Positions 1 through 64,000 of a stretch of DNA of 64,000 bases are shown here, piece by piece. The notes under the pieces were generated by a model that saw only the letters and a list, made by a program, of their open reading frames with translations, was not told where the DNA came from and ran no database searches. This stretch comes from Brevundimonas viscosa (GTDB lineage Bacteria > Pseudomonadota > Alphaproteobacteria > Caulobacterales > Caulobacteraceae): the NCBI RefSeq assembly GCF_900116065.1, contig NZ_FOZV01000001.1:620001-684000 (forward strand), read 5' to 3'. How positions within the stretch are numbered: position 1 is the first letter of the stretch; the number at the start of each line of letters is the position of its first letter. The translations under genes were made by a program, and so were the position numbers.

Positions 1-220
1 CCTCGACATACCTGACAGGGAGATCACGCATCTTCTGGTCGAGGAAGTCGATGGCGGTATCGCCCGCGTCAGCAAGCAGCTTCAGGACCGTCACCTGGCT
101 CGGGCGGCCAGACTGCCCCGTGTTACCGTCTTTGGTCCGCGCCAGCGCGTTGATGCCTTGGCGTTCCATCATATCCCGGAGGATCGCGGACCTCTTGCTG
201 GTGCTGAGTTGGTTGACCAT
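1..220 (-). CDS. IS1-type transposase, N-terminal part, cut by window edge
   Basis: The minus strand from the ATG at 220 reads about 73 residues and runs off the left edge. It begins MVNQLSTSKRSAIL and continues with a helix-turn-helix-like stretch, then VLKLLADAGDTAIDF and MRDLPVRYVE. This order (LSTxKRxxIL, then TVxKLLxDAG, then a basic segment before the DDE catalytic core) is what I know from IS1-type transposase N-termini, where it is the DNA-binding part. The insert between the two motifs, around TKDGNTGQSGRP, is longer than in the proteins I recall. The catalytic domain lies outside the window, so intactness cannot be judged. Family call is from remembered motifs, not a search. Confidence 0.6.
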   Translation of the reverse strand, partial: MVNQLSTSKRSAILRDMMERQGINALARTKDGNTGQSGRPSQVTVLKLLADAGDTAIDFLDQKMRDLPVRYVE

Positions 221-268
221 CGACAAGCGTATGCGTCAGGAGCCAAAAGCAGGTCAACGCTTGTCGAT
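219..268. repeat. 12-bp perfect inverted repeat over transposase start
   Basis: ATCGACAAGCGT (219-230) and its exact reverse complement (257-268) are separated by 26 bases. The left arm touches the transposase start codon, so a transcript entering from upstream would form a stem just before the start. It could be an IS-terminal or translation-limiting structure; the IS terminal repeat itself was not identified. Confidence 0.5.
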
Positions 269-622
269 ACGAGAAAACGAGAAATCTCGTAATATGTTGC
301 TTTGGGGCAACGCTGTTATTTCCGTGTGCATCGATTAAAGTCGTCCTTAGGCTTCGTTCGGATAACCTACGGAAAATAATTAGAACTTCGAGGCTTAGGT
401 CCTCCAGTGTCAAGATTTTTGACAGGATGTGTCAATAATCGCGACGTATAGACCTCAGTGGTGTCAACCATCGTGACATCATATTTGTTGAGATCGCGAC
501 AATCCGCCACATGAACAAAACAGCAACTTCGGAAAGTTGCTCGAACTGATCTTTAACCCACCCAGCCGATGGCGACGATTGGGGGGGCTTGACCAATACG
601 ACTATTCGACTAGGTTCAAAAT
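269..622. other. Intergenic, relatively AT-rich, no gene
   Basis: No ORF here has convincing coding character. It contains a cluster of TGTCA half-sites: TGTCAA (408-413) and TTGACA (419-424) form a perfect 6-bp inverted repeat with a 5-base spacer, TGTCAA recurs at 430-435, and further TGTCA/TGACA words lie near 460-478. These could be operator sites for the ArsR gene starting at 623 or the outer end of the insertion sequence. Confidence 0.4.
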
Positions 623-982
623 ATGGAAACGAGGATTGCGGTAGAGTCTCTTTCGGCACTGGGTCACGAGCCCAGGCTGGAGGTCTTTAAAATGCTGATC
701 GACGCGGAGCCCGGCGGGATGAAGCCGACCGCAATGCTGGAGAAACTGAACAGTTCGACGCCGAACGCCAAGCTGCCGGCGAGCAGCCTGTCGTCGCATT
801 TGTCGGTCCTCAAGAAAGCGCACCTGATAACAAGCGACCGGATCAGCCGTGAGATTCTCTACCGAGCCAACATGGCTCATGTGCAGAACCTGCTCTTGTT
901 CCTAGTCGCCGACTGTTGTGGCGGCCAGAGGCACGTCTATGAACCCATGATCGCCAAGCTTTTCACCAAGCCACCGCCTTAG
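623..982 (+). CDS. ArsR/SmtB-family transcriptional regulator
   Basis: This 119-residue protein has the classic ArsR winged-helix layout. An N-terminal segment (ALGHEPRLEVFKMLI) is followed by a recognition region with ASSLSSHLSVLKKAHLI and a wing with SREILYRANM. The C-terminal DCCGG resembles the Cys pair seen in one ArsR subgroup that is often linked to arsenic or metal genes. No arsenical or metal-resistance gene is adjacent, so the regulated target is unknown. It follows a 400-base intergenic region and sits next to a transposase fragment, which suggests an orphan regulator left from a larger acquired cluster. Family is secure; ligand is not. Confidence 0.85.
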   Translation: METRIAVESLSALGHEPRLEVFKMLIDAEPGGMKPTAMLEKLNSSTPNAKLPASSLSSHLSVLKKAHLITSDRISREILYRANMAHVQNLLLFLVADCCGGQRHVYEPMIAKLFTKPPP

Positions 983-1419
983 AAGACGAAATCATGGCTA
1001 CCCGGACGCTGGCGGCCTTGGCTTCGGCCCGCGGGAAGACGATGGACCTAGCGGAACACAAGTCGGGAACGTTCGACAAACGCTGTTCGAACACATCCCA
1101 GCCGAAGGCTCAAGGAGGTTCCGTGAACTCCGGATGGGGATCAGGGGATCAAGCCAGGGCGCGTCCTATAATTGCACGATCATCGGCGCAGAGGCTCTCA
1201 TCCCAGGAACGTCAAGGAGACCCCTCACTACCTGCACTTCATTCTGACGAAGAAGCAGCCGGATGAAACGCCTCACACCCTCCGCGCGGGTCGCCACCGA
1301 CACGGTGACGCCGCCTTCGGAAATTCTGCTACCCTGGCCCCCCTCAGCCTCCGACACCGTCAGGTGGACACGTTCGGACGCGTGCGCCCGCACCCCTTTC
1401 ACCCCGATCATCGACTTTT
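983..1419. other. Intergenic, no supported gene
   Basis: Several short overlapping ORFs exist on both strands, but none has a convincing start, ribosome binding site or recognisable motif. Frame changes around 1200 could indicate a decayed gene (one frame reads YNCTIIGAEALIP before breaking). I cannot assign it. Confidence 0.3.
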
Positions 1420-2010
1420 TCAGGCGCCCAGGGGCCGCAGCTTGTCACCCCCGAGGCGGCGGACTTGGTCTAGATGGTTTTGGGCCGAGAGGCTGGCTGC
1501 CTGGGCATGAGACTTCAGACGCGGATCGTCGGCGTGAAGCGAGAAAGTGGTGTGCAGCAGAGAGGAGTCGAGCAGCACGGTGATTTGCTGCGTCAACCAG
1601 AGCCGGTCACGCTCCCGCGGAGCGGCGGCTTCGAGATCGGCGACATAGGCGGCATGTGGGGCCGACAGGTGCGAGGGAGCCGCTGCCCCGCCGAGATCCG
1701 CCAGAAAGGTTGACTGAATCGCCAGCAACTGGACGTGTCGTGTCTCCAGACGGGTGGCCAGAGCCTTGATCTGAGGGTCCGGGGATCGGGCCTTGATCGC
1801 CTTTGCCGCCGCGAGGACATACAGGTCGTCGTAGCAGGCGGCGACAAGATATCCCTCGGGCGAATTGACGTCCCTGATCTCCGGGTCATTGGTGGCCGCC
1901 ATCGGCGCCTCCAGAGGAACCGCTTCGACCGGTTCCGGAGCCCGTTTCTCCTGCTCGCAGGCCCCGACGCCCACCATAGCGCAAGCCATCAGCATCGTAA
2001 TTTTCCGCAC
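1420..2010 (-). CDS. DUF4142-type lipoprotein
   Basis: A 196-residue protein with a GTG start. The N-terminus is a lipoprotein signal peptide ending in the lipobox VGVGAC. The mature part is helical, with the pattern YLVAACYDDLYVLAAAKA, QIKALATRLETRH and HLDQVRRL, which matches the DUF4142 layout (a ferritin-like helical bundle of unknown function). It is probably anchored in the envelope. The 5' flank carries a 23-base direct repeat (2031-2080). It is divergent from another lipoprotein gene at 2209, with about 200 bases between the starts. Function is unknown; members often appear near stress genes. Confidence 0.75.
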   Translation of the reverse strand: MRKITMLMACAMVGVGACEQEKRAPEPVEAVPLEAPMAATNDPEIRDVNSPEGYLVAACYDDLYVLAAAKAIKARSPDPQIKALATRLETRHVQLLAIQSTFLADLGGAAAPSHLSAPHAAYVADLEAAAPRERDRLWLTQQITVLLDSSLLHTTFSLHADDPRLKSHAQAASLSAQNHLDQVRRLGGDKLRPLGA

Positions 2011-2030
2011 AGATTAGCCCACCACAAAGT

Positions 2031-2080
2031 GCCTTCAAGACGAAGACCCGAAAAAGCGCCTTCAAGACGAAGACCCGAAA
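2031..2080. repeat. Two direct copies of a 23-bp unit
   Basis: The unit beginning GCCTTCAAGACGAAG and ending ACCCGAAA occurs at 2031-2053 and again, identically, at 2058-2080 (period 27). It sits in the promoter interval between two divergent lipoprotein genes. Confidence 0.85.
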
Positions 2081-2208
2081 TGGAACGCTCGGGTACCCTG
2101 ATGAGTTTCGTCAATGCCCTTGTCCGGGTGTCCTTCTCCCCGGCGCAGCGCGGTCGTCGGCCGCGCTGCGCTTCCCCTGCCGCGTCAGTTGTCTGGTTGA
2201 GGATCATC

Positions 2209-2742
2209 ATGCTGCGAAAATCAATAGCAGCCCTTCTACTCGTCGCCCCGCTGGCGGCATGCAATGGCGGTATGTCCATTGACCGGGGGACGCAGACGTT
2301 CAGGGCGGGTGTCGGCGACGCCGCAGCGACACCGCTCGAAGATCTGAATGTGCGCCGCGACGTGATTCCGGCCGTTCTGACCGAAGCAGTCGCCCATCCC
2401 TATGAGCTTGCCGGCCTCAGCGGGTGCAGACTGATATCGGCCGAGGTCTCACGCTTGGATGAGGCGCTTGGACCCGATCTTGACGATCCTGAACGGGCGG
2501 GCGTCGAACGTACGGAAGACATCGCCGCCGGCGCCGCGCTGGACGTCGTTCGAGACACGGTGACGGACTTCATTCCCATGCGCAGCTGGGTCCGCCGTCT
2601 GTCCGGCGCGGAACAGCACAGCCGCCGGGTTCAGCAATCAATTCAGGCGGGGTTGGTGCGCCGATCGTTCCTCAAGGGCGTCGGCCTGCAAAGAAACTGC
2701 CGCCCGCCGGCCGCGCCGCTGGGCGTTCGCCCCCTGCGCTAA
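2209..2742 (+). CDS. Conserved lipoprotein, unknown function
   Basis: A 177-residue protein whose start at 2209 is supported by GAGGA a few bases upstream. The signal peptide (MLRKSIAALLLVAPLAAC) carries a clear lipobox LAAC. The rest is soluble: an N-terminal segment, a Cys (GLSGCRL) and a C-terminal motif RRLSGAEQHSRRVQQ followed by VRRSFLKG. I recall this C-terminal pattern (LTGAExHxxxVQxAI, RRxYLKG) from uncharacterised lipoproteins of Caulobacterales. No enzymatic motif is visible. Its 3' end overlaps on the opposite strand with the degraded end of the TetR pseudogene. Confidence 0.7.
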   Translation: MLRKSIAALLLVAPLAACNGGMSIDRGTQTFRAGVGDAAATPLEDLNVRRDVIPAVLTEAVAHPYELAGLSGCRLISAEVSRLDEALGPDLDDPERAGVERTEDIAAGAALDVVRDTVTDFIPMRSWVRRLSGAEQHSRRVQQSIQAGLVRRSFLKGVGLQRNCRPPAAPLGVRPLR

Positions 2743-3508
2743 GGCTGGTTTTCCACCCGACGGTCGTTGGAGGCCCGCCCCCGTGGGCGGCCATGGTTTC
2801 TCGCGCCCGCACCCATACAGCTGTAGAGGTCGGTCAGCGGCGGTGCGGGCCTCCTTTGAGGCGTCGCTGATCTCGGCGGCGTCGAACAAGCCGGCGAGCA
2901 TGCGCAGTTGGGTTCGGGTCACCGTCATGGCGCGAAACTCAGCGGCGGCCTCGTCCGGATCCGCGCCCATCAGGCGTTCCTGCTCTCATCTCCCGCTCGA
3001 GGAAGTCTCTGAGGCTGGACGTGCACGCTTCCGAGATTTCAGCGCAGATCGCATTCGGCAAGGTCTTGTCGTCGGGCAGGACCCGGCCCACGGCCCGGAT
3101 CGCGCGGTGGTACCGGGCGGCGCCCACATGCCTCAAGGCGGATTCTGCATAGGCGGCCAAGGCGGTTCGGGTCTCCGATTGGGCGGGAAAGGTTTCAAAC
3201 GGTTCCCGGAGCGCCGCCTCGCACCAGTTGAGAACCGCACGCCGCACGCCCTGCGCGCCGCCGAACTGGTTGTAAACGGTCTGGCGCGATACACGCGCCC
3301 GGCTGGCGACCGCAGCCAAGGAGGGCCTTGCGCCGCCCGCAACATCGATCGCCGCCTCAAGAATGACGTTGTGCTTGTCCCGGTCGATCGCTCCGCATTG
3401 TCGACTCAAGGTGGGGCCTCCGCCGATCAACTGGCCGCCCGAGGTCCAGGGCGCTCCGCGAGACGGGGCTCGCGCGCCACGGCGGAGTTGAAGATCCCGG
3501 GCAGTCAT
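2638..3508 (-). pseudogene. TetR-family regulator broken by a frameshift
   Basis: The 5' part (3508 to about 2985) encodes a TetR DNA-binding domain with LAAVASRARVSRQTVYNQFG, then a helical ligand-binding region up to FLEREM. That frame then reads into a Gly/Arg-rich tail and stops at 2939. Continuing in another frame from about 2984 restores a sensible TetR C-terminus: EQERLMGADPDEAAAEF, then QLRMLAGL and LQLYG, with the domain ending near 2806. One extra A after the ATG codon of REM would explain it. The second frame stays open to 2638, past the normal domain end and under the lipoprotein gene, so the original stop may also be lost. It is either a real pseudogene or a sequencing error. Confidence 0.65.
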
Positions 3509-3517
3509 CCGACTCCG

Positions 3518-4105
3518 TCAGCGAAATCGGTAGGTCATCACCAGGCCGGCGGTATCGATCCCCTGGTTGCGTCCATCTCCCAGGACCTGTCCATGAGACA
3601 GATGCACCCACTGCACACCGATGCTGACGTCCCTTGAGACTTCCCAGTTGAGACCCAGGGCGCTGCGAAAGAGATCTCGTGAGCCCAGCAGAAGCCGGGA
3701 CCGCGCCTCCACCGGATCGTCCGTATCCAGCACCCCGTCATGAACGGCGTAACCGAACTGAAACTCGCCGCTGACCCGGTCCGAGACGGCGCGGCGCCAG
3801 GAAAGCCCAACCGAAGCGAAATTCGTGTCGCCGTCGCTGTTCAGCGATCCGCTTATGTAGGCCCGGGGCCGGCCAACCGCATCGAGGACGGTGATGGGAC
3901 GGCTCAGCAGCGCCATCTCAAGGTTTGCTCCGCCTTCGCGATCATCGGACCCCGGGTGAAGAACATCGTGCTGCATGACGGCGACCCGGATTTCGCGGGT
4001 GTCTTCCTGCGACCGGACCTCGCCTGCAAAGCCCAAGGCGGCCAGGCAGCCGATCGCCGCCGCCGACGGAACCCGTCGGGAATCTCTTCTCGTCTGCATG
4101 ATCAT
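3518..4105 (-). CDS. Acyloxyacyl hydrolase, PagL-like outer-membrane lipid A deacylase
   Basis: A 195-residue protein with an N-terminal signal region and a series of amphipathic beta strands ending in the outer-membrane-type terminal YRFR. Near the C-terminus the segment WVHLSHGQVLGDGRNQGID matches the PagL family active-site region, with the His and Ser of HLS as the catalytic pair and downstream Asn/Asp residues. PagL enzymes remove the 3-O acyl chain from lipid A in the outer membrane. It lies 11 bases after the patatin gene on the same strand, so the two are probably co-transcribed as an envelope lipid-modifying pair. Confidence 0.72.
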   Translation of the reverse strand: MIMQTRRDSRRVPSAAAIGCLAALGFAGEVRSQEDTREIRVAVMQHDVLHPGSDDREGGANLEMALLSRPITVLDAVGRPRAYISGSLNSDGDTNFASVGLSWRRAVSDRVSGEFQFGYAVHDGVLDTDDPVEARSRLLLGSRDLFRSALGLNWEVSRDVSIGVQWVHLSHGQVLGDGRNQGIDTAGLVMTYRFR

Positions 4106-4116
4106 GTTCCGTTGGG

Positions 4117-5319
4117 CTACCGGGCGTCGGGAGCCGGTTCGGCGGCCGGTTCAGCGTCCTGCGGGGAGGGCGGCTCAACCACTTCGGCATCCAGGGGGAC
4201 CCAGCCACTGCCGCTCACGGCCCGGCGGCGCCCCTCTTCGAAGAGGGCTTTCATGGCGTCCTGATCAAAATCGAGGGCGGAAGCCTCAACCTCCTGCGGG
4301 ATGGCGGCCACGCTGATGCGCATGCCGTTGCGGCGTGCGAACGCGCCTTGAGCCGCAAGGCTGGTTCGCAGAAGCGACTGGGTCATGCTCTGGTAGGATC
4401 GGGCGAAGACAGACGGCAGACTCCCGCGGGTCTGACGCCGACTGAGCCCCAGCTTTCCGTTGACGATGATGAAGAGTTCGCTGCCACGCCAGCCGGGCAG
4501 AGTTTCGCCGCTGAGGATCATGCCTTCTGGAACCCCGAGGAAGGGCGTGTTCACCCCGCCGTCAACGTGCAGCTCCTGCTGCACCGTCCCCGATTCGGTC
4601 ACCCCCGCAATCAGGACCGGAGGGAAGACGCCCGGAATGCTGGCTGAGGCGAGCAGAACCTGACGGAACAGGCGAAGCGCGTTCTCGTCCCCGGCCTCGG
4701 CCAGAAGCCCCATGTCCCAGATCACGGTCTCGCCTGAATCCAGATTGGTCGTGGCGACGAGAAGCCTGCGTCCCTCTCGAGTCGCTTGCGCGATTTCCGT
4801 CAGCAGCGCTGGCGTGACGTGCTCTTCAACGAGCGCTTCCAGCGTTCGGGGACTGAACAGGCCGGGGGACAGAAATGCGGCGAAGCTTCGCCAGCTCAAC
4901 AATCCCTCTGTATGGCCTTCGGAATAGGCTGCGGCGAGTTCGTCGTCCCAGTCCGAACCGAGGAAGGCGTAGGGTGCGGCGAGCGCGCCCGTACTCACGC
5001 CTGTAACGATGTCGAACTCGGGCCGGTCGCCGCGCTGGCTCCAGCCGACCAGCATGCCAGCGCCATAGGCCCCGTTTGCTCCACCTCCCGAGAGGGCGAG
5101 GATGGAGCGTCGCTGATCGCCGCGAGTGAGCCGTCTGCGGAAATCCTCGGCGATGCGGTCCAGGCGGGCTTGATCGTTAGGCAAAATCCTCGGGTCTTGC
5201 GTTGCGACCAGGCCGCGCTCCAGCTCGTGAAGCGCAATTTTCGGAGCACGGTCGACGGTCGCGCATGCACTGAGGATCAGAAGGCTGGATGCGATCAGGG
5301 CGATCCGGATCTGCTTCAT
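4117..5319 (-). CDS. Patatin-like phospholipase lipoprotein
   Basis: The start at 5319 was chosen over the upstream ATG at 5376 because it is preceded by GGAG and begins a clean lipoprotein signal (MKQIRIALIASSLLILSAC), giving 400 residues. The patatin signature follows: the oxyanion loop LALSGGGANGAYGAG, the nucleophile elbow GVSTGAL (Ser) and the partner motif DGGVNTPF (Asp), which together form the Ser-Asp dyad of patatin phospholipases. It is probably a membrane-anchored acyl hydrolase acting in the periplasm. Downstream lies a PagL-like deacylase; upstream and divergent is a TetR regulator that may control both. Confidence 0.85.
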   Translation of the reverse strand: MKQIRIALIASSLLILSACATVDRAPKIALHELERGLVATQDPRILPNDQARLDRIAEDFRRRLTRGDQRRSILALSGGGANGAYGAGMLVGWSQRGDRPEFDIVTGVSTGALAAPYAFLGSDWDDELAAAYSEGHTEGLLSWRSFAAFLSPGLFSPRTLEALVEEHVTPALLTEIAQATREGRRLLVATTNLDSGETVIWDMGLLAEAGDENALRLFRQVLLASASIPGVFPPVLIAGVTESGTVQQELHVDGGVNTPFLGVPEGMILSGETLPGWRGSELFIIVNGKLGLSRRQTRGSLPSVFARSYQSMTQSLLRTSLAAQGAFARRNGMRISVAAIPQEVEASALDFDQDAMKALFEEGRRRAVSGSGWVPLDAEVVEPPSPQDAEPAAEPAPDAR

Positions 5320-5336
5320 ACATCGTTCTCCAGTCG

Positions 5337-5388
5337 CGGTAATGCGCCGTACCGTTACCCTCGGAAACTCGCTCAACGAACTTGAGTT
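5337..5388. promoter_or_regulatory. Candidate operator palindromes between patatin and tetR
   Basis: The short divergent intergenic region has two imperfect inverted repeats: GGTAA (5338-5342) with TTACC (5355-5359), and AACTC (5366-5370) with GAGTT (5384-5388). Either could be the site of the neighbouring TetR repressor. This is inference from symmetry and position only. Confidence 0.35.
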
Positions 5389-5397
5389 CCTTAAGGT

Positions 5398-6087
5398 ATG
5401 AGGATGACTCGCCCTGTCCCACCCACGTCTCAGGCCGCACTCGATCGTGATCGAAAGGTTGGGCGTCCCACGCCCGAGGCGGCTGAGCTTATCGACCCGG
5501 ACCTGCTGGCGGCGACATGGCGGATTTTCGTCGAACGCGGATACTCAAGGACCACCATCGAGGCGGTCGCCCGGCAGGCCCGCATGAGCAAGCGCACGAT
5601 CTATCAACGGTATAGTTCCAAGGACCAGCTCGTTGAGGCCGCGATCCGAGCGGCGCTGGAACGCTGGCGTTCGCATGTTCGGGAAACCTTGACCAATACG
5701 GGTCCCGGCGCGGAGGACTGGCTGGACGAGTTCGTCGGTCGGTGCCTCGGAATCCTGGTCGCGTCGGAAGGGCGCGCCCTGATGGGGTTTCTGCTCACGG
5801 AAGATGAGACCTTCCAACCCGTTCGCGATACCGTTTTCGCGGCCGTCCGGCAAAGCATAGGGGTCTTCTCGGCGCTTTTGGCGCAGAGGGCCTCTGGCCT
5901 GTCGGCGGAGCTTGCGGAGGACGTCTCGCTCGCCGTGCTCGACGTGATGATCGGCTTCGCGACACGGCTCAACGCCCTGCAGCCCCAACTCGCGCACGAG
6001 GAGATCAGGGCGCGGGGTCCGCGGTTCACGGCCGTCGTGCGCTTCCTCGTGGAGGTTCGGGGCGGAGCGATTCCCAAGGCCGATTGA
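5398..6087 (+). CDS. TetR/AcrR-family transcriptional regulator
   Basis: A 229-residue regulator. The N-terminal DNA-binding domain includes FVERGYSRTTIEAVARQARMS with KRTIYQRYSSKDQL, the standard TetR helix-turn-helix. The C-terminal half is the usual all-helical ligand-binding region. AAGG lies too close to the first ATG but is well spaced for the ATG at 5404, so translation may begin two codons later. It is divergent from the patatin/pagL pair and convergent with the EmrB-type transporter, so control of the lipid genes is the simplest guess. The ligand is unknown. Confidence 0.85.
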   Translation: MRMTRPVPPTSQAALDRDRKVGRPTPEAAELIDPDLLAATWRIFVERGYSRTTIEAVARQARMSKRTIYQRYSSKDQLVEAAIRAALERWRSHVRETLTNTGPGAEDWLDEFVGRCLGILVASEGRALMGFLLTEDETFQPVRDTVFAAVRQSIGVFSALLAQRASGLSAELAEDVSLAVLDVMIGFATRLNALQPQLAHEEIRARGPRFTAVVRFLVEVRGGAIPKAD

Positions 6088-6092
6088 AACCG

Positions 6093-7760
6093 TCAGGCGG
6101 CGCCGCTCTTCCGCTGCGGCCCCGCATCGTCCGGCAGAATCGGTTCGAGCGCGAAGCCGGCCTCGATATCCCCTTCGGCCTCCATGGCGGTGGGAGGCGC
6201 CGCAGAAGGCTTTCGGTTCGTCTGCAGGGCGCGGTGAAGAATGTAGGTGGGCAGGAGTGCGCCGGCGAAAACGACCGCGGTGATCAGAAAGCCGTCGCGA
6301 TAGGCGGCGGCCGCGGCCTGATAGACGACCGTCTGTCCCAGTAGCCAGCCCGAGGCCGCGGCCTGGTCCAGCCCGCCCACGCCCAGTTGGGCGATGGCCC
6401 GTCCTGCCCCCTGAACATAGGCAGTGGTCGCGACATTGTCCGAGGTCTGGGTTGCGGCGATGAGATCGCCATGGAAGGCGGTGCGCCGTTCCACAATGAC
6501 TGCAAGCAGGCCGGTGCCCAGGGCGCCGCCGAGCTGTCGGGTGAAGTTCATCGCGCCTGACCCCTGGCTCAGAAGCTGCGGCGGCAAGACGGTCAGCGAA
6601 CCAGCGCTGAGCGATGGAAAGACGAACCCCATGCCGACCCGGCTGATCACCGTCCACCAGGCCAGCGTCCAGAAGGCGGTGTCGACGCTGACATGCGAGA
6701 GGAGCCACGATGCGTAAGCGAAGATGGCCATGCCGAAACCGATCAGCACGCCCGGGGGCGCCATGTCGCTGAGTTTTCCGGCAAGGGGGAAGACGAAAAC
6801 GAGGGCGAACCCCGCCGGCATGAGAAGAAGTCCGGCCTGCGTTGGCGTAAGATTCTGAATCTGCTGGACGAAAATGGGCAGTAGATAGGTTGAGCCGAAC
6901 AGGCCCGCCCCCAGGACGAAACTGACGACACAGGCTGCGGCGAACGGCCCGTTGGAGAACAGTCGCAGATCGAGCATCGGATGAGGGGTTCGGTGTTCAT
7001 GCCAGAGGAAGGCTCCACCGGCCGCGAGCGCCAGAGCGATCTCACCGATCACGATGTTGGAGTCCCATCCCAGCCGCTGGCCGCTCGAAATCGCCTGAAG
7101 CACCGACAGCAGGAACACGGAGAGATACAGGATCGCCGGCCAGTCGAGCCTTTGCCGCTCGAGGTCCGGGTTCCGGGACGGCAGGAACAGGTTGGCGAGG
7201 ACGATGCCGACGACCCCGAACGGGATCCCCAGATAGAAGAGGAAGCGCCAATCGAAATTGTCCATCAGCACCCCGCCCACCCAGGGACCGAGGGCCGGCG
7301 CCAGCACCACGCCGATGCCGAAAATGCCCATCGCCGCTCCTCGCTGCTGCGGCGGGAAGACCTGGAACATCACCACCATGGCCAACGGCTGGACGAGGCC
7401 GGCGGCCAGGCCTTGGAGAATGCGGGAGATGACCAGAACCGTCTGATCGGGCGCGATGCCGCCGACAACCGATCCGAACAGGAACAGCGCCAAGGCCCCG
7501 ATCATCGTCATCCGCTGACCGAAGGCGCGTTCGCACCACGCCGTCATCAGCATCGTCACCGTCATGGCGGCGAGAAAGCCCGTCGAGAGCCATTGGGCCT
7601 GGACCGAGTCGATGCCGAACTGGCCCATGATGGCGGGAATCGCGACATTGACGATCGTCGAAGACAGCACGACCGCGACGGCGGCGACCATCGCCGTCAG
7701 TGTGGCCAGCCAGCGATACCCTGGGCCGAAGCGGGCGAAAAAGGCGTCAGTCGACGACAT
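6093..7760 (-). CDS. DHA2-family MFS multidrug efflux permease (EmrB-type)
   Basis: A 555-residue integral membrane protein with about 14 hydrophobic segments, as in the 14-TM DHA2 drug:H+ antiporters. Family motifs include WLSTGFLAAMTVTMLMTAW early on, RILQGLAAGLVQPLAM, and GIGVVLAPALGPWVGG (motif C, the antiporter signature). It overlaps the end of the HlyD adaptor gene by 14 bases, as in emrAB operons. With that adaptor and an outer-membrane channel (not encoded here) it should pump hydrophobic toxicants out of the cell. The MarR regulator at the head of the operon is its likely controller. Confidence 0.9.
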   Translation of the reverse strand: MSSTDAFFARFGPGYRWLATLTAMVAAVAVVLSSTIVNVAIPAIMGQFGIDSVQAQWLSTGFLAAMTVTMLMTAWCERAFGQRMTMIGALALFLFGSVVGGIAPDQTVLVISRILQGLAAGLVQPLAMVVMFQVFPPQQRGAAMGIFGIGVVLAPALGPWVGGVLMDNFDWRFLFYLGIPFGVVGIVLANLFLPSRNPDLERQRLDWPAILYLSVFLLSVLQAISSGQRLGWDSNIVIGEIALALAAGGAFLWHEHRTPHPMLDLRLFSNGPFAAACVVSFVLGAGLFGSTYLLPIFVQQIQNLTPTQAGLLLMPAGFALVFVFPLAGKLSDMAPPGVLIGFGMAIFAYASWLLSHVSVDTAFWTLAWWTVISRVGMGFVFPSLSAGSLTVLPPQLLSQGSGAMNFTRQLGGALGTGLLAVIVERRTAFHGDLIAATQTSDNVATTAYVQGAGRAIAQLGVGGLDQAAASGWLLGQTVVYQAAAAAYRDGFLITAVVFAGALLPTYILHRALQTNRKPSAAPPTAMEAEGDIEAGFALEPILPDDAGPQRKSGAA

Positions 7761-8871
7761 CGATCGCCGCCTCGACCATCATGCCGGGCCTTAGCCGGCC
7801 TTGCTGCTGGACGATCTCGAGACGGACCGGGATGCGCTGCGTGACCTTGGTGAAATTCCCGCTGGGATTCGGGTTGGGCAACAGGGCGAACTGACTGGTC
7901 GCGGCCCCTCCCACGTACGACACCCGAGCTTCGAAGACTTCGCCCGGGTAGGCGTCGATCTTGATCCGGGCGGGCGCGCCGATGGAAATCTTGCGGACAT
8001 CGGTCTCCTTGACGTTTGCGTCGATCCAGACCTGGGAAGGATTGTGATACATCAGCAGCCGCGTGCCTGCGGCGACGAACTCGCCCGGATCGACGAAGGT
8101 CTGATCGACGATCCCGTCGAACGCGGCGCGGATCTCACGACGACCGAGATCCAGGTTCTGCTGGCCGCGTTGAGCCCGTAGTCCCTCCTTTTGGGCCTCG
8201 AGGGCGGCGATCTGCGCCTCCAGCACCTCGACCTCGCTGGAGCCTTCGCGGGTGACGCCGACCTGGGCGCGCGACCCGGCGATCTGCGCCTCGGCCCGCG
8301 CCGCGTTTTGCTCGGCCGCGCGAAGCCGGGCCTGATCTTCGTCGAAACGGCTTTGGGCCACCAAGCCCCGCTCGAACAGGGTTCTGGACCGCTCGAAGGC
8401 GCTGCGCGCCGCCGCGACCTCCGCCTGGCGGGCCAGGGCATCCGCCTGGGCCGCTGAGACTCCGGCCGCCGACACGCCCATCTGCTCTCCGACCCGCCGC
8501 ACTACCGCCGCCTGTTGCGCCCGGAGCTGGCTCTGCTGGGCCTCGATCCGCGCGATCTCCGCGTCGATCCGTTCGAGGGCCAGTCGGGAGTCCGCGGGAT
8601 CAATCCGCGCCAGGAGTTGCCCGGCGCGGACCCGTTGACCCGCGCGGACCTGAAGATCAACCACCCGTCCCGAGACCTCGCTGCTGACGGCGACGACGTG
8701 AGCGCCAATGCGCGCGTCGTTGGTCGACACACTTCCCGCCCGCAGGTGAATCCAGCCGAAAACGAGTGCGACGACGGCCACGACGACGCCGACGAGGATG
8801 ATCAGCCTGCGCCGCCCTGGTTTGGACTTTTCCTTCGGGGCGGAGGGGGCAGGCGAGGGAGCGTCGCTCAT
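7747..8871 (-). CDS. HlyD/EmrA-type membrane fusion protein
   Basis: A 374-residue periplasmic adaptor. A short cytoplasmic N-terminus is followed by one TM helix (LIILVGVVVAVVALVFGW), a lipoyl half (VVDLQVRAGQRVRAGQLLARID), a long Ala/Arg/Glu/Gln-rich coiled-coil hairpin, the second lipoyl half (IRAAFDGIVDQTFVDPGEFV) and a beta-barrel domain. It links an inner-membrane pump to an outer-membrane channel. Its start overlaps the stop of the marR gene by 4 bases and its end overlaps the MFS gene, so the three are translationally coupled. Confidence 0.9.
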   Translation of the reverse strand: MSDAPSPAPSAPKEKSKPGRRRLIILVGVVVAVVALVFGWIHLRAGSVSTNDARIGAHVVAVSSEVSGRVVDLQVRAGQRVRAGQLLARIDPADSRLALERIDAEIARIEAQQSQLRAQQAAVVRRVGEQMGVSAAGVSAAQADALARQAEVAAARSAFERSRTLFERGLVAQSRFDEDQARLRAAEQNAARAEAQIAGSRAQVGVTREGSSEVEVLEAQIAALEAQKEGLRAQRGQQNLDLGRREIRAAFDGIVDQTFVDPGEFVAAGTRLLMYHNPSQVWIDANVKETDVRKISIGAPARIKIDAYPGEVFEARVSYVGGAATSQFALLPNPNPSGNFTKVTQRIPVRLEIVQQQGRLRPGMMVEAAIDVVD

Positions 8872-9308
8872 TTGTCGTCTAGTCTTTCGTTGATGTGCGC
8901 AATGACCCGGGTGGCGGTGGCCAGGTCGTCCCTGGACAATCCCCCGGTGATCTCGCGCCGGACCTGTTCGGCGATCTCCAGAATCGCATCCAGAACGGGC
9001 CCGGCGGCCTCTGTCAGATAGACAGCGTTGGTCCTTCGGTCTCCTTCGATCGCCTCGCGGCGAACAAGTCCGCGGCGTTCCAGGTCGTCCAGCTGACGGA
9101 CGAGCGTGGGAGGCTCGATGCCGATGCGCGCCGCCAGATCTTTCTGGCTCAACATCCTGTCCGCTTTTTTGAGTTCAAGCAGCACATGCCAACGGGCCTG
9201 GGTCAGGTCGAGGTGCCTGAGGCGCTCGTCCAGACGCAGACGCCATTTGCGGCTTGCCAGGCCGATCGCGCGGCCGAGCGGGATGTCGGTGGTGGTCATT
9301 CCCGCCAT
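8868..9308 (-). CDS. MarR-family transcriptional regulator (SlyA-like)
   Basis: A 146-residue winged-helix regulator. LTQARWHVLLELKKAD, LSQKDLAARIGIEPPTLVRQ and LDDLERRGLVRREAIEGDRR are the typical MarR recognition helix and wing. It heads a three-gene operon with the HlyD adaptor and MFS pump, the usual arrangement in which the MarR protein represses its own pump operon until a phenolic or lipophilic compound binds. The 40 bases upstream are AT-rich and include TTGC and GCAA half-sites that could form its operator. Confidence 0.88.
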   Translation of the reverse strand: MAGMTTTDIPLGRAIGLASRKWRLRLDERLRHLDLTQARWHVLLELKKADRMLSQKDLAARIGIEPPTLVRQLDDLERRGLVRREAIEGDRRTNAVYLTEAAGPVLDAILEIAEQVRREITGGLSRDDLATATRVIAHINERLDDK

Positions 9309-9348
9309 ATAGGTTGCAAATAAATAGCAGGCAAATCATATTGTCGAC

Positions 9349-9681
9349 ATGCATTTTAGGCCCGCTGCGAACGATGTCCTGGTCGCCGAAGACCTTGCAT
9401 TCGTGCAGTGGTTTGGTGTGTCCGCAGGCCGCGCGCGGGTGCTTTCCATGCTCTGGCGAGCCCAGGGCGAGATCGTCAGCGCCAGCTGTTTTGGGCTCAG
9501 CCGCCGTAGCGTCTATGTTTATGTTTCTGAGTTGCGCACGGCGCTCGATCCTGGCGCCATCCGCACACGGTCAAAATCCGGATACGCCTTGACCCAATCG
9601 GGCCTGAATGAATGCCGGGCCGCGCTTGGGGCGATGCATCGCTGGTGGTCGGCCGCGGAATCGAGAAGCATCGCCGCTTAG
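9349..9681 (+). CDS. Winged-helix DNA-binding protein, orphan
   Basis: A 110-residue protein divergent from marR. The segment GLSRRSVYVYVSELRTAL followed by IRTRSKSGYALT resembles the recognition helix and wing of OmpR/PhoB-type output domains, where VYVSxLRxKL and GxGYxL are conserved. No receiver domain is present, so it is a stand-alone DNA-binding module. I recall similar short proteins in Caulobacterales with no assigned role. It has no same-strand partner here. Fold assignment is moderate; function is unknown. Confidence 0.6.
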   Translation: MHFRPAANDVLVAEDLAFVQWFGVSAGRARVLSMLWRAQGEIVSASCFGLSRRSVYVYVSELRTALDPGAIRTRSKSGYALTQSGLNECRAALGAMHRWWSAAESRSIAA

Positions 9682-9709
9682 GCGGCCAAATGGGGTGCTT
9701 GACGCAATA

Positions 9710-10834
9710 TCAGTCGAGCGTGGTCCGGTAGCGCACGATCGCGAGTGCCGTGACGACGACGACGAAGGCGGCCAGCGCCATTACGCTTGGCCAGGCGTCC
9801 GCCAGACCGACGCCCTTCAGCAGGGCGCCGCGGACGATCCTCAGGAAATGGGTGACCGGGATCAATGAGCCCAGGGCCTGGGCCCAGTCCGGCATGCCGC
9901 GGAAGGGGAACAGGAAGCCGGAGAGCAGCATGGACGGCAGGATGTAGAAGATGGACATCTGCATGGCCTGCATCTGGGTCTGGGCGAGGGTGGACAGGAA
10001 GAAGCCGAGGGCCAGCGATCCCACGATGAAAAGCATGACGCCGACCACAAGGGCGTCCCACCCGCCGACCATGGGGACGTCGAACAGGAGCCGCGCCATC
10101 ACCAGGAAGAGGGTCACCTGGACAACGCCCACCCCGACATAGGGGGCCAGCTTGCCGATCATGACTTCGAGCGGCCGCACGGGCGTCGCCAGCAGGCTTT
10201 CCAGCGTTCCGCGCTCCCGCTCGCGCGCCATGGCTAGCGACGTCATCATGACCAGGGTCATCGACAGGATGACCCCGAGCAGGCCGGGAACGATGTTGAA
10301 GGCCGTTATCCCCTCCGGATTATAGCGCCTGTGAACGATGACTTCGAACGGGGCGCCTTGTGTCGACCGGACCAGCGGGCCGGTCAGGTCGCGAGCCAGC
10401 GCTTGACCTGGAAGGCCCGCGAGCGCGGCCAGGGCACCGCCGGTCGCCGAAGGATCCGCGGCGTCGGCTTCGATCAGGATCGTGGGATTTTCCCCGCGGA
10501 CAACCCGACGCGTGAAATCCTGGGGGATCACCACGGCGAACTGCACCTCTCCGCGGGCCAGCGCCCGGTCCAGCTCGGCCTGACTGTTCGCCGACTGCGT
10601 TATGCGAAAATAGCCGCTGTTCGTAAGGGCGCTCAGAAACGAGCGCGAAAAGCTTCCGTGGTCCTGCACATAGACGGCGGTCGGCAGATTCCGGGGATCG
10701 TCGTTGATCGCATAGCCGAACAGCACCAGCTGGAGGATCGGCATGATGAGGATCATGGCGTAGGCGAGGTGATCGCGCGTGAGCTGGATGAATTCCTTGG
10801 CCATCACGGCCCAGATGCGGGTCGCGGAGAGCAT
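9710..10834 (-). CDS. ABC-2 type transporter permease
   Basis: A 374-residue membrane protein of the YhhJ/YbhR type. An N-terminal TM helix is followed by a large periplasmic domain (residues about 50-180) and a C-terminal block of five or six TM helices containing RERERGTLESLLATPVRPLE, the typical ABC-2 cytoplasmic signature. It shares one base with the stop of the upstream ATPase gene. With the ATPase and HlyD protein it should form an exporter; the substrate is probably a drug or lipid-like compound. E. coli ybhFSR has two permease genes, whereas only one is present here, implying a homodimer. Confidence 0.87.
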   Translation of the reverse strand: MLSATRIWAVMAKEFIQLTRDHLAYAMILIMPILQLVLFGYAINDDPRNLPTAVYVQDHGSFSRSFLSALTNSGYFRITQSANSQAELDRALARGEVQFAVVIPQDFTRRVVRGENPTILIEADAADPSATGGALAALAGLPGQALARDLTGPLVRSTQGAPFEVIVHRRYNPEGITAFNIVPGLLGVILSMTLVMMTSLAMARERERGTLESLLATPVRPLEVMIGKLAPYVGVGVVQVTLFLVMARLLFDVPMVGGWDALVVGVMLFIVGSLALGFFLSTLAQTQMQAMQMSIFYILPSMLLSGFLFPFRGMPDWAQALGSLIPVTHFLRIVRGALLKGVGLADAWPSVMALAAFVVVVTALAIVRYRTTLD

Positions 10835-11760
10835 CAGTCCGCCTCTCGCTGAAGGTCGGCCGTCAACTGGATGAACACGTCCTCCAGGGTCGGCCGGGTT
10901 TCCGTCCAGACGATCGGCGCTTGGCTGAGGGGTGCAATCGCCTCTTCCAGTGCGGCGCGATCTCGTCCGGAGACGTGCAGGGTCGTTCCGAACACCGTCG
11001 CCATTTCGACGCCGGCGTGGTTCCGGAGGCGTGGAATGAGCCGACCGACGTTCGGACCTTCCGCCAGGAATGTGGTCAGGCCGGACTCATCGATGACCTG
11101 GTCGGCCGTACCGCGGGCAAGCGTTCGACCGCCCGCGATATAGGCGATCTCGTGACACCGTTCCGCCTCGTCCATGTAATGCGTGGACACCAGGACGGTC
11201 ATGCCCTCATCGGACAGCGCATGAATCTCGTCCCAGAAGGTCCGCCGAGCTTCGGGATCGACGCCGGCGGTTGGCTCGTCGAGCAGGAGCAACTCGGGTT
11301 CATGCAGCGTCGCGGCGGCCAGCGCCAGGCGTTGCTTCCAGCCGCCGGAGAGCGTGCCTGCCAACTGTCGACGCCGCTTGACCAGCCCCAGACGTTCGAG
11401 AGCGGCTTCGACCCGGGCGGCCCGGCGGTCCAGTTCGTGAACCCGGCTGGTGAAGATCAGATTCTGCTCGATGGACAGGTCGTCATAAAGCGAGAACTTC
11501 TGCGTCATGTAGCCGACCCGACGTTTGATCAGCTCGGACTGGCTCATGACGTTGTAGCCAAGAACCTCGCCCTCGCCGCTATCTGGAGTCAGCAGACCGC
11601 ACAGGAGACGAAGCGTGGTCGTCTTCCCGGCCCCGTTCGGACCGAGAAATCCGCATATTCGTCCCCGCTCGACGGTGATGCCAAAGTCGTGAACCGCGTG
11701 TAGGGCTCCGAACGACTTATTAAGGCCCCGCACATCGATAACCGGACTTGCAACGGTCAT
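10834..11760 (-). CDS. ABC transporter ATP-binding protein
   Basis: A 308-residue ATPase with one complete nucleotide-binding domain: Walker A GPNGAGKTT, Q-loop region YMTQKFSLYDDLS, signature LSGGWKQRLALA, Walker B LLLDEPTAGVD and switch His in STHYMDEAERC. The last 70 residues form the accessory C-terminal domain common in ABC-2 export ATPases. The signature has W where Q/M is commoner. It overlaps the HlyD gene upstream and the permease gene downstream by a few bases each. Confidence 0.93.
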   Translation of the reverse strand: MTVASPVIDVRGLNKSFGALHAVHDFGITVERGRICGFLGPNGAGKTTTLRLLCGLLTPDSGEGEVLGYNVMSQSELIKRRVGYMTQKFSLYDDLSIEQNLIFTSRVHELDRRAARVEAALERLGLVKRRRQLAGTLSGGWKQRLALAAATLHEPELLLLDEPTAGVDPEARRTFWDEIHALSDEGMTVLVSTHYMDEAERCHEIAYIAGGRTLARGTADQVIDESGLTTFLAEGPNVGRLIPRLRNHAGVEMATVFGTTLHVSGRDRAALEEAIAPLSQAPIVWTETRPTLEDVFIQLTADLQREAD

Positions 11761-12740
11761 CTTGAACCCCGCAACCGCTCGACATCCACCGGCAAACCCG
11801 GCTGGAGCGAGCGGGGATTTTCCGGCGCCGCCTCGATCATGAAGACCAGCCGATCCCGGCTGCCCTGGCTGTAGAGGATAGGCGGAGTGAACTCCGGTCG
11901 CGGGCTGATCCAGGTGATCCGGGCCTTGCGCGGCGCACCGCAGCCGTCACAGCTGAACCTGACCACGCCCCCGGGTCGATAGTGGATCAACTCGCGCTCC
12001 GGCACGAAGAACCGCAACTTGACCTCTGCGTCGGGCAGCAGCGCGAGGACGGGTTGATTGGCGGGGACGAATTCGCCCTGGCGGAAGAATATTTCTTCGA
12101 CACGAGCTTCCACCGGCGCCCGGGGAGAAAGGGTGCGCAGGCGAACCTCGGCTTCGTTCAATCCGCCCTCGGCCTGGCGGATCTGTTGTTCGGCGGCCCG
12201 CAGCGCGTCTTCCCGCGCCCCAAGCGTGGCCACCTCTCGCCGACGGCGGACGGCCTCGACCTGCGCCCTTGCCGTGTCCCGGTTCGCCCGCTCCTGGTCG
12301 AGCCTCGCCGGCGCGTAGATGCCCCGGCGCACCAGGGGTTCGATCCGCGCATAGCTGGCTTCGGCTTCGCGGAGCTGCGCCTGGGCGGCGGCGAGTTCGG
12401 TGTCGAACACCTCGAGTTCCTGCGCCCTCTGTCCCGTGCGAAGATCGTCCGCACGGGCTCGGGCGGCCTCGACGGACGCGGCCGCGCCGCGCTCCTGGGC
12501 CTCCTGCACGCCGGGGTCGATCTGGAAGGTCACCGCGCCGGCCTGGACGCGGTCGCCCTCCCGGACATACAGGGTTTCAAGGGCGCCGGAGGCGGGCGCC
12601 GCGAGATAGACCGACTCGCCCTCGACGTAGCCGGAAAGGGGCCGGTTCGTCTGGTCGGTCTGTAGAAACGACCAGACCGCGGCCCCCGTCGCGACGACAC
12701 CGACAACGGCGGCGATCCTGTAGATGAGCCGGTGCCTCAT
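11757..12740 (-). CDS. HlyD-family periplasmic adaptor (YbhG/YhiI-type)
   Basis: A 327-residue secretion adaptor with an N-terminal TM anchor (IAAVVGVVATGAAVWSFL). A lipoyl motif (GALETLYVREGDRVQAG) and long Ala/Glu/Arg-rich coiled coils follow, then the second lipoyl half with RAPVEARVEEIFFRQGEFV, and a beta-barrel domain. It has a CDGCG motif near residue 260, which is unusual for an adaptor. It is located between the TetR gene (4-base overlap upstream) and the ATPase gene, matching the gene order of the cecR-ybhG-ybhF type operons. Confidence 0.87.
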   Translation of the reverse strand: MRHRLIYRIAAVVGVVATGAAVWSFLQTDQTNRPLSGYVEGESVYLAAPASGALETLYVREGDRVQAGAVTFQIDPGVQEAQERGAAASVEAARARADDLRTGQRAQELEVFDTELAAAQAQLREAEASYARIEPLVRRGIYAPARLDQERANRDTARAQVEAVRRRREVATLGAREDALRAAEQQIRQAEGGLNEAEVRLRTLSPRAPVEARVEEIFFRQGEFVPANQPVLALLPDAEVKLRFFVPERELIHYRPGGVVRFSCDGCGAPRKARITWISPRPEFTPPILYSQGSRDRLVFMIEAAPENPRSLQPGLPVDVERLRGSR

Positions 12741-13363
12741 GCCTTCATTCCCTTGAGGACCGTGTCCAGGTGCTGGGATGCGAGCGTCTCAAGCGGCAAT
12801 GGATCGGCCCCGATGGGTTCGAAGGTTTCCCGCCACAGCAGCCCCAGCACCAACGGACCCAGCAGGCCCATTGCGAACAATTCGGGGTCGCCGGACCGGA
12901 CTTCGCCGGACCGTTGACCGCGACGGATGATGTCTGAGATCAGAGAAAGCAGCGGCGTTATCACCGTTTGATGCCAGATCAGGGCCAGTTCGGGCAGGTT
13001 CCGGCTTTCCGCGACAATCAGCTTCAACACTCCGCCGATGCGGGGATTCGACTGGATCGCGGAGACGAGAACGCCGACGCCCAGCCGCGCGGCTTCGTCG
13101 AAGGGGATTTCGGTCCCGGCGCCGGTTCGAATCTTCAGCAGTCTCGGTTCGATGGCGTCCTGCACCACGGCCTTGAACAGATCCTGTTTCGTTTCGAAAT
13201 ACAGGTATAGCGCGCCTTTCGAGACCCCGGCCGCCCTGGCGATGTCGTCCAGCCGGGCTCGGGTGAAGCCGTGCTCGGAAAAGACCTCAAGCGCGGCTGC
13301 GATGATCTCTTTGGGCCGGTCAGCCGCGCGGCGGCGCCATTTGGGTTCACCAGGAGGCAACAT
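12737..13363 (-). CDS. TetR/AcrR-family regulator of the ABC export operon
   Basis: A 208-residue regulator: ALEVFSEHGFTRARLDDIA, then AAGVSKGALYLYFETKQDLF, form the helix-turn-helix domain, with a C-terminal region in which LGLLWRETFEPIG resembles the CecR/YbiH-type C-terminal domain. It heads the tetR-hlyD-ATPase-permease operon, each gene overlapping the next by one to four bases. A palindrome 14 bases upstream of its start (13377-13398) is a good candidate for its own operator, which suggests autoregulation of the whole exporter. Confidence 0.88.
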   Translation of the reverse strand: MLPPGEPKWRRRAADRPKEIIAAALEVFSEHGFTRARLDDIARAAGVSKGALYLYFETKQDLFKAVVQDAIEPRLLKIRTGAGTEIPFDEAARLGVGVLVSAIQSNPRIGGVLKLIVAESRNLPELALIWHQTVITPLLSLISDIIRRGQRSGEVRSGDPELFAMGLLGPLVLGLLWRETFEPIGADPLPLETLASQHLDTVLKGMKA

Positions 13364-13376
13364 CGAGGGTCGTCCT

Positions 13377-13398
13377 AATAACTGATCAGTCGGTTATT
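13377..13398. promoter_or_regulatory. Candidate TetR operator
   Basis: AATAAC (13377-13382) and GTTATT (13393-13398) form a perfect 6-bp inverted repeat around a core that includes the palindrome ACTGATCAGT. It lies just upstream of the tetR start in an otherwise GC-rich region. The assignment is inferred from symmetry and position. Confidence 0.5.
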
Positions 13399-13881
13399 AG
13401 CGTGCCCGCAATCCTTGAGCAAGGCGCCGTGGCGTCTGGCCCTTAGCGCCTCGGGCCGGTCCGGACTGATCTCAGGCCGTAGCCGTCCCGATTGATCTGC
13501 CGTCTCGCGAGCATCGACCGGAGCGGCCACCCGCCCTCGCGTTTTTAAAGAACGACGTTCGACGAAACCGCGCCCTTGCTTTGGCACGATCTCTCAGGGC
13601 CTGGACATTGCCATCGCGAACGCCGCCCCGGGGCCGGATTGAGTCGCCAGGGAATCAAGCTGCCGTCTTGATCCTCCGGAATGGTCCGGCGGTCCGGCGG
13701 TCCGGCGCCCATCCGGGCGTTTGATCCTGATCACGGCGGCTACTTCTCCTCCGTGCAGCGATGGGTCCCAACGAACGGTTCCGGTCCGCCCGGCTTGACC
13801 TGCGGGCCGAGGAAGTGCTGGCGAAGACCGTGGCCCAGCGGGAGATACGTCATGTGACGCGCGCCTCGCTGTCAGGCCGGG
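13399..13881. other. Intergenic, no supported gene
   Basis: No convincing ORF. Three perfect tandem copies of GGTCCGGC lie at 13683-13706. A 37-codon minus-strand reading frame near 13742-13855 starts MTYLPLGHGLRQHF and ends HRCTEEK, with a weak upstream AGCGAGG; it has no recognised relative and I do not call it a gene. Confidence 0.4.
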
Positions 13882-14088
13882 TTAGTTCTTGACCCGGTCA
13901 GTCGGCGGCTTGCGCGCCATACGCTCGGCGAGCGCCTTGATCTTCTCGCGAGAGGGTTGGGAGAACCGGGACAACACCTTCGGATCGGTGATTTCCCCGT
14001 CGTCGATGAACGGGCTGCCGTCCGGGTTGATCTGGCCGGTGGTGCGTTTCAGTTCCTGAAGGAGAGCGGCGCGTTCTGCCTTGTTCAT
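13882..14088 (-). CDS. Small hydrophilic protein, unknown function
   Basis: A 68-residue protein. The ATG at 14088 was chosen over 14148 because GGAGG stands six bases before it. The sequence is charged and without signal peptide or membrane segment: MNKAERAALLQELKRTTGQI at the start, and FSQPSREKIKALAERMARK near the end. Probably cytoplasmic. I do not recognise a family; it stands alone between two long intergenic stretches. Coding character comes from the ribosome binding site and charged-residue composition. Confidence 0.55.
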   Translation of the reverse strand: MNKAERAALLQELKRTTGQINPDGSPFIDDGEITDPKVLSRFSQPSREKIKALAERMARKPPTDRVKN

Positions 14089-14706
14089 CAACTGCCTCCT
14101 GCGCCTAAGGCGACTCTTACCAAAATAGTGCCGAGCGACCAAATCCAACCACTCGATAGACTCGTCTTGCGCAGATCGAGTCCAAAAACGCCGTCATGAG
14201 TCCGCATTTCGCGTGCAGCGTTCTCACATCGTTAACGTGGAGTCCAGCCTAATTATTGAAAGCGTCCGTTACACTATATCCGAACAGATGGACTCGGACC
14301 TAAGCCGAAAAACGTTCCTTCCGCTGTATTCTTTACTATAACAGTGACCTAATGGACAGCGGCATGACAGGCACGACGCAGCAAAGACTGGACCGCACCT
14401 TCGAAAGTGGGAGAGTGAACACAGTCGCGGCCATCGATGGCGCCGACGAACTGGACGGAGCCGTCCACACAGCGGCGGCGGACAGCCAGGTTGGCGAAGG
14501 GGATCGAGACGAAATCAGTTCTGTGCCGCATTGGGACATCTCCAGCGTTGGTCTGGAGGTCGTGTCTCGGGGTGGCACACCCCTCAACGGCTAAATTCAA
14601 ACTGTGTCAGTGCCGCCGCGCGCCGCTCGCGGCTGCGGATCAGGAACCGTCGGCTGGCGCCGGGCGAGCGGGCGGGTAAGCTGCAACGCCAGATTGGAGG
14701 CCGCCC
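14089..14706. other. Intergenic, partly AT-rich, no supported gene
   Basis: The left half (14200-14345) is the most AT-rich stretch nearby and carries promoter-like words such as TATAAC near 14337-14342. Between 14349 and 14600 both strands stay open for about 80 codons; the proteins have no motif I recognise and lack good start signals, so none is called. This stretch separates the accessory left part of the window from the compact core genes. Confidence 0.35.
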
Positions 14707-15174
14707 GTGAACCTTCTCCCCCTCGTCGCCCTCGCCGCCGCCCAGAGCGCCGGGCCGCCCCCGCCCGAGATCGCCGTCGTCGTGGCCGGAGCGGGCATGA
14801 CCGACTTCGCCGGGGACACGCTCGCGCGGGTCGCCCCGGAAGACGGGAGCGGCATGTTCCGGCGCACGCCCCCGGCCTTCGAGGTCGCCGACTTCGAGGC
14901 CTGCGCCGGGACAGGCGTGGAGCCGGAGGCCTGTGTGCGCGAAATCCTGGCCGCCCGGGGCGCGGCGTCGCTGGAGGGACCGCCCACGGTGGTCGTGTGG
15001 GTCGGTCCCGGGCCGGGTTTCCTGACCGGCTGGACCTGCGTCGGCGTCGGCGCACAGCCGACCGCATCCGGGCGCCAGAGGACCGGCCTCGACTGGAGCC
15101 CCGGCCAGGAGGCGGCCAATGCCGACAAGGCGGCGGGCTGCGTGCTGGCGGCGGCGGCCGAGAGCGGCTGGTAG
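14707..15174 (+). CDS. Secreted hypothetical protein
   Basis: A 155-residue protein with a GTG start preceded by GGAGG at six bases. The N-terminus (MNLLPLVALAAAQSAG) is a short signal peptide. The mature part has four Cys residues (EACAGTG, EACVRE, WTCVG, AGCVLA), which may form two disulfides, and a hydrophobic strand PPTVVVWVGPG. I know no named domain with this layout. It is convergent with fabB. Periplasmic location is inferred from the signal and Cys pattern. Confidence 0.65.
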   Translation: MNLLPLVALAAAQSAGPPPPEIAVVVAGAGMTDFAGDTLARVAPEDGSGMFRRTPPAFEVADFEACAGTGVEPEACVREILAARGAASLEGPPTVVVWVGPGPGFLTGWTCVGVGAQPTASGRQRTGLDWSPGQEAANADKAAGCVLAAAAESGW

Positions 15175-15215
15175 ATCCCAGACCGTCGACAGGATCGGGG
15201 CGCCGTTGGCGCCGC

Positions 15216-16445
15216 CTAGACCTTGCTGAGGATCAGCGTCCCGTTGGTGCCGCCGAATCCGAAGCTGTTGGACATGACGTGCTTCAGCTCGCCGTCGTGG
15301 CGCTGCCGCAGGATCGGCATGCCCTCGAACTCGGGGTCGAGGTTCTCGATGTGGGCGCTCTCGGCGGCGAAGCCGTGCTTCATCATCAGCAGGCAGTAGA
15401 TGGCCTCCTGCGCCCCCGCCGCGCCGAGCGAATGGCCGGTCAGCGACTTGGTCGAGGAGATCATCGGCAGGTCGTCGCCGAAGACGTTGCGCACCGCGCC
15501 CATCTCCTTGCTGTCGCCGACCGGCGTCGAGGTGCCGTGCGGGTTGAGGTAGTCGATCTTCGGATTGCCGGCCATTTCGAGCGCGATCTTCATGCAGCGC
15601 TCGGCGCCCTCGCCGGAGGGGGCGACCATGTCGTAGCCGTCGGAGTTGGCGCCGTAGCCCGTGACCTCGGCGTAGATGGTCGCGCCGCGCGCCTTCGCCC
15701 GCTCGTATTCCTCGAGCACCACGATGCCGGCCCCGCCGGCGATGACGAAGCCGTCGCGGTCCTTGTCATAGGCCCGGCTGGCCACGGCGGGGGTGTCGTT
15801 GAAGTTCGAGGACATGGCGCCCATGGCGTCGAACATGTTGGACATCGACCAGTCGATGTCCTCGCAGCCGCCGGCGAAGACCACGTCCTGCTTGCCCCAG
15901 GCGATCTGTTCGGCGGCCGCGCCGATGCAGTGGGCGCTGGTCGCGCAGGCGGAGCTGATCGAATAGTTGATGCCCTTGAGCTGGAACCAGGTGGCCAGCA
16001 CGGCCGAGGGGCCGGAGGCCATGGCCTTGGGCACGGCGAACGGGCCGATGCGCTTGGGCGAGCCCTTCTCGATCGTGGTCTGGGCCGCCTGCAGGATGAC
16101 CTGAGTCGAGGGGCCGCCTTCGCCGACGATCAGGCCGATGCGTTCGTCCTGGATCTCTTCCGGCGTCAGACCGGAGTCCTTGAGCGCCTCCTCGAAGGCG
16201 ATGTGGCCCCAGGCGGTGCCGTTGGCGAGGAAGCGCGAGGCGCGGCGGTCGACCAACGGGGCCCAGTCCTCGGCCGTGTGGCCCAGCGACGGCGGGGCCC
16301 AGACCTGCGAGCGGAAGCCGTGCTCGGCGTGATCGGCGGCATGACGCACGCCGGATTTCGCCTCGCGCAGGGAGGCCGCGACCTCGTCCTGCCCGGTGCC
16401 GATCGAGGAGACGATGCCCAGTCCGGTGACGACCACACGCCGCAT
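15216..16445 (-). CDS. fabB: Beta-ketoacyl-ACP synthase I
   Basis: A 409-residue condensing enzyme (KAS I) that elongates acyl-ACP with malonyl-ACP and is needed for unsaturated fatty acid synthesis. The catalytic triad is visible: Cys in [12 protein letters not shown], His in [12 protein letters not shown] and His in [13 protein letters not shown]. The length is standard. It lies 63 bases downstream of fabA on the same strand; the fabA-fabB order is the classic anaerobic unsaturated fatty acid unit, in which FabA makes the cis-3-decenoyl intermediate that FabB extends. Confidence 0.97.
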
Positions 16446-16508
16446 GGAGAATCCTTCCGCTACTCTTGTCCTTGCCGCGTTGCCCGCGGTCTCGCCTGTT
16501 TCAGGGTT

Positions 16509-17042
16509 TCAGCCGCCGGCCGGTTCCGTCCCGCCGCCGAACAGGCCGACGCGCATGTCGTCGCAGCGGTAGATGATCTCGCCGTCGGCCTCGAGCACGC
16601 CGTCGGCGATGCCCATGACCAGCTTGCGGTTGATGACCCGCTTGAGGTCGATCTTGTAGACCACGCGCTTGATGTCGGGGGTGACCTGGCCGGTGAACTT
16701 CACATCGCCGACGCCGAGCGCGCGGCCGCGGCCCTGGCCGCCGATCCAGCCGAGGTAGAAGCCGACCAGTTGCCACATGGCGTCCAGCCCGAGGCAGCCC
16801 GGCATGACCGGGTCGTTGATGAAGTGGCACTGGAAGAACCAGAGGTCCGGGTGGATGTCGAGTTCGGCCTCGACATAGCCCTTGCCGTGCGCGCCGCCGT
16901 CAGCGCTCATCTGCGTGATGCGGTCGAACATCAGCATCGGCGGGGCCGGCAGCTGGGGATTGCCGGGTCCGAACAGCTCGCCGCGGCCGGAGGCCAGCAG
17001 GGCCTCGTAATCGAAGGACGAAGGATATTGCGACTGGGTCAA
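16509..17042 (-). CDS. fabA: 3-hydroxydecanoyl-ACP dehydratase/isomerase, TTG start
   Basis: A hot-dog fold dehydratase/isomerase of fatty acid synthesis. The active-site His lies in [14 protein letters not shown] and the Asp in [34 protein letters not shown] is also conserved. I place the start at a TTG at 17042, giving [19 protein letters not shown]. It has GGAG eight bases upstream and matches the N-terminus I recall from Caulobacter FabA. An ATG 30 codons upstream would add a poorly conserved basic tail. It heads the fabA-fabB unit. Confidence 0.93.
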
Positions 17043-17162
17043 AAGGGCGTCTCCGCGGGCTTGCCCTGCGCCGGCCGGGACCGGGCTCTTATGGTTGCGC
17101 TGCGGGTTACACGAGGGAACTCCACGGCTCAAACGTTTTAACCCCCGCCGCGGCCTCCCGGT

Positions 17163-17930
17163 TCAGTGCGGACCGGTAAGGCGGATCTCGAAGAGCGACG
17201 GCCAGTTCTTGCCGGTCACGAACAGGCGACGGCCGTCGGGGTCCCAGGCGACGCCGTTCAGGACGTCGTCAGCCGGGTTCATGCCGCGGCGATCGGGCAG
17301 CAGGCCGGAAAGGTCGACCACGCCGCGGACCTCGCCGGACGTGGGGTCGATGCGGACGAGGAAATCGGTCTGCCAGACGTTGGCGAACACCTCTCCGTCG
17401 ATCCATTCCAGCTCGTTGATCTTCGCGACCGGCCGGCCGCCGAGGGTGACGTCGACGCGGCCGGTCTCGGCGAACGTCTGCGGATCGAGAAAGCGGAGAA
17501 CCGGCGTGCCGTCCGACAGGATCAGCCGAAGCCCGTCGTCGGTCAGGCCCCAGCCCTCGCCCGCGTAGGTGAACTCGCCCAAGGGTTCGAGATCGTCGGC
17601 GTCCCAGACGAAGCCCCTCCCGCTGCGCCAGGTGAGGGTGAAGACCTGGCCGGCGATCTCGGTCAGGCCCTCGCCGAAGAGCGTCGGGTCCAGCTCGCGC
17701 CGCTGCAGCACGCCCCCGTCCTCCAGCCGCACTCGCCGGACGGTGGACGGATACCTGCCGGTGCTTTCCAGCAGTTGACCGTTCCGCCAGGCGAGGCCCT
17801 GGGTGAAGGCGCCGGGATCGTGCGGCCACTCCCGCACTACCTCGTAGCCGTAGACCGGCACGGGCGCCGGCGCGGGGGTGGCCGTCGGATCGGCCAGAAG
17901 CAGACTCGCGAGGACGGCGAGCCCGCTCAC
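17163..17930 (-). CDS. Glutaminyl-peptide cyclotransferase
   Basis: A 255-residue protein, GTG start, with a short signal peptide. It reads as a beta-propeller glutaminyl cyclase, which converts N-terminal Gln to pyroglutamate: VREWPHDPGAFTQGLAW, STGRYPSTVRR, FGEGLTEIAGQVFTLTW and INELEWIDGEVFANVW are the conserved blade motifs, and DDVLNGVAWDPDGRRLFVTG closes the domain. Probably periplasmic. It starts one base after the terC stop, so the two genes are likely co-transcribed. Its natural substrates are unknown. Confidence 0.9.
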   Translation of the reverse strand: MSGLAVLASLLLADPTATPAPAPVPVYGYEVVREWPHDPGAFTQGLAWRNGQLLESTGRYPSTVRRVRLEDGGVLQRRELDPTLFGEGLTEIAGQVFTLTWRSGRGFVWDADDLEPLGEFTYAGEGWGLTDDGLRLILSDGTPVLRFLDPQTFAETGRVDVTLGGRPVAKINELEWIDGEVFANVWQTDFLVRIDPTSGEVRGVVDLSGLLPDRRGMNPADDVLNGVAWDPDGRRLFVTGKNWPSLFEIRLTGPH

Positions 17931-17931
17931 C

Positions 17932-18774
17932 TCAGACCCCCGGTTCGGCGGTCTCGCGGCGATTGAGCTCGGCCTGGCGAGCCTCTTCCGCGCGGGCCTT
18001 CCTCTCGGCGCCGGCGCGGCCCCACATGTTGAGCGCCTCGACCAGGGCCGAGAAGGCCATGGCGGCGTAGATGTAGCCCTTGGGCACGTGGACGCCGAAG
18101 CCGTCGGCGATCAGCACGGCGCCGATCATCAGCAGGAAGCCGAGCGCCAGCATCACCACGGTCGGGTTCTTCTCGATGAAGTTGGCCAGCGGGTCGGCGG
18201 CCAGCAGCATGACGGTGACGGCGGCGATTACCGCGACCACCATGATCGGGATGTGATCGGTCATGCCGACGGCGGTCAGGATCGAGTCGATCGAGAACAC
18301 CAGGTCCAGCAGGATGATCTGGAAGATCGCCGCGCCCATGTTGTTGATGACCGCATTCTTCGCGTCCATCACGTCGTGGGTCGGTTTCGGATCGACGGCG
18401 TGGTGGACTTCCTTGGTGGCCTTCCAGACCAGGAAAAGGCCGCCGGCGATGAGGATCAGGTCGCGCCAGCTGAAGGCGGTCTCGAAGGCCGGCTCGCCAT
18501 GCTCGCCCAGCGGACCGACGAGGCCCAGATCGATCACCGGCGCGGTCAGGCCGACGATCCAGCCGATGGTCATCAGCAGCGCCAGGCGCATGATCAGGGC
18601 CAGGCCGATGCCGATCCGCCGCGTGCGCTGGCGTTGCTCGGGGGGCAGCTTGTTCGACAGGATCGAGATGAAGACCAGGTTGTCGATCCCCAGCACCACC
18701 TCCATGACCACCAGGGTTACCAGCGCCGCCCATGCGGCCGGGTCGGAGAAGAGCGGGATGATGCTGTCGAACAT
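17932..18774 (-). CDS. TerC-family integral membrane protein
   Basis: A 280-residue membrane protein starting at 18774; the frame stays open far upstream, but the hydrophobic protein starts here with [15 protein letters not shown]. The family motifs [11 protein letters not shown] and [15 protein letters not shown] supply the conserved Asp residues inside TM helices. About seven TM segments are visible, with a hydrophilic loop around [17 protein letters not shown]. Members are linked to tellurite resistance and, more recently, metal (Mn2+) export to secreted proteins. Its partner here is a glutaminyl cyclase gene; no ter genes are nearby. Confidence 0.9.
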
Positions 18775-18959
18775 GTGCGGGTCCTGGAGATCCGGTCTGG
18801 AATGCGCCTGATACAGCGCCGGTTGCGTTGGCGGCAATGCACGAAGCGGGCGGGCGGCGTCCGGGGAGCGGGAAAATGCCGCAGCCCAAGGGGGCGATTC
18901 CCCGTGGCGGTTCAACCGGAGCAGGTCCAGGGTGCGGCGTCTGTCACGCGAAGCGCCGT

Positions 18960-19262
18960 ATGCACGTCCGCCGGCTCCTCTCCCTCGTCCTGATGCTCGG
19001 CATGCTGATGCTGGGCGCCCCGGCGGTCGCCATGAGCGCTCCGGCGCACCATCCGGCGCCGGCCGACTGCGCACCGGAGACAACCGACAAGTCCTCGCCC
19101 GCCTGCATCCAGATCTGCGCCACGCGCACGGTCTGCCCGCCGGCGCCGGTTCCGGCCGGCGCCGCGGCTCCGCCGGCCGCAAAGCTCGCCGTCGCGCCCC
19201 CGGCTGACGACCGGATCGCCGGCCGCTCCCTCGGACCCGAACCGCCTCCGCCCCGGAGCTGA
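18960..19262 (+). CDS. Small secreted Cys/His/Pro protein
   Basis: A 100-residue protein with a strong signal peptide ([20 protein letters not shown]). The mature part has a His pair, the Cys cluster [20 protein letters not shown] and TVCPP, then a Pro/Ala-rich tail. The four Cys residues suggest disulfides or metal binding; I recall similar short proteins near copper-resistance genes but cannot name the family. The ribosome binding site is weak. The next gene, 50 bases downstream, encodes another Cys-rich secreted peptide, so they may act together. Confidence 0.55.
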
Positions 19263-19312
19263 ATGCGTCTGCACGACTGCAAACCATTCAATTCTGAAAA
19301 TCGGAGACTGAC

Positions 19313-19522
19313 ATGAAACGCGTTCTCACCCTGGCCGCGCTGGCCCTGACCATGTCCGGCGGCGCCGCCCTGGCGGCCGAGCCGGGCGCCGTGGCGCAAC
19401 TGGCCCACAGCTGCTGCGAGCTGCTCGCCGCCTGCTGCGACGCCTGCGTCGAGTGCTGCAAGGCCTGCGTCGAGTGCCTCGGCGACTGCGCCGATCACTG
19501 CGCCGGCCACGGCGGCCACTGA
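19313..19522 (+). CDS. Cys-rich secreted peptide, likely metal-binding
   Basis: A 69-residue protein preceded by GGAG. The signal peptide ends near GGAALAAEPG. The mature peptide of about 48 residues has eleven Cys and four His, with Cys residues as doublets and singles at two-to-five-residue spacing (SCCELLAACC, DACVECC, KACVECLGDC, ADHCAGHGGH). The spacing would place Cys along faces of a helix, as in the Csp copper-storage four-helix proteins, but it is far shorter. A terminator follows 15 bases after the stop. Metal (copper or zinc) binding is inference from composition. Confidence 0.7.
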   Translation: MKRVLTLAALALTMSGGAALAAEPGAVAQLAHSCCELLAACCDACVECCKACVECLGDCADHCAGHGGH

Positions 19523-19537
19523 CGGCTGACCGAGGGA

Positions 19538-19570
19538 GGGCGTCCGGTCCGTCGGGCCGGACGCCCTTTT
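19538..19570 (+). terminator. Rho-independent terminator
   Basis: GGGCGTCCGG (19538-19547) pairs perfectly with CCGGACGCCC (19557-19566) across a 9-base loop and is followed by TTTT. It ends the Cys-rich gene pair and sits just before the convergent phosphatase gene. Confidence 0.88.
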
Positions 19571-19573
19571 CGT

Positions 19574-20437
19574 TCAGGGCGCTGCGACCCGCAGGTCGGC
19601 GACCACCGGGAAGTGGTCGGAAATGACCCGCCCGCTGAAGGAGTCGGTGAGCACCCCGAACCGCTCGACGGCGACGCCGGGTCCGACGAACACGTGATCG
19701 ATGGCCACGCCGTCGTTGTCCTTCGTGACGTCGAAGGCGTTGAAGGTGCCGGCCGGGCCGAAGACGACCGGGCTGAGGCCGCGGGCGTCGGCCAGGCCGG
19801 AGGCGATGATGCGCTGCCAGGGCGGCGTGCCCGGGCCGGTGTTGAAGTCGCCCATCAGCACGACCCGCGCCGTCTCGCCGTCGACCACGGCCGGGGTCAG
19901 GCGCGACACCAGCACGGCGCACTGCTCGCGCGCCTCTTCGCCCACATGATCGAAGTGGGTGTTGCGCACATCCAGCAGGCCGCCGTCGCGCCGGTCGCGC
20001 AGCACCACGCGCGTGACGGTGCGGGGATAGGCGGCGTCCCAGCCCTTCGACGGAACCTCCGGCGTGGGCGAGCACCAGAAGGTGTCGACGCTGACCCGAT
20101 CGTAGCGATCACGCTTCCAGAAGACGGTGGTGGTCTCGCCGACGGGGCCGCCGTCGTCGCGGCCGAGGCCGTAGCGGTCGTAGCCGGGCAGGCGGTCGGC
20201 CAGATACCCGACCATGGCGGAATGCGCCTCCTGCACGCCGAGGATGTCGGGGTCGAGGAAGGCGATCTGGGCGGCCATGTGCGGCCGCCGTTCGTCCCAG
20301 GTCGGGGTGTCGGTGGGGACGTCGACCCGGATGTTGTAGCTCATCACCCGGAAGCCGGGCTCGTGGCCCCGGGCGGCGGGGGCGAGCGCCAGCAGGGCGA
20401 GGGCGAGGAGGAGCGGCAGGGTGCGGGCGAATGGCAT
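19574..20437 (-). CDS. Secreted endonuclease/exonuclease/phosphatase-family protein
   Basis: A 287-residue protein with a signal peptide (LPLLLALALLALAPAARG). The EEP fold motifs are in order: MSYNIRVD, ILGVQEAHSAMVGYLADRL (metal-binding Glu), LLDVRNTHFDHVG (catalytic His), VVLMGDFNTGPG (Asp and Asn), and IDHVFVG with ISDHFPVVADL (final Asp-His). The order resembles phosphodiesterases acting on sugars, phospholipids or nucleic acids; the substrate cannot be told. Probably periplasmic or secreted. No operon partner. Confidence 0.87.
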   Translation of the reverse strand: MPFARTLPLLLALALLALAPAARGHEPGFRVMSYNIRVDVPTDTPTWDERRPHMAAQIAFLDPDILGVQEAHSAMVGYLADRLPGYDRYGLGRDDGGPVGETTTVFWKRDRYDRVSVDTFWCSPTPEVPSKGWDAAYPRTVTRVVLRDRRDGGLLDVRNTHFDHVGEEAREQCAVLVSRLTPAVVDGETARVVLMGDFNTGPGTPPWQRIIASGLADARGLSPVVFGPAGTFNAFDVTKDNDGVAIDHVFVGPGVAVERFGVLTDSFSGRVISDHFPVVADLRVAAP

Positions 20438-20705
20438 GCAGGGTTCCCCGGGAAAGGCGGCCGCCGCATCCTGGCCTGCCGGAGGTCGCGGCGGCCACGC
20501 AATTCCGGTTACTCCGGCGCGCCCGGTGCGGCCTGCTGCCTCGGTTGCGGTTTGGGGGCGCGGGTGCTATCAGGCGCCCGGCTTAGGCCGAGGGCGCGTC
20601 GCAAGGCGCGTCCCCGGCGTGCTTTCTTCAAGCATTTCAGGCCTTTGATCGGGGCGAACCCGCCGCCGGTCCTAACCCGAACGCTAACCCGCGCGGACCT
20701 TGTAA

Positions 20706-22843
<2,138 letters not shown>

Positions 22844-22875
22844 GACCGGACCGGATAGCGAGAGAGTAGCGCCGG

Positions 22876-23754
22876 ATGGCCAGCCTCAAGGAAATGCGCA
22901 ATCGGATCGGAAGCGTGAAGTCCACGCAGAAGATCACGAAAGCCCTGAACATGGTCGCCGCGGCCAAGCTGAAGCGCGCCCAGGAGCAGGCCGAGAGCGC
23001 GCGTCCCTACGCCCGCAAGATGGCGGCCGTGATCGCCAACCTGGCGGCCGGCGTCTCCGGCGACGGCGCGCCGAAGCTGCTGGCCGGCACCGGCCGCGAC
23101 CAGAAGCACCTGATCGTCGTCGCCACCGGCGACAAGGGTCTGGCGGGCGGCTTCAACACCAACGTCATCCGGGCCGCGCGCGAGCGCATCAAGGGCCTGC
23201 TCGACGACGGCAAGGACGTCCGCATTGTCGCCGTGGGCCGCAAGGTCCGCGACGGCCTGGCGCGCATCTACGGCGACCGCATCGTGCGCACCTTCGAGAT
23301 GTCGGAGCACAAGACCATCGGCCTGCCCGCCGCCGAGCCGGTGGCGCAGCTGATCGCCGAGGAGTTCGAGGCCGGCAACGCCGACGTTGTGACCCTGTTC
23401 TACAGCCGCTTCCAGTCGGTCATCTCGCAGGTGCCGACGCCGAAGCAGCTGATCCCCGCGGTGGTCGACGGCGACGCCCCGCCGATCGACCTGAACGGCG
23501 CGGTCTACGACTACGAGCCGTCCGAGGAAGAGATCCTCGAGACCCTGCTGCCGCGCAACATCACCACCCAGATCCTGGCCGCCCTGTACGAGAACCAGGC
23601 CAGCTTCTTCGGGGCCCAGATGGGCGCCATGGACAACGCCACGCGCAACGCGGGCGACCTGATCAACAGCCTGACCCTGCAGTACAACCGCAAGCGCCAG
23701 GCCCAGATCACCACCGAACTGATCGAGATCATCGCCGGCGCGGAAGCGCTCTGA
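22876..23754 (+). CDS. atpG: F1 ATP synthase gamma subunit
   Basis: A 292-residue central-stalk subunit. It starts [20 protein letters not shown], forming the N-terminal half of the coiled coil, and ends with the conserved [20 protein letters not shown] and [18 protein letters not shown]. Rotation of this subunit couples proton flow to ATP synthesis. It stands between atpA and atpD. Confidence 0.99.
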
Positions 23755-25347
<1,593 letters not shown>

Positions 25348-25349
25348 GC

Positions 25350-25619
25350 ATGGCCGGCAAGCTGAGCTTCTCGCTGGTGTCGCCGGAACGCGAGGTCTAC
25401 TCGGGCCTCGTGGACCAGGTCGACGCGCCGGGCGTCGAGGGCGACTTCGGCGTCCTGGCCGACCACGCGCCGTTCATGACCGCCCTGCGCGAAGGCGTGG
25501 TCACGGTCATCGACGGCGGCTCGCGCCGCCGGTTCGAGGTGCACGGCGGCTTCGCCGACGTCACCCCGGCCGGCCTGACCATCCTGGCCGAACAGGCCTC
25601 GGAAGTCGCGGCGGCCTGA
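25350..25619 (+). CDS. atpC: F1 ATP synthase epsilon subunit, short form
   Basis: An 89-residue epsilon subunit. It contains the N-terminal beta-sandwich only: MAGKLSFSLVSPEREVYSG, VEGDFGVLADHAPFMTALR and FEVHGGFADVTPAGLTILAE. The C-terminal helical hairpin, which inhibits ATP hydrolysis in E. coli, is absent; typical full-length subunits have 130-140 residues. Short versions occur in this group. It starts two bases after atpD and is followed by a strong terminator. Confidence 0.97.
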   Translation: MAGKLSFSLVSPEREVYSGLVDQVDAPGVEGDFGVLADHAPFMTALREGVVTVIDGGSRRRFEVHGGFADVTPAGLTILAEQASEVAAA

Positions 25620-25644
25620 TCCCGACAGGGTCGCTAAAGATCAG

Positions 25645-25677
25645 GGCCGGCGGAGCAGCAGCTTCGCCGGCCTTTTT
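25645..25677 (+). terminator. Rho-independent terminator of atpHAGDC
   Basis: GGCCGGCG (25645-25652) pairs with CGCCGGCC (25665-25672) across a 12-base loop, followed by five T. It lies 25 bases after the atpC stop. Confidence 0.9.
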
Positions 25678-25770
25678 CCTGCCGATGGCCCCGCTTGACC
25701 CTCCCGCGCGAGGCCCTAGATAGCCCCGGAAAGACGAGGCCACGTCCTCGCCCCGCTGCGCGGGCCAAGT

Positions 25771-25784
25771 CCGGGACGGCCCGG
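25771..25784 (+). promoter_or_regulatory. GC hairpin with ACGG loop before the SMR gene
   Basis: CCGGG-ACGG-CCCGG forms a perfect 5-bp stem with an ACGG tetraloop ten bases before the AGGAGG ribosome binding site. Guanidine-II (mini-ykkC) riboswitches upstream of SugE-type genes use two hairpins with ACGR loops. The second expected hairpin with an ACGR loop was not found, so this may be chance. Confidence 0.25.
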
Positions 25785-25806
25785 CCCTTTGCGAGGAGGG
25801 CCGCGC

Positions 25807-26136
25807 GTGGCCTGGACCTATCTGATCATCGCCGGACTGCTGGAAATCGTCTGGGCCTATTTCATGAAGCAGTCGGCGGGCTTCACCCGCCTTTGGCCCA
25901 GCGTGGCGACGCTGGCCTTCATGGGCGTCAGCTTCGCCCTGCTGTCGCTGGCCATGAAGAGCCTGCCGATGGGCACCGCCTATGTGGTGTGGACCGGCAT
26001 CGGGGCTGTGGGCGCCTTCATCGTCGGCGTGATATTCCTCGGCGAGCACCTGAGCCCGCTGCGCGTGCTGGCGGCCCTGCTGGTGCTGGCCGGGCTGGTG
26101 CTGTTCCGGCTGGCGCCGGGCGGAGAGGCGCACTGA
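25807..26136 (+). CDS. SMR-family small multidrug/guanidinium exporter (SugE-type)
   Basis: A 109-residue protein with four TM helices. The start is a GTG at 25807 with AGGAGG seven bases upstream. The first helix (YLIIAGLLEIVWAYFMKQS) contains the essential membrane Glu of the SMR family, and the motifs LSLAMKSLPMGTAYVVWTG and GEHLSPLRVLAALLVLAG are typical. The SAGFTRLWPS segment favours the SugE/Gdx subgroup, which exports guanidinium, over EmrE drug pumps. It is a single-gene unit. Confidence 0.85.
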   Translation: MAWTYLIIAGLLEIVWAYFMKQSAGFTRLWPSVATLAFMGVSFALLSLAMKSLPMGTAYVVWTGIGAVGAFIVGVIFLGEHLSPLRVLAALLVLAGLVLFRLAPGGEAH

Positions 26137-26146
26137 GGGCGCTTGT

Positions 26147-26206
26147 CCGGCCGCACCCCCTCCACCATGCTTCGCATGGTCCCCCTCCCCCACGAGGGGG
26201 AGGAAT
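26147..26206. repeat. REP-like palindromic intergenic repeat
   Basis: The stretch reads as two hairpins: CACCATGC/GCATGGTC around TTC, and CCCCCTCCCCC/GGGGGAGG around a CACGA loop. The CCCCCTCCACC...GGTCCCCCTCC form is a dispersed intergenic element I recall from Caulobacteraceae genomes. It sits between the SMR gene and the DUF1272 gene. Confidence 0.65.
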
Positions 26207-26216
26207 GAGGCTTCCC

Positions 26217-26462
26217 ATGCTCGAGCTCCGTCCCAACTGCGAGTGCTGCGACCGCGACCTGCCGTTCGACAGCCCGGACGCCCGGATCTGCACCTTCGAA
26301 TGCACCTTCTGCGCGGCCTGCGCCGAAGGGACGCTGAAGGGCGTCTGCCCCAACTGCGGCGGGAACTTCGTGGCGCGGCCGATCCGGCCGGCGCGGCTGA
26401 TGGCGAAATATCCGGCGTCGACGACGCGGGTGGTGAAGCCCGGCGGGTGCAAGGCGGCGTGA
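26217..26462 (+). CDS. DUF1272 zinc-finger-like protein
   Basis: An 81-residue protein beginning MLELRPNCECCDRDLP. The Cys residues form paired knuckles (CECC, CTFECTFCAAC and CPNCGG), a pattern characteristic of DUF1272 and probably binding two zinc ions. The C-terminal third is basic. An in-frame ATG four codons upstream is too close to the GGGGGAGG of the repeat element to use it well, so I chose 26217. Function is unknown; the zinc-binding reading is inference from the Cys pairs. Confidence 0.85.
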   Translation: MLELRPNCECCDRDLPFDSPDARICTFECTFCAACAEGTLKGVCPNCGGNFVARPIRPARLMAKYPASTTRVVKPGGCKAA

Positions 26463-26495
26463 CGGCTTTCCTTCTTCCGACGGGAGAAAGGGCAG

Positions 26496-26969
26496 CTACA
26501 CCACCAGCGGCGCGAAGGCGGCCACGACCTGTTCGTAGGCCTTGCGCTTGAACGGCACGATGAGGTCCGGCGCCTCGTCGAGGCGGCCCCAGCGCCAGGC
26601 GTCGAACTCGATCTCGGCGTGCTGCTCCAGGTCGATCTCGGACTCCTCGCCGGTGAAGCGGAAGGCGAACCATTTCTGCTTCTGGCCCTGCCACCCCCGG
26701 GCCTGCTTCGTGCCGCCGTAGTCGGCGGGGAAGTCGTAGGCGATCCACTGCTGGATCTCGGCCAGCGGCTCGGCGGAGACGACGCCGGTCTCCTCGGCCA
26801 GCTCGCGCCGGGCCGCGGCCTCGTAATCCTCGCCCTCGTCGACGCCGCCTTGCGGAAACTGCCAGCAGTGCGGCTCGGGCGTCCCCGCCCGCCGCCCGTA
26901 CCAGACCCGCCCGTCCGGATGGAACAGCACGACGCCGACGTTGGGGCGATGGTGGGGGAAGTCGGTCAT
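26496..26969 (-). CDS. rppH: RNA pyrophosphohydrolase
   Basis: A 157-residue Nudix hydrolase that removes pyrophosphate from the 5' end of mRNAs, exposing them to RNase E decay. It has the RppH hallmarks: YRPNVG-type start (HHRPNVGVVLF), WYGRRAGTPEPHCWQFPQGG, the Nudix box with ARRELAEETG, and WFAFRFTGEESEIDL. It is the last gene of the obgE-to-rppH minus-strand series, separated from yibQ by a palindromic repeat. Confidence 0.95.
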   Translation of the reverse strand: MTDFPHHRPNVGVVLFHPDGRVWYGRRAGTPEPHCWQFPQGGVDEGEDYEAAARRELAEETGVVSAEPLAEIQQWIAYDFPADYGGTKQARGWQGQKQKWFAFRFTGEESEIDLEQHAEIEFDAWRWGRLDEAPDLIVPFKRKAYEQVVAAFAPLVV

Positions 26970-26973
26970 GGAG

Positions 26974-27081
26974 GGGCTAGGTGCTAGGTGCTAGGTTCCA
27001 GGGACTGGGGAGCAAGAGAGCGTGAGACGCCGGGCACAACGCGTCTTTCCCCTAGCACCTAGCCCCTAGCACCTAGAACCT
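26974..27081. repeat. Long palindromic element with heptamer arms
   Basis: The left arm (about 26979-27000) is a run of GGTGCTA heptamers and the right arm (about 27052-27081) is a run of the complementary TAGCACC/TAGCCCC heptamers. Between them AGACGC (27025-27030) pairs with GCGTCT (27041-27046). The unit is about 105 bp and fills the rppH-yibQ gap, overlapping the yibQ stop codon. A related element lies at 47658-47802. Confidence 0.8.
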
Positions 27082-28270
27082 ATCTTCCCGGCCGGTTCGC
27101 CATGGCCGAGGCCGGCGCCAGTTGCAGGCCGCGGGCGTCGAGGCCGGCGGCCCAGCGGGCGACCGCCTCGACCGTCACCGGATAGCTGAAGCCTGAGCCC
27201 ATGGCCTGGCCGCGCGCCTTGGCCAGCGCCTCCAGCGCGTTGAGCTGGCCGACGATGGCGGCGGGCGACTGCTGCTCGTCGATGATGCGGTTGGCGCTGG
27301 CCCGGGCCCAGGCGCCCCGGCTGCGGCTCATCGAGCCGTCGTCGAGGAAGGCGACGCCCCGCTGCCGCAGAAGCCCGGTGAAGGCGGTCATGCCCGCCTC
27401 AGAGCCGGCGAAGCGGTCGCCCAGATAGTTGGTGACGCCGAAGTAGCCGGTGGCGCGGCTGAGCAGCCAGTTCAGCTTCGCCTCGATCTCGGCCGGTTCG
27501 GCCGAAGCCAGCAGGGTGTAGGGGCCGGGGTCGTTGGCGGGGTAGCCGGTCGGCTCCATCGGAATCTCGATCATCACCTCGTGGCCCTGGGCGCGGGCGA
27601 GGTCGATCCAGCCCTGCAGGCCCTCGGCGTAGGGGACGAAGCTGAGCGTCACCTCGGCCGGCAGGCGTTCGATGGCGGCGCGGGTGGTGGTCGGGTTCAG
27701 ACCCAGGCCGCCGACGATCAGGGCTACGCGCGGCTTGCCGTTGGACTGGAACGGGCGGGCGTAGGCCTGGGCCGGGACCCGGCCGTCGGGGGCGATGCGC
27801 GGCAGCGGACCGTCGGGTCCGGGCTGGTGCAGGCCGGCGATGGGAGCGGCCGTCAGCGGCCGCGCGGCGACCCGCGGCGCGGTCACCGGGGCGCCGTCTC
27901 CGGACACCGTCGCCCCGTCGGGCAGGGTGATGACGGCCTCGCCCAGCAGGGCCGGATCGCTCTCGCCGGTCAGGTCGGCGTAGACGCCGCCGGCGTCCAT
28001 GGAGAAGGCCTCGAGGCCGGTGGGTGTGGGCGCAGGCGCCGGCGCATGGCGCTCCAGCGCGACCCGGGCGGAAGGCGCTCCGGCGCGCGGATCTCCGAGG
28101 ACCGTGACGAACAGGCCGGCGGCCGCGAGGAGCAGCAGGCCGGCCCCGGCGACGGCGACGGGGGGCTTCTTCACGAAACGGCCGACGCGGGCCAGCCGGT
28201 CGCGCAGGGCGATCCGGGCCGGCGGCGTTCCGGCGGTGGCGGCGAGAACGGACTGGCGCTTTGCGAACAT
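27080..28270 (-). CDS. Divergent polysaccharide deacetylase family protein
   Basis: A 396-residue protein with a cytoplasmic N-terminus, one TM helix (PPVAVAGAGLLLLAAAGLFV), a Pro/Ala-rich linker and a C-terminal NodB-like domain of the YibQ type. Visible motifs are VALIVGGLGLNPTTTRAAIE, LSFVPYAEG, EVMIEIPMEPTGYP and FLDDGSMSRS. The metal-binding His residues of active deacetylases are largely not in canonical form. It follows ctpA, as in many proteobacteria where envC, ctpA and yibQ are adjacent, pointing to a peptidoglycan-related role. Confidence 0.87.
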   Translation of the reverse strand: MFAKRQSVLAATAGTPPARIALRDRLARVGRFVKKPPVAVAGAGLLLLAAAGLFVTVLGDPRAGAPSARVALERHAPAPAPTPTGLEAFSMDAGGVYADLTGESDPALLGEAVITLPDGATVSGDGAPVTAPRVAARPLTAAPIAGLHQPGPDGPLPRIAPDGRVPAQAYARPFQSNGKPRVALIVGGLGLNPTTTRAAIERLPAEVTLSFVPYAEGLQGWIDLARAQGHEVMIEIPMEPTGYPANDPGPYTLLASAEPAEIEAKLNWLLSRATGYFGVTNYLGDRFAGSEAGMTAFTGLLRQRGVAFLDDGSMSRSRGAWARASANRIIDEQQSPAAIVGQLNALEALAKARGQAMGSGFSYPVTVEAVARWAAGLDARGLQLAPASAMANRPGR

Positions 28271-28376
28271 GGACCGTGTGGACGCTCGAAGGCGGGGCCG
28301 CGTGGGCGGACCCCTTCGACGCTCACCTTGCCCAACCCCGGTTAAGAAAGCCTAACGGGGCGTTAGCCATGCCTTA

Positions 28377-29747
28377 TCAGTTCTCCGGCGTCGCTTCGGC
28401 GCCGTTGTCGGCCATGGCCGTGGCGGGCGGGGTGACCACGATGCCTTCGGGCGCGGCGGCCAGCTGGGTCAGGTTCCCGCCGGCCCGCAGCACGTCGAAG
28501 GCCCGCTCCAGCTGGTAGTCCTTGTCCTTGTCGTAGTCCTCGCCCGGCGCCTCTTGCGGGGTATGGGCGCCCTTGCGCTCCTCGCCGATCGAGGAGTCCA
28601 GGGCGGTGGCGTAGGCGGCCTCGGAATAGATGAAGCTGGAGCGCGAGACGATGCGCGCCTCGGCCGCCGAGCGGGCGACCTCGAGGTCCGGCTCGATGCC
28701 GATCTTCTGGATCGAACGGCCCGAGGGCGTGTAGTAGCGGGCCGTGGTGATCGACAGGGCCCCGTCGGCGCCGCCTCGCAGCGGGATCACCGTCTGCACC
28801 GAGCCCTTCCCGAAGCTGGTCAGGCCGACGATGGTGGCGCGCTCGTGGTCCTTCAGCGCGCCGGCGACGATCTCGGAGGCCGAGGCCGAGCCGTAGTTGA
28901 TCAGCACCACCACCGGCGCGCCGTCGGTGAGATCCCCCGCCCGGGCCGAATAGCGCATGATCTGCTCGGGCTTGCGGCCGCGTTGGCTGACCACCTCGCC
29001 CCGCTCGAGGAAGGCGTCGGACACGGCGATGGCCGCGTCCAGCAGGCCGCCGCCGTTGTTGCGCAGGTCCAGCACCCAGCCCCTGATGGCGGGGTTCTCC
29101 TGCTTCAGCCGTGCGATCGTCTCGCCCAGCTCGCGGCCGGTGTTCTCGTTGAAGGTCGAGACGCGCAGGTAGCCGAACTCGCCTTCCACCCGGCCCGAGA
29201 CGGATTCGATCTTGATGACCTCGCGGGTCAGGACGACCTCGCGCGGCTCCTCGCCGTCGCGCAGGAAGGTGACCGTGACCGAGGTGCCGATCGCGCCGCG
29301 CAGCTTTTCCGAGACCTGGCTGACGGTGAGGCCCGAGGCGCTCTGGCCGTCGATCGCCGAGATGACGTCGCCCGCCTGGACCCCGGCCCGGGCGGCGGGG
29401 CCGTCGTCCATGGGCGAGATGATCTTCACCAGCCCGCCTTCCGAGGTGATGGTCAGGCCGACGCCCGAATACTGCCCCTCGGTGCGCTCGCGCAGTTCGC
29501 CGTAGTCCGTCGGCGGCAGGTAGTTCGAGTGCGGGTCCAGCGCGCCCATCATGCCCTGCAGCGCCGCCTCGATCAGCTTCTTGTCGTCGACCGGCACGAC
29601 GTAGGCCTGCTCGACGATGCCGAGGACGTCGCCGAACAGGCCGATCATCCGGAAGGCCTCGTTCCGCGGGGTCTGTCCCACGGCGGTGGCGGCGCCCAGT
29701 CCGACCACGGTGGCGGCGGCGGCGCCGATCATCAGCAGCTTGCGCAT
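28377..29747 (-). CDS. ctpA: S41-family C-terminal processing peptidase
   Basis: A 456-residue periplasmic protease, started at 29747 (MRKLLMIGAAAATVVGLG, signal peptide). A PDZ domain lies around residues 85-165 (YSGVGLTITSEGGLVKIISP). The catalytic domain has WVLDLRNNGGGLLDAAI, the nucleophile Ser in NYGSASASEIVAGALKDH and the general-base Lys in TSFGKGSVQTVIPL. The tail is acidic and Pro-rich. It lies 141 bases after envC in the cell-envelope series. Confidence 0.94.
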   Translation of the reverse strand: MRKLLMIGAAAATVVGLGAATAVGQTPRNEAFRMIGLFGDVLGIVEQAYVVPVDDKKLIEAALQGMMGALDPHSNYLPPTDYGELRERTEGQYSGVGLTITSEGGLVKIISPMDDGPAARAGVQAGDVISAIDGQSASGLTVSQVSEKLRGAIGTSVTVTFLRDGEEPREVVLTREVIKIESVSGRVEGEFGYLRVSTFNENTGRELGETIARLKQENPAIRGWVLDLRNNGGGLLDAAIAVSDAFLERGEVVSQRGRKPEQIMRYSARAGDLTDGAPVVVLINYGSASASEIVAGALKDHERATIVGLTSFGKGSVQTVIPLRGGADGALSITTARYYTPSGRSIQKIGIEPDLEVARSAAEARIVSRSSFIYSEAAYATALDSSIGEERKGAHTPQEAPGEDYDKDKDYQLERAFDVLRAGGNLTQLAAAPEGIVVTPPATAMADNGAEATPEN

Positions 29748-29888
29748 TCGTCTTCTTCTCTCGGGCCGGGAGCCGGCCGGTTCTCCCATGTAGGAGGTTC
29801 GCGGTCCGAATTCGTGGCGCGCCGGCGTTCGCCCGATAAAATCAGCGTCATCCGGGGATTGGAAGCGGAATCGCCCGCCGCGCGCCGC

Positions 29889-30947
29889 TCAGCGCAGCCA
29901 CGGCGCCGGATCGACGGGGCGCTCCTCGCGGCGCAGTTCAAAGGCGATCTCGCCGCCGGCGCCGGCGCGGCCGAGGATCTGGCCGTCCGTCACCCGCGCG
30001 CCGCTCTCGACCGAGACCTCGTCCAGACCCGCGATCACCCCGCGCCAGCCGGGACCGAGGTCGAGGATGACCACCTGCCCCCAGCCGGACAGGGGGCCGG
30101 TCCACGCCACCCGGCCGTTCGCCGGCGCGCGGGCCTCCAGCCCGTCGCCCCGCCAGCGCCAGGCGGCGGGTCCGCGCTCGGACGGCGGCCCGGCCACGGG
30201 CGAGGTCAGGCTGGAACGCCCCGCCGGCAGGCGCGCGACCGACGCCGGCGCCTCGCCTTCGGCGGGAATGCTCGCGCCGATCTGCCGCAGGCGCGCCTCC
30301 AGCGCCGCCGCCGCCCGTTCGGCCTCGCGCGCCTCGGCCCGCAGCACCGCCTGCAGCGACGCCTTGCGCGCGGCCAGGCGTTCGATCTCGGCCCGCCGGT
30401 CGCCGCGGGCGCTCTCGGTGGTGAACAGCTGCTCGCTGTTCAGGGCGGCGAGGCGGCGGATGCGGACCAGTTCCGCCTGCTGGCCGGCGAGCGCATCCGC
30501 CCGCGCCTGCAGCTCGGGAGCCATGGCGCGCATCAGGATGCTGGCCCGCACGGTATCGACCGCCCGGTCCGCCGGAACCAGCAAGGGCGGTGGCGGCTGG
30601 CGACTGAGGGTCTGGAGGGCCGAGAGCAGCCGCGCCTGTCGTCCGCGCGCCTGCGCCAGCCGCGCCACCAGCGCCGACTCGCGTTGGCCGAGCTCCCGCA
30701 AGCGCGCCCGCTGGGCTGCGAGGCGGCCGTCGTCGGCGTCGATCTGCGCGCGCAGTCGCGACAGGTCGCGTTCGAGAGCCGCGATCTCCGCGCCGGCCTC
30801 GGCGGCCTCGGCCCGCAGGCTGCGGGCGCGGGCGCGTTCGTCGCGGAACTCGGCCTGCAGCCGCGCCGTCTCGCCCGCCGGCTGCGGCGCGGCGGCCACC
30901 GGGACGGCGGCGGTGAGGGCGGCGGCGGCGAGCAGGAGCGGGCGCAT
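29889..30947 (-). CDS. Murein hydrolase activator, EnvC-type, degenerate LytM domain
   Basis: A 352-residue protein with signal peptide (PLLLAAAALTAAVPVAAA), a long coiled coil (residues about 30-220, rich in Ala, Arg, Glu and Leu) and a C-terminal LytM-like domain. The zinc ligands of active M23 peptidases are missing: LDLGPGWRGVIAGLDE stands where IDHG and YAHL are expected, and IAFELRREERPVDP where HxH is expected. That makes it an amidase activator rather than a hydrolase. It overlaps rlmH by one base. Confidence 0.9.
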   Translation of the reverse strand: MRPLLLAAAALTAAVPVAAAPQPAGETARLQAEFRDERARARSLRAEAAEAGAEIAALERDLSRLRAQIDADDGRLAAQRARLRELGQRESALVARLAQARGRQARLLSALQTLSRQPPPPLLVPADRAVDTVRASILMRAMAPELQARADALAGQQAELVRIRRLAALNSEQLFTTESARGDRRAEIERLAARKASLQAVLRAEAREAERAAAALEARLRQIGASIPAEGEAPASVARLPAGRSSLTSPVAGPPSERGPAAWRWRGDGLEARAPANGRVAWTGPLSGWGQVVILDLGPGWRGVIAGLDEVSVESGARVTDGQILGRAGAGGEIAFELRREERPVDPAPWLR

Positions 30948-31411
30948 CAGTCGCGATGATAGGGCGAACCGGCGAGGATGGTCACGGCCCGGTACAGCTG
31001 TTCGGCCAGCATGGCGCGGGCGAGGGCGTGCGGCCAGGTCTGGGGGCCGAAGGCGAGGGTCGAGGCGGCGGCCGCGCGGACGCTGTCGTCCAGTCCGTCG
31101 GCCCCGCCGATGGCGAACACCAGCCGCCGCTCGCCGCGGTCGCGCAGGCCGGCGATGTGGTCGGCGAAGGCGCGGCTGGAATACGTCCGGCCGCGCTCGT
31201 CGCAGGCGATCAGATGGGCGCCCTCGGCGGCCTTGAGGATCAGCTCGGCCTCGGGGGCCTTGCCGGGCTTGCGCGGCTCCAGGTCGATGAGCTCCAGCGG
31301 CCCCAGGCCGAGGGCCCGACCCGACAGGGTGGCGCGCTCCGCCCAGTCGGCGGCCAGCTGCGCCTCGGGGCCCCGCCCCGGCTTGCCGATGGCGATGATC
31401 CCCAGCTTCAC
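30947..31411 (-). CDS. rlmH: 23S rRNA (pseudouridine1915-N3)-methyltransferase
   Basis: A 154-residue SPOUT methyltransferase that methylates pseudouridine 1915 in helix 69 of 23S rRNA. It starts MKLGIIAIGKPGRGPE. The trefoil-knot SAM site is seen as LVFAIGGADGLDDSVR, LAFGPQTWPHALARAML and EQLYRAVTILAGSPYHR. It lies 12 bases after rsfS, the usual rsfS-rlmH pairing. Confidence 0.96.
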   Translation of the reverse strand: MKLGIIAIGKPGRGPEAQLAADWAERATLSGRALGLGPLELIDLEPRKPGKAPEAELILKAAEGAHLIACDERGRTYSSRAFADHIAGLRDRGERRLVFAIGGADGLDDSVRAAAASTLAFGPQTWPHALARAMLAEQLYRAVTILAGSPYHRD

Positions 31412-31423
31412 GGCGTCAGGCGA

Positions 31424-31831
31424 TCAGGAGGCGCGGGCGGCGCCGCGGTGGCCGCTGTCGACCGACCAGATCTTCTCGATGTTGTAGAAGGCGCGGACTT
31501 CCGGCCGGAACAGGTGGACAATGACGTCCCCCGCGTCCAGCAGCACCCAGTCGCAGTGCGGCAGTCCCTCGACCTTGATCTTGCCGAGGCCGAGCTCCTT
31601 GAACAGGCGCTGCAGGTGGTCGGCCAGGGCGCCGACGTGGCGGTGCGACCGGCCCGAGGCCACGATCATGGCGTCCGACATCGGGCTCTTGCCGCGCAGG
31701 TCGATCAGGACGATGTCCTGCGCCTTGTCGTCGTCCAGCTTGGAGAGGATGGCCTGTTCGAGGTCGGTCGAGCCGACCGGGAGGGGAGCCTGCGGACCGT
31801 CTTCGGGGCGGATGGGCGGGATCGGGTCCAT
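31424..31831 (-). CDS. rsfS: Ribosome silencing factor
   Basis: A 135-residue protein of the RsfS/Iojap family, which binds ribosomal protein L14 and blocks subunit joining in starvation. The conserved core is visible: AQDIVLIDLRGKSPMSDAMI, SGRSHRHVGALADHL, WVLLDAGDVIVHLF and FYNIEKIWS. The N-terminal 25 residues are Pro-rich and variable. It lies between nadD and rlmH. Confidence 0.95.
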   Translation of the reverse strand: MDPIPPIRPEDGPQAPLPVGSTDLEQAILSKLDDDKAQDIVLIDLRGKSPMSDAMIVASGRSHRHVGALADHLQRLFKELGLGKIKVEGLPHCDWVLLDAGDVIVHLFRPEVRAFYNIEKIWSVDSGHRGAARAS

Positions 31832-31948
31832 CTCGTGCGCCGTGTTCGAGACGGCGGCGTCTTGCGCATCGTGCGCGGGCGAGGGGGTCAGCGGAGGGCT
31901 CCGGAGAGGTTACGTAAAGAGGCAGCCTAGCACGAACCGCCCGGCGCG

Positions 31949-32623
31949 TCACCGGTTCCCGGCCGCGGCGGCCGCGCGCAGGGCCGTCGACGAGCGTGGA
32001 TTGAGCGGCGCCGACAGCCAGGTCCAGGCCGGCGCCTCCATGTCGGGCAGCATCCGCGCCCGGTGATCGGGCAGGCGGGCCCGGGCGAAGCGCTCGGCCG
32101 CCGGAGCTGTGCGGCTTTCCAGCAGCGACCCCGGCCGCGCGATCACCGCCACCGGCATCAGCCGCATGATGTCGGTCCAGCCCCGCCAGCGGTGGAAGCT
32201 GGCCAGATTGTCGGAGCCCATCAGCCAGACGAAGCGCACCCCCGGGTGGCGGGCGACCAGGGCGCGCAGCGTGTCGACGGTCCAGCAGGTCCCCAGCCGC
32301 ATCTCCACGTCGGAGACGATCATGGCGGGGCCGTGCGCCGCCTGCCGCGCTGCCCGCTCCGCCGAGGCCATCCGCTCGGCCAGCGGCGCCGTGTGCCGCG
32401 CGTCCTTCAGCGGGTTCTGCGGCGAGACCAGCCAGACGACCCGGTCGAGATCCAGCCGTCGCATCGCCGTCTCGGCGACGTGGGCGTGGCCGTCGTGGGC
32501 CGGATTGAAGGAGCCGCCGAACAGGCCGACCCGCATCCCCGGCTGCAGGTCCAGCCCGTCGCGCAGACCCCCGCGGCGGGGGCCGAAGGCGCGGGGCGCG
32601 GGACCGGCGTGGAAGAAGGGCAA
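31949..32623 (-). CDS. nadD: Nicotinate-nucleotide adenylyltransferase
   Basis: A 224-residue enzyme that makes deamido-NAD from nicotinate mononucleotide and ATP. The nucleotidyltransferase signature VGLFGGSFNPAHDGHAHVAE includes the GxFxPxHxGH motif; WLVSPQNPLKD, FVWLMGSDNLASFHRW and the late RSSTALRA segment (variant of ISSTxIR) are also conserved. About 29 residues precede the domain, so the true start could be further in. It belongs to the obgE-nadD-rsfS-rlmH series. Confidence 0.94.
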   Translation of the reverse strand: MPFFHAGPAPRAFGPRRGGLRDGLDLQPGMRVGLFGGSFNPAHDGHAHVAETAMRRLDLDRVVWLVSPQNPLKDARHTAPLAERMASAERAARQAAHGPAMIVSDVEMRLGTCWTVDTLRALVARHPGVRFVWLMGSDNLASFHRWRGWTDIMRLMPVAVIARPGSLLESRTAPAAERFARARLPDHRARMLPDMEAPAWTWLSAPLNPRSSTALRAAAAAGNR

Positions 32624-32689
32624 GGCGCGCTCGCGAGGGCTTATGCTCAGCAGCGCCCTAACATGGCGAAGCGGCGCTGTCGCGGCCGA

Positions 32690-32878
32690 TCAGCCGGGCT
32701 GGCGCTTGAAGGTGTCGCCGACCTCCGTGGCGTCCGGCCCGTCCGGCCCCGCCGTCTCCAGCTCGCGCTCGGCGTTGCGCTTGACCGCCGCGTCGGAGGT
32801 GGAGGCGTCCGGCCGTCCGAGCGGAATCGCCCCGTTCTCGTCGCGCCCCTCGGTCTGGATCGGCTTCTGGTCGGTCAT
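32690..32878 (-). CDS. Small hydrophilic protein between nadD and obgE
   Basis: A 62-residue protein starting at 32878 with AAGGAG upstream. The sequence is polar and charged (MTDQKPIQTEGRDENG, then AAVKRNAERELETAG and a GDTFKRQPG end), with no signal or TM segment, and looks largely disordered. It occupies the place between nadD and obgE where proB is found in related genomes as I recall. No family recognised. The good ribosome binding site and codon usage support that it is real. Confidence 0.6.
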   Translation of the reverse strand: MTDQKPIQTEGRDENGAIPLGRPDASTSDAAVKRNAERELETAGPDGPDATEVGDTFKRQPG

Positions 32879-32927
32879 GGCGTGGCTCCTTTCCTGAGGA
32901 AAGGAGCGGGGGGCGGGATGCGTTCCC

Positions 32928-34001
<1,074 letters not shown>

Positions 34002-34172
34002 CTACCGCTCGCGACGCGGTCGCTCGCTGCCTGAGCGCGGCTTATGCCGGAAGAGAGCGGCGAATTACAGGCGGTGGTGCAGCGCGGAACGAAAGGCGGT
34101 CGAGCCTCGCCCTGAACTTGACCAGGCTCGGCGGTGATCGTCAGTCTCGGCGTATCGCCCCGGGAGAGCGCC

Positions 34173-35189
34173 ATGACTTCGCTGTTGTTCGGCCTGTTGC
34201 TACTTTCGAGCGCCGTGCAGTCGCCCCCGGCCTCGCTTGACCGTCGCCTGCAGGAACCCAGCCTCGTGGATATCGACGAGGGGCGCAAGCTGAACGTATT
34301 CTGCCTGGGAGAGGGCTCGCCGGTCGTGCTTTTCGAACAGGGCGGCGAGGGCAATATCGCCAACTGGAAATGGGTCGAACCCGAGATTTCAGCGCTAACC
34401 CGCACCTGCTTCTACGACCGGGCCGGCTTCGGCTACAGCGATCCTCCAGCCTCTCCGGTGACCGCGTTGAGCGTGACAGATGACCTCCACGCGCTCTTGG
34501 CGGCAGCTGAAATCAAAGGACCCGTGGTCCTGGTGGGCCATTCGATCGGCGGCTTCTACGCCACGGTCCATGCGAGCCGCTTTCCGGACGAGGTCGCCGG
34601 CCTTGTGCTGGTCGATCCTGGCTTCGCCGGGCAGGAGCTATGGCGCACAGCCGAAGACGTCAGGACCGACCTTCCTAACATCGAGCGGGGAGAACAGAGC
34701 CTGCTCGATTGCGCCCGCCTGGGCCGTGCCGGCGAGTTGACCCACGAAAATCTGCAAACGCACCGCTGCTTCCCGGTGGCGGACGACCTGCCGCCGGGCG
34801 AGACCCGATATCTATTGTACGCGGTCACCGGCCCAGCCTGGTACGAAGCCGAGCATTCGCAATCGGTGAACTTCTTCTCCCGCGACGAGGACCTCAGCAT
34901 TTCGCAGCGACAGGCGGAGGACCTCGGGCGCCTGCGGGAGGACCTTCCATTGGTGGTCCTGAGCGCCGGGACGCCGCCGTCCAGCGGGTGGCGGAACCCG
35001 GAGCGCACCCGCGCCCACGCCGAGCACTGGCATGACGGGCACCGTCGTCTGGCTGAACGCTCGGCGAACGGGCGCTGGGCCGTGGTGGAGGATGCGGGTC
35101 ATTTCGTCCAACGGGACCGGCCAGACGCCGTTTCCGCCGCGATCACGGATGTGGTGCTGCGCGTGAGGTCGCAGGCGGAGTCGCAGTAG
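34173..35189 (+). CDS. Secreted alpha/beta hydrolase
   Basis: A 338-residue protein started at 34173 (GGGAGAG upstream), giving a signal peptide MTSLLFGLLLLSSAVQS. The alpha/beta hydrolase motifs are YDRAGFGYSDPP, the nucleophile elbow VVLVGHSIGGFYATV (Ser), VLVDPG (acid) and EDAGHFVQRDRP (His). Four further Cys residues may form disulfides. Codon usage is somewhat more relaxed than in the neighbours. It stands alone between obgE and ald; the substrate is unknown. Confidence 0.83.
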   Translation: MTSLLFGLLLLSSAVQSPPASLDRRLQEPSLVDIDEGRKLNVFCLGEGSPVVLFEQGGEGNIANWKWVEPEISALTRTCFYDRAGFGYSDPPASPVTALSVTDDLHALLAAAEIKGPVVLVGHSIGGFYATVHASRFPDEVAGLVLVDPGFAGQELWRTAEDVRTDLPNIERGEQSLLDCARLGRAGELTHENLQTHRCFPVADDLPPGETRYLLYAVTGPAWYEAEHSQSVNFFSRDEDLSISQRQAEDLGRLREDLPLVVLSAGTPPSSGWRNPERTRAHAEHWHDGHRRLAERSANGRWAVVEDAGHFVQRDRPDAVSAAITDVVLRVRSQAESQ

Positions 35190-35225
35190 CGCGGCCCCGC
35201 CTCCAACCTGCCGTTACGCCGGGCG

Positions 35226-36344
35226 TCAGCCCTTCGCCCACACCCCGAACGGATCGCTCCAGCCCAGCCCCATGGCCTCGGCGACCGCCGGATAGGTGAT
35301 CTCGCCCTTGAGGACGTTGAGGCCGCGGGCGAGGTGCGGGTTCTCGCGCAGCGCTTCCAGCCCCTTGTCCGCCAAGGCCAGGCCGAACGGCAGGGTGGCG
35401 TTATTGAGGGCCTCGGAGGAGGTGCGCGGGGCGGCGCCGGGCATGTTGGCGACGCAGTAGTGGACCACGCCGTCGATGACGTAGGTCGGGTCCTCATGGG
35501 TGGTGGCCTTGGAGGTCTCGAAGCAGCCGCCCTGGTCGATGGCCACGTCGACCAGCACCGAGCCGTTCTTCATCCGCGTCAGGTGCTCGCGCTTGATCAG
35601 CTTGGGAGCCTCGGCGCCCGGCACCAGCACGGCGCCGATGATGACGTCGGCCTTCAGCATCTCCTCCTCGATCGCGCCGATGGAGGAGTAGCGGGTGACG
35701 ACGCGGCCGTTGGTGATCTCGTCGATATAGGCCATGCGCGGGATCGAGCGCTCCAGCACCACCACCTCGGCGCCCAGGCCCATGGCCATGCGCGCGGCGT
35801 TGAGACCGACGACGCCGCCGCCCAGCACCAGCACGCGGGCCGGGGCCACGCCGGGAACGCCGCAGAACAGCAGGCCCATGCCGCCGTTGTGCTTGAGCAG
35901 GGTCTCGGCGGCCGAGAAGACGGCGATGCGGCCGGCGACTTCCGACATCGGAGCCAGCAGCGGCAGGCCGCCCCGGGCGTCGGTGACGGTCTCGTAGGCG
36001 ATGGCCGCGCATTTCGAGGCGATCAGCCCCTTGGTCTGTTCCGGATCGGGCGCGAGGTGCAGGTAGGTGAACAGGATTTGGTCCTCGCGGAGCATCTCCC
36101 ACTCGACCTTCTGGGGCTCCTTGACCTTCACGATCATGTCGTTGTTGGCGAAGATCTCGGCCGCGGTGGCGACGATCTTCGCCCCGGCCTTCACATAGTC
36201 CTCGTCGGTGAAGCCGGCGCCCAGGCCGGCCCCGCCCTCGACCGCGACCTGGTGGCCGTGGGCCACGTACTCGCGCACCGCCGTCGGCGTCAGGCCGATG
36301 CGATGTTCGTTCTTCTTGATCTCCTTGGGGACGCCGACGCGCAT
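35226..36344 (-). CDS. ald: Alanine dehydrogenase
   Basis: A 372-residue NAD-dependent enzyme interconverting L-alanine and pyruvate plus ammonia. The start at 36344 (MRVGVPKEIKKNEHRIGLTP) fits the family; the frame upstream is a chance extension. The NAD-binding site is VLVLGGGVVGLNAARMAMG; LFTYLHLAPDPEQTKGLI and VDVAIDQGGCFETSKATTHE are conserved catalytic segments. It is divergent from a Lrp-type regulator gene, the usual partner of ald. Confidence 0.97.
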   Translation of the reverse strand: MRVGVPKEIKKNEHRIGLTPTAVREYVAHGHQVAVEGGAGLGAGFTDEDYVKAGAKIVATAAEIFANNDMIVKVKEPQKVEWEMLREDQILFTYLHLAPDPEQTKGLIASKCAAIAYETVTDARGGLPLLAPMSEVAGRIAVFSAAETLLKHNGGMGLLFCGVPGVAPARVLVLGGGVVGLNAARMAMGLGAEVVVLERSIPRMAYIDEITNGRVVTRYSSIGAIEEEMLKADVIIGAVLVPGAEAPKLIKREHLTRMKNGSVLVDVAIDQGGCFETSKATTHEDPTYVIDGVVHYCVANMPGAAPRTSSEALNNATLPFGLALADKGLEALRENPHLARGLNVLKGEITYPAVAEAMGLGWSDPFGVWAKG

Positions 36345-36491
36345 GGGAGGTTTCCTCGTCTGATGGGGGCGCGGACGGCTCTGCGGCCGGCTCGCTTCGC
36401 GGCGCAATCTAGCGGCGGGACGAGCGCAGGTTCCTGTTCTTTTCGTTGCGTGATCGGCGTAAACTCGCAGGATCTTCGAACGGGGCCGAAC

Positions 36492-36968
36492 TTGAAGACG
36501 ATTTCCGCCGTCGCGCTGGATGACACTGACCGCAAGATGATCCGCGCCCTGCAGGCCGACGGGCGGATGACCAACGCCGATCTGGCCCGGACGGTGAACC
36601 TCTCGGAGAGCGCCTGCCTGCGCCGCCTGCGGGCGCTCGAGGCGGCCGAGGTGATCAGCCGCTATACGGCCATCGTCAACGAACGGGCGATCGGCCTGCC
36701 GATCAGCGTCTTCGTCACCGTCACCCTGTCGTCCCAGGCCGAAGCGGCCCTGACGGCCTTCGAAACCGCCATCGCCGCCGTGCCGGAGGTAGTGGAGTGC
36801 TACCTGATGACCGGCGGCTCGGATTATCTGCTGCGGCTGGTGGTGCGCGACGTCGACGATCTGGAGCGGGTCCACTCGCGTGAACTGACCCGCATCCCGG
36901 GCGTCAGCCGGGTGTCGTCCAGCGTCGCCATGCGCACCGTGGTCAAGCGCGGGGCGCTGCCGGTCTGA
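36492..36968 (+). CDS. Lrp/AsnC-family regulator, probable ald regulator
   Basis: A 158-residue regulator with probable TTG start at 36492 (reads MKTISAVALDDTDRKMIRAL). The AsnC helix-turn-helix is MTNADLARTVNLSESACLRR with LRALEAAEVISRYTA; the C-terminal RAM domain has VVECYLMTGGSDYLLRLVV. Being divergent from ald with about 150 bases between the starts, it is likely the alanine-responsive activator of ald. The frame is open far upstream, so the start is inferred from family length. Confidence 0.87.
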   Translation: MKTISAVALDDTDRKMIRALQADGRMTNADLARTVNLSESACLRRLRALEAAEVISRYTAIVNERAIGLPISVFVTVTLSSQAEAALTAFETAIAAVPEVVECYLMTGGSDYLLRLVVRDVDDLERVHSRELTRIPGVSRVSSSVAMRTVVKRGALPV

Positions 36969-36971
36969 GGC

Positions 36972-37448
36972 TCAGGCGTAGAATCCCTCGCGCAGATTGA
37001 CGCCGTGTTCGACCCACGCTTTGAGGGCGGCGAGCATCTGCGACCAGCCCTGGCAGTTGCCGAACGCCGCCTTCAGGCCCGCCGGCGTCTCGCGCCAGCC
37101 GTCTTCCTCGATGGTGACCAGGGTGCGCCCGTCGTCGAGGGGCTCGAAGGTGAAGACCACGGTGGTCATGTAGGCGGCGCCGACGGGCGGCTCGCCGGTC
37201 TCGGGCAGGCCCTCGCTGGCTTCCCACCTGAGCACAATGCGCCGGTTCGGCTCGACCTCGACGATCTCGACCGGAAAGGCCCCGGGGAACTCGGCGAAGG
37301 CCCACTGCACCGTCTTGCCGCTCTCCAGTCGCCCGACGGCGCCCCCGGTGGTGAAATAGGCCGACAGCTTCGCCGGATCGGCGACCGCCTCGAACACCTC
37401 CTCGACCGGCCGGGCGATGCGGCCGGACACCTTGAATCTCAGATCCAT
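36972..37448 (-). CDS. SRPBCC/AHSA1-domain protein
   Basis: A 158-residue protein; the start at 37448 has AAGGAG upstream and gives MDLRFKVSGRIARPVEEVFE, the typical START/Bet v1-like beginning. The central MTTVVFTFEPLDDGRTLVTI and the C-terminal GWSQMLAALKAWVEHG match the AHSA1 group. The fold binds hydrophobic ligands; the role is unknown. It is divergent from an ArsR regulator with only 46 bases between starts; such SRPBCC/ArsR pairs are common, with the ArsR protein controlling both genes. Confidence 0.87.
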   Translation of the reverse strand: MDLRFKVSGRIARPVEEVFEAVADPAKLSAYFTTGGAVGRLESGKTVQWAFAEFPGAFPVEIVEVEPNRRIVLRWEASEGLPETGEPPVGAAYMTTVVFTFEPLDDGRTLVTIEEDGWRETPAGLKAAFGNCQGWSQMLAALKAWVEHGVNLREGFYA

Positions 37449-37476
37449 GGCGCCTGCTCCTTGTTCCGAGGTCATC

Positions 37477-37496
37477 ATGTTATATTCTTATAACAT
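37477..37496. promoter_or_regulatory. Palindromic operator over the arsR start codon
   Basis: ATGTTATA (37477-37484) and TATAACAT (37489-37496) form a perfect 8-bp inverted repeat with spacer TTCT. The right arm contains the first two bases of the arsR ATG. It is the only AT-rich part of the 46-base divergent gap, so it is probably the shared promoter and the ArsR binding site. Confidence 0.7.
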
Positions 37497-37827
37497 GTCA
37501 AGCGAGGCGAATCAGGACCGGGTTTTCAAGGCCTTGTCGGCGGGGGTGAGGCGGGCCCTGCTGGATGCGCTGAAGGACGCGCCCCAGACCACCGGCGCCC
37601 TGTGCGAGCGCTTCCGGCCGCTGGACCGGTGCACGGTGATGCAGCATCTCAAGGTGCTGGAAGGCGCCGACCTGATCATCGTCCAGCGCAAGGGGCGCGA
37701 ACGGTGGAACCACCTCAATCCCCTGCCGATCAAACAGGTCCACGACCGCTGGATCGGCCCGCACGCCGCCCGTGCGGTCGAGGTGCTGGAGCGGATGAAA
37801 ACCGATCTGGAGCAGACCTCCGATTGA
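37495..37827 (+). CDS. ArsR-family regulator paired with SRPBCC protein
   Basis: A 110-residue winged-helix protein beginning MSSEANQDRVFKALSAGVRR. LCERFRPLDRCTVMQHLKVL is the recognition region and IIVQRKGRERWNHLNP the wing, with the C-terminal WIGPHAARAVEVLERMK. No Cys metal site is visible. An upstream in-frame ATG at 37477 would add six residues; the palindrome covers both starts and no ribosome binding site is present, so a leaderless or nearly leaderless mRNA is plausible. Confidence 0.87.
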   Translation: MSSEANQDRVFKALSAGVRRALLDALKDAPQTTGALCERFRPLDRCTVMQHLKVLEGADLIIVQRKGRERWNHLNPLPIKQVHDRWIGPHAARAVEVLERMKTDLEQTSD

Positions 37828-37886
37828 CCCTTGCCCTGGTCCGGCGGACCGCCATGTTGAAGTCGGACTTCGCGGAGGGTGACCGA

Positions 37887-38390
37887 ATGAACAGGACCGT
37901 GGCCATGTGGTTCGCCTTCGCAGGGCTGAGCGGCTGGTGGAGCCTCGCGGCCGCCGGTGCGGGCGAGGGCGGGTTCCTGTCTGGCCTCCTGACGATTCTG
38001 GCCTTGGGTTGCGCCCTGAACGTCGGTGTGCGCGATCGGGTCATGGCGGGATTGCTGTGGGCCTTCTCCGGCCCGGGTCTGCGCATCGTCCTGATCGTGA
38101 TCGGGACGGCGTTTCTCTGGCAGCTCGTCGGCGTGGAACTGGCGCTGCTGATGGCCGGGGACGTCCTCGCCTATGTCGAGGTGGTGGCCGCCGTCAGCCT
38201 GATCGCCGCCAGGACCCGGCTCGGCCCCATCAGGGCGGCGTTGGCCGTACGGGTGCGGCTGGTGGCGGCGAGGGTGCGGGCGTGGCCGGCTGTGCTGGCG
38301 AGGTCGGCGCGCGCGGTCCGGCCGGTTCGCCCGACACCGCCTCCACCCGAGGACGGCGACGGGGCGTTCGAAGGGTGGGCTTTGGCCTGA
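37887..38390 (+). CDS. Membrane protein, unknown function
   Basis: A 167-residue protein started at 37887 with GGAGGG seven bases before it. Four hydrophobic helices are visible, for example MWFAFAGLSGWWSLAAAG, IVLIVIGTAFLWQLVGVELA and VLAYVEVVAAVSLIAAR. A basic Arg/Val/Ala-rich stretch and a Pro-rich acidic tail follow, probably cytoplasmic. I do not recognise a family. It lies 60 bases after the arsR gene on the same strand and might be co-transcribed; its 3' end nearly meets the convergent gabD gene. Confidence 0.65.
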   Translation: MNRTVAMWFAFAGLSGWWSLAAAGAGEGGFLSGLLTILALGCALNVGVRDRVMAGLLWAFSGPGLRIVLIVIGTAFLWQLVGVELALLMAGDVLAYVEVVAAVSLIAARTRLGPIRAALAVRVRLVAARVRAWPAVLARSARAVRPVRPTPPPPEDGDGAFEGWALA

Positions 38391-38396
38391 CGCGGT

Positions 38397-39845
38397 TCAG
38401 CGCAGCGCCAGCGTCACTTGTTTGATTTCGACATATTCGTCGATGCCGTGGACCGAGCCTTCCCGGCCGTAACCGGACTGCTTGACCCCGCCGAACGGGG
38501 CGACGGCCGTCGAGATGATGCCAGTGTTGACGCCGCACATGCCGGCCTCGATGCGCCGTCCCATGCGCATCGCCCGGTCGAGGTCGCGCGTGAAGACATA
38601 GGAGGCGAGGCCGAACTCGCTGTCGTTGGCCTTGTCCAGAACCTCGTCCTCGCTGTCGAAGGGGAAGACCGGGATCAGCGGGCCGAAGGTCTCCTCGCGG
38701 CGGAACAGGGCGTCGTCGCCGCCCAGCGTCACAGTCGGCTGGAAGAAGCGACCGCCCAGCGCATGGGGCTCGCCGCCGGTCAGGATCTCGCCGCCCGAGG
38801 CCTTGGTCAGGGCGAGGTGATCCTGGACCTTGCGGACGGCCTTGTCCTCGATCAGGGGGCCGACCTTGACCCCGGGGTCGAAGGCGCCGCCGACGGGAAT
38901 CTGCGATACCGCTTCCGCCAGCCGGCGGGCGTAGTCGTGGGCCACCGACCGCTCGACGTAGACGCGGTTGGGACAGACGCAGGTCTGGCCCGAGTTGCGG
39001 AACTTGCCCCTGATGGTCTCGGCCACGGCGAGGTCGAGGTCAGCGTCGGCGAAGACGATCAGCGGCGCAGCGCCGCCCAGCTCCATCGACACCCGCTTCA
39101 GGGTCGGGGCGCACTGTTCGGCCAGCAGCCGGCCGATGGGGGTGGAGCCGGTGAAGCTGAGCTTGCGGATCAGCGGCGAGGCGGTGAGCACGCCGCCGAT
39201 GGTCGCGGCGTCGCCAGTGACGACGCTGAGCACGCCCTTGGGCAGGCCCGCCTGATACGCCAGTTCGGCCAGGGCGATGGCGGTGAAGGGGGTCTGGCTG
39301 GCCGGCTTGACCACGGCGGTGCAGCCGGCGGCGAGGGCCGGCCCCAGCTTGCGGGTCAGCATGGCCGCAGGGAAATTCCACGGCGTGATGAAGGCGCAGG
39401 GGCCGACCGCCTCGCGGAAGGTCAGGATGACGTGGCCCAGCGGACTGTCCTGGGTCTCGCCGATCAGGCGCTCGGCCTCGCCGGCGAACCATTTGATGAA
39501 GCTGTTGGCGTAGGCGACCTCGCCCTTGGCCTCCTCGAACGGCTTGCCGTTCTCGAGCGCCATGAGGGCGCCGAGGCCCCCGGCGTTCTCGTCGATCAGC
39601 CGGGCCCATTCGCGCAGGAAGGCGGCGCGGTGGTGCGGATCGGAGCGGGACCAGGCGGGGAAGGCCTCGTGGGCGGCGCGGATCGCGCGCTCCGTTTCAG
39701 CCGCGCCCAGGTCGGGGACGTGGCCGATGATCTCGTCCGTGGCGGGGTCGTCGACGGCGATGCGGGCGTCGGCCGTGACGGGCTGGCCCGCGATGAGGGC
39801 GTGCTCGCGCAGGAGCTTGAGGCCGGCGTCTCGGGCTTGGGTCAT
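38397..39845 (-). CDS. gabD: NAD(P)-dependent succinate-semialdehyde dehydrogenase
   Basis: A 482-residue aldehyde dehydrogenase. The catalytic Cys lies in NSGQTCVCPNRVYV and the general base Glu in MELGGAAPLIVF; the cofactor loop is FTGSTPIGRLLAEQ. The sequence ITPWNFPAAMLTRKLGPALA and the double Cys around the active site fit the SSADH class of GABA degradation. No GABA transaminase is adjacent. It is 34 bases downstream of the MHS transporter on the same strand, which may feed it. Confidence 0.88.
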   Translation of the reverse strand: MTQARDAGLKLLREHALIAGQPVTADARIAVDDPATDEIIGHVPDLGAAETERAIRAAHEAFPAWSRSDPHHRAAFLREWARLIDENAGGLGALMALENGKPFEEAKGEVAYANSFIKWFAGEAERLIGETQDSPLGHVILTFREAVGPCAFITPWNFPAAMLTRKLGPALAAGCTAVVKPASQTPFTAIALAELAYQAGLPKGVLSVVTGDAATIGGVLTASPLIRKLSFTGSTPIGRLLAEQCAPTLKRVSMELGGAAPLIVFADADLDLAVAETIRGKFRNSGQTCVCPNRVYVERSVAHDYARRLAEAVSQIPVGGAFDPGVKVGPLIEDKAVRKVQDHLALTKASGGEILTGGEPHALGGRFFQPTVTLGGDDALFRREETFGPLIPVFPFDSEDEVLDKANDSEFGLASYVFTRDLDRAMRMGRRIEAGMCGVNTGIISTAVAPFGGVKQSGYGREGSVHGIDEYVEIKQVTLALR

Positions 39846-39879
39846 GGCTTCGTCCGGTTCGGGGAGGAACGGAAACGTC

Positions 39880-41547
39880 TCAGGTGGCGATCGTGTTCAG
39901 GTCCCGGTGACGCGTTTCCGGCAGCCACAGCAGGCTGACGATCACGGCGACCAGCGTGAAGAAGACCGAATACCACAGGCCGAAGTAGATGTTCCCCGAC
40001 CACGCCACGAGGGCGAAGCTGGCCGCCGGTAGCAGGCCGCCGACCCAGCCGGTGCCGATGTTGTAGGGCAGGCTCATCGCCGTGTACCGCACCCGCGTCG
40101 GGAACAGCTCGACCAGGGCCGCGGCCTGAGGCCCGTACAGGGCCGTGGCGGCCACCATGAAGACCATCAGGATGGCGAAGACCAGCGGCAGGTTGATGCG
40201 TGCGGGATCCGCGGCGGTCGGGTAGCCGACCTCGGCGAGAGCGCCCTTGATGCGGCCCTCGACGTCCGCCCGGGCCGCGGCCAGCGCCGTCGGGTCGAGG
40301 GCGCGGCCGTCGACCGACCTGACCTCGGTCGCGCCGATCCGCACCACCGCGACGGACCCGGCCGGGGCGGCGGCGTTGGCGTAGGACACCCCGGCGTTGG
40401 ACAGCACGCTCTTGGCGATGTCGCAGCTGCTCGAGAAGGCGGCCTTGCCGATGGGGTCGAACTGCAGGGCGCAGGTCGCCGGGTCGGCCGCCACGGTCAC
40501 CGGCGCCGCCGCCTGGGCCTCGGCCAGGGCGGGGTTGGCGGCGCGCGTCAGGGCGTGGAAGCCGGGGAAGAAGGCGACGAGGGCCAGGATCATGCCGAAC
40601 AGCATCACCGGCTTGCGGCCCACCCGGTCCGACAGCCAGCCGAAGAAGACGTAAAGCCCGGCCGACGCCACGGTCAGCGCCAGCACCAGCTGGTCGACGG
40701 TGTTGGTGTCCACCTTCAGAACCCGCTCCATGAAGAAGCGGGTGTAGAAATAGCCGCAGTACCAGACCGCCCCCTGGGCGATCATGATGCCGAACAGGGC
40801 CAGCAGCACGAAGCGGCCGTTCCGCCACGTCAGGAAGGCCTCGCGGTATGGGGCGCGGTGGTCGGCGTCCGACGCCTCGGCCTCCATCCGCCGGTAGGCG
40901 GGGCTTTCGTTCAGCCGCAGCCGGATCCACAGCGAGATGGCCAGCAGCAGGGCCGACAGCAGGAAGGGAATGCGCCAGCCCCAGGCGTCGAAGGCCTCGG
41001 CCCCGACGGCGGCGCGGGTGGCGAGGATCACGGTCAGCGCCCCGATCAGGCCGAAGGCGGCGGTGGTCTGGATCCAGCCGGTCATGTAGCCGCGCCGCCC
41101 TTGGGGCGCATGCTCGGCCACATAGATGGCCGCGCCGCCGTACTCGCCGCCCAGGGCGAAGCCCTGCAGCATGCGCATGACCAGCAGCAGGATCGGGGCC
41201 GCGATGCCGATCTGGCCGTAGTCGGGCAGCAGGCCGATGGCGACCGTGGCCGCGCCCATTAGGGTGATGGTGACGAGGAAGGTGGTCTTTCGCCCGGTGC
41301 GGTCGCCAAACCAGCCGAACACCAGCGCCCCCAACGGCCGCACCACGAAGCCGAGGCCGAAGGTCAGCAGGGCCATGATGTAGGCGACGGTCTCGCCCGC
41401 GTCGGCGAAGAAGTGCCGTGCGATCACCGTGGCGAGCGAGCCGAAGACGAAGAAGTCGTACCACTCGAAGGCGGTGCCCGCGGCCGAGGCCGTCACCACC
41501 GTGCGCAGCCCCGGCTCGCGCCCGGCCGCCGCGTCCCCTGTCGCCAT
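39880..41547 (-). CDS. MHS-family MFS transporter with periplasmic-type insert
   Basis: A 555-residue transporter of the metabolite:H+ symporter group (ShiA/ProP/KgtP relatives). It begins with the typical GTAFEWYDFFVFGSLATVIA; the MFS motif FGWFGDRTGRKTT and GGEYGGAAIYVAEHAPQGRR are clear. Between two TM helices, at about residues 345-445, is a hydrophilic insert of roughly 100 residues with two Cys (ATCALQF and SSSCDIA), making the protein over 100 residues longer than usual. GGGGAGG precedes the start. The substrate is probably a carboxylate. Confidence 0.87.
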   Translation of the reverse strand: MATGDAAAGREPGLRTVVTASAAGTAFEWYDFFVFGSLATVIARHFFADAGETVAYIMALLTFGLGFVVRPLGALVFGWFGDRTGRKTTFLVTITLMGAATVAIGLLPDYGQIGIAAPILLLVMRMLQGFALGGEYGGAAIYVAEHAPQGRRGYMTGWIQTTAAFGLIGALTVILATRAAVGAEAFDAWGWRIPFLLSALLLAISLWIRLRLNESPAYRRMEAEASDADHRAPYREAFLTWRNGRFVLLALFGIMIAQGAVWYCGYFYTRFFMERVLKVDTNTVDQLVLALTVASAGLYVFFGWLSDRVGRKPVMLFGMILALVAFFPGFHALTRAANPALAEAQAAAPVTVAADPATCALQFDPIGKAAFSSSCDIAKSVLSNAGVSYANAAAPAGSVAVVRIGATEVRSVDGRALDPTALAAARADVEGRIKGALAEVGYPTAADPARINLPLVFAILMVFMVAATALYGPQAAALVELFPTRVRYTAMSLPYNIGTGWVGGLLPAASFALVAWSGNIYFGLWYSVFFTLVAVIVSLLWLPETRHRDLNTIAT

Positions 41548-41632
41548 CGATCGCCTCCCCGCGTCGGTGCCGGCGGGATGCTGGAGGCGGGCGCGTCCCT
41601 GCGCAAGAGGGCTGAGCGGCCTTCAGACAGGC

Positions 41633-41669
41633 GAAGGCCCGCCGGCGGGGGGAGGGCCGGCGGGCCTTC
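41633..41669 (-). terminator. Strong GC hairpin downstream of entericidin gene
   Basis: GAAGGCCCGCCGGC (41633-41646) pairs perfectly with its complement (41656-41669) across a 9-base loop. It lies about 48 bases beyond the entericidin stop on the minus strand and beyond the MHS start on the other. T-tracts are weak on both sides, so termination efficiency is uncertain. Confidence 0.6.
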
Positions 41670-41716
41670 TTCTCAACCGGGCCGCGGGTCGGGGGAAAAC
41701 CGCGGACCGGGAACCG

Positions 41717-41854
41717 TCAGTTCTTCGCGTCTTCTGCCGCGTCGGTGACCGCGTCGCCCGCGGCCGAGGCGTCGCGACCGACGCCCGAGATGGTGTTGCA
41801 GGCCGCGGTGGTCAGGGCGGCCGCGGCGGCGATCAGAACGAAAACCTTGCGCAT
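41717..41854 (-). CDS. Entericidin-family small lipoprotein
   Basis: A 45-residue lipoprotein read directly from the sequence: MRKVFVLIAAAAALTTAAC is a lipobox signal, and the mature CNTISGVGRDASAAGDAV with TDAAEDAKN is the entericidin A/B pattern. GGAG lies eight bases before the ATG. Entericidins are small envelope lipoproteins tied to stationary-phase or stress lysis balance. The gene lies just after the histidine kinase on the same strand but has its own EcfG-type promoter (41897-41921), marking it as a general-stress target. Confidence 0.88.
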   Translation of the reverse strand: MRKVFVLIAAAAALTTAACNTISGVGRDASAAGDAVTDAAEDAKN

Positions 41855-41894
41855 GTTCGAAACTCCAGAGGGGCCGGGGAGGGCGTCTGGCGTA

Positions 41895-43664
41895 TCAACG
41901 TGACGGGCCCGGGCCGGTTCCCAGATCCGCCGGATCCAAGGGAACGACGGCCTCCGGCGTGGCGAAGGTCATCCGGGCGATGGTCCCGCCGCCGGGCGCA
42001 GGAAGCATCTCGACCTCGCCCCGCAGCTGCTTGGCGAAGGCCCCCATCAGGGTGCGGCCCACGCCGGCGCGGACGGTGTCGTCGACGCCCGGTCCGTTGT
42101 CCTCGACCTCCAGCACGCTGGTGTCGCCGTTCACCCGGAACCGAACCTTGAGGTCGCCGCCGTGTTCGGCGAAGGCGTGCTTCTGGGCGTTGGTGACCGC
42201 CTCGACCAGCCACAGGGCCAGGGGTGCCAGCTTGTCGGGATCCACGACCAGCGAGTCCGCTTCCACCGAGGAGGTGACCAGGTGGCCGCGGCCGCTCTCG
42301 TTGGCGATCAGCTGGCCGACAAGTTCGGTCAGGAAGACGCGCGCATCTGCGTAGCGCAGGTCGTCGCTCTGGTAGAGGGTGCGGTAGATCAGGGCGAGGG
42401 CGGCGATGCGCTGGCGGGTGTCGCCCACCGCGGCGCGGGCCGGCGCGTCCTTCAGCGCCCTCTGCTGCATCGACAGCAGGGACGAGATGATCTGCAGGTT
42501 GTTCTTCACCCGGTGGTGGATCTCGCGCATCAGCGCGTCCTTCTCCGCCAGCGACGCCAGCAGGGCGGCGTCGCGGGTGGTGATGGTCTCGGCCAGGTCA
42601 TCCAGCGTCTTCGCCAGCAGGCGGATCTCGGCCGGAGCGTTGACCGCCTGGACGGGGCGGACGGTGAAGCGGCCGCGGGCATAGATGGCGGCGACCCGCT
42701 CCAGATAGTCCAGCCAGCGAATGATGATCCGTTCGCTGACCAGCATGACCATGGCGAAGGCGGCCAGCCAGGCCCCGAGCGGCAGCAGCAGGAGGCCCAC
42801 AGGGTTCAGTCGCGCCCAGGACAGCAGACCGGGCGAGGGCGCCGAGAGCAGGGCGTACACGTCGCGTCCGGCCAGGGCCGCGCCGGCGAAGACCCGATGT
42901 CCCTCGGAGGTGTCGGCTTCGAAGACGGCCGAGCCGCTGTCCCGCGCGCGTTCGACCCAGCCGGCCAGCGACGGTCCGCCGGTCAGGGCGAAAGCCTGGG
43001 GATCGGTGGCGATCAGAAGCGCCCCCGTCGCGTCTGTCAGCGCCGCCTGGGAATCTTCGGGCAAGGCGGGGTCCGCGACATCTGGCTGCAGGGCGGCGAG
43101 CGGGATCAGGGCCGCCATGGCGCCGTCGAAGGCGCCCAGCGGACGCTCGAGGCGCTGGGCGATGATCATCGCCGGCGGCTGGCCTGGCATCGCGGGGGCT
43201 CGGGCCAGAACGGTGCTCTCGCCGGCCTGCAGGCGCCGGAACCACGGCGCTTCGCGGGCGCGGTTCAACCAGGCCGGAGAGGCTCCGGTCGACCCGCCCG
43301 AAGCGCAGACGGTCTCTCCGGTGGCCGTCACCCGGGCGAGGCCGTCCAGTTCGTCGAGGCGCCCGACGAGATCCGTCAGGCGCGGCTCGCAGAAGACTTC
43401 CAGCCCCACGGGCCGCAAGGCCTGGAGGAGCACGCCGGCGCTGTCGAGCCGTGTCTTGGCGCGGGCGGCGGTTCGCTCGGCGGCCAGCTGCAGGTCAGTC
43501 CGCCGCTCGAGATCCTGTTCGCGAAACTGCGATTGCGCCTGCACCGCCCCGAGCACGAGGATCGGCAGCAGGGCGCCCGCCATGGCGACGCCCAGCCGGA
43601 AGCGGATGCCGTGGATTCCCGGTCGGGCCAGTCCCCGTCCGAGCGTTCGCCCGAGGCGGACCAC
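41895..43664 (-). CDS. phyK: General stress response sensor histidine kinase (PhyK-type)
   Basis: A 589-residue HWE/HisKA_2 kinase. TM1 (residues about 22-43) and TM2 (about 290-312, VGLLLLPLGAWLAAFAMVML) bracket a periplasmic sensor domain with Cys92 (LEVFCEPRL) and a second Cys in GETVCASGG. A HAMP-like linker follows. The phospho-acceptor region MREIHHRVKNNLQIISSLLS has His383/His384, and the ATP site EAVTNAQKHAF is present. In C. crescentus PhyK is encoded beside phyR-nepR-sigT and phosphorylates PhyR; a periplasmic Cys near residue 95 is important there. It starts four bases after the ecfG stop. Confidence 0.87.
   Translation of the reverse strand: MVRLGRTLGRGLARPGIHGIRFRLGVAMAGALLPILVLGAVQAQSQFREQDLERRTDLQLAAERTAARAKTRLDSAGVLLQALRPVGLEVFCEPRLTDLVGRLDELDGLARVTATGETVCASGGSTGASPAWLNRAREAPWFRRLQAGESTVLARAPAMPGQPPAMIIAQRLERPLGAFDGAMAALIPLAALQPDVADPALPEDSQAALTDATGALLIATDPQAFALTGGPSLAGWVERARDSGSAVFEADTSEGHRVFAGAALAGRDVYALLSAPSPGLLSWARLNPVGLLLLPLGAWLAAFAMVMLVSERIIIRWLDYLERVAAIYARGRFTVRPVQAVNAPAEIRLLAKTLDDLAETITTRDAALLASLAEKDALMREIHHRVKNNLQIISSLLSMQQRALKDAPARAAVGDTRQRIAALALIYRTLYQSDDLRYADARVFLTELVGQLIANESGRGHLVTSSVEADSLVVDPDKLAPLALWLVEAVTNAQKHAFAEHGGDLKVRFRVNGDTSVLEVEDNGPGVDDTVRAGVGRTLMGAFAKQLRGEVEMLPAPGGGTIARMTFATPEAVVPLDPADLGTGPGPSR
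41897..41921 (-). promoter_or_regulatory. EcfG-type promoter of the entericidin gene
   Basis: Read on the minus strand: GGAAC (41921-41917), 16 bases, CGTT (41900-41897). This matches the EcfG/sigma-T consensus (GGAAC-N16/17-CGTT). Predicted transcription would start near 41889, giving a leader of about 35 bases to the ATG at 41854. Confidence 0.82.
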
Positions 43665-43668
43665 CGCC

Positions 43669-44277
43669 TCAGTCCCGAACGCTGCTCAGGCGGTCGGCGT
43701 CTGCGAGAATGGAGCGCATGGCGTCGCCGGCCGCGCGCCCGTCACGGGCGTAGCCGCCCTTCTCGAGCGTCGCCTGCAGGGCCTTGCGCGCCCGGGACAC
43801 GCGGCTTTTCACCGTGCCCACCGCGCATTGGCAGATTTCCGCCGCCTCCTCGTAGGCGAAGCCCCCGGCTCCGACCAGGATCAGGGCCTCGCGCTGTTCC
43901 TCGGGCAGGGTCGCCAGCGCCAGACGCAGTTCGTCGAGAGCCACAGGCGACTCCGGGTCGTCGACCGCCACCAGCGTCCGCTCGGCCGCTTCCTGGTCCA
44001 GCTGGGACTGGCGCCACGAGCGCCGCTTCTCCGAGTAGAACTGGTTGCGGAGGATCATGAAGGTCCACGCCTTCATGTTGGTGCCCATCTGATAGCTGGC
44101 CCGGGCGTCCCACGCCTTCATCATGGCGTCCTGGGCGAGGTCGTCGGCCGCCGTCGGATCTCCGGTGAGGGTGCGCGCGAAAGCCCGCAGGTGCGGAATC
44201 AGCGCGACGAGCTCCTTCTTGAAGGCGTCGTCGTCGGCGGAGGGCGGCTTGGGCGGCGGGTTGGACGCACCGCTCAT
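43669..44277 (-). CDS. ecfG: General stress ECF sigma factor EcfG (SigT)
   Basis: A 202-residue ECF sigma factor. Region 2 includes HLRAFARTLTGDPTAADDLA and QDAMMKAWDARASYQMGTNM then KAWTFMILRNQFYSEKRR, the EcfG-type pattern; region 4 is LATLPEEQREALILVGAGGF with YEEAAEICQCAVGTVKSRVS. The sigma factor drives the general stress regulon once NepR is removed. It overlaps nepR by 4 bases, so levels of the two are coupled, and is co-oriented with phyK. Confidence 0.95.
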   Translation of the reverse strand: MSGASNPPPKPPSADDDAFKKELVALIPHLRAFARTLTGDPTAADDLAQDAMMKAWDARASYQMGTNMKAWTFMILRNQFYSEKRRSWRQSQLDQEAAERTLVAVDDPESPVALDELRLALATLPEEQREALILVGAGGFAYEEAAEICQCAVGTVKSRVSRARKALQATLEKGGYARDGRAAGDAMRSILADADRLSSVRD

Positions 44278-44486
44278 GCGCCACCTTCGCCGGCCGTGCG
44301 CTTGTCGGCGCGCCGGAGGATATCGAGAAACTCGTCCGGCACAGGCTCGTTCACGACCTCGTCGAACATATGCCGCAGCTTCACGCCGATGGCCTGCTGG
44401 CGAAGACGCGCCTCCTCCAGGCCGGCGCCCTTGGGCGGCTTGCCCGGGGGGTTGGAATTGTCTGTCATCGAAAAAACGGTCGCCAC
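44274..44486 (-). CDS. nepR: Anti-sigma factor NepR
   Basis: A 70-residue protein. The conserved helices IGVKLRHMFDEVVNEPVPDE and FLDILRRAD are the NepR core that binds EcfG and, under stress, phosphorylated PhyR. The start is a GTG at 44486 (the ATG six codons later at 44468 is an alternative; neither has a strong ribosome binding site). An EcfG-type promoter (44511-44535) precedes it, so the sigma factor activates its own operon together with its inhibitor. Confidence 0.93.
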   Translation of the reverse strand: MATVFSMTDNSNPPGKPPKGAGLEEARLRQQAIGVKLRHMFDEVVNEPVPDEFLDILRRADKRTAGEGGA

Positions 44487-44510
44487 CCTGACGCTATTGA
44501 TTGAGCCGGA

Positions 44511-44535
44511 AACGCCAGCCTCTCCCTCCGGTTCC
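44511..44535 (-). promoter_or_regulatory. EcfG-type promoter of nepR-ecfG
   Basis: On the minus strand: GGAAC (44535-44531), 16 bases, CGTT (44514-44511). The predicted transcript would begin near 44503, 17 bases before the nepR GTG. Confidence 0.85.
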
Positions 44536-44576
44536 GGCCCGCGAGTCGAAATATGCTCAAGCTGGTCGCTCCCCCG

Positions 44577-44601
44577 GGAACCGTGACCGATTTGATACGT
44601 T
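44577..44601 (+). promoter_or_regulatory. EcfG-type promoter of phyR
   Basis: GGAAC (44577-44581), 16 bases, CGTT (44598-44601), in the intergenic region between nepR and phyR. It would start transcription near 44609, about 50 bases before phyR. The phyR and nepR elements are divergent, with about 40 bases between them. Confidence 0.85.
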
Positions 44602-44657
44602 GACGGGGACTGCTGCGGTCTCGCTTCCGGAGGCCGAATCCTGTCGGGGACTTACGT

Positions 44658-45452
44658 ATGAGCCTGCTGGCACGCCTTGCGCCACACCTTCCCTATGTCC
44701 GTCGTTACGCGCGGGCGCTCACCGGCGACCAGACGACGGGCGACAACTACGTCCGGGTCGCGCTCGAGGCGCTCGCCGCCGGGGAACGCCAGCTTCCCGC
44801 CGAGATGACCCCGCGGGTCGCCCTCTATCATGTGTTCCACGCCATCTGGGCATCCACCGGCGCACGGCTGGAGGACCAGAGCGGGCTGGACAACCGCGAC
44901 GATCCGTCCAACCGGCTGATGCGCATCGCGCCGCGCTCGCGCCAGGCCTTCCTGCTCACCGCTCTCGAAGGGTTCACGCCCTCGGAAGCGGCCCAGATCC
45001 TCGACGCCGACGCCCAGGATGTGGAGCGGCTGATCGGCGAGGCACAGTCCGACATCGACGCCGAACTGGCCACGGACGTGCTGATCATCGAGGACGAGGC
45101 GATCATCTCTGCCGATATCGAAAGCCTGGTGAAGGAACTGGGCCACCGCGTCACCGGCACGGCCACCACCCACGACGAGGCGGTCGACGCCGTCGCGCGC
45201 CACCGTCCGGGCCTGGTGCTGGCCGACATCCAGCTGGCCGACGGCTCCTCGGGCATCGACGCGGTCAAGGACATCCTCAAGCGCATCGACGTGCCGGTGA
45301 TCTTCATCACCGCCTTCCCGGAGCGCCTGCTCACCGGCGAGCGGCCGGAGCCGACCTTCCTGATCACCAAGCCGTTCCAGCCGGAGACGGTGAAGGCGGC
45401 GATCAGCCAGGCCCTGTTCTTCCATCCGTCGCGGCAGAAGGAAGCCGCCTGA
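44658..45452 (+). CDS. phyR: General stress response regulator PhyR
   Basis: A 264-residue response regulator with an N-terminal EcfG-like domain (residues 1-138; LPYVRRYARALTGDQTTGDN and LTALEGFTPSEAAQILD) that mimics a sigma factor, and a C-terminal receiver domain. The phospho-acceptor is Asp190 (LVLADIQLADG), with acidic residues in IIEDEAIIS, Thr218 (FITAFPERL) and Lys238 (LITKPFQ). On phosphorylation it captures NepR and frees EcfG. Divergent from nepR-ecfG-phyK; a terminator follows. Confidence 0.97.
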   Translation: MSLLARLAPHLPYVRRYARALTGDQTTGDNYVRVALEALAAGERQLPAEMTPRVALYHVFHAIWASTGARLEDQSGLDNRDDPSNRLMRIAPRSRQAFLLTALEGFTPSEAAQILDADAQDVERLIGEAQSDIDAELATDVLIIEDEAIISADIESLVKELGHRVTGTATTHDEAVDAVARHRPGLVLADIQLADGSSGIDAVKDILKRIDVPVIFITAFPERLLTGERPEPTFLITKPFQPETVKAAISQALFFHPSRQKEAA

Positions 45453-45484
45453 GGCGGGTTCTCGACATCCGTCGCCTGCAACAG

Positions 45485-45512
45485 CGGCCCCGGTCCCGGA
45501 CCGGGGCCGTTT
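45485..45512. terminator. Bidirectional terminator between phyR and membrane-protein gene
   Basis: CGGCCCCGGTCC (45485-45496) and GGACCGGGGCCG (45498-45509) are perfect complements with a one-base centre (in practice an 11-bp stem and 3-base loop), followed by TTT. It separates two convergent genes. Confidence 0.8.
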
Positions 45513-45521
45513 CGCATGGCG

Positions 45522-45902
45522 CTATTGACCCTCGACCGGGGTCGCCGCCGGCTCGGCGGCGACGGTCGGCGCGTTGACGTTCGGCGCCTCGCCGGTGGGC
45601 GGGGCGGTCGGTTCGCCGGTGGCGGTGGTCGGGGCGTCGGCGGCCGGGATCCGGCTCCCGCCCTCGCCCTGGAAGGCGGCGGCGTCGATGGGCTGGTCCC
45701 CGTCGTTGGCGTTGGTCTGCGACAGACGCCCGGCGGAGGCGAACCAGATCACCGCGAAGGCGATGGTCACCAGCGCGATCCCCACCAGGAGCACCATCAG
45801 GATGCGCTTTCCGCCGCGGCCCTGACGGACGTACTGGGCCTCGACGGGCCGGCCTTCGTGGACGGCGTCGGCGGAGTGGTCGTGCGGAGATTCGTGGGTC
45901 AT
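45522..45902 (-). CDS. Single-pass membrane protein in the stress locus
   Basis: A 126-residue protein with a His/Asp-rich cytoplasmic head (MTHESPHDHSADAVHEG), one TM helix (ILMVLLVGIALVTIAFAVIW) and a Pro/Thr/Ala-rich, acidic, probably disordered periplasmic tail. GGGAGG is well placed before the start. No family recognised. An EcfG-type promoter (45940-45964) stands about 38 bases upstream of the start, so it is predicted to be a general-stress gene. It is convergent with phyR. Confidence 0.75.
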   Translation of the reverse strand: MTHESPHDHSADAVHEGRPVEAQYVRQGRGGKRILMVLLVGIALVTIAFAVIWFASAGRLSQTNANDGDQPIDAAAFQGEGGSRIPAADAPTTATGEPTAPPTGEAPNVNAPTVAAEPAATPVEGQ

Positions 45903-45939
45903 GGATCGCCTCCCGGCTCGGGTTCGGTGTGGCAGGGGA

Positions 45940-45964
45940 AACGGATCGCGAGCGTCGCCGTTCC
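45940..45964 (-). promoter_or_regulatory. EcfG-type promoter of the membrane-protein gene
   Basis: On the minus strand: GGAAC (45964-45960), 16 bases, CGTT (45943-45940). Predicted start of transcription near 45932, with a 30-base leader containing GGGAGG. Confidence 0.82.
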
Positions 45965-46002
45965 GGCTTCCCCGGGGAGGCGAAAAAAATCGCGGCGGCG
46001 CC

Positions 46003-46027
46003 GGAACCGCGCCGGGGCGCCCCCGTT
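46003..46027 (+). promoter_or_regulatory. EcfG-type promoter of a small RNA
   Basis: GGAAC (46003-46007), 16 bases, CGTT (46024-46027). No coding sequence starts downstream before a strong terminator at 46121-46145, which implies a short non-coding transcript. It is divergent from the element at 45940-45964. Confidence 0.8.
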
Positions 46028-46034
46028 ATCTCGC

Positions 46035-46146
46035 TGCGGAGGCGGCGACGCCCCCCCGACTTGAGACCGGCCACAGCTGGTCTGTCGCCTCCGCACCTCA
46101 TTCTCGATGATGCCACTTCGGGCGGACCTTCGGGTCCGCCTTTTTC
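46035..46146 (+). ncRNA. Candidate stress sRNA, GsrN-like
   Basis: A predicted RNA of about 110 nt between the EcfG-type promoter and an intrinsic terminator. Its 5' half forms a stem of TGCGGAGGCG (46035-46044) with CGCCTCCGCA (46086-46095). Inside it are a run of seven C (46051-46057) and a small hairpin from AGACC (46064-46068) with GGTCT (46079-46083). A single-stranded linker leads to the terminator. The Caulobacter sRNA GsrN is directly activated by sigma-T and, as I recall, pairs with katG mRNA through a C-rich exposed loop; promoter, size, C-run and neighbourhood fit. Homology is inferred, not aligned. Confidence 0.72.
46121..46145 (+). terminator. Intrinsic terminator of the sRNA
   Basis: GGCGGACC (46121-46128), TTCG loop, GGTCCGCC (46133-46140), then five T. 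The UUCG tetraloop and perfect 8-bp stem make a textbook terminator. No protein-coding gene ends just upstream on this strand. Confidence 0.92.
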
Positions 46147-46214
46147 TTTCCCGACTGGACAGCCCGGCCCGGCGCGCCACTATGTGCGTCCACAAAGAAA
46201 ACCCGGAGGAGCCA

Positions 46215-47237
46215 GTGGCCCGAACCAATCGTCAGTGGGTGCTGCGTCAGCGGCCGATGGGGCTGATCAAGCCCGGCGACCTCGAACTCGTCGAGGCGAC
46301 CCTCCCGGACCTGAACGACGGCGAGGTGCTGATCCGCACCGTCTATCTCTCGCTGGACCCCACCAACCGCACCTGGATGAACGACACCGAAGGCTATCTG
46401 CCGCCGGTGCCGCTGGGCGGCGTCATGCGCGGCCTGACCCTCGGCGTGGTCGAGGAGAGCCGGTCCGGACGCTTCGCCGTGGGCGAGGTGGTGACCACCG
46501 CCGCCGGCGGTTGGTCGGACTATGCGGTGGTCTCCGACCGTGAGGCCTCGCGGGTGCATCGGGCGCCGGGCCTGCCGCTGACCGCCAACATGTCGGTGCT
46601 CGGCATGACCGGCATGACCGCGTGGTTCGGGGTCACCGACGTGCTGAAGCCGCGGGCCGGAGAGACGCTGGTGATCTCCGCCGCCGCCGGGGCGGTGGGC
46701 TCGATCGCGGGCCAGGTGGCGAGGGCGCATGGGGCGCGGGTGATCGGCATCGCGGGCGGACCCGACAAATGCCGCTGGCTGACTGAAGAACTCGGTTTCG
46801 ACGCGGCCATCGACTACAAGAACGAGGACGTCGGCGACGCCCTCGACCGGCTGGCCCCGGACGGGGTCGAGATGAATTTCGAGAACGTCGGCGGCGACAT
46901 CATGATCGCGGTGTTCAACCGCCTGAAGGTGCACGGGCGCATGGCCGTGTGCGGCCTGATCTCGGCCTATAACGCCACGCGCATGCCGCCCTCGCCGAAC
47001 TTCGGCCGGATCATCACCCACCGACTGAACCTGCAGGGCTTCCTGGTGATGGACTATGCGCCGCGCGCGAAGGAGATGGTGACCGGCATGGCTCCCATGG
47101 TCGTGGACGGCCGCATCAAGTGGAAGGTGCACGTCGCCGACGGACTGGAAGGCGCCCTCGACTCGCTGAACCGCTTGTTCACCGGCGACCACGACGGCAA
47201 GCTGCTGGTGCGCGTGTCGGAAGAACCGGCCGCCTGA
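46215..47237 (+). CDS. NADP-dependent oxidoreductase, zinc-type MDR, CurA/LTB4DH-like
   Basis: A 340-residue medium-chain reductase. The start is a GTG at 46215 with GGAGGAG upstream; a longer frame to 46107 would run through the sRNA terminator and is rejected. Motifs: VYLSLDPTNRTWMNDTEGYL near the N-terminus, nucleotide site VISAAAGAVGSIAGQVA with ARVIGIAGG, and FENVGGDIMIAVFNRLKVHG. It lacks catalytic zinc ligands, like leukotriene B4 12-hydroxydehydrogenase/curcumin reductase relatives that reduce alpha,beta-unsaturated ketones. Followed 15 bases later by a small MaoC-like gene. Confidence 0.9.
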   Translation: MARTNRQWVLRQRPMGLIKPGDLELVEATLPDLNDGEVLIRTVYLSLDPTNRTWMNDTEGYLPPVPLGGVMRGLTLGVVEESRSGRFAVGEVVTTAAGGWSDYAVVSDREASRVHRAPGLPLTANMSVLGMTGMTAWFGVTDVLKPRAGETLVISAAAGAVGSIAGQVARAHGARVIGIAGGPDKCRWLTEELGFDAAIDYKNEDVGDALDRLAPDGVEMNFENVGGDIMIAVFNRLKVHGRMAVCGLISAYNATRMPPSPNFGRIITHRLNLQGFLVMDYAPRAKEMVTGMAPMVVDGRIKWKVHVADGLEGALDSLNRLFTGDHDGKLLVRVSEEPAA

Positions 47238-47251
47238 CGGAGTCCCGAGGC

Positions 47252-47659
47252 ATGAGCGAGCCGCTGCACGTCCATTTCGAGGATCTGGGCGTGGGGGAGG
47301 TGGTGCCGCTGGGCGCCTGCGCGGTCGATCAGGCCGCGCTGGACGTCTTCATCGAACGCTTCCTGCCCGGCTGGGACCCGGCCTACGGCGCGCCGGACGC
47401 CATGGTCTACGCCCTGTGGAGCCGTCTGTTCGCCGACAAGTCGTCCGGCTGGGCCCAGTCCAAGGTGCTGGCCGTCGACGGCCTCAGGTACCAGCGCAAC
47501 CCGCCGGCCGGCGAGCTGATGCGCGGCCGCATGACCATCATGGGCAAGGACCCGGTCGGCGACGCCAAGGGCATCGTCATCGCCCAGCACGACCTGCTCG
47601 ACGAGGCCGGGCGGCTGGTCTTCTCGTGCCTGACGCGGTCGCTGCTGGCCCGCAGGTAG
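47252..47659 (+). CDS. Hot-dog fold, MaoC-like dehydratase-domain protein
   Basis: A 135-residue protein beginning MSEPLHVHFEDLGVGEVVPL, which resembles the opening of MaoC/acyl dehydratase domains (FEDLxVGxxxxxG). LAVDGLRYQRNPPAGELMRG and VFSCLTRSLLARR fit the later strands. The classic catalytic Asp-His of (R)-hydratases is not evident, so activity is uncertain. It is probably co-transcribed with the upstream oxidoreductase, and a terminator follows. Confidence 0.65.
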   Translation: MSEPLHVHFEDLGVGEVVPLGACAVDQAALDVFIERFLPGWDPAYGAPDAMVYALWSRLFADKSSGWAQSKVLAVDGLRYQRNPPAGELMRGRMTIMGKDPVGDAKGIVIAQHDLLDEAGRLVFSCLTRSLLARR

Positions 47660-47802
47660 TGGCTCGTGGCTGGTGGCTGCTGTCGAAGGGGCAGGGCGCT
47701 GTTGCTTGCGCGCACGTATAAAGCCCCGCCGGCGGACCGACGGGGCTGTTCTTCGGACGTGGCTGAGTTCCACCAGCCACTAGGCACTAGCCACTCGCCA
47801 CT
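47658..47802. repeat. Palindromic element with GTGGCT-type arms
   Basis: The left arm (about 47658-47682) is built of GTGGCTG-like heptamers and the right arm (about 47771-47802) of the complementary CCACTAG/CCACCAG heptamers; a GC hairpin lies in the middle. Same architecture as the element at 26974-27081, with a variant heptamer. It fills the gap between the MaoC-like and sapC genes. Confidence 0.75.
47722..47752 (+). terminator. Hairpin terminator inside the repeat element
   Basis: AGCCCCG (47722-47728) pairs with CGGGGCT (47741-47747), followed by GTTCTT. It probably ends the oxidoreductase/MaoC-like transcript. Confidence 0.65.
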
Positions 47803-48600
47803 TTACGCGTTCGCCGCCGCCGGCATCGCCGCGGCGCGCTGGAAGGCCATGGCGATCAGGCGATCCCAGCCCAGCAGCGACACCAGGTGGGCGTAGATCT
47901 GGCCCAGGGCGCCGTTGTCGCGCAGCTCCGCCAGCTTGTCGGCGGGCAGCTTCTTGAGCTTGTCTTCCGAGACCGCGAAATACTCCGCCAGCTTCTGCGG
48001 CTGACCGGCCGTTCCGTCCGGATTGCGCGGGGTGAAGCTGGCCTCGCGGACGTCCAGCAGGTCCAGGTCCTTCAGCAGCTGGACGAAGGCGTCGGTGCGC
48101 TGCCGCTCCTGCTCGAAGTTGTTGCAGAACTCCATCGCCTGCTGGGTGTAGGCCGACGGCTGGCCGTTCTCGAACAGCGGCGTGGAGCCGCCTTCGGTGA
48201 TGAACGGCGCGGCGCGATCCACGCACAGGATCAGGCGCTTTTGCGCGTCGTCGTTGGCGAAGACGAACGGATAGCGACGCACGTAGGCGGGGATGTAGGC
48301 CTCGGGGCGGAAGTCGCCTTCGGCGCTGACGAACAGGTTCTCGCCCGCGCGCAGGCCCATCACCGCCACGGGCTGACGCGCGTCGCCGACGAAGATCACC
48401 GGGTAGGAGAGGGCCGCGGGAGCGAATTCGGTGACGGTCAGCGGCACCAGGTTGGTCTGGCCGACGAAGGCGTAGGGCTTCTCGACCGGATTGGCGCCCA
48501 GCTTGCCGTGCGCCTCGGCCGACAGCGGCTCGGGCTGGCCGTAGAAGAGGACGTTGCCGGAGAGGGCGCCGTTCTGGGCGGAAGCGGTGGTGTCGGTCAT
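47803..48600 (-). CDS. SapC-family protein
   Basis: A 265-residue protein of the SapC family (named after a Campylobacter S-layer secretion gene; function unproven). The typical core is visible: YPVIFVGDARQPVAVMGLRA, EAYIPAYVRRYPFVFANDDA, LILCVDRAAPFITEGGSTPL and MEFCNNFEQERQRTDAFVQL. No signal peptide; likely cytoplasmic. It sits between the heptamer repeat and the TonB receptor gene, same strand as the latter but separated by 82 bases. Confidence 0.88.
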   Translation of the reverse strand: MTDTTASAQNGALSGNVLFYGQPEPLSAEAHGKLGANPVEKPYAFVGQTNLVPLTVTEFAPAALSYPVIFVGDARQPVAVMGLRAGENLFVSAEGDFRPEAYIPAYVRRYPFVFANDDAQKRLILCVDRAAPFITEGGSTPLFENGQPSAYTQQAMEFCNNFEQERQRTDAFVQLLKDLDLLDVREASFTPRNPDGTAGQPQKLAEYFAVSEDKLKKLPADKLAELRDNGALGQIYAHLVSLLGWDRLIAMAFQRAAAMPAAANA

Positions 48601-48682
48601 GGACGCGATCGAGGCTCTGGAGAGGAAGGGAAGGCGCGCCTTCTAGCCCGGATGGTCCGGGGCGGCAAACGCCTCCGCCGGC

Positions 48683-50722
48683 CTAGAAGCGGTAGGTCAG
48701 GCCGACGCGCAGGTTCCGCCCCGGCAGCGGCGCGATGTCCTTCTGGAAGCTGGCGTGCTCCCGCGCCTCGGCGTCGGTCAGGTTGTGCACCTCGGCGAAG
48801 AGCGTCACGTCGCGGTCCGCGAACGGCCGAACGGCTCCCTTCAGGTTGACCAGGGTGTAGCTGTCCGTCGGCCGCTCGAAGGCGGCGGTCCGGTCCTGCT
48901 CGCCGACGTGCCGGACCTCGAGGCCGGCGTCGAAACGGCGCGAGGTCCAGTCCAGCCCGACCGTGGCCGACCACGGCGGGATCCGGGCGACCGGCCCGAG
49001 GTCCGAGGACGCCCGCACCCAGTCGGCGGCGCCGGCGAGGGTCAGACTGCGGTCTCCACCCTCCCACAGGCGCACCTCGGCCTCGGCTTCGAGACCGCGG
49101 AAGCGGGCGTCGGTCTGGACGTATTCGAACACCGGCAGGCCGGAGTCGGCGTCGTCCACGCCCGTGGGGCGCAGATCGATGAAGCCGTCGTAGTCGGCGT
49201 GGTAGGCGTGCAGGTCGGCCTCGAACCGGCCGGCGGCGAAGTGAAGCGTGCCCTCGATCGAGGTGGCGACCTCGCTGTCCAGGTCGATGTCCCCGACCTC
49301 GAAGGCCCCGGTCGCGGCGTGCGGGCCCTCGGCGAACAGCTCGACCTCGCTGGGCGCCCGTTCGTTGCGCGCCGCGCTCAGGCCGAGGAACCACGAGTCC
49401 GATGGACGCAGGAAGACGCCCGCCGAGGCCGAAACGCTGGTGAAGTCGCGCTTCGCCGCCGCGCTCTCCAGCGAGCGCTCGTCGACGCGGACCCCGCCTT
49501 CGACGCCCAGGTCGCCGCGGTCGTAGCGCTGCACGGTGTACAGGCCCTGCTCGGCGATCTCGGTGCGGGGCACATAGGCCTCGTCGCCCACGGCGTCGAA
49601 GGTGCGGTCCAGCAGCTGGACCCCGACCACGCCCTGCCAGCCGCCGCGCTGGCGCTGGATCAGCTCCAGGCGTCCCTCGCCGCCTTCGGAGAAGAACTGC
49701 GTGCCGACCTCGTCGCCCTCGAACTCGGTGTGGGCGTAGTCGGCCCAGCCGGCGGACAGGCGGGCGGCGCTGAACGGGCCGGCGTCGAACGTCAGCTCGC
49801 CGCGCAGGTCGTACCGGGTCTGCTCCAGCCCGATCGAAACCCCTTCCTCGCCGTGCCCGGCCTCCTCCTCCTCGTGGTCCTCGTCCCCGTGGGCGTGCCC
49901 CGGCACGCCGTAGGTGGTCTCGACGTGCTTGACCGAGGCCCCGACGAAGCCGCGCGGGCCGATCCAGCTCAGGCCGGCCCCGACCTGGTCGAGCTCCACG
50001 AAGGTGTTGGCGACCGAGCGCTCCTCGCCGGGCTCCTCGCCCTCCTCGGCCAGCAGCCGCGCGGATTCCGGGAAGACCGGCACGTCGTAGTCCGAGGCGT
50101 CGCGGGTGAAGCCGTCCAGGCTCAGGACCAGCGGCCCGGCGTTCGCCTTCAGACGCGCGCCGAAGCTGCGTCCGTCGTCCACGCTGGAGTACTGGGCCGA
50201 GACGTGGCCGTCGACGCCGCCTTCGGCCGGCTCCGTCGGGATGCGGTCGTCGATGATGTTGACCACCCCGCCGATGGCCGAACCGCCGAACACCAGCGTC
50301 GACGGGCCGCGGACGATCTCGATGCGCCGGGCCTCGGCCGGGTCGACGGCGACCTGGTGGTCCGGCGACACCGAGCTGGCGTCGATCATGCCCAGGCCGT
50401 TGGTAAGCACCTGCACCCGCGGGCCCGACAGGCCGCGGATCACCGGCCGGCTGGCGCCCGGCGAGAAGGCGGTGCTGCGCACCCCCGGAAGGCCGCTGAC
50501 CAGATCGCCGAGGGTCGAGGCCGGGGCGATCGCCAGCGCCTCCTCGTCCAGCACCTCCACGGCCAGCAGGCTGGCGCGGTCGGTCACCCCGAACGGGGTG
50601 CCGGTGACGATCACCTCCCCGAGGTCGGCGACCTGGCCGGCGGGCGGCTCCTGGGCGGAGGCGGCGGCGGCGAGAACGGCCCAGGCGGGCGCGGCGAGGA
50701 GGAGGGCGCGGAAGGTTCTCAT
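48683..50722 (-). CDS. TonB-dependent receptor, probable zinc uptake (ZnuD/ZnuK-like)
   Basis: A 679-residue outer-membrane receptor, started at 50722 (MRTFRALLLAAPAWAVLAAA, signal peptide). The plug domain has EVIVTGTPFG (TonB-box region), RPVIRGLSGPRVQVLTNGLG and VRGPSTLVFGGSAIGGVVNI; the protein ends in the aromatic strand LRVGLTYRF. An extracellular loop near residues 275-290 is very rich in His and acids (HAHGDEDHEEEEAGHGEE), as in zinc receptor ZnuD. It is divergent from zur with a Zur-like box in between, so zinc-repressed control is expected. Confidence 0.9.
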   Translation of the reverse strand: MRTFRALLLAAPAWAVLAAAASAQEPPAGQVADLGEVIVTGTPFGVTDRASLLAVEVLDEEALAIAPASTLGDLVSGLPGVRSTAFSPGASRPVIRGLSGPRVQVLTNGLGMIDASSVSPDHQVAVDPAEARRIEIVRGPSTLVFGGSAIGGVVNIIDDRIPTEPAEGGVDGHVSAQYSSVDDGRSFGARLKANAGPLVLSLDGFTRDASDYDVPVFPESARLLAEEGEEPGEERSVANTFVELDQVGAGLSWIGPRGFVGASVKHVETTYGVPGHAHGDEDHEEEEAGHGEEGVSIGLEQTRYDLRGELTFDAGPFSAARLSAGWADYAHTEFEGDEVGTQFFSEGGEGRLELIQRQRGGWQGVVGVQLLDRTFDAVGDEAYVPRTEIAEQGLYTVQRYDRGDLGVEGGVRVDERSLESAAAKRDFTSVSASAGVFLRPSDSWFLGLSAARNERAPSEVELFAEGPHAATGAFEVGDIDLDSEVATSIEGTLHFAAGRFEADLHAYHADYDGFIDLRPTGVDDADSGLPVFEYVQTDARFRGLEAEAEVRLWEGGDRSLTLAGAADWVRASSDLGPVARIPPWSATVGLDWTSRRFDAGLEVRHVGEQDRTAAFERPTDSYTLVNLKGAVRPFADRDVTLFAEVHNLTDAEAREHASFQKDIAPLPGRNLRVGLTYRF

Positions 50723-50730
50723 GGCCGAAC

Positions 50731-50745
50731 TGTTATGAGATAACA
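50731..50745. promoter_or_regulatory. Zur box
   Basis: TGTTAT-GAG-ATAACA is a perfect 15-bp palindrome nine bases upstream of the receptor start and about 60 bases before zur. It matches the alphaproteobacterial Zur half-site (TGTTAT/ATAACA). Confidence 0.85.
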
Positions 50746-50803
50746 TCACAGAGCGTCAAGCGGGAACGTTGCGACGGCGCGGCGAAGGTCTTAGGTCGAG
50801 GAC

Positions 50804-51298
50804 ATGGGCGACGCCTGCCATCACCATCACGACGACGGTCCGCCCAGCGCCGAGGCGGTGTCGGTTTCGCTGGCCGCCGCCGACGCCCGTCTCACCGCCG
50901 AGGGCGAGCGCATGACGCCGGCCCGCCTGCGGGTGCTGGAGTTGCTGCTGGCCGCCGGCGAGCCGGTGAAGGCCTACGATCTGATCGCCCGCTTCGGCGA
51001 GGACGGCCAGCCGGCCAAGCCGCCGACGGTCTATCGCGCGCTGGAGTTTCTCGAACGCAAGGGACTGGCCCACCGCATCGCCTCGATCAGCGCCTATGTC
51101 GCCTGCACCGAGGGCGGCCCGGCCCACGCCGCCGCCTTCCTGATCTGCGACTGCTGCGGGGCGACGGCGGAGGTCACCGCGCCGCTCGCCGGTGCTCTCG
51201 ACCGGGCGGCGCACGACGCCGGCTACGATATCGTCCGGACCACGGTCGAGGCGCACGGTCGCTGCCCCGCCTGCCGCGACGCCGCCGAGGCCGCCTGA
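50804..51298 (+). CDS. zur: Fur-family zinc uptake regulator Zur
   Basis: A 164-residue Fur-family protein. The N-terminus (MGDACHHHHDDGP) is a His cluster seen in Caulobacterales Zur. MTPARLRVLELLLAAGEPVK and KPPTVYRALEFLERKGLAHR form the DNA-binding domain. The dimerisation part has FLICDCCGATAEV and CPACRD, the two CxxC pairs of the structural zinc site, with a HAAAFLICD regulatory region. Divergent from the zinc receptor gene, with the shared palindrome. It represses zinc uptake genes when zinc is plentiful. Confidence 0.93.
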   Translation: MGDACHHHHDDGPPSAEAVSVSLAAADARLTAEGERMTPARLRVLELLLAAGEPVKAYDLIARFGEDGQPAKPPTVYRALEFLERKGLAHRIASISAYVACTEGGPAHAAAFLICDCCGATAEVTAPLAGALDRAAHDAGYDIVRTTVEAHGRCPACRDAAEAA

Positions 51299-51335
51299 AC
51301 TGGCGGGAGTCCGCGCGAACGCCTATCTGGCCGGC

Positions 51336-52226
51336 ATGGACGCCCTCCGGCTGACCCAGCCCCGCCGCATCACCGTGCCCGTCGCCAACCGCTGGGGCGA
51401 GGGGGAGATGGCGGTGCTCGACTTCGGCGACCCGAAGCGGCCGGTGGATCTGGTCTTCGTCCACGCCAATGGCTTCAACGCCATGACCTACCGCAGCCTG
51501 CTGGCACCGCTGTCCGGAGCCCTGCGGGTCTGGGCGCCCGACCTGCGCGGCCACGGCGCCAGCGTCCTGCCGGTCGAACCGCGCGGGCGGCGCGGCTGGT
51601 CCGACCATCGCGACGACCTGATCGCCCTGCTCGACGCCCTCGACGGCCCGCCAGCCGTGCTGGCCGGGCATTCGATGGGGGCCACCGCGGTCCTGCTCGC
51701 CGCCGCCGAGCGTCCGGAGCGGGCCTCGCGCCTCGTGCTTCTGGACCCGGTGATCTGGACCCGCTGGAGCCAGGCCATGCTGCGCCTGCCGCTGTTCGAT
51801 CGGATGGCCCGGCGCATTCCGCTGGTGCGCGGCGCCCTGCGCCGCCGGGCGGTGTTCGACAGCCGCGAACAGGCGCTGGCCGCCTACCGGGGACGCGGAG
51901 CGTTCCGCGGCTGGCCCGACGCCATGCTGGTGGACTACCTGTCCGACGGGCTGGTCGAGACGGAGGCCAGCTTCGCCCTCGCCTGCCCGCCCGAATGGGA
52001 GGCCTCCAACTACGCGGCCCAGGCCCACGATCCGTGGGGCGCGCTGAAGCGGGTCGGCCGGCCGGTGCGCATTCTCAAGGCCGCGCACGGCTCGACCTGC
52101 CATGTGCCGGAGCGCCCGCATGGCCTGCCGCACGTGAGCGTGGAGACCGTCGCCGACGGCACGCACTTCTTCCCCATGCTGCACGCGGACGTGGCCCGCG
52201 ACGCCCTGTTCGACGCGGCGGTGTGA
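51336..52226 (+). CDS. Alpha/beta hydrolase
   Basis: A 296-residue cytoplasmic alpha/beta hydrolase, ATG at 51336. Motifs: DLVFVHANGFNAMTYRSLLA (oxyanion HGxG-like region), APDLRGHGAS, nucleophile elbow AVLAGHSMGATAVLLA (Ser), LVLLDPVIW and the late catalytic His in VADGTHFFPMLHAD. The opening IVNRWGEGEMAV-type stretch is typical of carboxylesterase/haloalkane-dehalogenase-like proteins. It starts 37 bases after zur and could be read through from it. Substrate unknown. Confidence 0.85.
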   Translation: MDALRLTQPRRITVPVANRWGEGEMAVLDFGDPKRPVDLVFVHANGFNAMTYRSLLAPLSGALRVWAPDLRGHGASVLPVEPRGRRGWSDHRDDLIALLDALDGPPAVLAGHSMGATAVLLAAAERPERASRLVLLDPVIWTRWSQAMLRLPLFDRMARRIPLVRGALRRRAVFDSREQALAAYRGRGAFRGWPDAMLVDYLSDGLVETEASFALACPPEWEASNYAAQAHDPWGALKRVGRPVRILKAAHGSTCHVPERPHGLPHVSVETVADGTHFFPMLHADVARDALFDAAV

Positions 52227-52301
52227 CGCTGGCGCCGGCGCGCCTCAGGGTCTAAACCGCCGCCCACAAGAACAGGCCTCAGTCAGGGAAACGCCGGCAT
52301 C

Positions 52302-53804
52302 ATGCGTGACATCAACCACTTCATCGGCGGTGCGAGCTTCACCGGCGCCTCGGGCCGCTTCGGCGACGTGTTCAATCCGAACACCGGCGAGGTGCAGGCG
52401 CGGGTCCAGCTGGCCACCGTCGGCGAGGTCGACCGCGCCGTGCAGGCGGCCCAGGCCGCCTTCGATGGCTGGTCCTCGACCAACCCCCAGCGCCGCGCCC
52501 GGGTGATGTTCGAGTTCAAGCGGCTGGTCGAGGCCAACATGACCGAGCTGGCCGAGCTGCTCAGCTCGGAACACGGCAAGGTCGTCGCCGACTCGAAGGG
52601 CGACATCCAGCGCGGCCTGGAGGTGATCGAGTTCGCCTGCGGCATCCCCCACGCCCTGAAGGGCGAATACACCTGGGGCGCCGGCCCGGGCATCGACGTC
52701 TATTCGATGCGCCAGCCGCTGGGCGTGGTCGCCGGCATCACCCCGTTCAACTTCCCGGCCATGATCCCGATGTGGATGTTCGGCGTCGCCATCGCGGCGG
52801 GGAACACCTTCATCCTCAAGCCGTCCGAGCGCGATCCGTCGGTGCCGGTGCGTCTGGGCGAGCTGATGCTCGAGGCCGGCGCCCCCGCCGGGGTGCTCAA
52901 CGTCGTCCACGGCGACAAGGCGGCCGTCGACGCCATCCTGACTCACCCGCAGGTGCATGCAATCAGCTTCGTCGGCTCGTCCGACATCGCCCACTACGTC
53001 TACCGGATGGGCGCCGAGCACGGGAAGCGCGTGCAGGCCATGGGCGGGGCCAAGAACCACGGCATCGTCCTGCCCGACGCCGACATGGACCAGGTCATCA
53101 AGGACCTGACCGGCGCGGCCTTCGGCAGCGCGGGCGAGCGCTGCATGGCCCTGCCGGTGGTGGTGCCGGTCGGCCAGAAGACCGCCGACGAACTGCGCGA
53201 GCGTCTGGTCGCCGAGATCCCGAAGCTGAAGGTCGGCGTCTCGACCGACGCCGACGCCCACTACGGCCCGGTGGTCAACGCCGCCCACAAGGCGCGCGTC
53301 GAGGGCTGGATCGAGAAGGGCGTGCAGGAAGGCGCCGAGCTGGTCGTCGACGGCCGCGGCTTCAAGTTGCAGGGCCACGAGAACGGCTGGTTCATCGGCC
53401 CGTCGCTGTTCGATCACGTCAAGCCGGAGATGGAGTCCTACCGGGAGGAGATCTTCGGTCCGGTGCTGCAGATCATGCGCGCCGCCAGCTTCGAGGAGGC
53501 GCTGCACCTTCCGTCGCAGCACCAGTACGGCAACGGCGTGGCCATCTTCACCCAGAACGGCCGCGCGGCGCGCGACTTCGCCGCCCGGGTCAACGTCGGC
53601 ATGGTCGGCATCAACGTGCCGATCCCGGTGCCGGTCGCCTACCACACCTTCGGCGGGTGGAAGCGCTCGGCCTTCGGCGACATCAACCAGCACGGCATGG
53701 AAGGCCTGCGCTTCTGGACCAAGACCAAGACGGTCACCGCCCGCTGGCCCGACAGCGAGCTGGAGCACGCCGACAGCTCCTTCGTCATTCCGACGATGGG
53801 TTGA
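52302..53804 (+). CDS. mmsA: CoA-acylating methylmalonate-semialdehyde dehydrogenase
   Basis: A 500-residue aldehyde dehydrogenase of the MmsA type, which converts (methyl)malonate semialdehyde to propionyl-/acetyl-CoA in valine and inositol catabolism. Signatures: INHFIGGASFTGASGRFGDV near the start, GITPFNFPAMIPMWMFGVAI, MGGAKNHGIVLPDADMD in place of the usual base-Glu motif (a hallmark of this CoA-dependent group), and catalytic Cys in GSAGERCMALPVVVPVG. No other valine-pathway gene is adjacent. Confidence 0.95.
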   Translation: MRDINHFIGGASFTGASGRFGDVFNPNTGEVQARVQLATVGEVDRAVQAAQAAFDGWSSTNPQRRARVMFEFKRLVEANMTELAELLSSEHGKVVADSKGDIQRGLEVIEFACGIPHALKGEYTWGAGPGIDVYSMRQPLGVVAGITPFNFPAMIPMWMFGVAIAAGNTFILKPSERDPSVPVRLGELMLEAGAPAGVLNVVHGDKAAVDAILTHPQVHAISFVGSSDIAHYVYRMGAEHGKRVQAMGGAKNHGIVLPDADMDQVIKDLTGAAFGSAGERCMALPVVVPVGQKTADELRERLVAEIPKLKVGVSTDADAHYGPVVNAAHKARVEGWIEKGVQEGAELVVDGRGFKLQGHENGWFIGPSLFDHVKPEMESYREEIFGPVLQIMRAASFEEALHLPSQHQYGNGVAIFTQNGRAARDFAARVNVGMVGINVPIPVPVAYHTFGGWKRSAFGDINQHGMEGLRFWTKTKTVTARWPDSELEHADSSFVIPTMG

Positions 53805-53808
53805 CGCC

Positions 53809-54273
53809 GTGGGCGTCGTCGTCCGGCCGGCGTCCGCCGCGGACGCCGAGGTCCTGCACCGACTGATGCTGGGGCTGGCCGAGCACGAGGACCTGGCGGC
53901 CTTCGTGGCCGCGACCCCCGCCAGCCTGGCGCAGGCCCTTTCGGCGACGCCGCCGCGTGCGGCCTTCCTGCTGGCCGAACTCAACGGCCGGCCGGTCGGC
54001 TATGTCTCCTGGACCCGCGTCTACGGCATCTGGCGGGGCGGGGACTATCTGAATCTCGACGATCTGTTCGTGGTCCAGGACGCCCGGGGAGCCGGCGTCG
54101 GCGAAGCCCTGATGCGGGCCTTCGCCGACGAAGCGGCCAGGGACGGACTGACGGCCCGTTGGGAGGTCAGCGCCGACAATCACGCGGCCCAGCGCTTCTA
54201 CCTGCGGCTCGGCGCCGAGCTTGAGGGGAAGGTCATCGCGCGCTGGACCCCCTCGGCGATGGGCGAGGCCTGA
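53809..54273 (+). CDS. GNAT-family N-acetyltransferase
   Basis: A 154-residue acetyltransferase, GTG start four bases after mmsA. The GNAT core is VVRPASAADAEVLHRLM at the N-terminus, LNLDDLFVVQDARGAGVG as the acetyl-CoA pyrophosphate loop (R/Q-x-x-G-x-G/A) and WEVSADNHAAQRFYLRLGAE in motif B. The substrate could be a polyamine, amino acid or protein; the family alone does not tell. It is probably co-transcribed with mmsA. Confidence 0.87.
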   Translation: MGVVVRPASAADAEVLHRLMLGLAEHEDLAAFVAATPASLAQALSATPPRAAFLLAELNGRPVGYVSWTRVYGIWRGGDYLNLDDLFVVQDARGAGVGEALMRAFADEAARDGLTARWEVSADNHAAQRFYLRLGAELEGKVIARWTPSAMGEA

Positions 54274-54360
54274 ACCGTTCGCCTCTCCGGCGTTCGCGGC
54301 AGCGCAAATCGGTGTTAGGCGTTAGGCTTGACGAACCGCCAAGCTGGAGCGCTCCCTCGC

Positions 54361-55254
54361 ATGCGACGCTTTTTCGTCTGGTCCGCCCTCGCCGCCGTGA
54401 TCGGGCTCGCCCTCGCGGGCGGGGGCTACTGGGCGTACTGGAACTTCTACGCGCGCTTCCAGCCGGTGACGGTCACCCGCCACCAGGCCGAGATCCAGCA
54501 ACTGCTCGACGAGAGCTCGTGGATCTCCGCCGGCGGGGGTGGGGCGCCGCTGTACATCGTCGGCTATCGCGACTCCGCGGCCATGCAGCGCTACGAGGCC
54601 GAGGAGATCCCCAAGCTGCGCGCAGCCGGCGTCGAGGCGCGCATCATCGTCTTCGCCCGACCCGACCGCGAGGGTCTGACCCAGTCCACGGCGGCGGAGC
54701 GCGCCACCGTCGCCGAGTTGTGGCTGACCCGCGACTGGGTGCTGTACCAGCGCTGGACCGCCACCCCGTCGCGCAACTGGACCGCCGCCGGCATTCCCGC
54801 CGCCGACGGCAACCTGGCCCGCTCCGCGGTGGTGGACGCCGGACGGGAGTTCGTCGCGGCGCTGTCGCGACATCTCGGGGACGCGGGGCTGCAGACCCGC
54901 TATCCGCTGATCGTCTGGCGCGACCGCGAGGGCTTCATGAAGGCCTGCGCCTGTTCCGACAGCCGCTCGTGGGCCTTCATCCGCGACGACCTCGATGCGC
55001 CGGACCGGATCGACCCCGCGCCGGTGACGGGGGTGGAGCCCCTGCCTTATCCCGACGGCGGCGACGCCAGCCTGCCCTATCCCACGCTGCCGCCGATTCC
55101 GCCCGCCGCCGGCGAGACGGTGCCGACTGACCCGGCGGTCACGCCGCCGCCCGCCGCCGACGCGCCCGCGCCGGCGCCGCGCCCGGCCCCGTCACGGCCG
55201 GCGACGCCGGCGCCTCCCAAGGCGAAGAAGAGCGACGACACCACCTTCTTCTGA
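54361..55254 (+). CDS. Membrane-anchored hypothetical protein with Pro-rich tail
   Basis: A 297-residue protein started at 54361. One N-terminal TM helix (FVWSALAAVIGLALAGGGYW) is followed by a conserved-looking periplasmic domain of about 190 residues: PLYIVGYRDSAAMQRYEAEE and ARIIVFARPDREGLTQST suggest a beta-alpha-beta fold, and FMKACACSDSRSWAFIRDDL contains a CxC. The last 90 residues are a Pro/Ala-rich linker ending KAKKSDDTTFF. I recall similar uncharacterised proteins in Caulobacterales. Function unknown. Confidence 0.75.
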   Translation: MRRFFVWSALAAVIGLALAGGGYWAYWNFYARFQPVTVTRHQAEIQQLLDESSWISAGGGGAPLYIVGYRDSAAMQRYEAEEIPKLRAAGVEARIIVFARPDREGLTQSTAAERATVAELWLTRDWVLYQRWTATPSRNWTAAGIPAADGNLARSAVVDAGREFVAALSRHLGDAGLQTRYPLIVWRDREGFMKACACSDSRSWAFIRDDLDAPDRIDPAPVTGVEPLPYPDGGDASLPYPTLPPIPPAAGETVPTDPAVTPPPAADAPAPAPRPAPSRPATPAPPKAKKSDDTTFF

Positions 55255-55355
55255 CGCTCCCGGAGCCCGGCCCGGCGGGTGTCGCGCATGTCCGCCACGC
55301 ACCGGCTGTCCCCGGGGGGAGGTATCGTCTGTCCCTCCGGGGATGTCTCCCAAAT

Positions 55356-55368
55356 CCCCCCCCCCCCC
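55356..55368. repeat. Homopolymer run of 13 C
   Basis: Thirteen consecutive C lie five bases from the stop codon of the aminotransferase gene (minus strand). Such tracts are slippage-prone and hard to sequence, so the length is uncertain. Confidence 0.8.
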
Positions 55369-55372
55369 GGGA

Positions 55373-56542
55373 TCAAAGAACCCGGTCGCAGGTCCCGATC
55401 AGCCGCTCCACGTCGGCCTCGTCCTGGTACAGGCCGAAGCCGAAGCGGATGACGTCGTCGCGCACGTCGGTGACGACCCCGGCCTCCAGCAGGCGGGCCT
55501 TCCACGCCGCGGCCTGCGGATGGCGCAGCGCGAGGAAGCGCGCGTGCGCCGCGTCCGCGCCGAGGGGATTGAGGACCTCAGCCGCGGCCAGGCGACCGGC
55601 CCGCCCTTCGCCCAACGCGGTCTGGAAGGCTCGCATCAGTCCAAGGGTGTGGGCCGACACCGCCGCCGTATCGAGTCCGGCTTCGTCCAGCATGCGTCGC
55701 ACGCCGTTGAAGCGGTAGAGGGCGGTGAAGTCCGAGGTCGCGCCCCAGAACCGGCCGGCGTCCTCCCGGTACTGCACTCCGTTGGGCGGGCCGGTCAGAT
55801 TGCCGAATTCCGCGAACCATCCGGTGATCACAGGGCGAGGGCAGAACCCGTGGGGCGCGTGCATGAACGCCGCGCCCTCGCCGGCCATGGCGTACTTGTA
55901 GCCGCCGCCCAGGTAGAAGATCCGGTCCGCCACGGCCGACAGATCGGTCGGCATCGCCATGAAGCCGTGATAGCCGTCGACGACCACCCATGGCCCGGCC
56001 GGGTCGGCCACAGCCGCCAGCTCGGCGATGCGACCGAACACCTGCCCGGTGCGGAAGAACACCTGGCTGACCATCACCAGATCGAATCCGCCCCCGCGCG
56101 CCGCCTCCACGAACCGCTCGGCGAAGCTGTCGAACGGGTGCAGCGGGATGCGGGTGATCACGGCTTCGCCCGCCTCTTCCCAGCGCTCGCCCTGGCGGCG
56201 GAACGAGTGGAACTCGCCGTCGGTCGACAGGATGCGCACTGGCTTGCGTTCCACGCCCGAGACCAGGCGCAGCAGGAAGTCGTGGGTGTTGGAGGCGAAC
56301 ACCACCGTGTCGGGCGACGGAAGGTTCAGCTCCGCCGCCACGTGGCCCTGCGCTTCCGGCACGACCTCGCCGAAGATCAGGTCCCACTTGCGGTCGGCGA
56401 AGTGGTTGGCCTCGATCCACGCCCGCACCTGGCCGTCGAAGCTGGCGTCGGGCCACAGGTGATGGCTGTGCGCCGCGAAATGCAGCCGGCCCGGATCGAG
56501 CGACAGGGCGCGGGAGAACAGGTCCTTGCGCGCCCCCGCCAT
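55373..56542 (-). CDS. Class V aminotransferase-fold (kynureninase/cysteine desulfurase-like) enzyme
   Basis: A 389-residue PLP enzyme, ATG at 56542. The fold-type I landmarks are VVFASNTHDFLLRLVSG (cofactor phosphate region), WVVVDGYHGFMAMPTDLSA (PLP-binding Asp), and YLGGGYKYAMAGEGAAFMHA with the Schiff-base Lys in GYKYA. The opening LHFAAHSHHLWPDASFDGQV resembles kynureninase-related proteins. No tryptophan-catabolism gene is nearby. It starts two bases after the secA stop, so it is probably expressed from the secA transcript. Substrate uncertain. Confidence 0.82.
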   Translation of the reverse strand: MAGARKDLFSRALSLDPGRLHFAAHSHHLWPDASFDGQVRAWIEANHFADRKWDLIFGEVVPEAQGHVAAELNLPSPDTVVFASNTHDFLLRLVSGVERKPVRILSTDGEFHSFRRQGERWEEAGEAVITRIPLHPFDSFAERFVEAARGGGFDLVMVSQVFFRTGQVFGRIAELAAVADPAGPWVVVDGYHGFMAMPTDLSAVADRIFYLGGGYKYAMAGEGAAFMHAPHGFCPRPVITGWFAEFGNLTGPPNGVQYREDAGRFWGATSDFTALYRFNGVRRMLDEAGLDTAAVSAHTLGLMRAFQTALGEGRAGRLAAAEVLNPLGADAAHARFLALRHPQAAAWKARLLEAGVVTDVRDDVIRFGFGLYQDEADVERLIGTCDRVL

Positions 56543-56544
56543 GG

Positions 56545-59439
56545 TCAGACCAGCGCGCCGTGGCAGTGCTTGAACTTGCGGCCCGAGCCGCACGGGCAGT
56601 CGGCGTTGCGCGGGGTGCGCTCCCAGCCGACCGGCAGGGCGTCCACTGGCAGGCGGGCGCGGTCCTCGCCCTGCAGCTGACCTTCGGGCAGCTGCGCCGA
56701 CGGATTGGTCATCTCGTTCTCGCCGGTGCCGGGGTTCAGGTGGATCTCCTGGAACTCCGGCAGCTCCATCGGCGGCGGCGCCTCGAAGCGGAACTCGACG
56801 GTCATCAGCCAGCGGGTGACGTTGTGGCGCAGCTCGTAGAGCAGCGTCTCGAACAGGTTGAAGGCCTCGGTCTTGTACTCGTTCAGCGGATCGCGCTGGC
56901 CATAGCCGCGCAGGCCGATGACGCCGCGCAGGTGGTCCAGGTGGACCAGGTGCTCGCGCCATTGCATGTCGACCATCTGCAGCAGGAACTGCTTCTCGAG
57001 GTTGCGGGTCTGCGTCTGGCCGACCAGCTCCAGCCGCTCGGCGGCGCGGGCGTCTGCGGCGGCGACGATCCGCTCCTCGATCTCCTCGTTGGAGACGCCC
57101 TCCTCGGCGGCCCACTCGGCCAGCGGCAGCTCGAGTCCGAGGGTGTGACGGACCTTCTCGTCCAGCCCCTCGATGTCCCACTGCTCGGCGTAGGCCTTGG
57201 GCGGCATGTGTTTTTCGACGAGATCGGAGATCACGTCGTTGCGGAACTCCGCGACCAGCTCCGACAGGTCCTCGGCGTCCATGAACTCCTGGCGCTGCTC
57301 GAACACGGCCTTGCGCTGGTCGTTCACAACGTCGTCGTACTTCAGCAGGTTCTTGCGGATGTCGTAGTTGCGCTGTTCGACCCGCTTCTGCGCCGTCTCG
57401 ACCGCGCGGTTCAGCCACGGGTGGCTGATGGCCTCGCCCTCGGCCACGCCGAAGTTGCGCATGATCGCGTCCAGCCGGTCGCCGGCGAAGATGCGCAGCA
57501 GGTCGTCCTCGCACGACAGGAAGAATTTCGAGGTGCCGGGGTCGCCCTGGCGGCCGGTGCGGCCGCGCAGCTGGTTGTCGATGCGGCGGCTCTCGTGGCG
57601 CTCGGTGCCGAGCACGAACAGGCCGCCGGCGGCCAGCGCCTTCTCCTTCTGGACCGCGATGTCGGCCTTGAACTCGGCCTCCTGGGCGGACTCCATCTCG
57701 GGAGTCACCTCGACGGCCATGTTGCGCTGGTCGAGGCGCCACTTCTGCATCCGCATCTCGAGGTTGCCCCCGAGCTGGATGTCGGTGCCGCGGCCGGCCA
57801 TGTTGGTGGCGATGGTCACCGCGCCGGGCAGGCCGGCGTCGGCCACGATGTAGGCTTCCTGTTCGTGCTGACGGGCGTTCAGCACGCTGTGCGGAATGCC
57901 GCGGCCCGTCCTGATCTCGATGTCGAAATCGTCGTCCTTGAGCGCGTGGTAGGCCTTCTTCGCGGCGGCGCGGACCTTGGGGTCCTCGCTCCGGGCCTCG
58001 GCCTCGAGGTGGGCGTGCTGCGGCTTCAGCGTCTTGATCCGGACCTCGTATTCGTAGGTCTGGAGCAGTTCGGACAGGGTCTCGGACTTCTCGATCGACA
58101 CCGTGCCGACGAGGATCGGCTGGCCGCGCACGTGGCATTCGGCGATCTGGGCGGCGATGGCCCGGTTCTTCTCGGCGGCCGTGCGGAAGATCTCGTCGTC
58201 GTGGTCGATGCGCTGGATCGGCCGGTGCGTCGGCACCTCGAGCACGTCCATCTTGTAGATGTCGAGGAATTCCTGCGCCTCGGTGGCGGCCGTGCCGGTC
58301 ATGCCGGACAGCTTCTCGTAGAGGCGGAAATAGTTCTGGATGGTGACCGAGGCCAGGGTCTGGTTCTCGGGCTGGATCTTGACGCCTTCCTTGGCCTCGA
58401 TGGCCTGGTGCAGGCCTTCCGACAGCCGCCGGCCCTGCATCATGCGGCCGGTGAACTCGTCGATCAGCATGATCTCGCCAGCGCGGATGATGTAATCCTT
58501 GTCCTTTACATACAAGGTGTTAGCCCGCAGCGCCTGGTTGATATGGTGCACCAGGGTGATGTTGGCGGCGTCATAGAGGCCGGTGGTGTCGGGCGCGAAC
58601 AGGCCGCGCTCCTCCATGATCTGCTCGATCCGCTCGGAGCCCTCCTCGGTCAGCAAGGCCTGGCGCTGCTTCTCGTCCAGGTCGAAGGTCGCCTTGTCCT
58701 GGATCAGCTCCTTGATGATCGCGTCGACCGTCACATAGAGCTCGGACCGGTCCTCGGTCGGGCCCGAGATGATCAGCGGCGTGCGGGCCTCGTCGATCAG
58801 GATCGAGTCGACCTCATCGACGATGGCGAAGTGGTGCGGCCGCTGCACCATCTCGCGCCGGTCGTAGACCAGGTTGTCGCGCAGATAGTCGAAGCCGAAT
58901 TCGTTGTTGGTGCCGTAGGTGATGTCGGCCGCGTAGGCCGCCTGACGCTGGCCCTGGCTGAGGCCGTTGACGATCACCCCGACCTCGAGGCCGAGGAAGC
59001 GGTAGACCCGACCCATCCATTCAGCGTCGCGGCGGGCGAGGTAGTCGTTGACGGTGATGACGTGCACGCCCTTGCCGAGCAGGGCGTTCAGGTACACCGG
59101 CGCCACCGCCACCAGGGTCTTGCCCTCGCCGGTGCGCATCTCGGCGATGCCGCCGTCGTGCAGGATCATGCCGCCGGTCAGCTGCACGTCGTACTGGCGC
59201 TGGCCCAGCACCCGCTTGGAAGCCTCGCGCGCCACGGCGAAGGCGTCGTTGAGGATCTTGTCGAGGTTCTCGCCCTGGGCGATGCGGTCGCGGAACGCGT
59301 CCGTCATCATGCGCAGTTCGCCGTCGGACAGGGCGGCGTACTTCGCCTCCAGCGCGTTGATCTTCTGGACCCGGCCCATGAAGTCCTTGACCTTGCGGTC
59401 GTTGGATGAGCCGAAAAACTTCTTGGCGATGCCGAGCAT
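56545..59439 (-). CDS. secA: Protein translocase ATPase SecA
   Basis: A 964-residue motor of the Sec pathway. It starts [23 protein letters not shown]1 carries Walker A MRTGEGKT and the DEAD-like [20 protein letters not shown], with [18 protein letters not shown]2 contains [20 protein letters not shown]. The C-terminus is the SEC-C zinc motif [14 protein letters not shown]. SecA drives preproteins through SecYEG. Divergent from the PPIase gene with a 238-base gap. Confidence 0.98.
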
Positions 59440-59677
59440 GGGTGATCCGAAGGCGGGCGAGCGTCGAATGGCTCTGGTACGAGGTCCCGAAGGGGCGGCG
59501 GTCAGACGCCGCGGAGAGGCCTCGGCGACGCCGGCCCGCGAAGCCCGTGACGGGCGGTCGCACGGGGCCGCGCGAACATTCGAAAACCCCTCGACTTGGG
59601 CGCAGGCGGGACTTAAGCACCGGCCTTATCCCTGTCAACGCGAGGGCTATTGCCGCCCGCAGACGGAGCGCGCCCGC

Positions 59678-60613
59678 ATGCGGCCTTCCCGCCTCCTGTT
59701 TTCCGCCGTGCTGGCCCTCAGCCTGGCCGTGGCCGCGTGCGGTCGCGGCGGCGGCGACGCCCGGCCGCCAGAGCCGGGCGACCGGGCTGTCGCGAAGGTT
59801 CAGGACGAGACCATCTGGGCCTCCGACGTCAAGCGCGAGGCTGTGGCACAAGGACTGGTCGGCGAGGGCGAGCCGCTGGACGTCACCTCCGACCTGTTCC
59901 GCCGCGTGCTGGACGAGGTCATAGACCAGAAGCTGCTCGCCCGCGAGGCCGAGCGGCGCGGTCTCGACAACTCGGCGCTCGCCCAGCGGCGGCTCGAGGC
60001 GACGCGCGAACGGATTCTCGGCGACATGCTGGTCGAGACGGTGGTCAACAACACCATCTCCGAGCGCAAGGTCGAGGAGCTCTACCAGGAGCAGCTGCGT
60101 CTGGCGCGGACCTCCGAGGAGATCCGCACCCGTCTGATCCTGTCGCGGACCAGGGAGGAGGCAGACGCGGTGGTCGGCATCCTCGCCCAGGGGGCCGCCT
60201 TCGAGGCGGTGGCCATGGAGCGCTCCGTCGATGAGGCGACACGCTTTTCCGGCGGCGACCTCGGCTATTCGACCCTCGACGTCATGCCCCAGGCCTACGC
60301 CAACGCCCTGCGCGACAAGCCGGCGGGGTCGACGGTCGGGCCGTTCCAGACCGAGGGCGGCTGGGCCGTGCTGCGGGTCGAGGACCGCCGCCGCGAGACG
60401 CCGCCGACGCTGGAGCAGGCCCGGCCGCAAATCGTGCGGTACCTGACCTATGAGGGCGTGCGGCAGCTGCTCGAGGACCTGCGGGGCAAGGCTGAGGTCG
60501 ACGTGCTGCTGAACGGCGACGCCGCCCGGCCTCAGGAGCCGGCCTCGGCCCCCGCCGCCCCGGCGGCGGGATCGCCTCCCGCGTCCGCTCCGGCCGCCGC
60601 GAGCGCGTCGTGA
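59678..60613 (+). CDS. Lipoprotein parvulin-type peptidyl-prolyl isomerase
   Basis: A 311-residue protein started at 59678. The signal peptide (LLFSAVLALSLAVAAC) has a lipobox. A SurA-N-like helical part contains FRRVLDEVIDQKLLAREAER; the PpiC parvulin domain spans about residues 140-250 (IRTRLILSRTREEADAVVGI, FSGGDLGYSTLDVMPQAYAN, GPFQTEGGWAVLRVEDRR). A Pro/Ala-rich tail ends the protein. Probably a periplasmic chaperone for outer-membrane proteins, fitting its place opposite secA. Its stop overlaps argJ by 4 bases. Confidence 0.88.
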   Translation: MRPSRLLFSAVLALSLAVAACGRGGGDARPPEPGDRAVAKVQDETIWASDVKREAVAQGLVGEGEPLDVTSDLFRRVLDEVIDQKLLAREAERRGLDNSALAQRRLEATRERILGDMLVETVVNNTISERKVEELYQEQLRLARTSEEIRTRLILSRTREEADAVVGILAQGAAFEAVAMERSVDEATRFSGGDLGYSTLDVMPQAYANALRDKPAGSTVGPFQTEGGWAVLRVEDRRRETPPTLEQARPQIVRYLTYEGVRQLLEDLRGKAEVDVLLNGDAARPQEPASAPAAPAAGSPPASAPAAASAS

Positions 60614-61989
60614 CTCGTCCGCCCGTCGCCAGCCGGGGTTCGACCGGCCAGAAGATCGAACAGGCCATCGAGAAGGCGCTGGATCCGCTCGCCTCGGCCC
60701 TCAAGCGCGCCGCTCCCGGCCGGACCCCGCCGGGGGCGCCCGGTAAGCCGGGGCTGGAGATTTCGCCCCTGGCCGTGCCCTTTCCCGCCATCCCCGCGGT
60801 CGGCGGCGTGGAGATCGCCGCCGCCCGGGCCGGGTTCTACAAGCACGAGCGGGATGACCTGGTGGTGTTCCGCTTCGCGCCGGGCACGACCTGCGCCGGG
60901 GTCTTCACCCGTCACAAGGTCGGGTCGGCGCCGGTCGACTGGTGCAAGCGCCACCTGGGGGCCGAGGGCGGCGGCTCGGACGTCCGGGCGCTGGTGGTCA
61001 ACGCCGGCTGCGCCAACGCCTTCACCGGCAAGGCGGGAGCCGACGCGGCCCGGCGCACCGCCTCGGAAGCGGCCAAGCGCTTCGGCTGCCGCCAGCGCGA
61101 CGTGATGCTGGCCTCGACCGGCGTCATCGGCGTGGTGCTGGACGACCGCAAGATCGCCGCCCGCCTGGCCGACGTCGAGGCGGGAATGTCGGCGGACAAC
61201 TGGGCCGCCGCCGGCCGGGCGATCATGACCACCGACACCTTCCCGAAGGGCTCTTACGCCGAGTGCGAGATCGAGGGGGTCAAGGTGAAGGTCGCCGGCA
61301 TCGCCAAGGGATCGGGCATGATCGCGCCGGACATGGCGACCATGCTGGCCTTCATCGTCACCGACGCCGACATCCATCCGAACGTCCTGCGCGCCATGCT
61401 GGGCCTGCACGTGCGCACCACCTTCAACAGCGTCACCGTCGACGGCGACACCTCGACCAACGACACCTGCCTGCTGTTCGCCACCGGCGCTTCGGGAGCG
61501 CCGCGCATCGGCCGCGTCGGCGATCGCCGGCTGAAGGATTTCTCGCGGGCCCTGGACCAGGTGATGCTCGACCTCGCGCACCAGTTGGTGCGCGACGGCG
61601 AGGGGGCGACCAAGTTCGTCAAGGTCACCGTCGACGGCGCCGCCAGCCCCGCCTCGGCCCGAAAGCTGGCCAAGTCGATCGCCGACAGCCCCCTGGTCAA
61701 GACGGCGCTGGCCGGGGAGGACGCCAACTGGGGCCGGGTGGTCATGGCCGTGGGCAAGACCGAGGAGCCGGTCGACCGCGACCGGCTGATGATCCGCTTC
61801 GGCCCGCACGTGGCCGCGATCGACGGCGCCCCGTCGCCGGCCTACGACGAGGCGACGATGAGCGCCTACATGAAGAACGCGGAGATCGACATCACCGTCG
61901 ACGTGGGCTCCGGCCGGGCCTCGGCGACCGTGTGGACCTGCGACCTGACCAAGCGCTACGTCGAGATCAACGGCGACTACCGCTCGTGA
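60610..61989 (+). CDS. argJ: Bifunctional ornithine acetyltransferase / N-acetylglutamate synthase
   Basis: A 459-residue enzyme of arginine biosynthesis that recycles the acetyl group from acetylornithine to glutamate. The self-cleavage motif is GMIAPDMATMLAFIV, with nucleophile Thr244; NAGCANAFTGKAGADAARRT and STGVIGVVLD are conserved, as is the C-terminal KRYVEINGDYRS. The GTG start overlaps the PPIase stop and gives about 48 residues before the usual N-terminus (around ISPLAVPFPAIP), so a later start is possible. It overlaps mutT by 4 bases. Confidence 0.95.
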   Translation: MTRPPVASRGSTGQKIEQAIEKALDPLASALKRAAPGRTPPGAPGKPGLEISPLAVPFPAIPAVGGVEIAAARAGFYKHERDDLVVFRFAPGTTCAGVFTRHKVGSAPVDWCKRHLGAEGGGSDVRALVVNAGCANAFTGKAGADAARRTASEAAKRFGCRQRDVMLASTGVIGVVLDDRKIAARLADVEAGMSADNWAAAGRAIMTTDTFPKGSYAECEIEGVKVKVAGIAKGSGMIAPDMATMLAFIVTDADIHPNVLRAMLGLHVRTTFNSVTVDGDTSTNDTCLLFATGASGAPRIGRVGDRRLKDFSRALDQVMLDLAHQLVRDGEGATKFVKVTVDGAASPASARKLAKSIADSPLVKTALAGEDANWGRVVMAVGKTEEPVDRDRLMIRFGPHVAAIDGAPSPAYDEATMSAYMKNAEIDITVDVGSGRASATVWTCDLTKRYVEINGDYRS

Positions 61990-62396
61990 GCGAGCCGCTG
62001 AAGACCGTCCTCGTCGTCGCCGTCGCCCTGATCGACGCCGACGGCCGCGTGCTGATCGCCCAGCGGCCCGAGGGCAAGCAGCTGGCTGGTCTCTGGGAAT
62101 TCCCGGGCGGCAAGGTCGAGCCGGGCGAGCGGCCCGAGGCGGCCCTGATCCGCGAGCTGAAGGAGGAGCTGGGGATCGACGTCAGGGAGGCGTGTCTGGC
62201 CCCCTTCGTGTTCACCAGTCACGCTTACGAATCCTTTCACCTGTTGATGCCACTCTATCTGTGCCGACGGTGGTCGGGGACGGTGCAGGCGCGCGAGCAC
62301 GCCGCGCTGAAGTGGGTTCGGCCGAACCGGCTTCGGGACTATCCCATGCCGCCGGCGGACGAACCGCTGGTCGCCTGGCTGCGCGACCTGCTCTAG
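61986..62396 (+). CDS. mutT: 8-oxo-dGTP diphosphatase, MutT-type Nudix hydrolase
   Basis: A 136-residue protein, GTG start overlapping argJ. The opening VLVVAVALIDADGRVLIAQR, then PEGKQLAGLWEFPGGKVEPG and the Nudix box with ALIRELKEELGI match MutT, which removes oxidised dGTP from the nucleotide pool. The length is standard. Third gene of the PPIase-argJ-mutT operon, in which each gene overlaps the next. Confidence 0.93.
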   Translation: MSEPLKTVLVVAVALIDADGRVLIAQRPEGKQLAGLWEFPGGKVEPGERPEAALIRELKEELGIDVREACLAPFVFTSHAYESFHLLMPLYLCRRWSGTVQAREHAALKWVRPNRLRDYPMPPADEPLVAWLRDLL

Positions 62397-62414
62397 CCGC
62401 CGGGGAGGGGGCCG

Positions 62415-62594
62415 ATGCGACGTTTCCTGTCCCGCTTGCGCAAGGACGAACGGGGAGCCACCGCCCTCGAGTACGGGCTGATCATCGCCCTGATCTTCCT
62501 CGTCATCCTGTCGGCGCTGACCGCCTTCGGCGCGACCGGCAGCGGCATCTTCAACGGGGCGATGGACGCGATCCGCTCGGCGATGGGCGGCTGA
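62415..62594 (+). CDS. Flp/Fap-type IVb pilin
   Basis: A 59-residue pilin read directly: MRRFLSRLRKDERGATALEY, then GLIIALIFLVILSALTAFG and a small C-terminal part ending SAMGG. The Gly before ATALEYGL is the expected prepilin peptidase site and the Glu of LEYGL the conserved Glu5; the hydrophobic helix follows. GGGGAGGG lies upstream. No cpa/tad assembly genes are nearby, so this is a stray pilin copy; it follows the mutT stop by 18 bases. Confidence 0.9.
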   Translation: MRRFLSRLRKDERGATALEYGLIIALIFLVILSALTAFGATGSGIFNGAMDAIRSAMGG

Positions 62595-62603
62595 GCGGCG
62601 GGG

Positions 62604-63488
62604 TCAGTCCTCGCCGGTGTGCTCCGTCACCCCCAGCGCGTCGGCCAGCCGCATCTTCGCCGAGCCGCGCGGCAGCGGCTTCTGCTGGCTCTCGTGCGGC
62701 GCCCAGCCGGCCAGATGCACGATCTCGAAGGTCGCCGGAATGCGGCCGTCGGCGTCCCCATACCGTTCGGCGTAGAGCTGGGCGGCGCGCCCGGCGATGC
62801 CGCGGGTGAGAGGGCGGACCGGACCCGCCAGCGCATTGCTCTCGCCCATGGCCCGCAGGTCGCGCACCAGGGCGAACAGGTCCGGATAGCGCACCGTCAG
62901 CCGGTCCACGTCGGCGACCGGCAGGGCGAATCCGGCCCGCTGCAGCAGGGCCGCTCCGTCGAAGCCGTCGGCGAAAGGAGACACCCGCGCCTGGGCGCCG
63001 CCGCGCGCCTCCAGCTCGGCCTCGGTCAGCACCGCCCGCAGCTCCTTCAGCGTGCCCGCGCCCAGCAGGGTGCCGATGAACAGGCCGTCCGGCCTCAGCG
63101 CCCGCCGGATCTGCGCCAGGGCCCCCGGCAGGTCGTTGGCCCAGTGCAGGCTCATCAGCGAGACGACCAGATCCTGCGACTGGTCGGGCAGGTCCAGCGG
63201 CGTCTCGCCGGGGCCGGCGCGGCGGGCGCGATCGGCGACGGTCTTCACCGGCCCCACCCGCGCCGCGGCGGAGCTCGTCGCCAGCGCCCGGGCGAACGGA
63301 CCCGGGTGGGCCGAGAGGTCGATCGCCTCGGGCCACTCCCGCATCAGCGCCTCGAGGCTGTGCACCGCGTTCTCCGCCGCCCGCGCGTGCAGGAAATCGG
63401 CGCCGCCGATGGCGGATTCGCTGCGATGCAGTCTTGCCGTCCGGCGGCGACTGTCGAAGATGACGGGAGGGGCGGAGGACGAACTCAT
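62604..63488 (-). CDS. BioC/NDUFAF5-like SAM-dependent methyltransferase
   Basis: A 294-residue class I methyltransferase-fold protein. The opening PPVIFDSRRRTARLHRSE with FLHARAAENAVHSLEAL is a pattern I recall from the alphaproteobacterial homologues of NDUFAF5/BioC. QSQDLVVSLMSLHWANDLPG and ALRPDGLFIGTLLGAGTLKE are motif II and III regions. The SAM motif I is weak (IDLSAHPGPFARAL), so activity is uncertain; NDUFAF5 itself hydroxylates an arginine of complex I. It starts over the first bases of the divergent comF gene. Confidence 0.82.
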   Translation of the reverse strand: MSSSSAPPVIFDSRRRTARLHRSESAIGGADFLHARAAENAVHSLEALMREWPEAIDLSAHPGPFARALATSSAAARVGPVKTVADRARRAGPGETPLDLPDQSQDLVVSLMSLHWANDLPGALAQIRRALRPDGLFIGTLLGAGTLKELRAVLTEAELEARGGAQARVSPFADGFDGAALLQRAGFALPVADVDRLTVRYPDLFALVRDLRAMGESNALAGPVRPLTRGIAGRAAQLYAERYGDADGRIPATFEIVHLAGWAPHESQQKPLPRGSAKMRLADALGVTEHTGED

Positions 63489-64000
63489 GCGGCCTCAGGA
63501 TGGGGTCTGGCGCGCGCGTTGGGAAGCCGCGGCGGGGGCGGGGCGGACGTTCGGTCGCGGCCTCGCCGATCTGCTGTTGCCGCCGCTCGCCCACGACAGC
63601 CCCGAGCCCACCGCCGGCGCCGGTCTCACCGCCAGCGCCTGGAGCCGGGTGAGCTTTCTGGAAGATCCGGTCTGCGACGGCTGCGGCGGCGCCTTCGAGA
63701 TGGACGGCGGCGAGTTCGCCTCCCAGCGCTGCGCCGCCTGCCTCGCCCGGCCCTACGCCTTCGCCCGGGCGCGGGCGGCCTGCGTCTATGACGAGGCCTC
63801 GCGCGGCCTGATCCTGTGCTTCAAGCATGGCGATCACCAGCCGTATGCGCCCCTGTTCGCCCGCTGGATCAGCCGCGCCGCCGCGCCCCTGATCACCGAC
63901 GCCGACGCGATCGCTCCGGTGCCGCTGCATCCGCTCCGGCTGCTGTCGCGCCGCTTCAACCAGTCGGCCGAGATCGCCCGCCCCCTGGCCCGACTGTCCG
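63487..64000 (+). CDS. ComF-family phosphoribosyltransferase-like protein, 3' end outside window
   Basis: The first 171 residues are visible. The N-terminal zinc-ribbon region has CDGCGGAF and CAACLARPY, followed by ARAACVYDEASRGLILCFKH and IAPVPLHPLRLLSRRFNQS, which is the ComF signature before the phosphoribosyltransferase loop; the rest is beyond the edge. Members are linked to DNA uptake, but in non-competent bacteria the role is unclear. GGAGG precedes the ATG at 63487. The start overlaps the divergent methyltransferase start, so both promoters lie inside the opposite gene. Confidence 0.9.
   Translation, partial: MRPQDGVWRARWEAAAGAGRTFGRGLADLLLPPLAHDSPEPTAGAGLTASAWSRVSFLEDPVCDGCGGAFEMDGGEFASQRCAACLARPYAFARARAACVYDEASRGLILCFKHGDHQPYAPLFARWISRAAAPLITDADAIAPVPLHPLRLLSRRFNQSAEIARPLARLS

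Follow-up and report, generated by a model that had tools for sequence, protein, structure and literature searches.

The 64,000-nucleotide stretch of Brevundimonas viscosa DNA analysed here (the window) carries within its general-stress locus a single-copy orthologue of gsrN, the small RNA gene described in Caulobacter. It stands behind a match to the EcfG-type promoter, its two 5' helices are conserved among relatives, and phyR, nepR, ecfG and a phyK-like gene lie beside it. We hold it very likely that this gene gives rise to an EcfG-driven RNA of about 105-110 nt whose loop pairs with G-rich mRNAs, and that katG is probably not the target of its C-run. The unit is a known sRNA in a known place, and what our analysis adds is the negative result for katG together with the variable 5' domain in relatives.

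By analogy with Caulobacter, stress would lead to phosphorylation of PhyR, which would bind NepR and release EcfG; EcfG would then use the box at 46003-46027 to transcribe a GsrN of about 105-110 nt, and the intrinsic terminator would end the transcript. In the 5' half of this RNA, the outer stem and the inner hairpin are predicted to leave ACGCCCCCCCGACUUGAG largely unpaired, and this loop may pair with G-rich stretches of mRNAs and alter their translation or stability, as in Caulobacter.

Architecture and identity of the sRNA unit

The unit and its neighbours are laid out in the window as follows:

41895-43664, minus strand: phyK-like HisKA_2 sensor kinase (Pfam)
43669-44277, minus strand: ecfG sigma factor (Pfam)
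44274-44486, minus strand: nepR (Pfam), with an EcfG box upstream at 44511-44535, minus strand
44658-45452, plus strand: phyR (Pfam), with an EcfG box upstream at 44577-44601, plus strand
45522-45902, minus strand: small membrane-protein gene, 126 aa (no Pfam match; helix by inspection)
45940-45964, minus strand: divergent EcfG box before the small membrane-protein gene (sequence match)
46003-46027, plus strand: EcfG-type promoter, GGAAC-N16-CGTT (sequence match only)
46038-46141, plus strand: gsrN orthologue, span of the RF01529 model (98.2 bits, full model 1-106)
46038-46047, plus strand: outer stem, 5' arm (partner 46083-46092)
46051-46057, plus strand: seven-C run, putative target-recognition seed, followed by GACUUGAG at 46058-46065
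46065-46082, plus strand: inner hairpin (fold and alignment of 54 sequences)
46083-46092, plus strand: outer stem, 3' arm (fold and alignment)
46096-46118, plus strand: 3' module CCUCAUUCUCGAUGAUGCCACUU (alignment)
46120-46149, plus strand: predicted intrinsic terminator and T-rich tail
46215-47237, plus strand: downstream oxidoreductase (ADH_N_2 / ADH_zinc_N; Pfam)

The original prediction of a GsrN-type RNA between an EcfG-type promoter and a terminator agrees well with these features. The promoter lies exactly where it had been placed, and the start site is probably at about 46035, a few nucleotides 5' of the model span, to judge from the EcfG box. The terminator stem (46120-46141) has 9 pairs followed by a T-rich tail, from which a transcript of about 100 nt, as in GsrN, is predicted. 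No credible ORF was found over the unit, as had been claimed: the listed ORFs are mechanical overlaps, and a protein-coding stretch was rejected on that ground. One of them, from 46107, extends the oxidoreductase gene upstream in frame; the likely start of that gene, chosen by inspection, is the GTG at 46215, preceded by GGAGGAG. The predicted fold of the transcript 46035-46146 (-55.6 kcal/mol, z -4.52, as low in none of 200 shuffles) has an outer stem of 12 pairs and an inner hairpin of 8, with the C-run exposed, so that the exposed C-rich 5' loop typical of GsrN, between outer stem and inner hairpin, is present much as the first reading of the sequence had described it.

A covariance search, which had been proposed as a check on the likeness to GsrN, gave a clear answer. 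The model RF01529 (CC3552) matches at 46038-46141 on the plus strand with 98.2 bits against a cut-off of 50 (E 7.3e-15), over all 106 model positions; this is the sole Rfam match over threshold in the 64-kb window (cmscan) and the only RF01529 match over the cut-off in the whole genome. A second gsrN copy was rejected, the four other RF01529 matches in the genome reaching only 14.9-22.3 bits, and the 3' module recurs within 3 mismatches at a single other place, with 3 mismatches. A literature search for the name CC3552, which reportedly traces to Landt et al. 2008, found nothing. We infer that RF01529 is GsrN because, of 14 control genomes, C. vibrioides alone exceeds the cut-off, because the published six C occur in two of the four stretches labelled C. 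vibrioides (L040 and L080; the other two have seven C instead), because 11 nt of the published CCNA_00894 target site (UCAAGUCGGGG) are an exact complement of the loop, and because the katG site GUCGGGG is an exact complement of the loop as well. The CCNA_00894 site and the six C of GsrN were published by Tien et al. 2018 (PMC5869019, Table 1), and the Rfam name does not occur in that paper. With its full RF01529 match, EcfG box, terminator and helix covariation over 54 sequences, the window unit is therefore a GsrN orthologue, single copy, in Brevundimonas, and its expression is predicted. Under Infernal's stricter filters, an RF01529 match at E <= 1e-3 was obtained in 207 of 299 sampled genomes of the window's family (200 over the cut-off) and in 27 of 150 genomes of an order sample, all 27 from that family. 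Membership in SorY (RF02651) was rejected at 22.5 bits, far under its cut-off of 111, as was membership in the CcsR1, suhB/mmgR, livK and DUF3577 RNA families, all far under cut-off.

The general-stress locus and its conservation

The pattern GGAAC-N15-17-CGTT occurs five times in the 64 kb, always within 41.9-46.0 kb, against an average of 1.03 and at most 4 occurrences in 100 dinucleotide shuffles. One box each stands before phyR, before nepR-ecfG, before gsrN and, divergently, before the membrane-protein gene, and the fifth lies at the phyK 3' end. With the looser GGAAC-N17-GTT these five are recovered and two others elsewhere in the window are added (shuffles: mean 0.89, maximum 5). The box at the 3' end of phyK (41897-41921, minus strand) precedes, by about 350 nt, a gene on the same strand (39880-41547) that was assigned by inspection to the MFS-type transporters. 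The divergent box before the membrane-protein gene recurs in 37 of the 40 examinable Brevundimonas loci (43 listed), and the background for it is a one-strand box in 73 of 684 equal-length stretches of the same loci, real boxes included.

The linkage of the sRNA to phyR-nepR-ecfG-phyK had been put forward as a point of interest. It is present in the window, but it is a reported rule and therefore not new: Tien et al. 2018 (PMC5869019) describe GsrN homologues found by BLASTn in Caulobacter, Brevundimonas and Phenylobacterium as typically proximal to ecfG, nepR and phyR, with C. crescentus as a notable exception. This family trait, proximity to the general-stress locus, is found in the window and in its relatives. 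A search for literature on GsrN or a general-stress small RNA in Brevundimonas or Caulobacteraceae found only that paper, subscription journals being mostly uncovered.

A scan of the named genomes with the loop pattern gave at least 119 stretches, of which the flanks show 104 to be genuine, the other 15 being chance matches that, among the matches listed, fall in other groups, one Bradyrhizobium among them. We examined 103 of the 104, setting aside C. vibrioides DSM 9893 (L080), whose match lies at the edge of its stretch. Among the matches listed, 98 of these 103 have an EcfG box at most 60 nt upstream of the loop (three of the other five are cut by the stretch edge), and in 85 the stretch, up to 8 kb long, also encodes PhyR, NepR or EcfG at more than 50% identity, with a median distance to PhyR of 733 nt (range 92-1425, n=85). 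Of the remaining 18, 14 lie within 1 kb of the edge of their stretch, and L059, L103, L123 and L124 do not. Covariation was measured on an alignment of the window and 53 relatives, hand-chosen from 100 distinct ones among the matches listed. For the 17 base pairs that make up the two 5' helices, 98.7% of cells in these 54 sequences are paired, and sliding the helix partner lowers pairing to 59.1% or less; 9 of the 17 pairs change on both sides, with 67 such cells against 21.1 in shuffles, and in the inner hairpin 6 of 7 pairs do so. Four of the five covariation measures were reached by none of 500 shuffles, and the fifth, further pair types, by 8. In the PhyR tree, whose bootstrap is not fully settled and in which the base of this clade is unresolved, the window falls in a 44-row clade (98/95) with B. 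alba, basaltis, lenta, intermedia and mediterranea.

The katG leader as a proposed target

katG is present in the window's genome, about 80 kb upstream, and the original prediction suggested that the C-run might pair with its leader. This part of the prediction was not borne out. G-runs in this leader do not exceed three nucleotides, a search in it for a complement of the C-run found none, and the longest perfect complement of the loop, CTCAA, is 5 nt long and lies outside the C-run. A complement of the C-rich loop in the katG leader, a functional trait of C. crescentus GsrN and not a condition of homology, was not found here. In C. crescentus the katG site, the one target site that has been verified, is GUCGGGG and makes up the first 7 nt of the katG mRNA (PMC5869019), and the katG leader of C. 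vibrioides DSM 9893 has GTCGGGG at -39. We compared KatG proteins of the named genomes and of the best 29 of the 54 matching genus genomes besides the window, in a tree of 49 proteins that leaves out L203 (bad start), L179 (split gene) and the duplicates L185 and L205. The window's KatG lies in a 24-row clade of Brevundimonas, Phenylobacterium and C. segnis FS (100/99), and that of C. vibrioides in another (92/91), where further Brevundimonas also fall. Because KatG belongs to a different clade from that of C. vibrioides and its leader has no complement of the C-run, the extrapolation to katG is unsupported here, and by sequence comparison katG is probably no target of the C-run in this genome.

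The leaders were grouped by clade, with the long-branched L195 omitted and genus leaders taken from the best-scoring loci listed. In the window's clade the mean longest complement of the loop is 4.42 nt against 5.13 in shuffles for the Brevundimonas leaders (GTCGGGG in 0/19, among the matches listed) and 4.40 against 5.21 for those of Phenylobacterium and C. segnis (0/5). In the other clade it is 5.86 against 5.16 for Caulobacter (1/7) and 5.25 against 4.74 for Brevundimonas (0/12, among the matches listed), and the remaining leaders have 5.00 against 5.07 (0/5). Since GTCGGGG is found in only one of the seven Caulobacter leaders, even Caulobacter does not have the exact site throughout, and this count, with the small excess in the same group, makes the leader-complement statistic a weak one. 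The positive-control leader itself reaches p 0.07 and most single leaders are unremarkable by exact complements, a weak statistic for a short seed. By the full-duplex energy of loop and leader, the positive control, C. vibrioides DSM 9893 (z -0.42), does not stand out from the other leaders; the argument on katG is built on exact complements. We also considered, and rejected, that the katG types differ in the strength of their Shine-Dalgarno sequences (GGAGG in 17/19, 0/12 and 6/7). In the other clade, the katG leader of G258 (L187) has a 9-nt perfect loop complement, CTCAAGTCG, at -35, which could be chance among some 50 leaders.

Of 27 named genomes that keep the canonical loop, five gave no katG, although drafts may be incomplete: B. 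nasdae, C. ginsengisoli, Caulobacter sp. 17J80-11 and two MAGs. A C-run kept where a katG site, or katG itself, was not found suggests that other targets maintain selection on the loop. A scan of the window's genome for CAAGTCGGGG gave five sites besides gsrN (25 for the reversed control pattern), none of which is a clear 5' leader by a simple ORF check, L216 being ambiguous in this respect. L216 (G000:C12:22763-22772) has a 12-nt perfect loop complement, CTCAAGTCGGGG, and lies, by inspection, apparently just 3' of a stop codon and 38 nt before a mechanical ORF.

Variation of the 5' domain and readings of the RNA

Fifteen genomes of the genus were taken for closer comparison, the 12 listed without an RF01529 match at E <= 1e-3 and three under the cut-off. 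NepR is found in 14 of the 15; in the 14 stretches retrieved, PhyR is always present and an EcfG box stands at the place of gsrN in 13. Six of them (L231-L236, genomes G264, G195, G122, G234, G228 and G276) have a GsrN-like RNA behind the EcfG box, flanked by the membrane-protein gene and by the same oxidoreductase, at 78.7-79.7% identity. It is predicted to fold into an outer stem, a loop (U/G)AUUCCCCC (four C in L233) and an inner hairpin, which is less clear in L232, where 23 of 200 shuffles fold as well; 3' of the hairpin follow the module CUCAUUCUCGAUGAUGCGACU (UUCAUU in L236) and the terminator. The loop has thus changed from ACG-C7-GACUUGAG to (G/U)AUU-C5 (C4 in one) on a two-helix architecture that is the same in most, and RF01529 misses five of the six and scores the sixth under the cut-off. 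katG is absent from five of these genomes and present in G276; in the genus, 54 of 61 genomes have a katG match. Since the six genomes form one clade, they stand for at most a few events and provide no test. Three further loci (L238-L240, genomes G204, G177 and G102, all with katG) have the same place, EcfG box and terminator and keep the 3' module (varied in L238), and their 5' halves are unrelated to that of GsrN, the one in L239 being a single long predicted hairpin. L241-L244 keep the C-run and not GACUUGAG. In L237 (G183), no EcfG box, gsrN or membrane-protein gene was found, the gap between phyR and the oxidoreductase being about 150 nt. The PhyR tree groups the six loci with 99/96 support and the three with 100/100, each as a clade of its own nested in the 44-row clade; L241-L244 and the named L068 are not part of that larger clade. 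That the canonical loop is the older state is read from its presence in Caulobacter and Phenylobacterium.

As for the 3' module, 43 canonical Brevundimonas loci are listed, two of them outside the loop expression, and among the 33 distinct remaining sequences 31 keep CCTCATTCTCGATGATGC and 28 the exact seven-C loop, a comparison that favours the loop because the rows were chosen by it. TCGATGATGC occurs in 65 of the 104 named family relatives among the matches listed, and many Caulobacter sequences have another 3' linker. A model of the 3' module, R1, was trained on L231, L234, L236 and L238-L240 among others and matches there by construction. At E <= 0.01 it gives weak matches in 294 of 299 family and 248 of 385 class genomes, many of which cover the terminator part only; among the matches listed of the class search, those of at least 40 bits are in the window's genus only and the best one outside is partial, at 36.5 bits. 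It is tempting to propose, as a tentative view to which we give slightly less than an even chance, that GsrN is modular, with locus, EcfG promoter, 3' module and terminator fixed and the 5' target-recognition domain rewritten at least twice in Brevundimonas. If so, the post-transcriptional arm of the stress regulon would acquire new targets in one lineage after another, and only part of the family would act on katG, the textbook target.

Three other readings of the unit have to be set against an EcfG-driven RNA that pairs with G-rich mRNAs. That an unexpressed G+C-rich stretch merely resembles an sRNA gene has a negligible probability in our view: the status of the unit is read from sequence alone, but a chance hairpin is rejected by the RF01529 score of 98.2 bits (E 7.3e-15), the fold z of -4.52 and the covariation in relatives. 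Peroxide protection as in Caulobacter, with the C-run pairing to the katG leader, seems to us quite improbable. katG is there, some 80 kb away, the loop keeps the nucleotides CCCCGAC that partner C. crescentus katG, and C. vibrioides DSM 9893 keeps GTCGGGG at -39; against this stand the 5-nt complement off the C-run, the 19 Brevundimonas leaders of the window's clade, which among the matches listed lie under their shuffled mean by what is a weak statistic, and the placement of the two KatG proteins in different clades.

It appears rather unlikely, though less so than pairing with katG, that the RNA acts mainly via the 3' module CCUCAUUCUCGAUGAUGCNACUU, which would serve as a second seed or bind Hfq, with the 5' domain tuning stability or a varying set of targets. 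The two Brevundimonas clades that rewrite the 5' domain and keep 3' module, terminator, EcfG box and place speak for such a role, and Tien et al. (PMC5869019) give 27 predicted interactions with the 3' exposed region beside 32 with the C-rich loop, among 67 pulled-down genes and regions, and have a section headed 'Hfq stabilizes full-length GsrN'. However, the same source reports the 5' isoform of GsrN as sufficient for peroxide protection in C. crescentus, and TCGATGATGC is limited to the 65 of 104 relatives given above, with another linker in many Caulobacter. Pairing of the 5' loop with G-rich mRNAs remains our preferred reading. Covariance model, promoter and synteny together confirm a known stress sRNA here, and the function for which it is best known cannot simply be assumed for this genome; a loop kept without katG makes the osmotic-stress target of GsrN approachable by comparison, and the rewritten 5' domains of two Brevundimonas clades offer a natural experiment on target change in an sRNA of a stress regulon.

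Among known systems, the window RNA is closest to GsrN of C. crescentus (ccna_R0081, PMC5869019), with which it has in common the EcfG/sigmaT promoter, the length and the 3' terminator, as well as the outer stem, the exposed C-run, the inner hairpin and the loop nucleotides CCCCGAC that pair with katG there. The two differ in the C count, seven here and six in C. crescentus, and in position, gsrN being near phyR-nepR-ecfG in the window and distal in C. crescentus; the 3' linker also differs in alignment from that of the C. vibrioides stretch L040. Further traits that mark GsrN are sigma-dependent expression, a 5' isoform made by endonucleolytic cleavage and stabilisation by Hfq. SorY, the singlet oxygen resistance RNA Y (RF02651), bears a weak likeness, mainly to the 3' half of the window RNA. 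To RF01529 (CC3552) the window RNA is a full match with no difference of substance, whereas the Brevundimonas relatives with a rewritten 5' domain are missed by this model or score under its cut-off.
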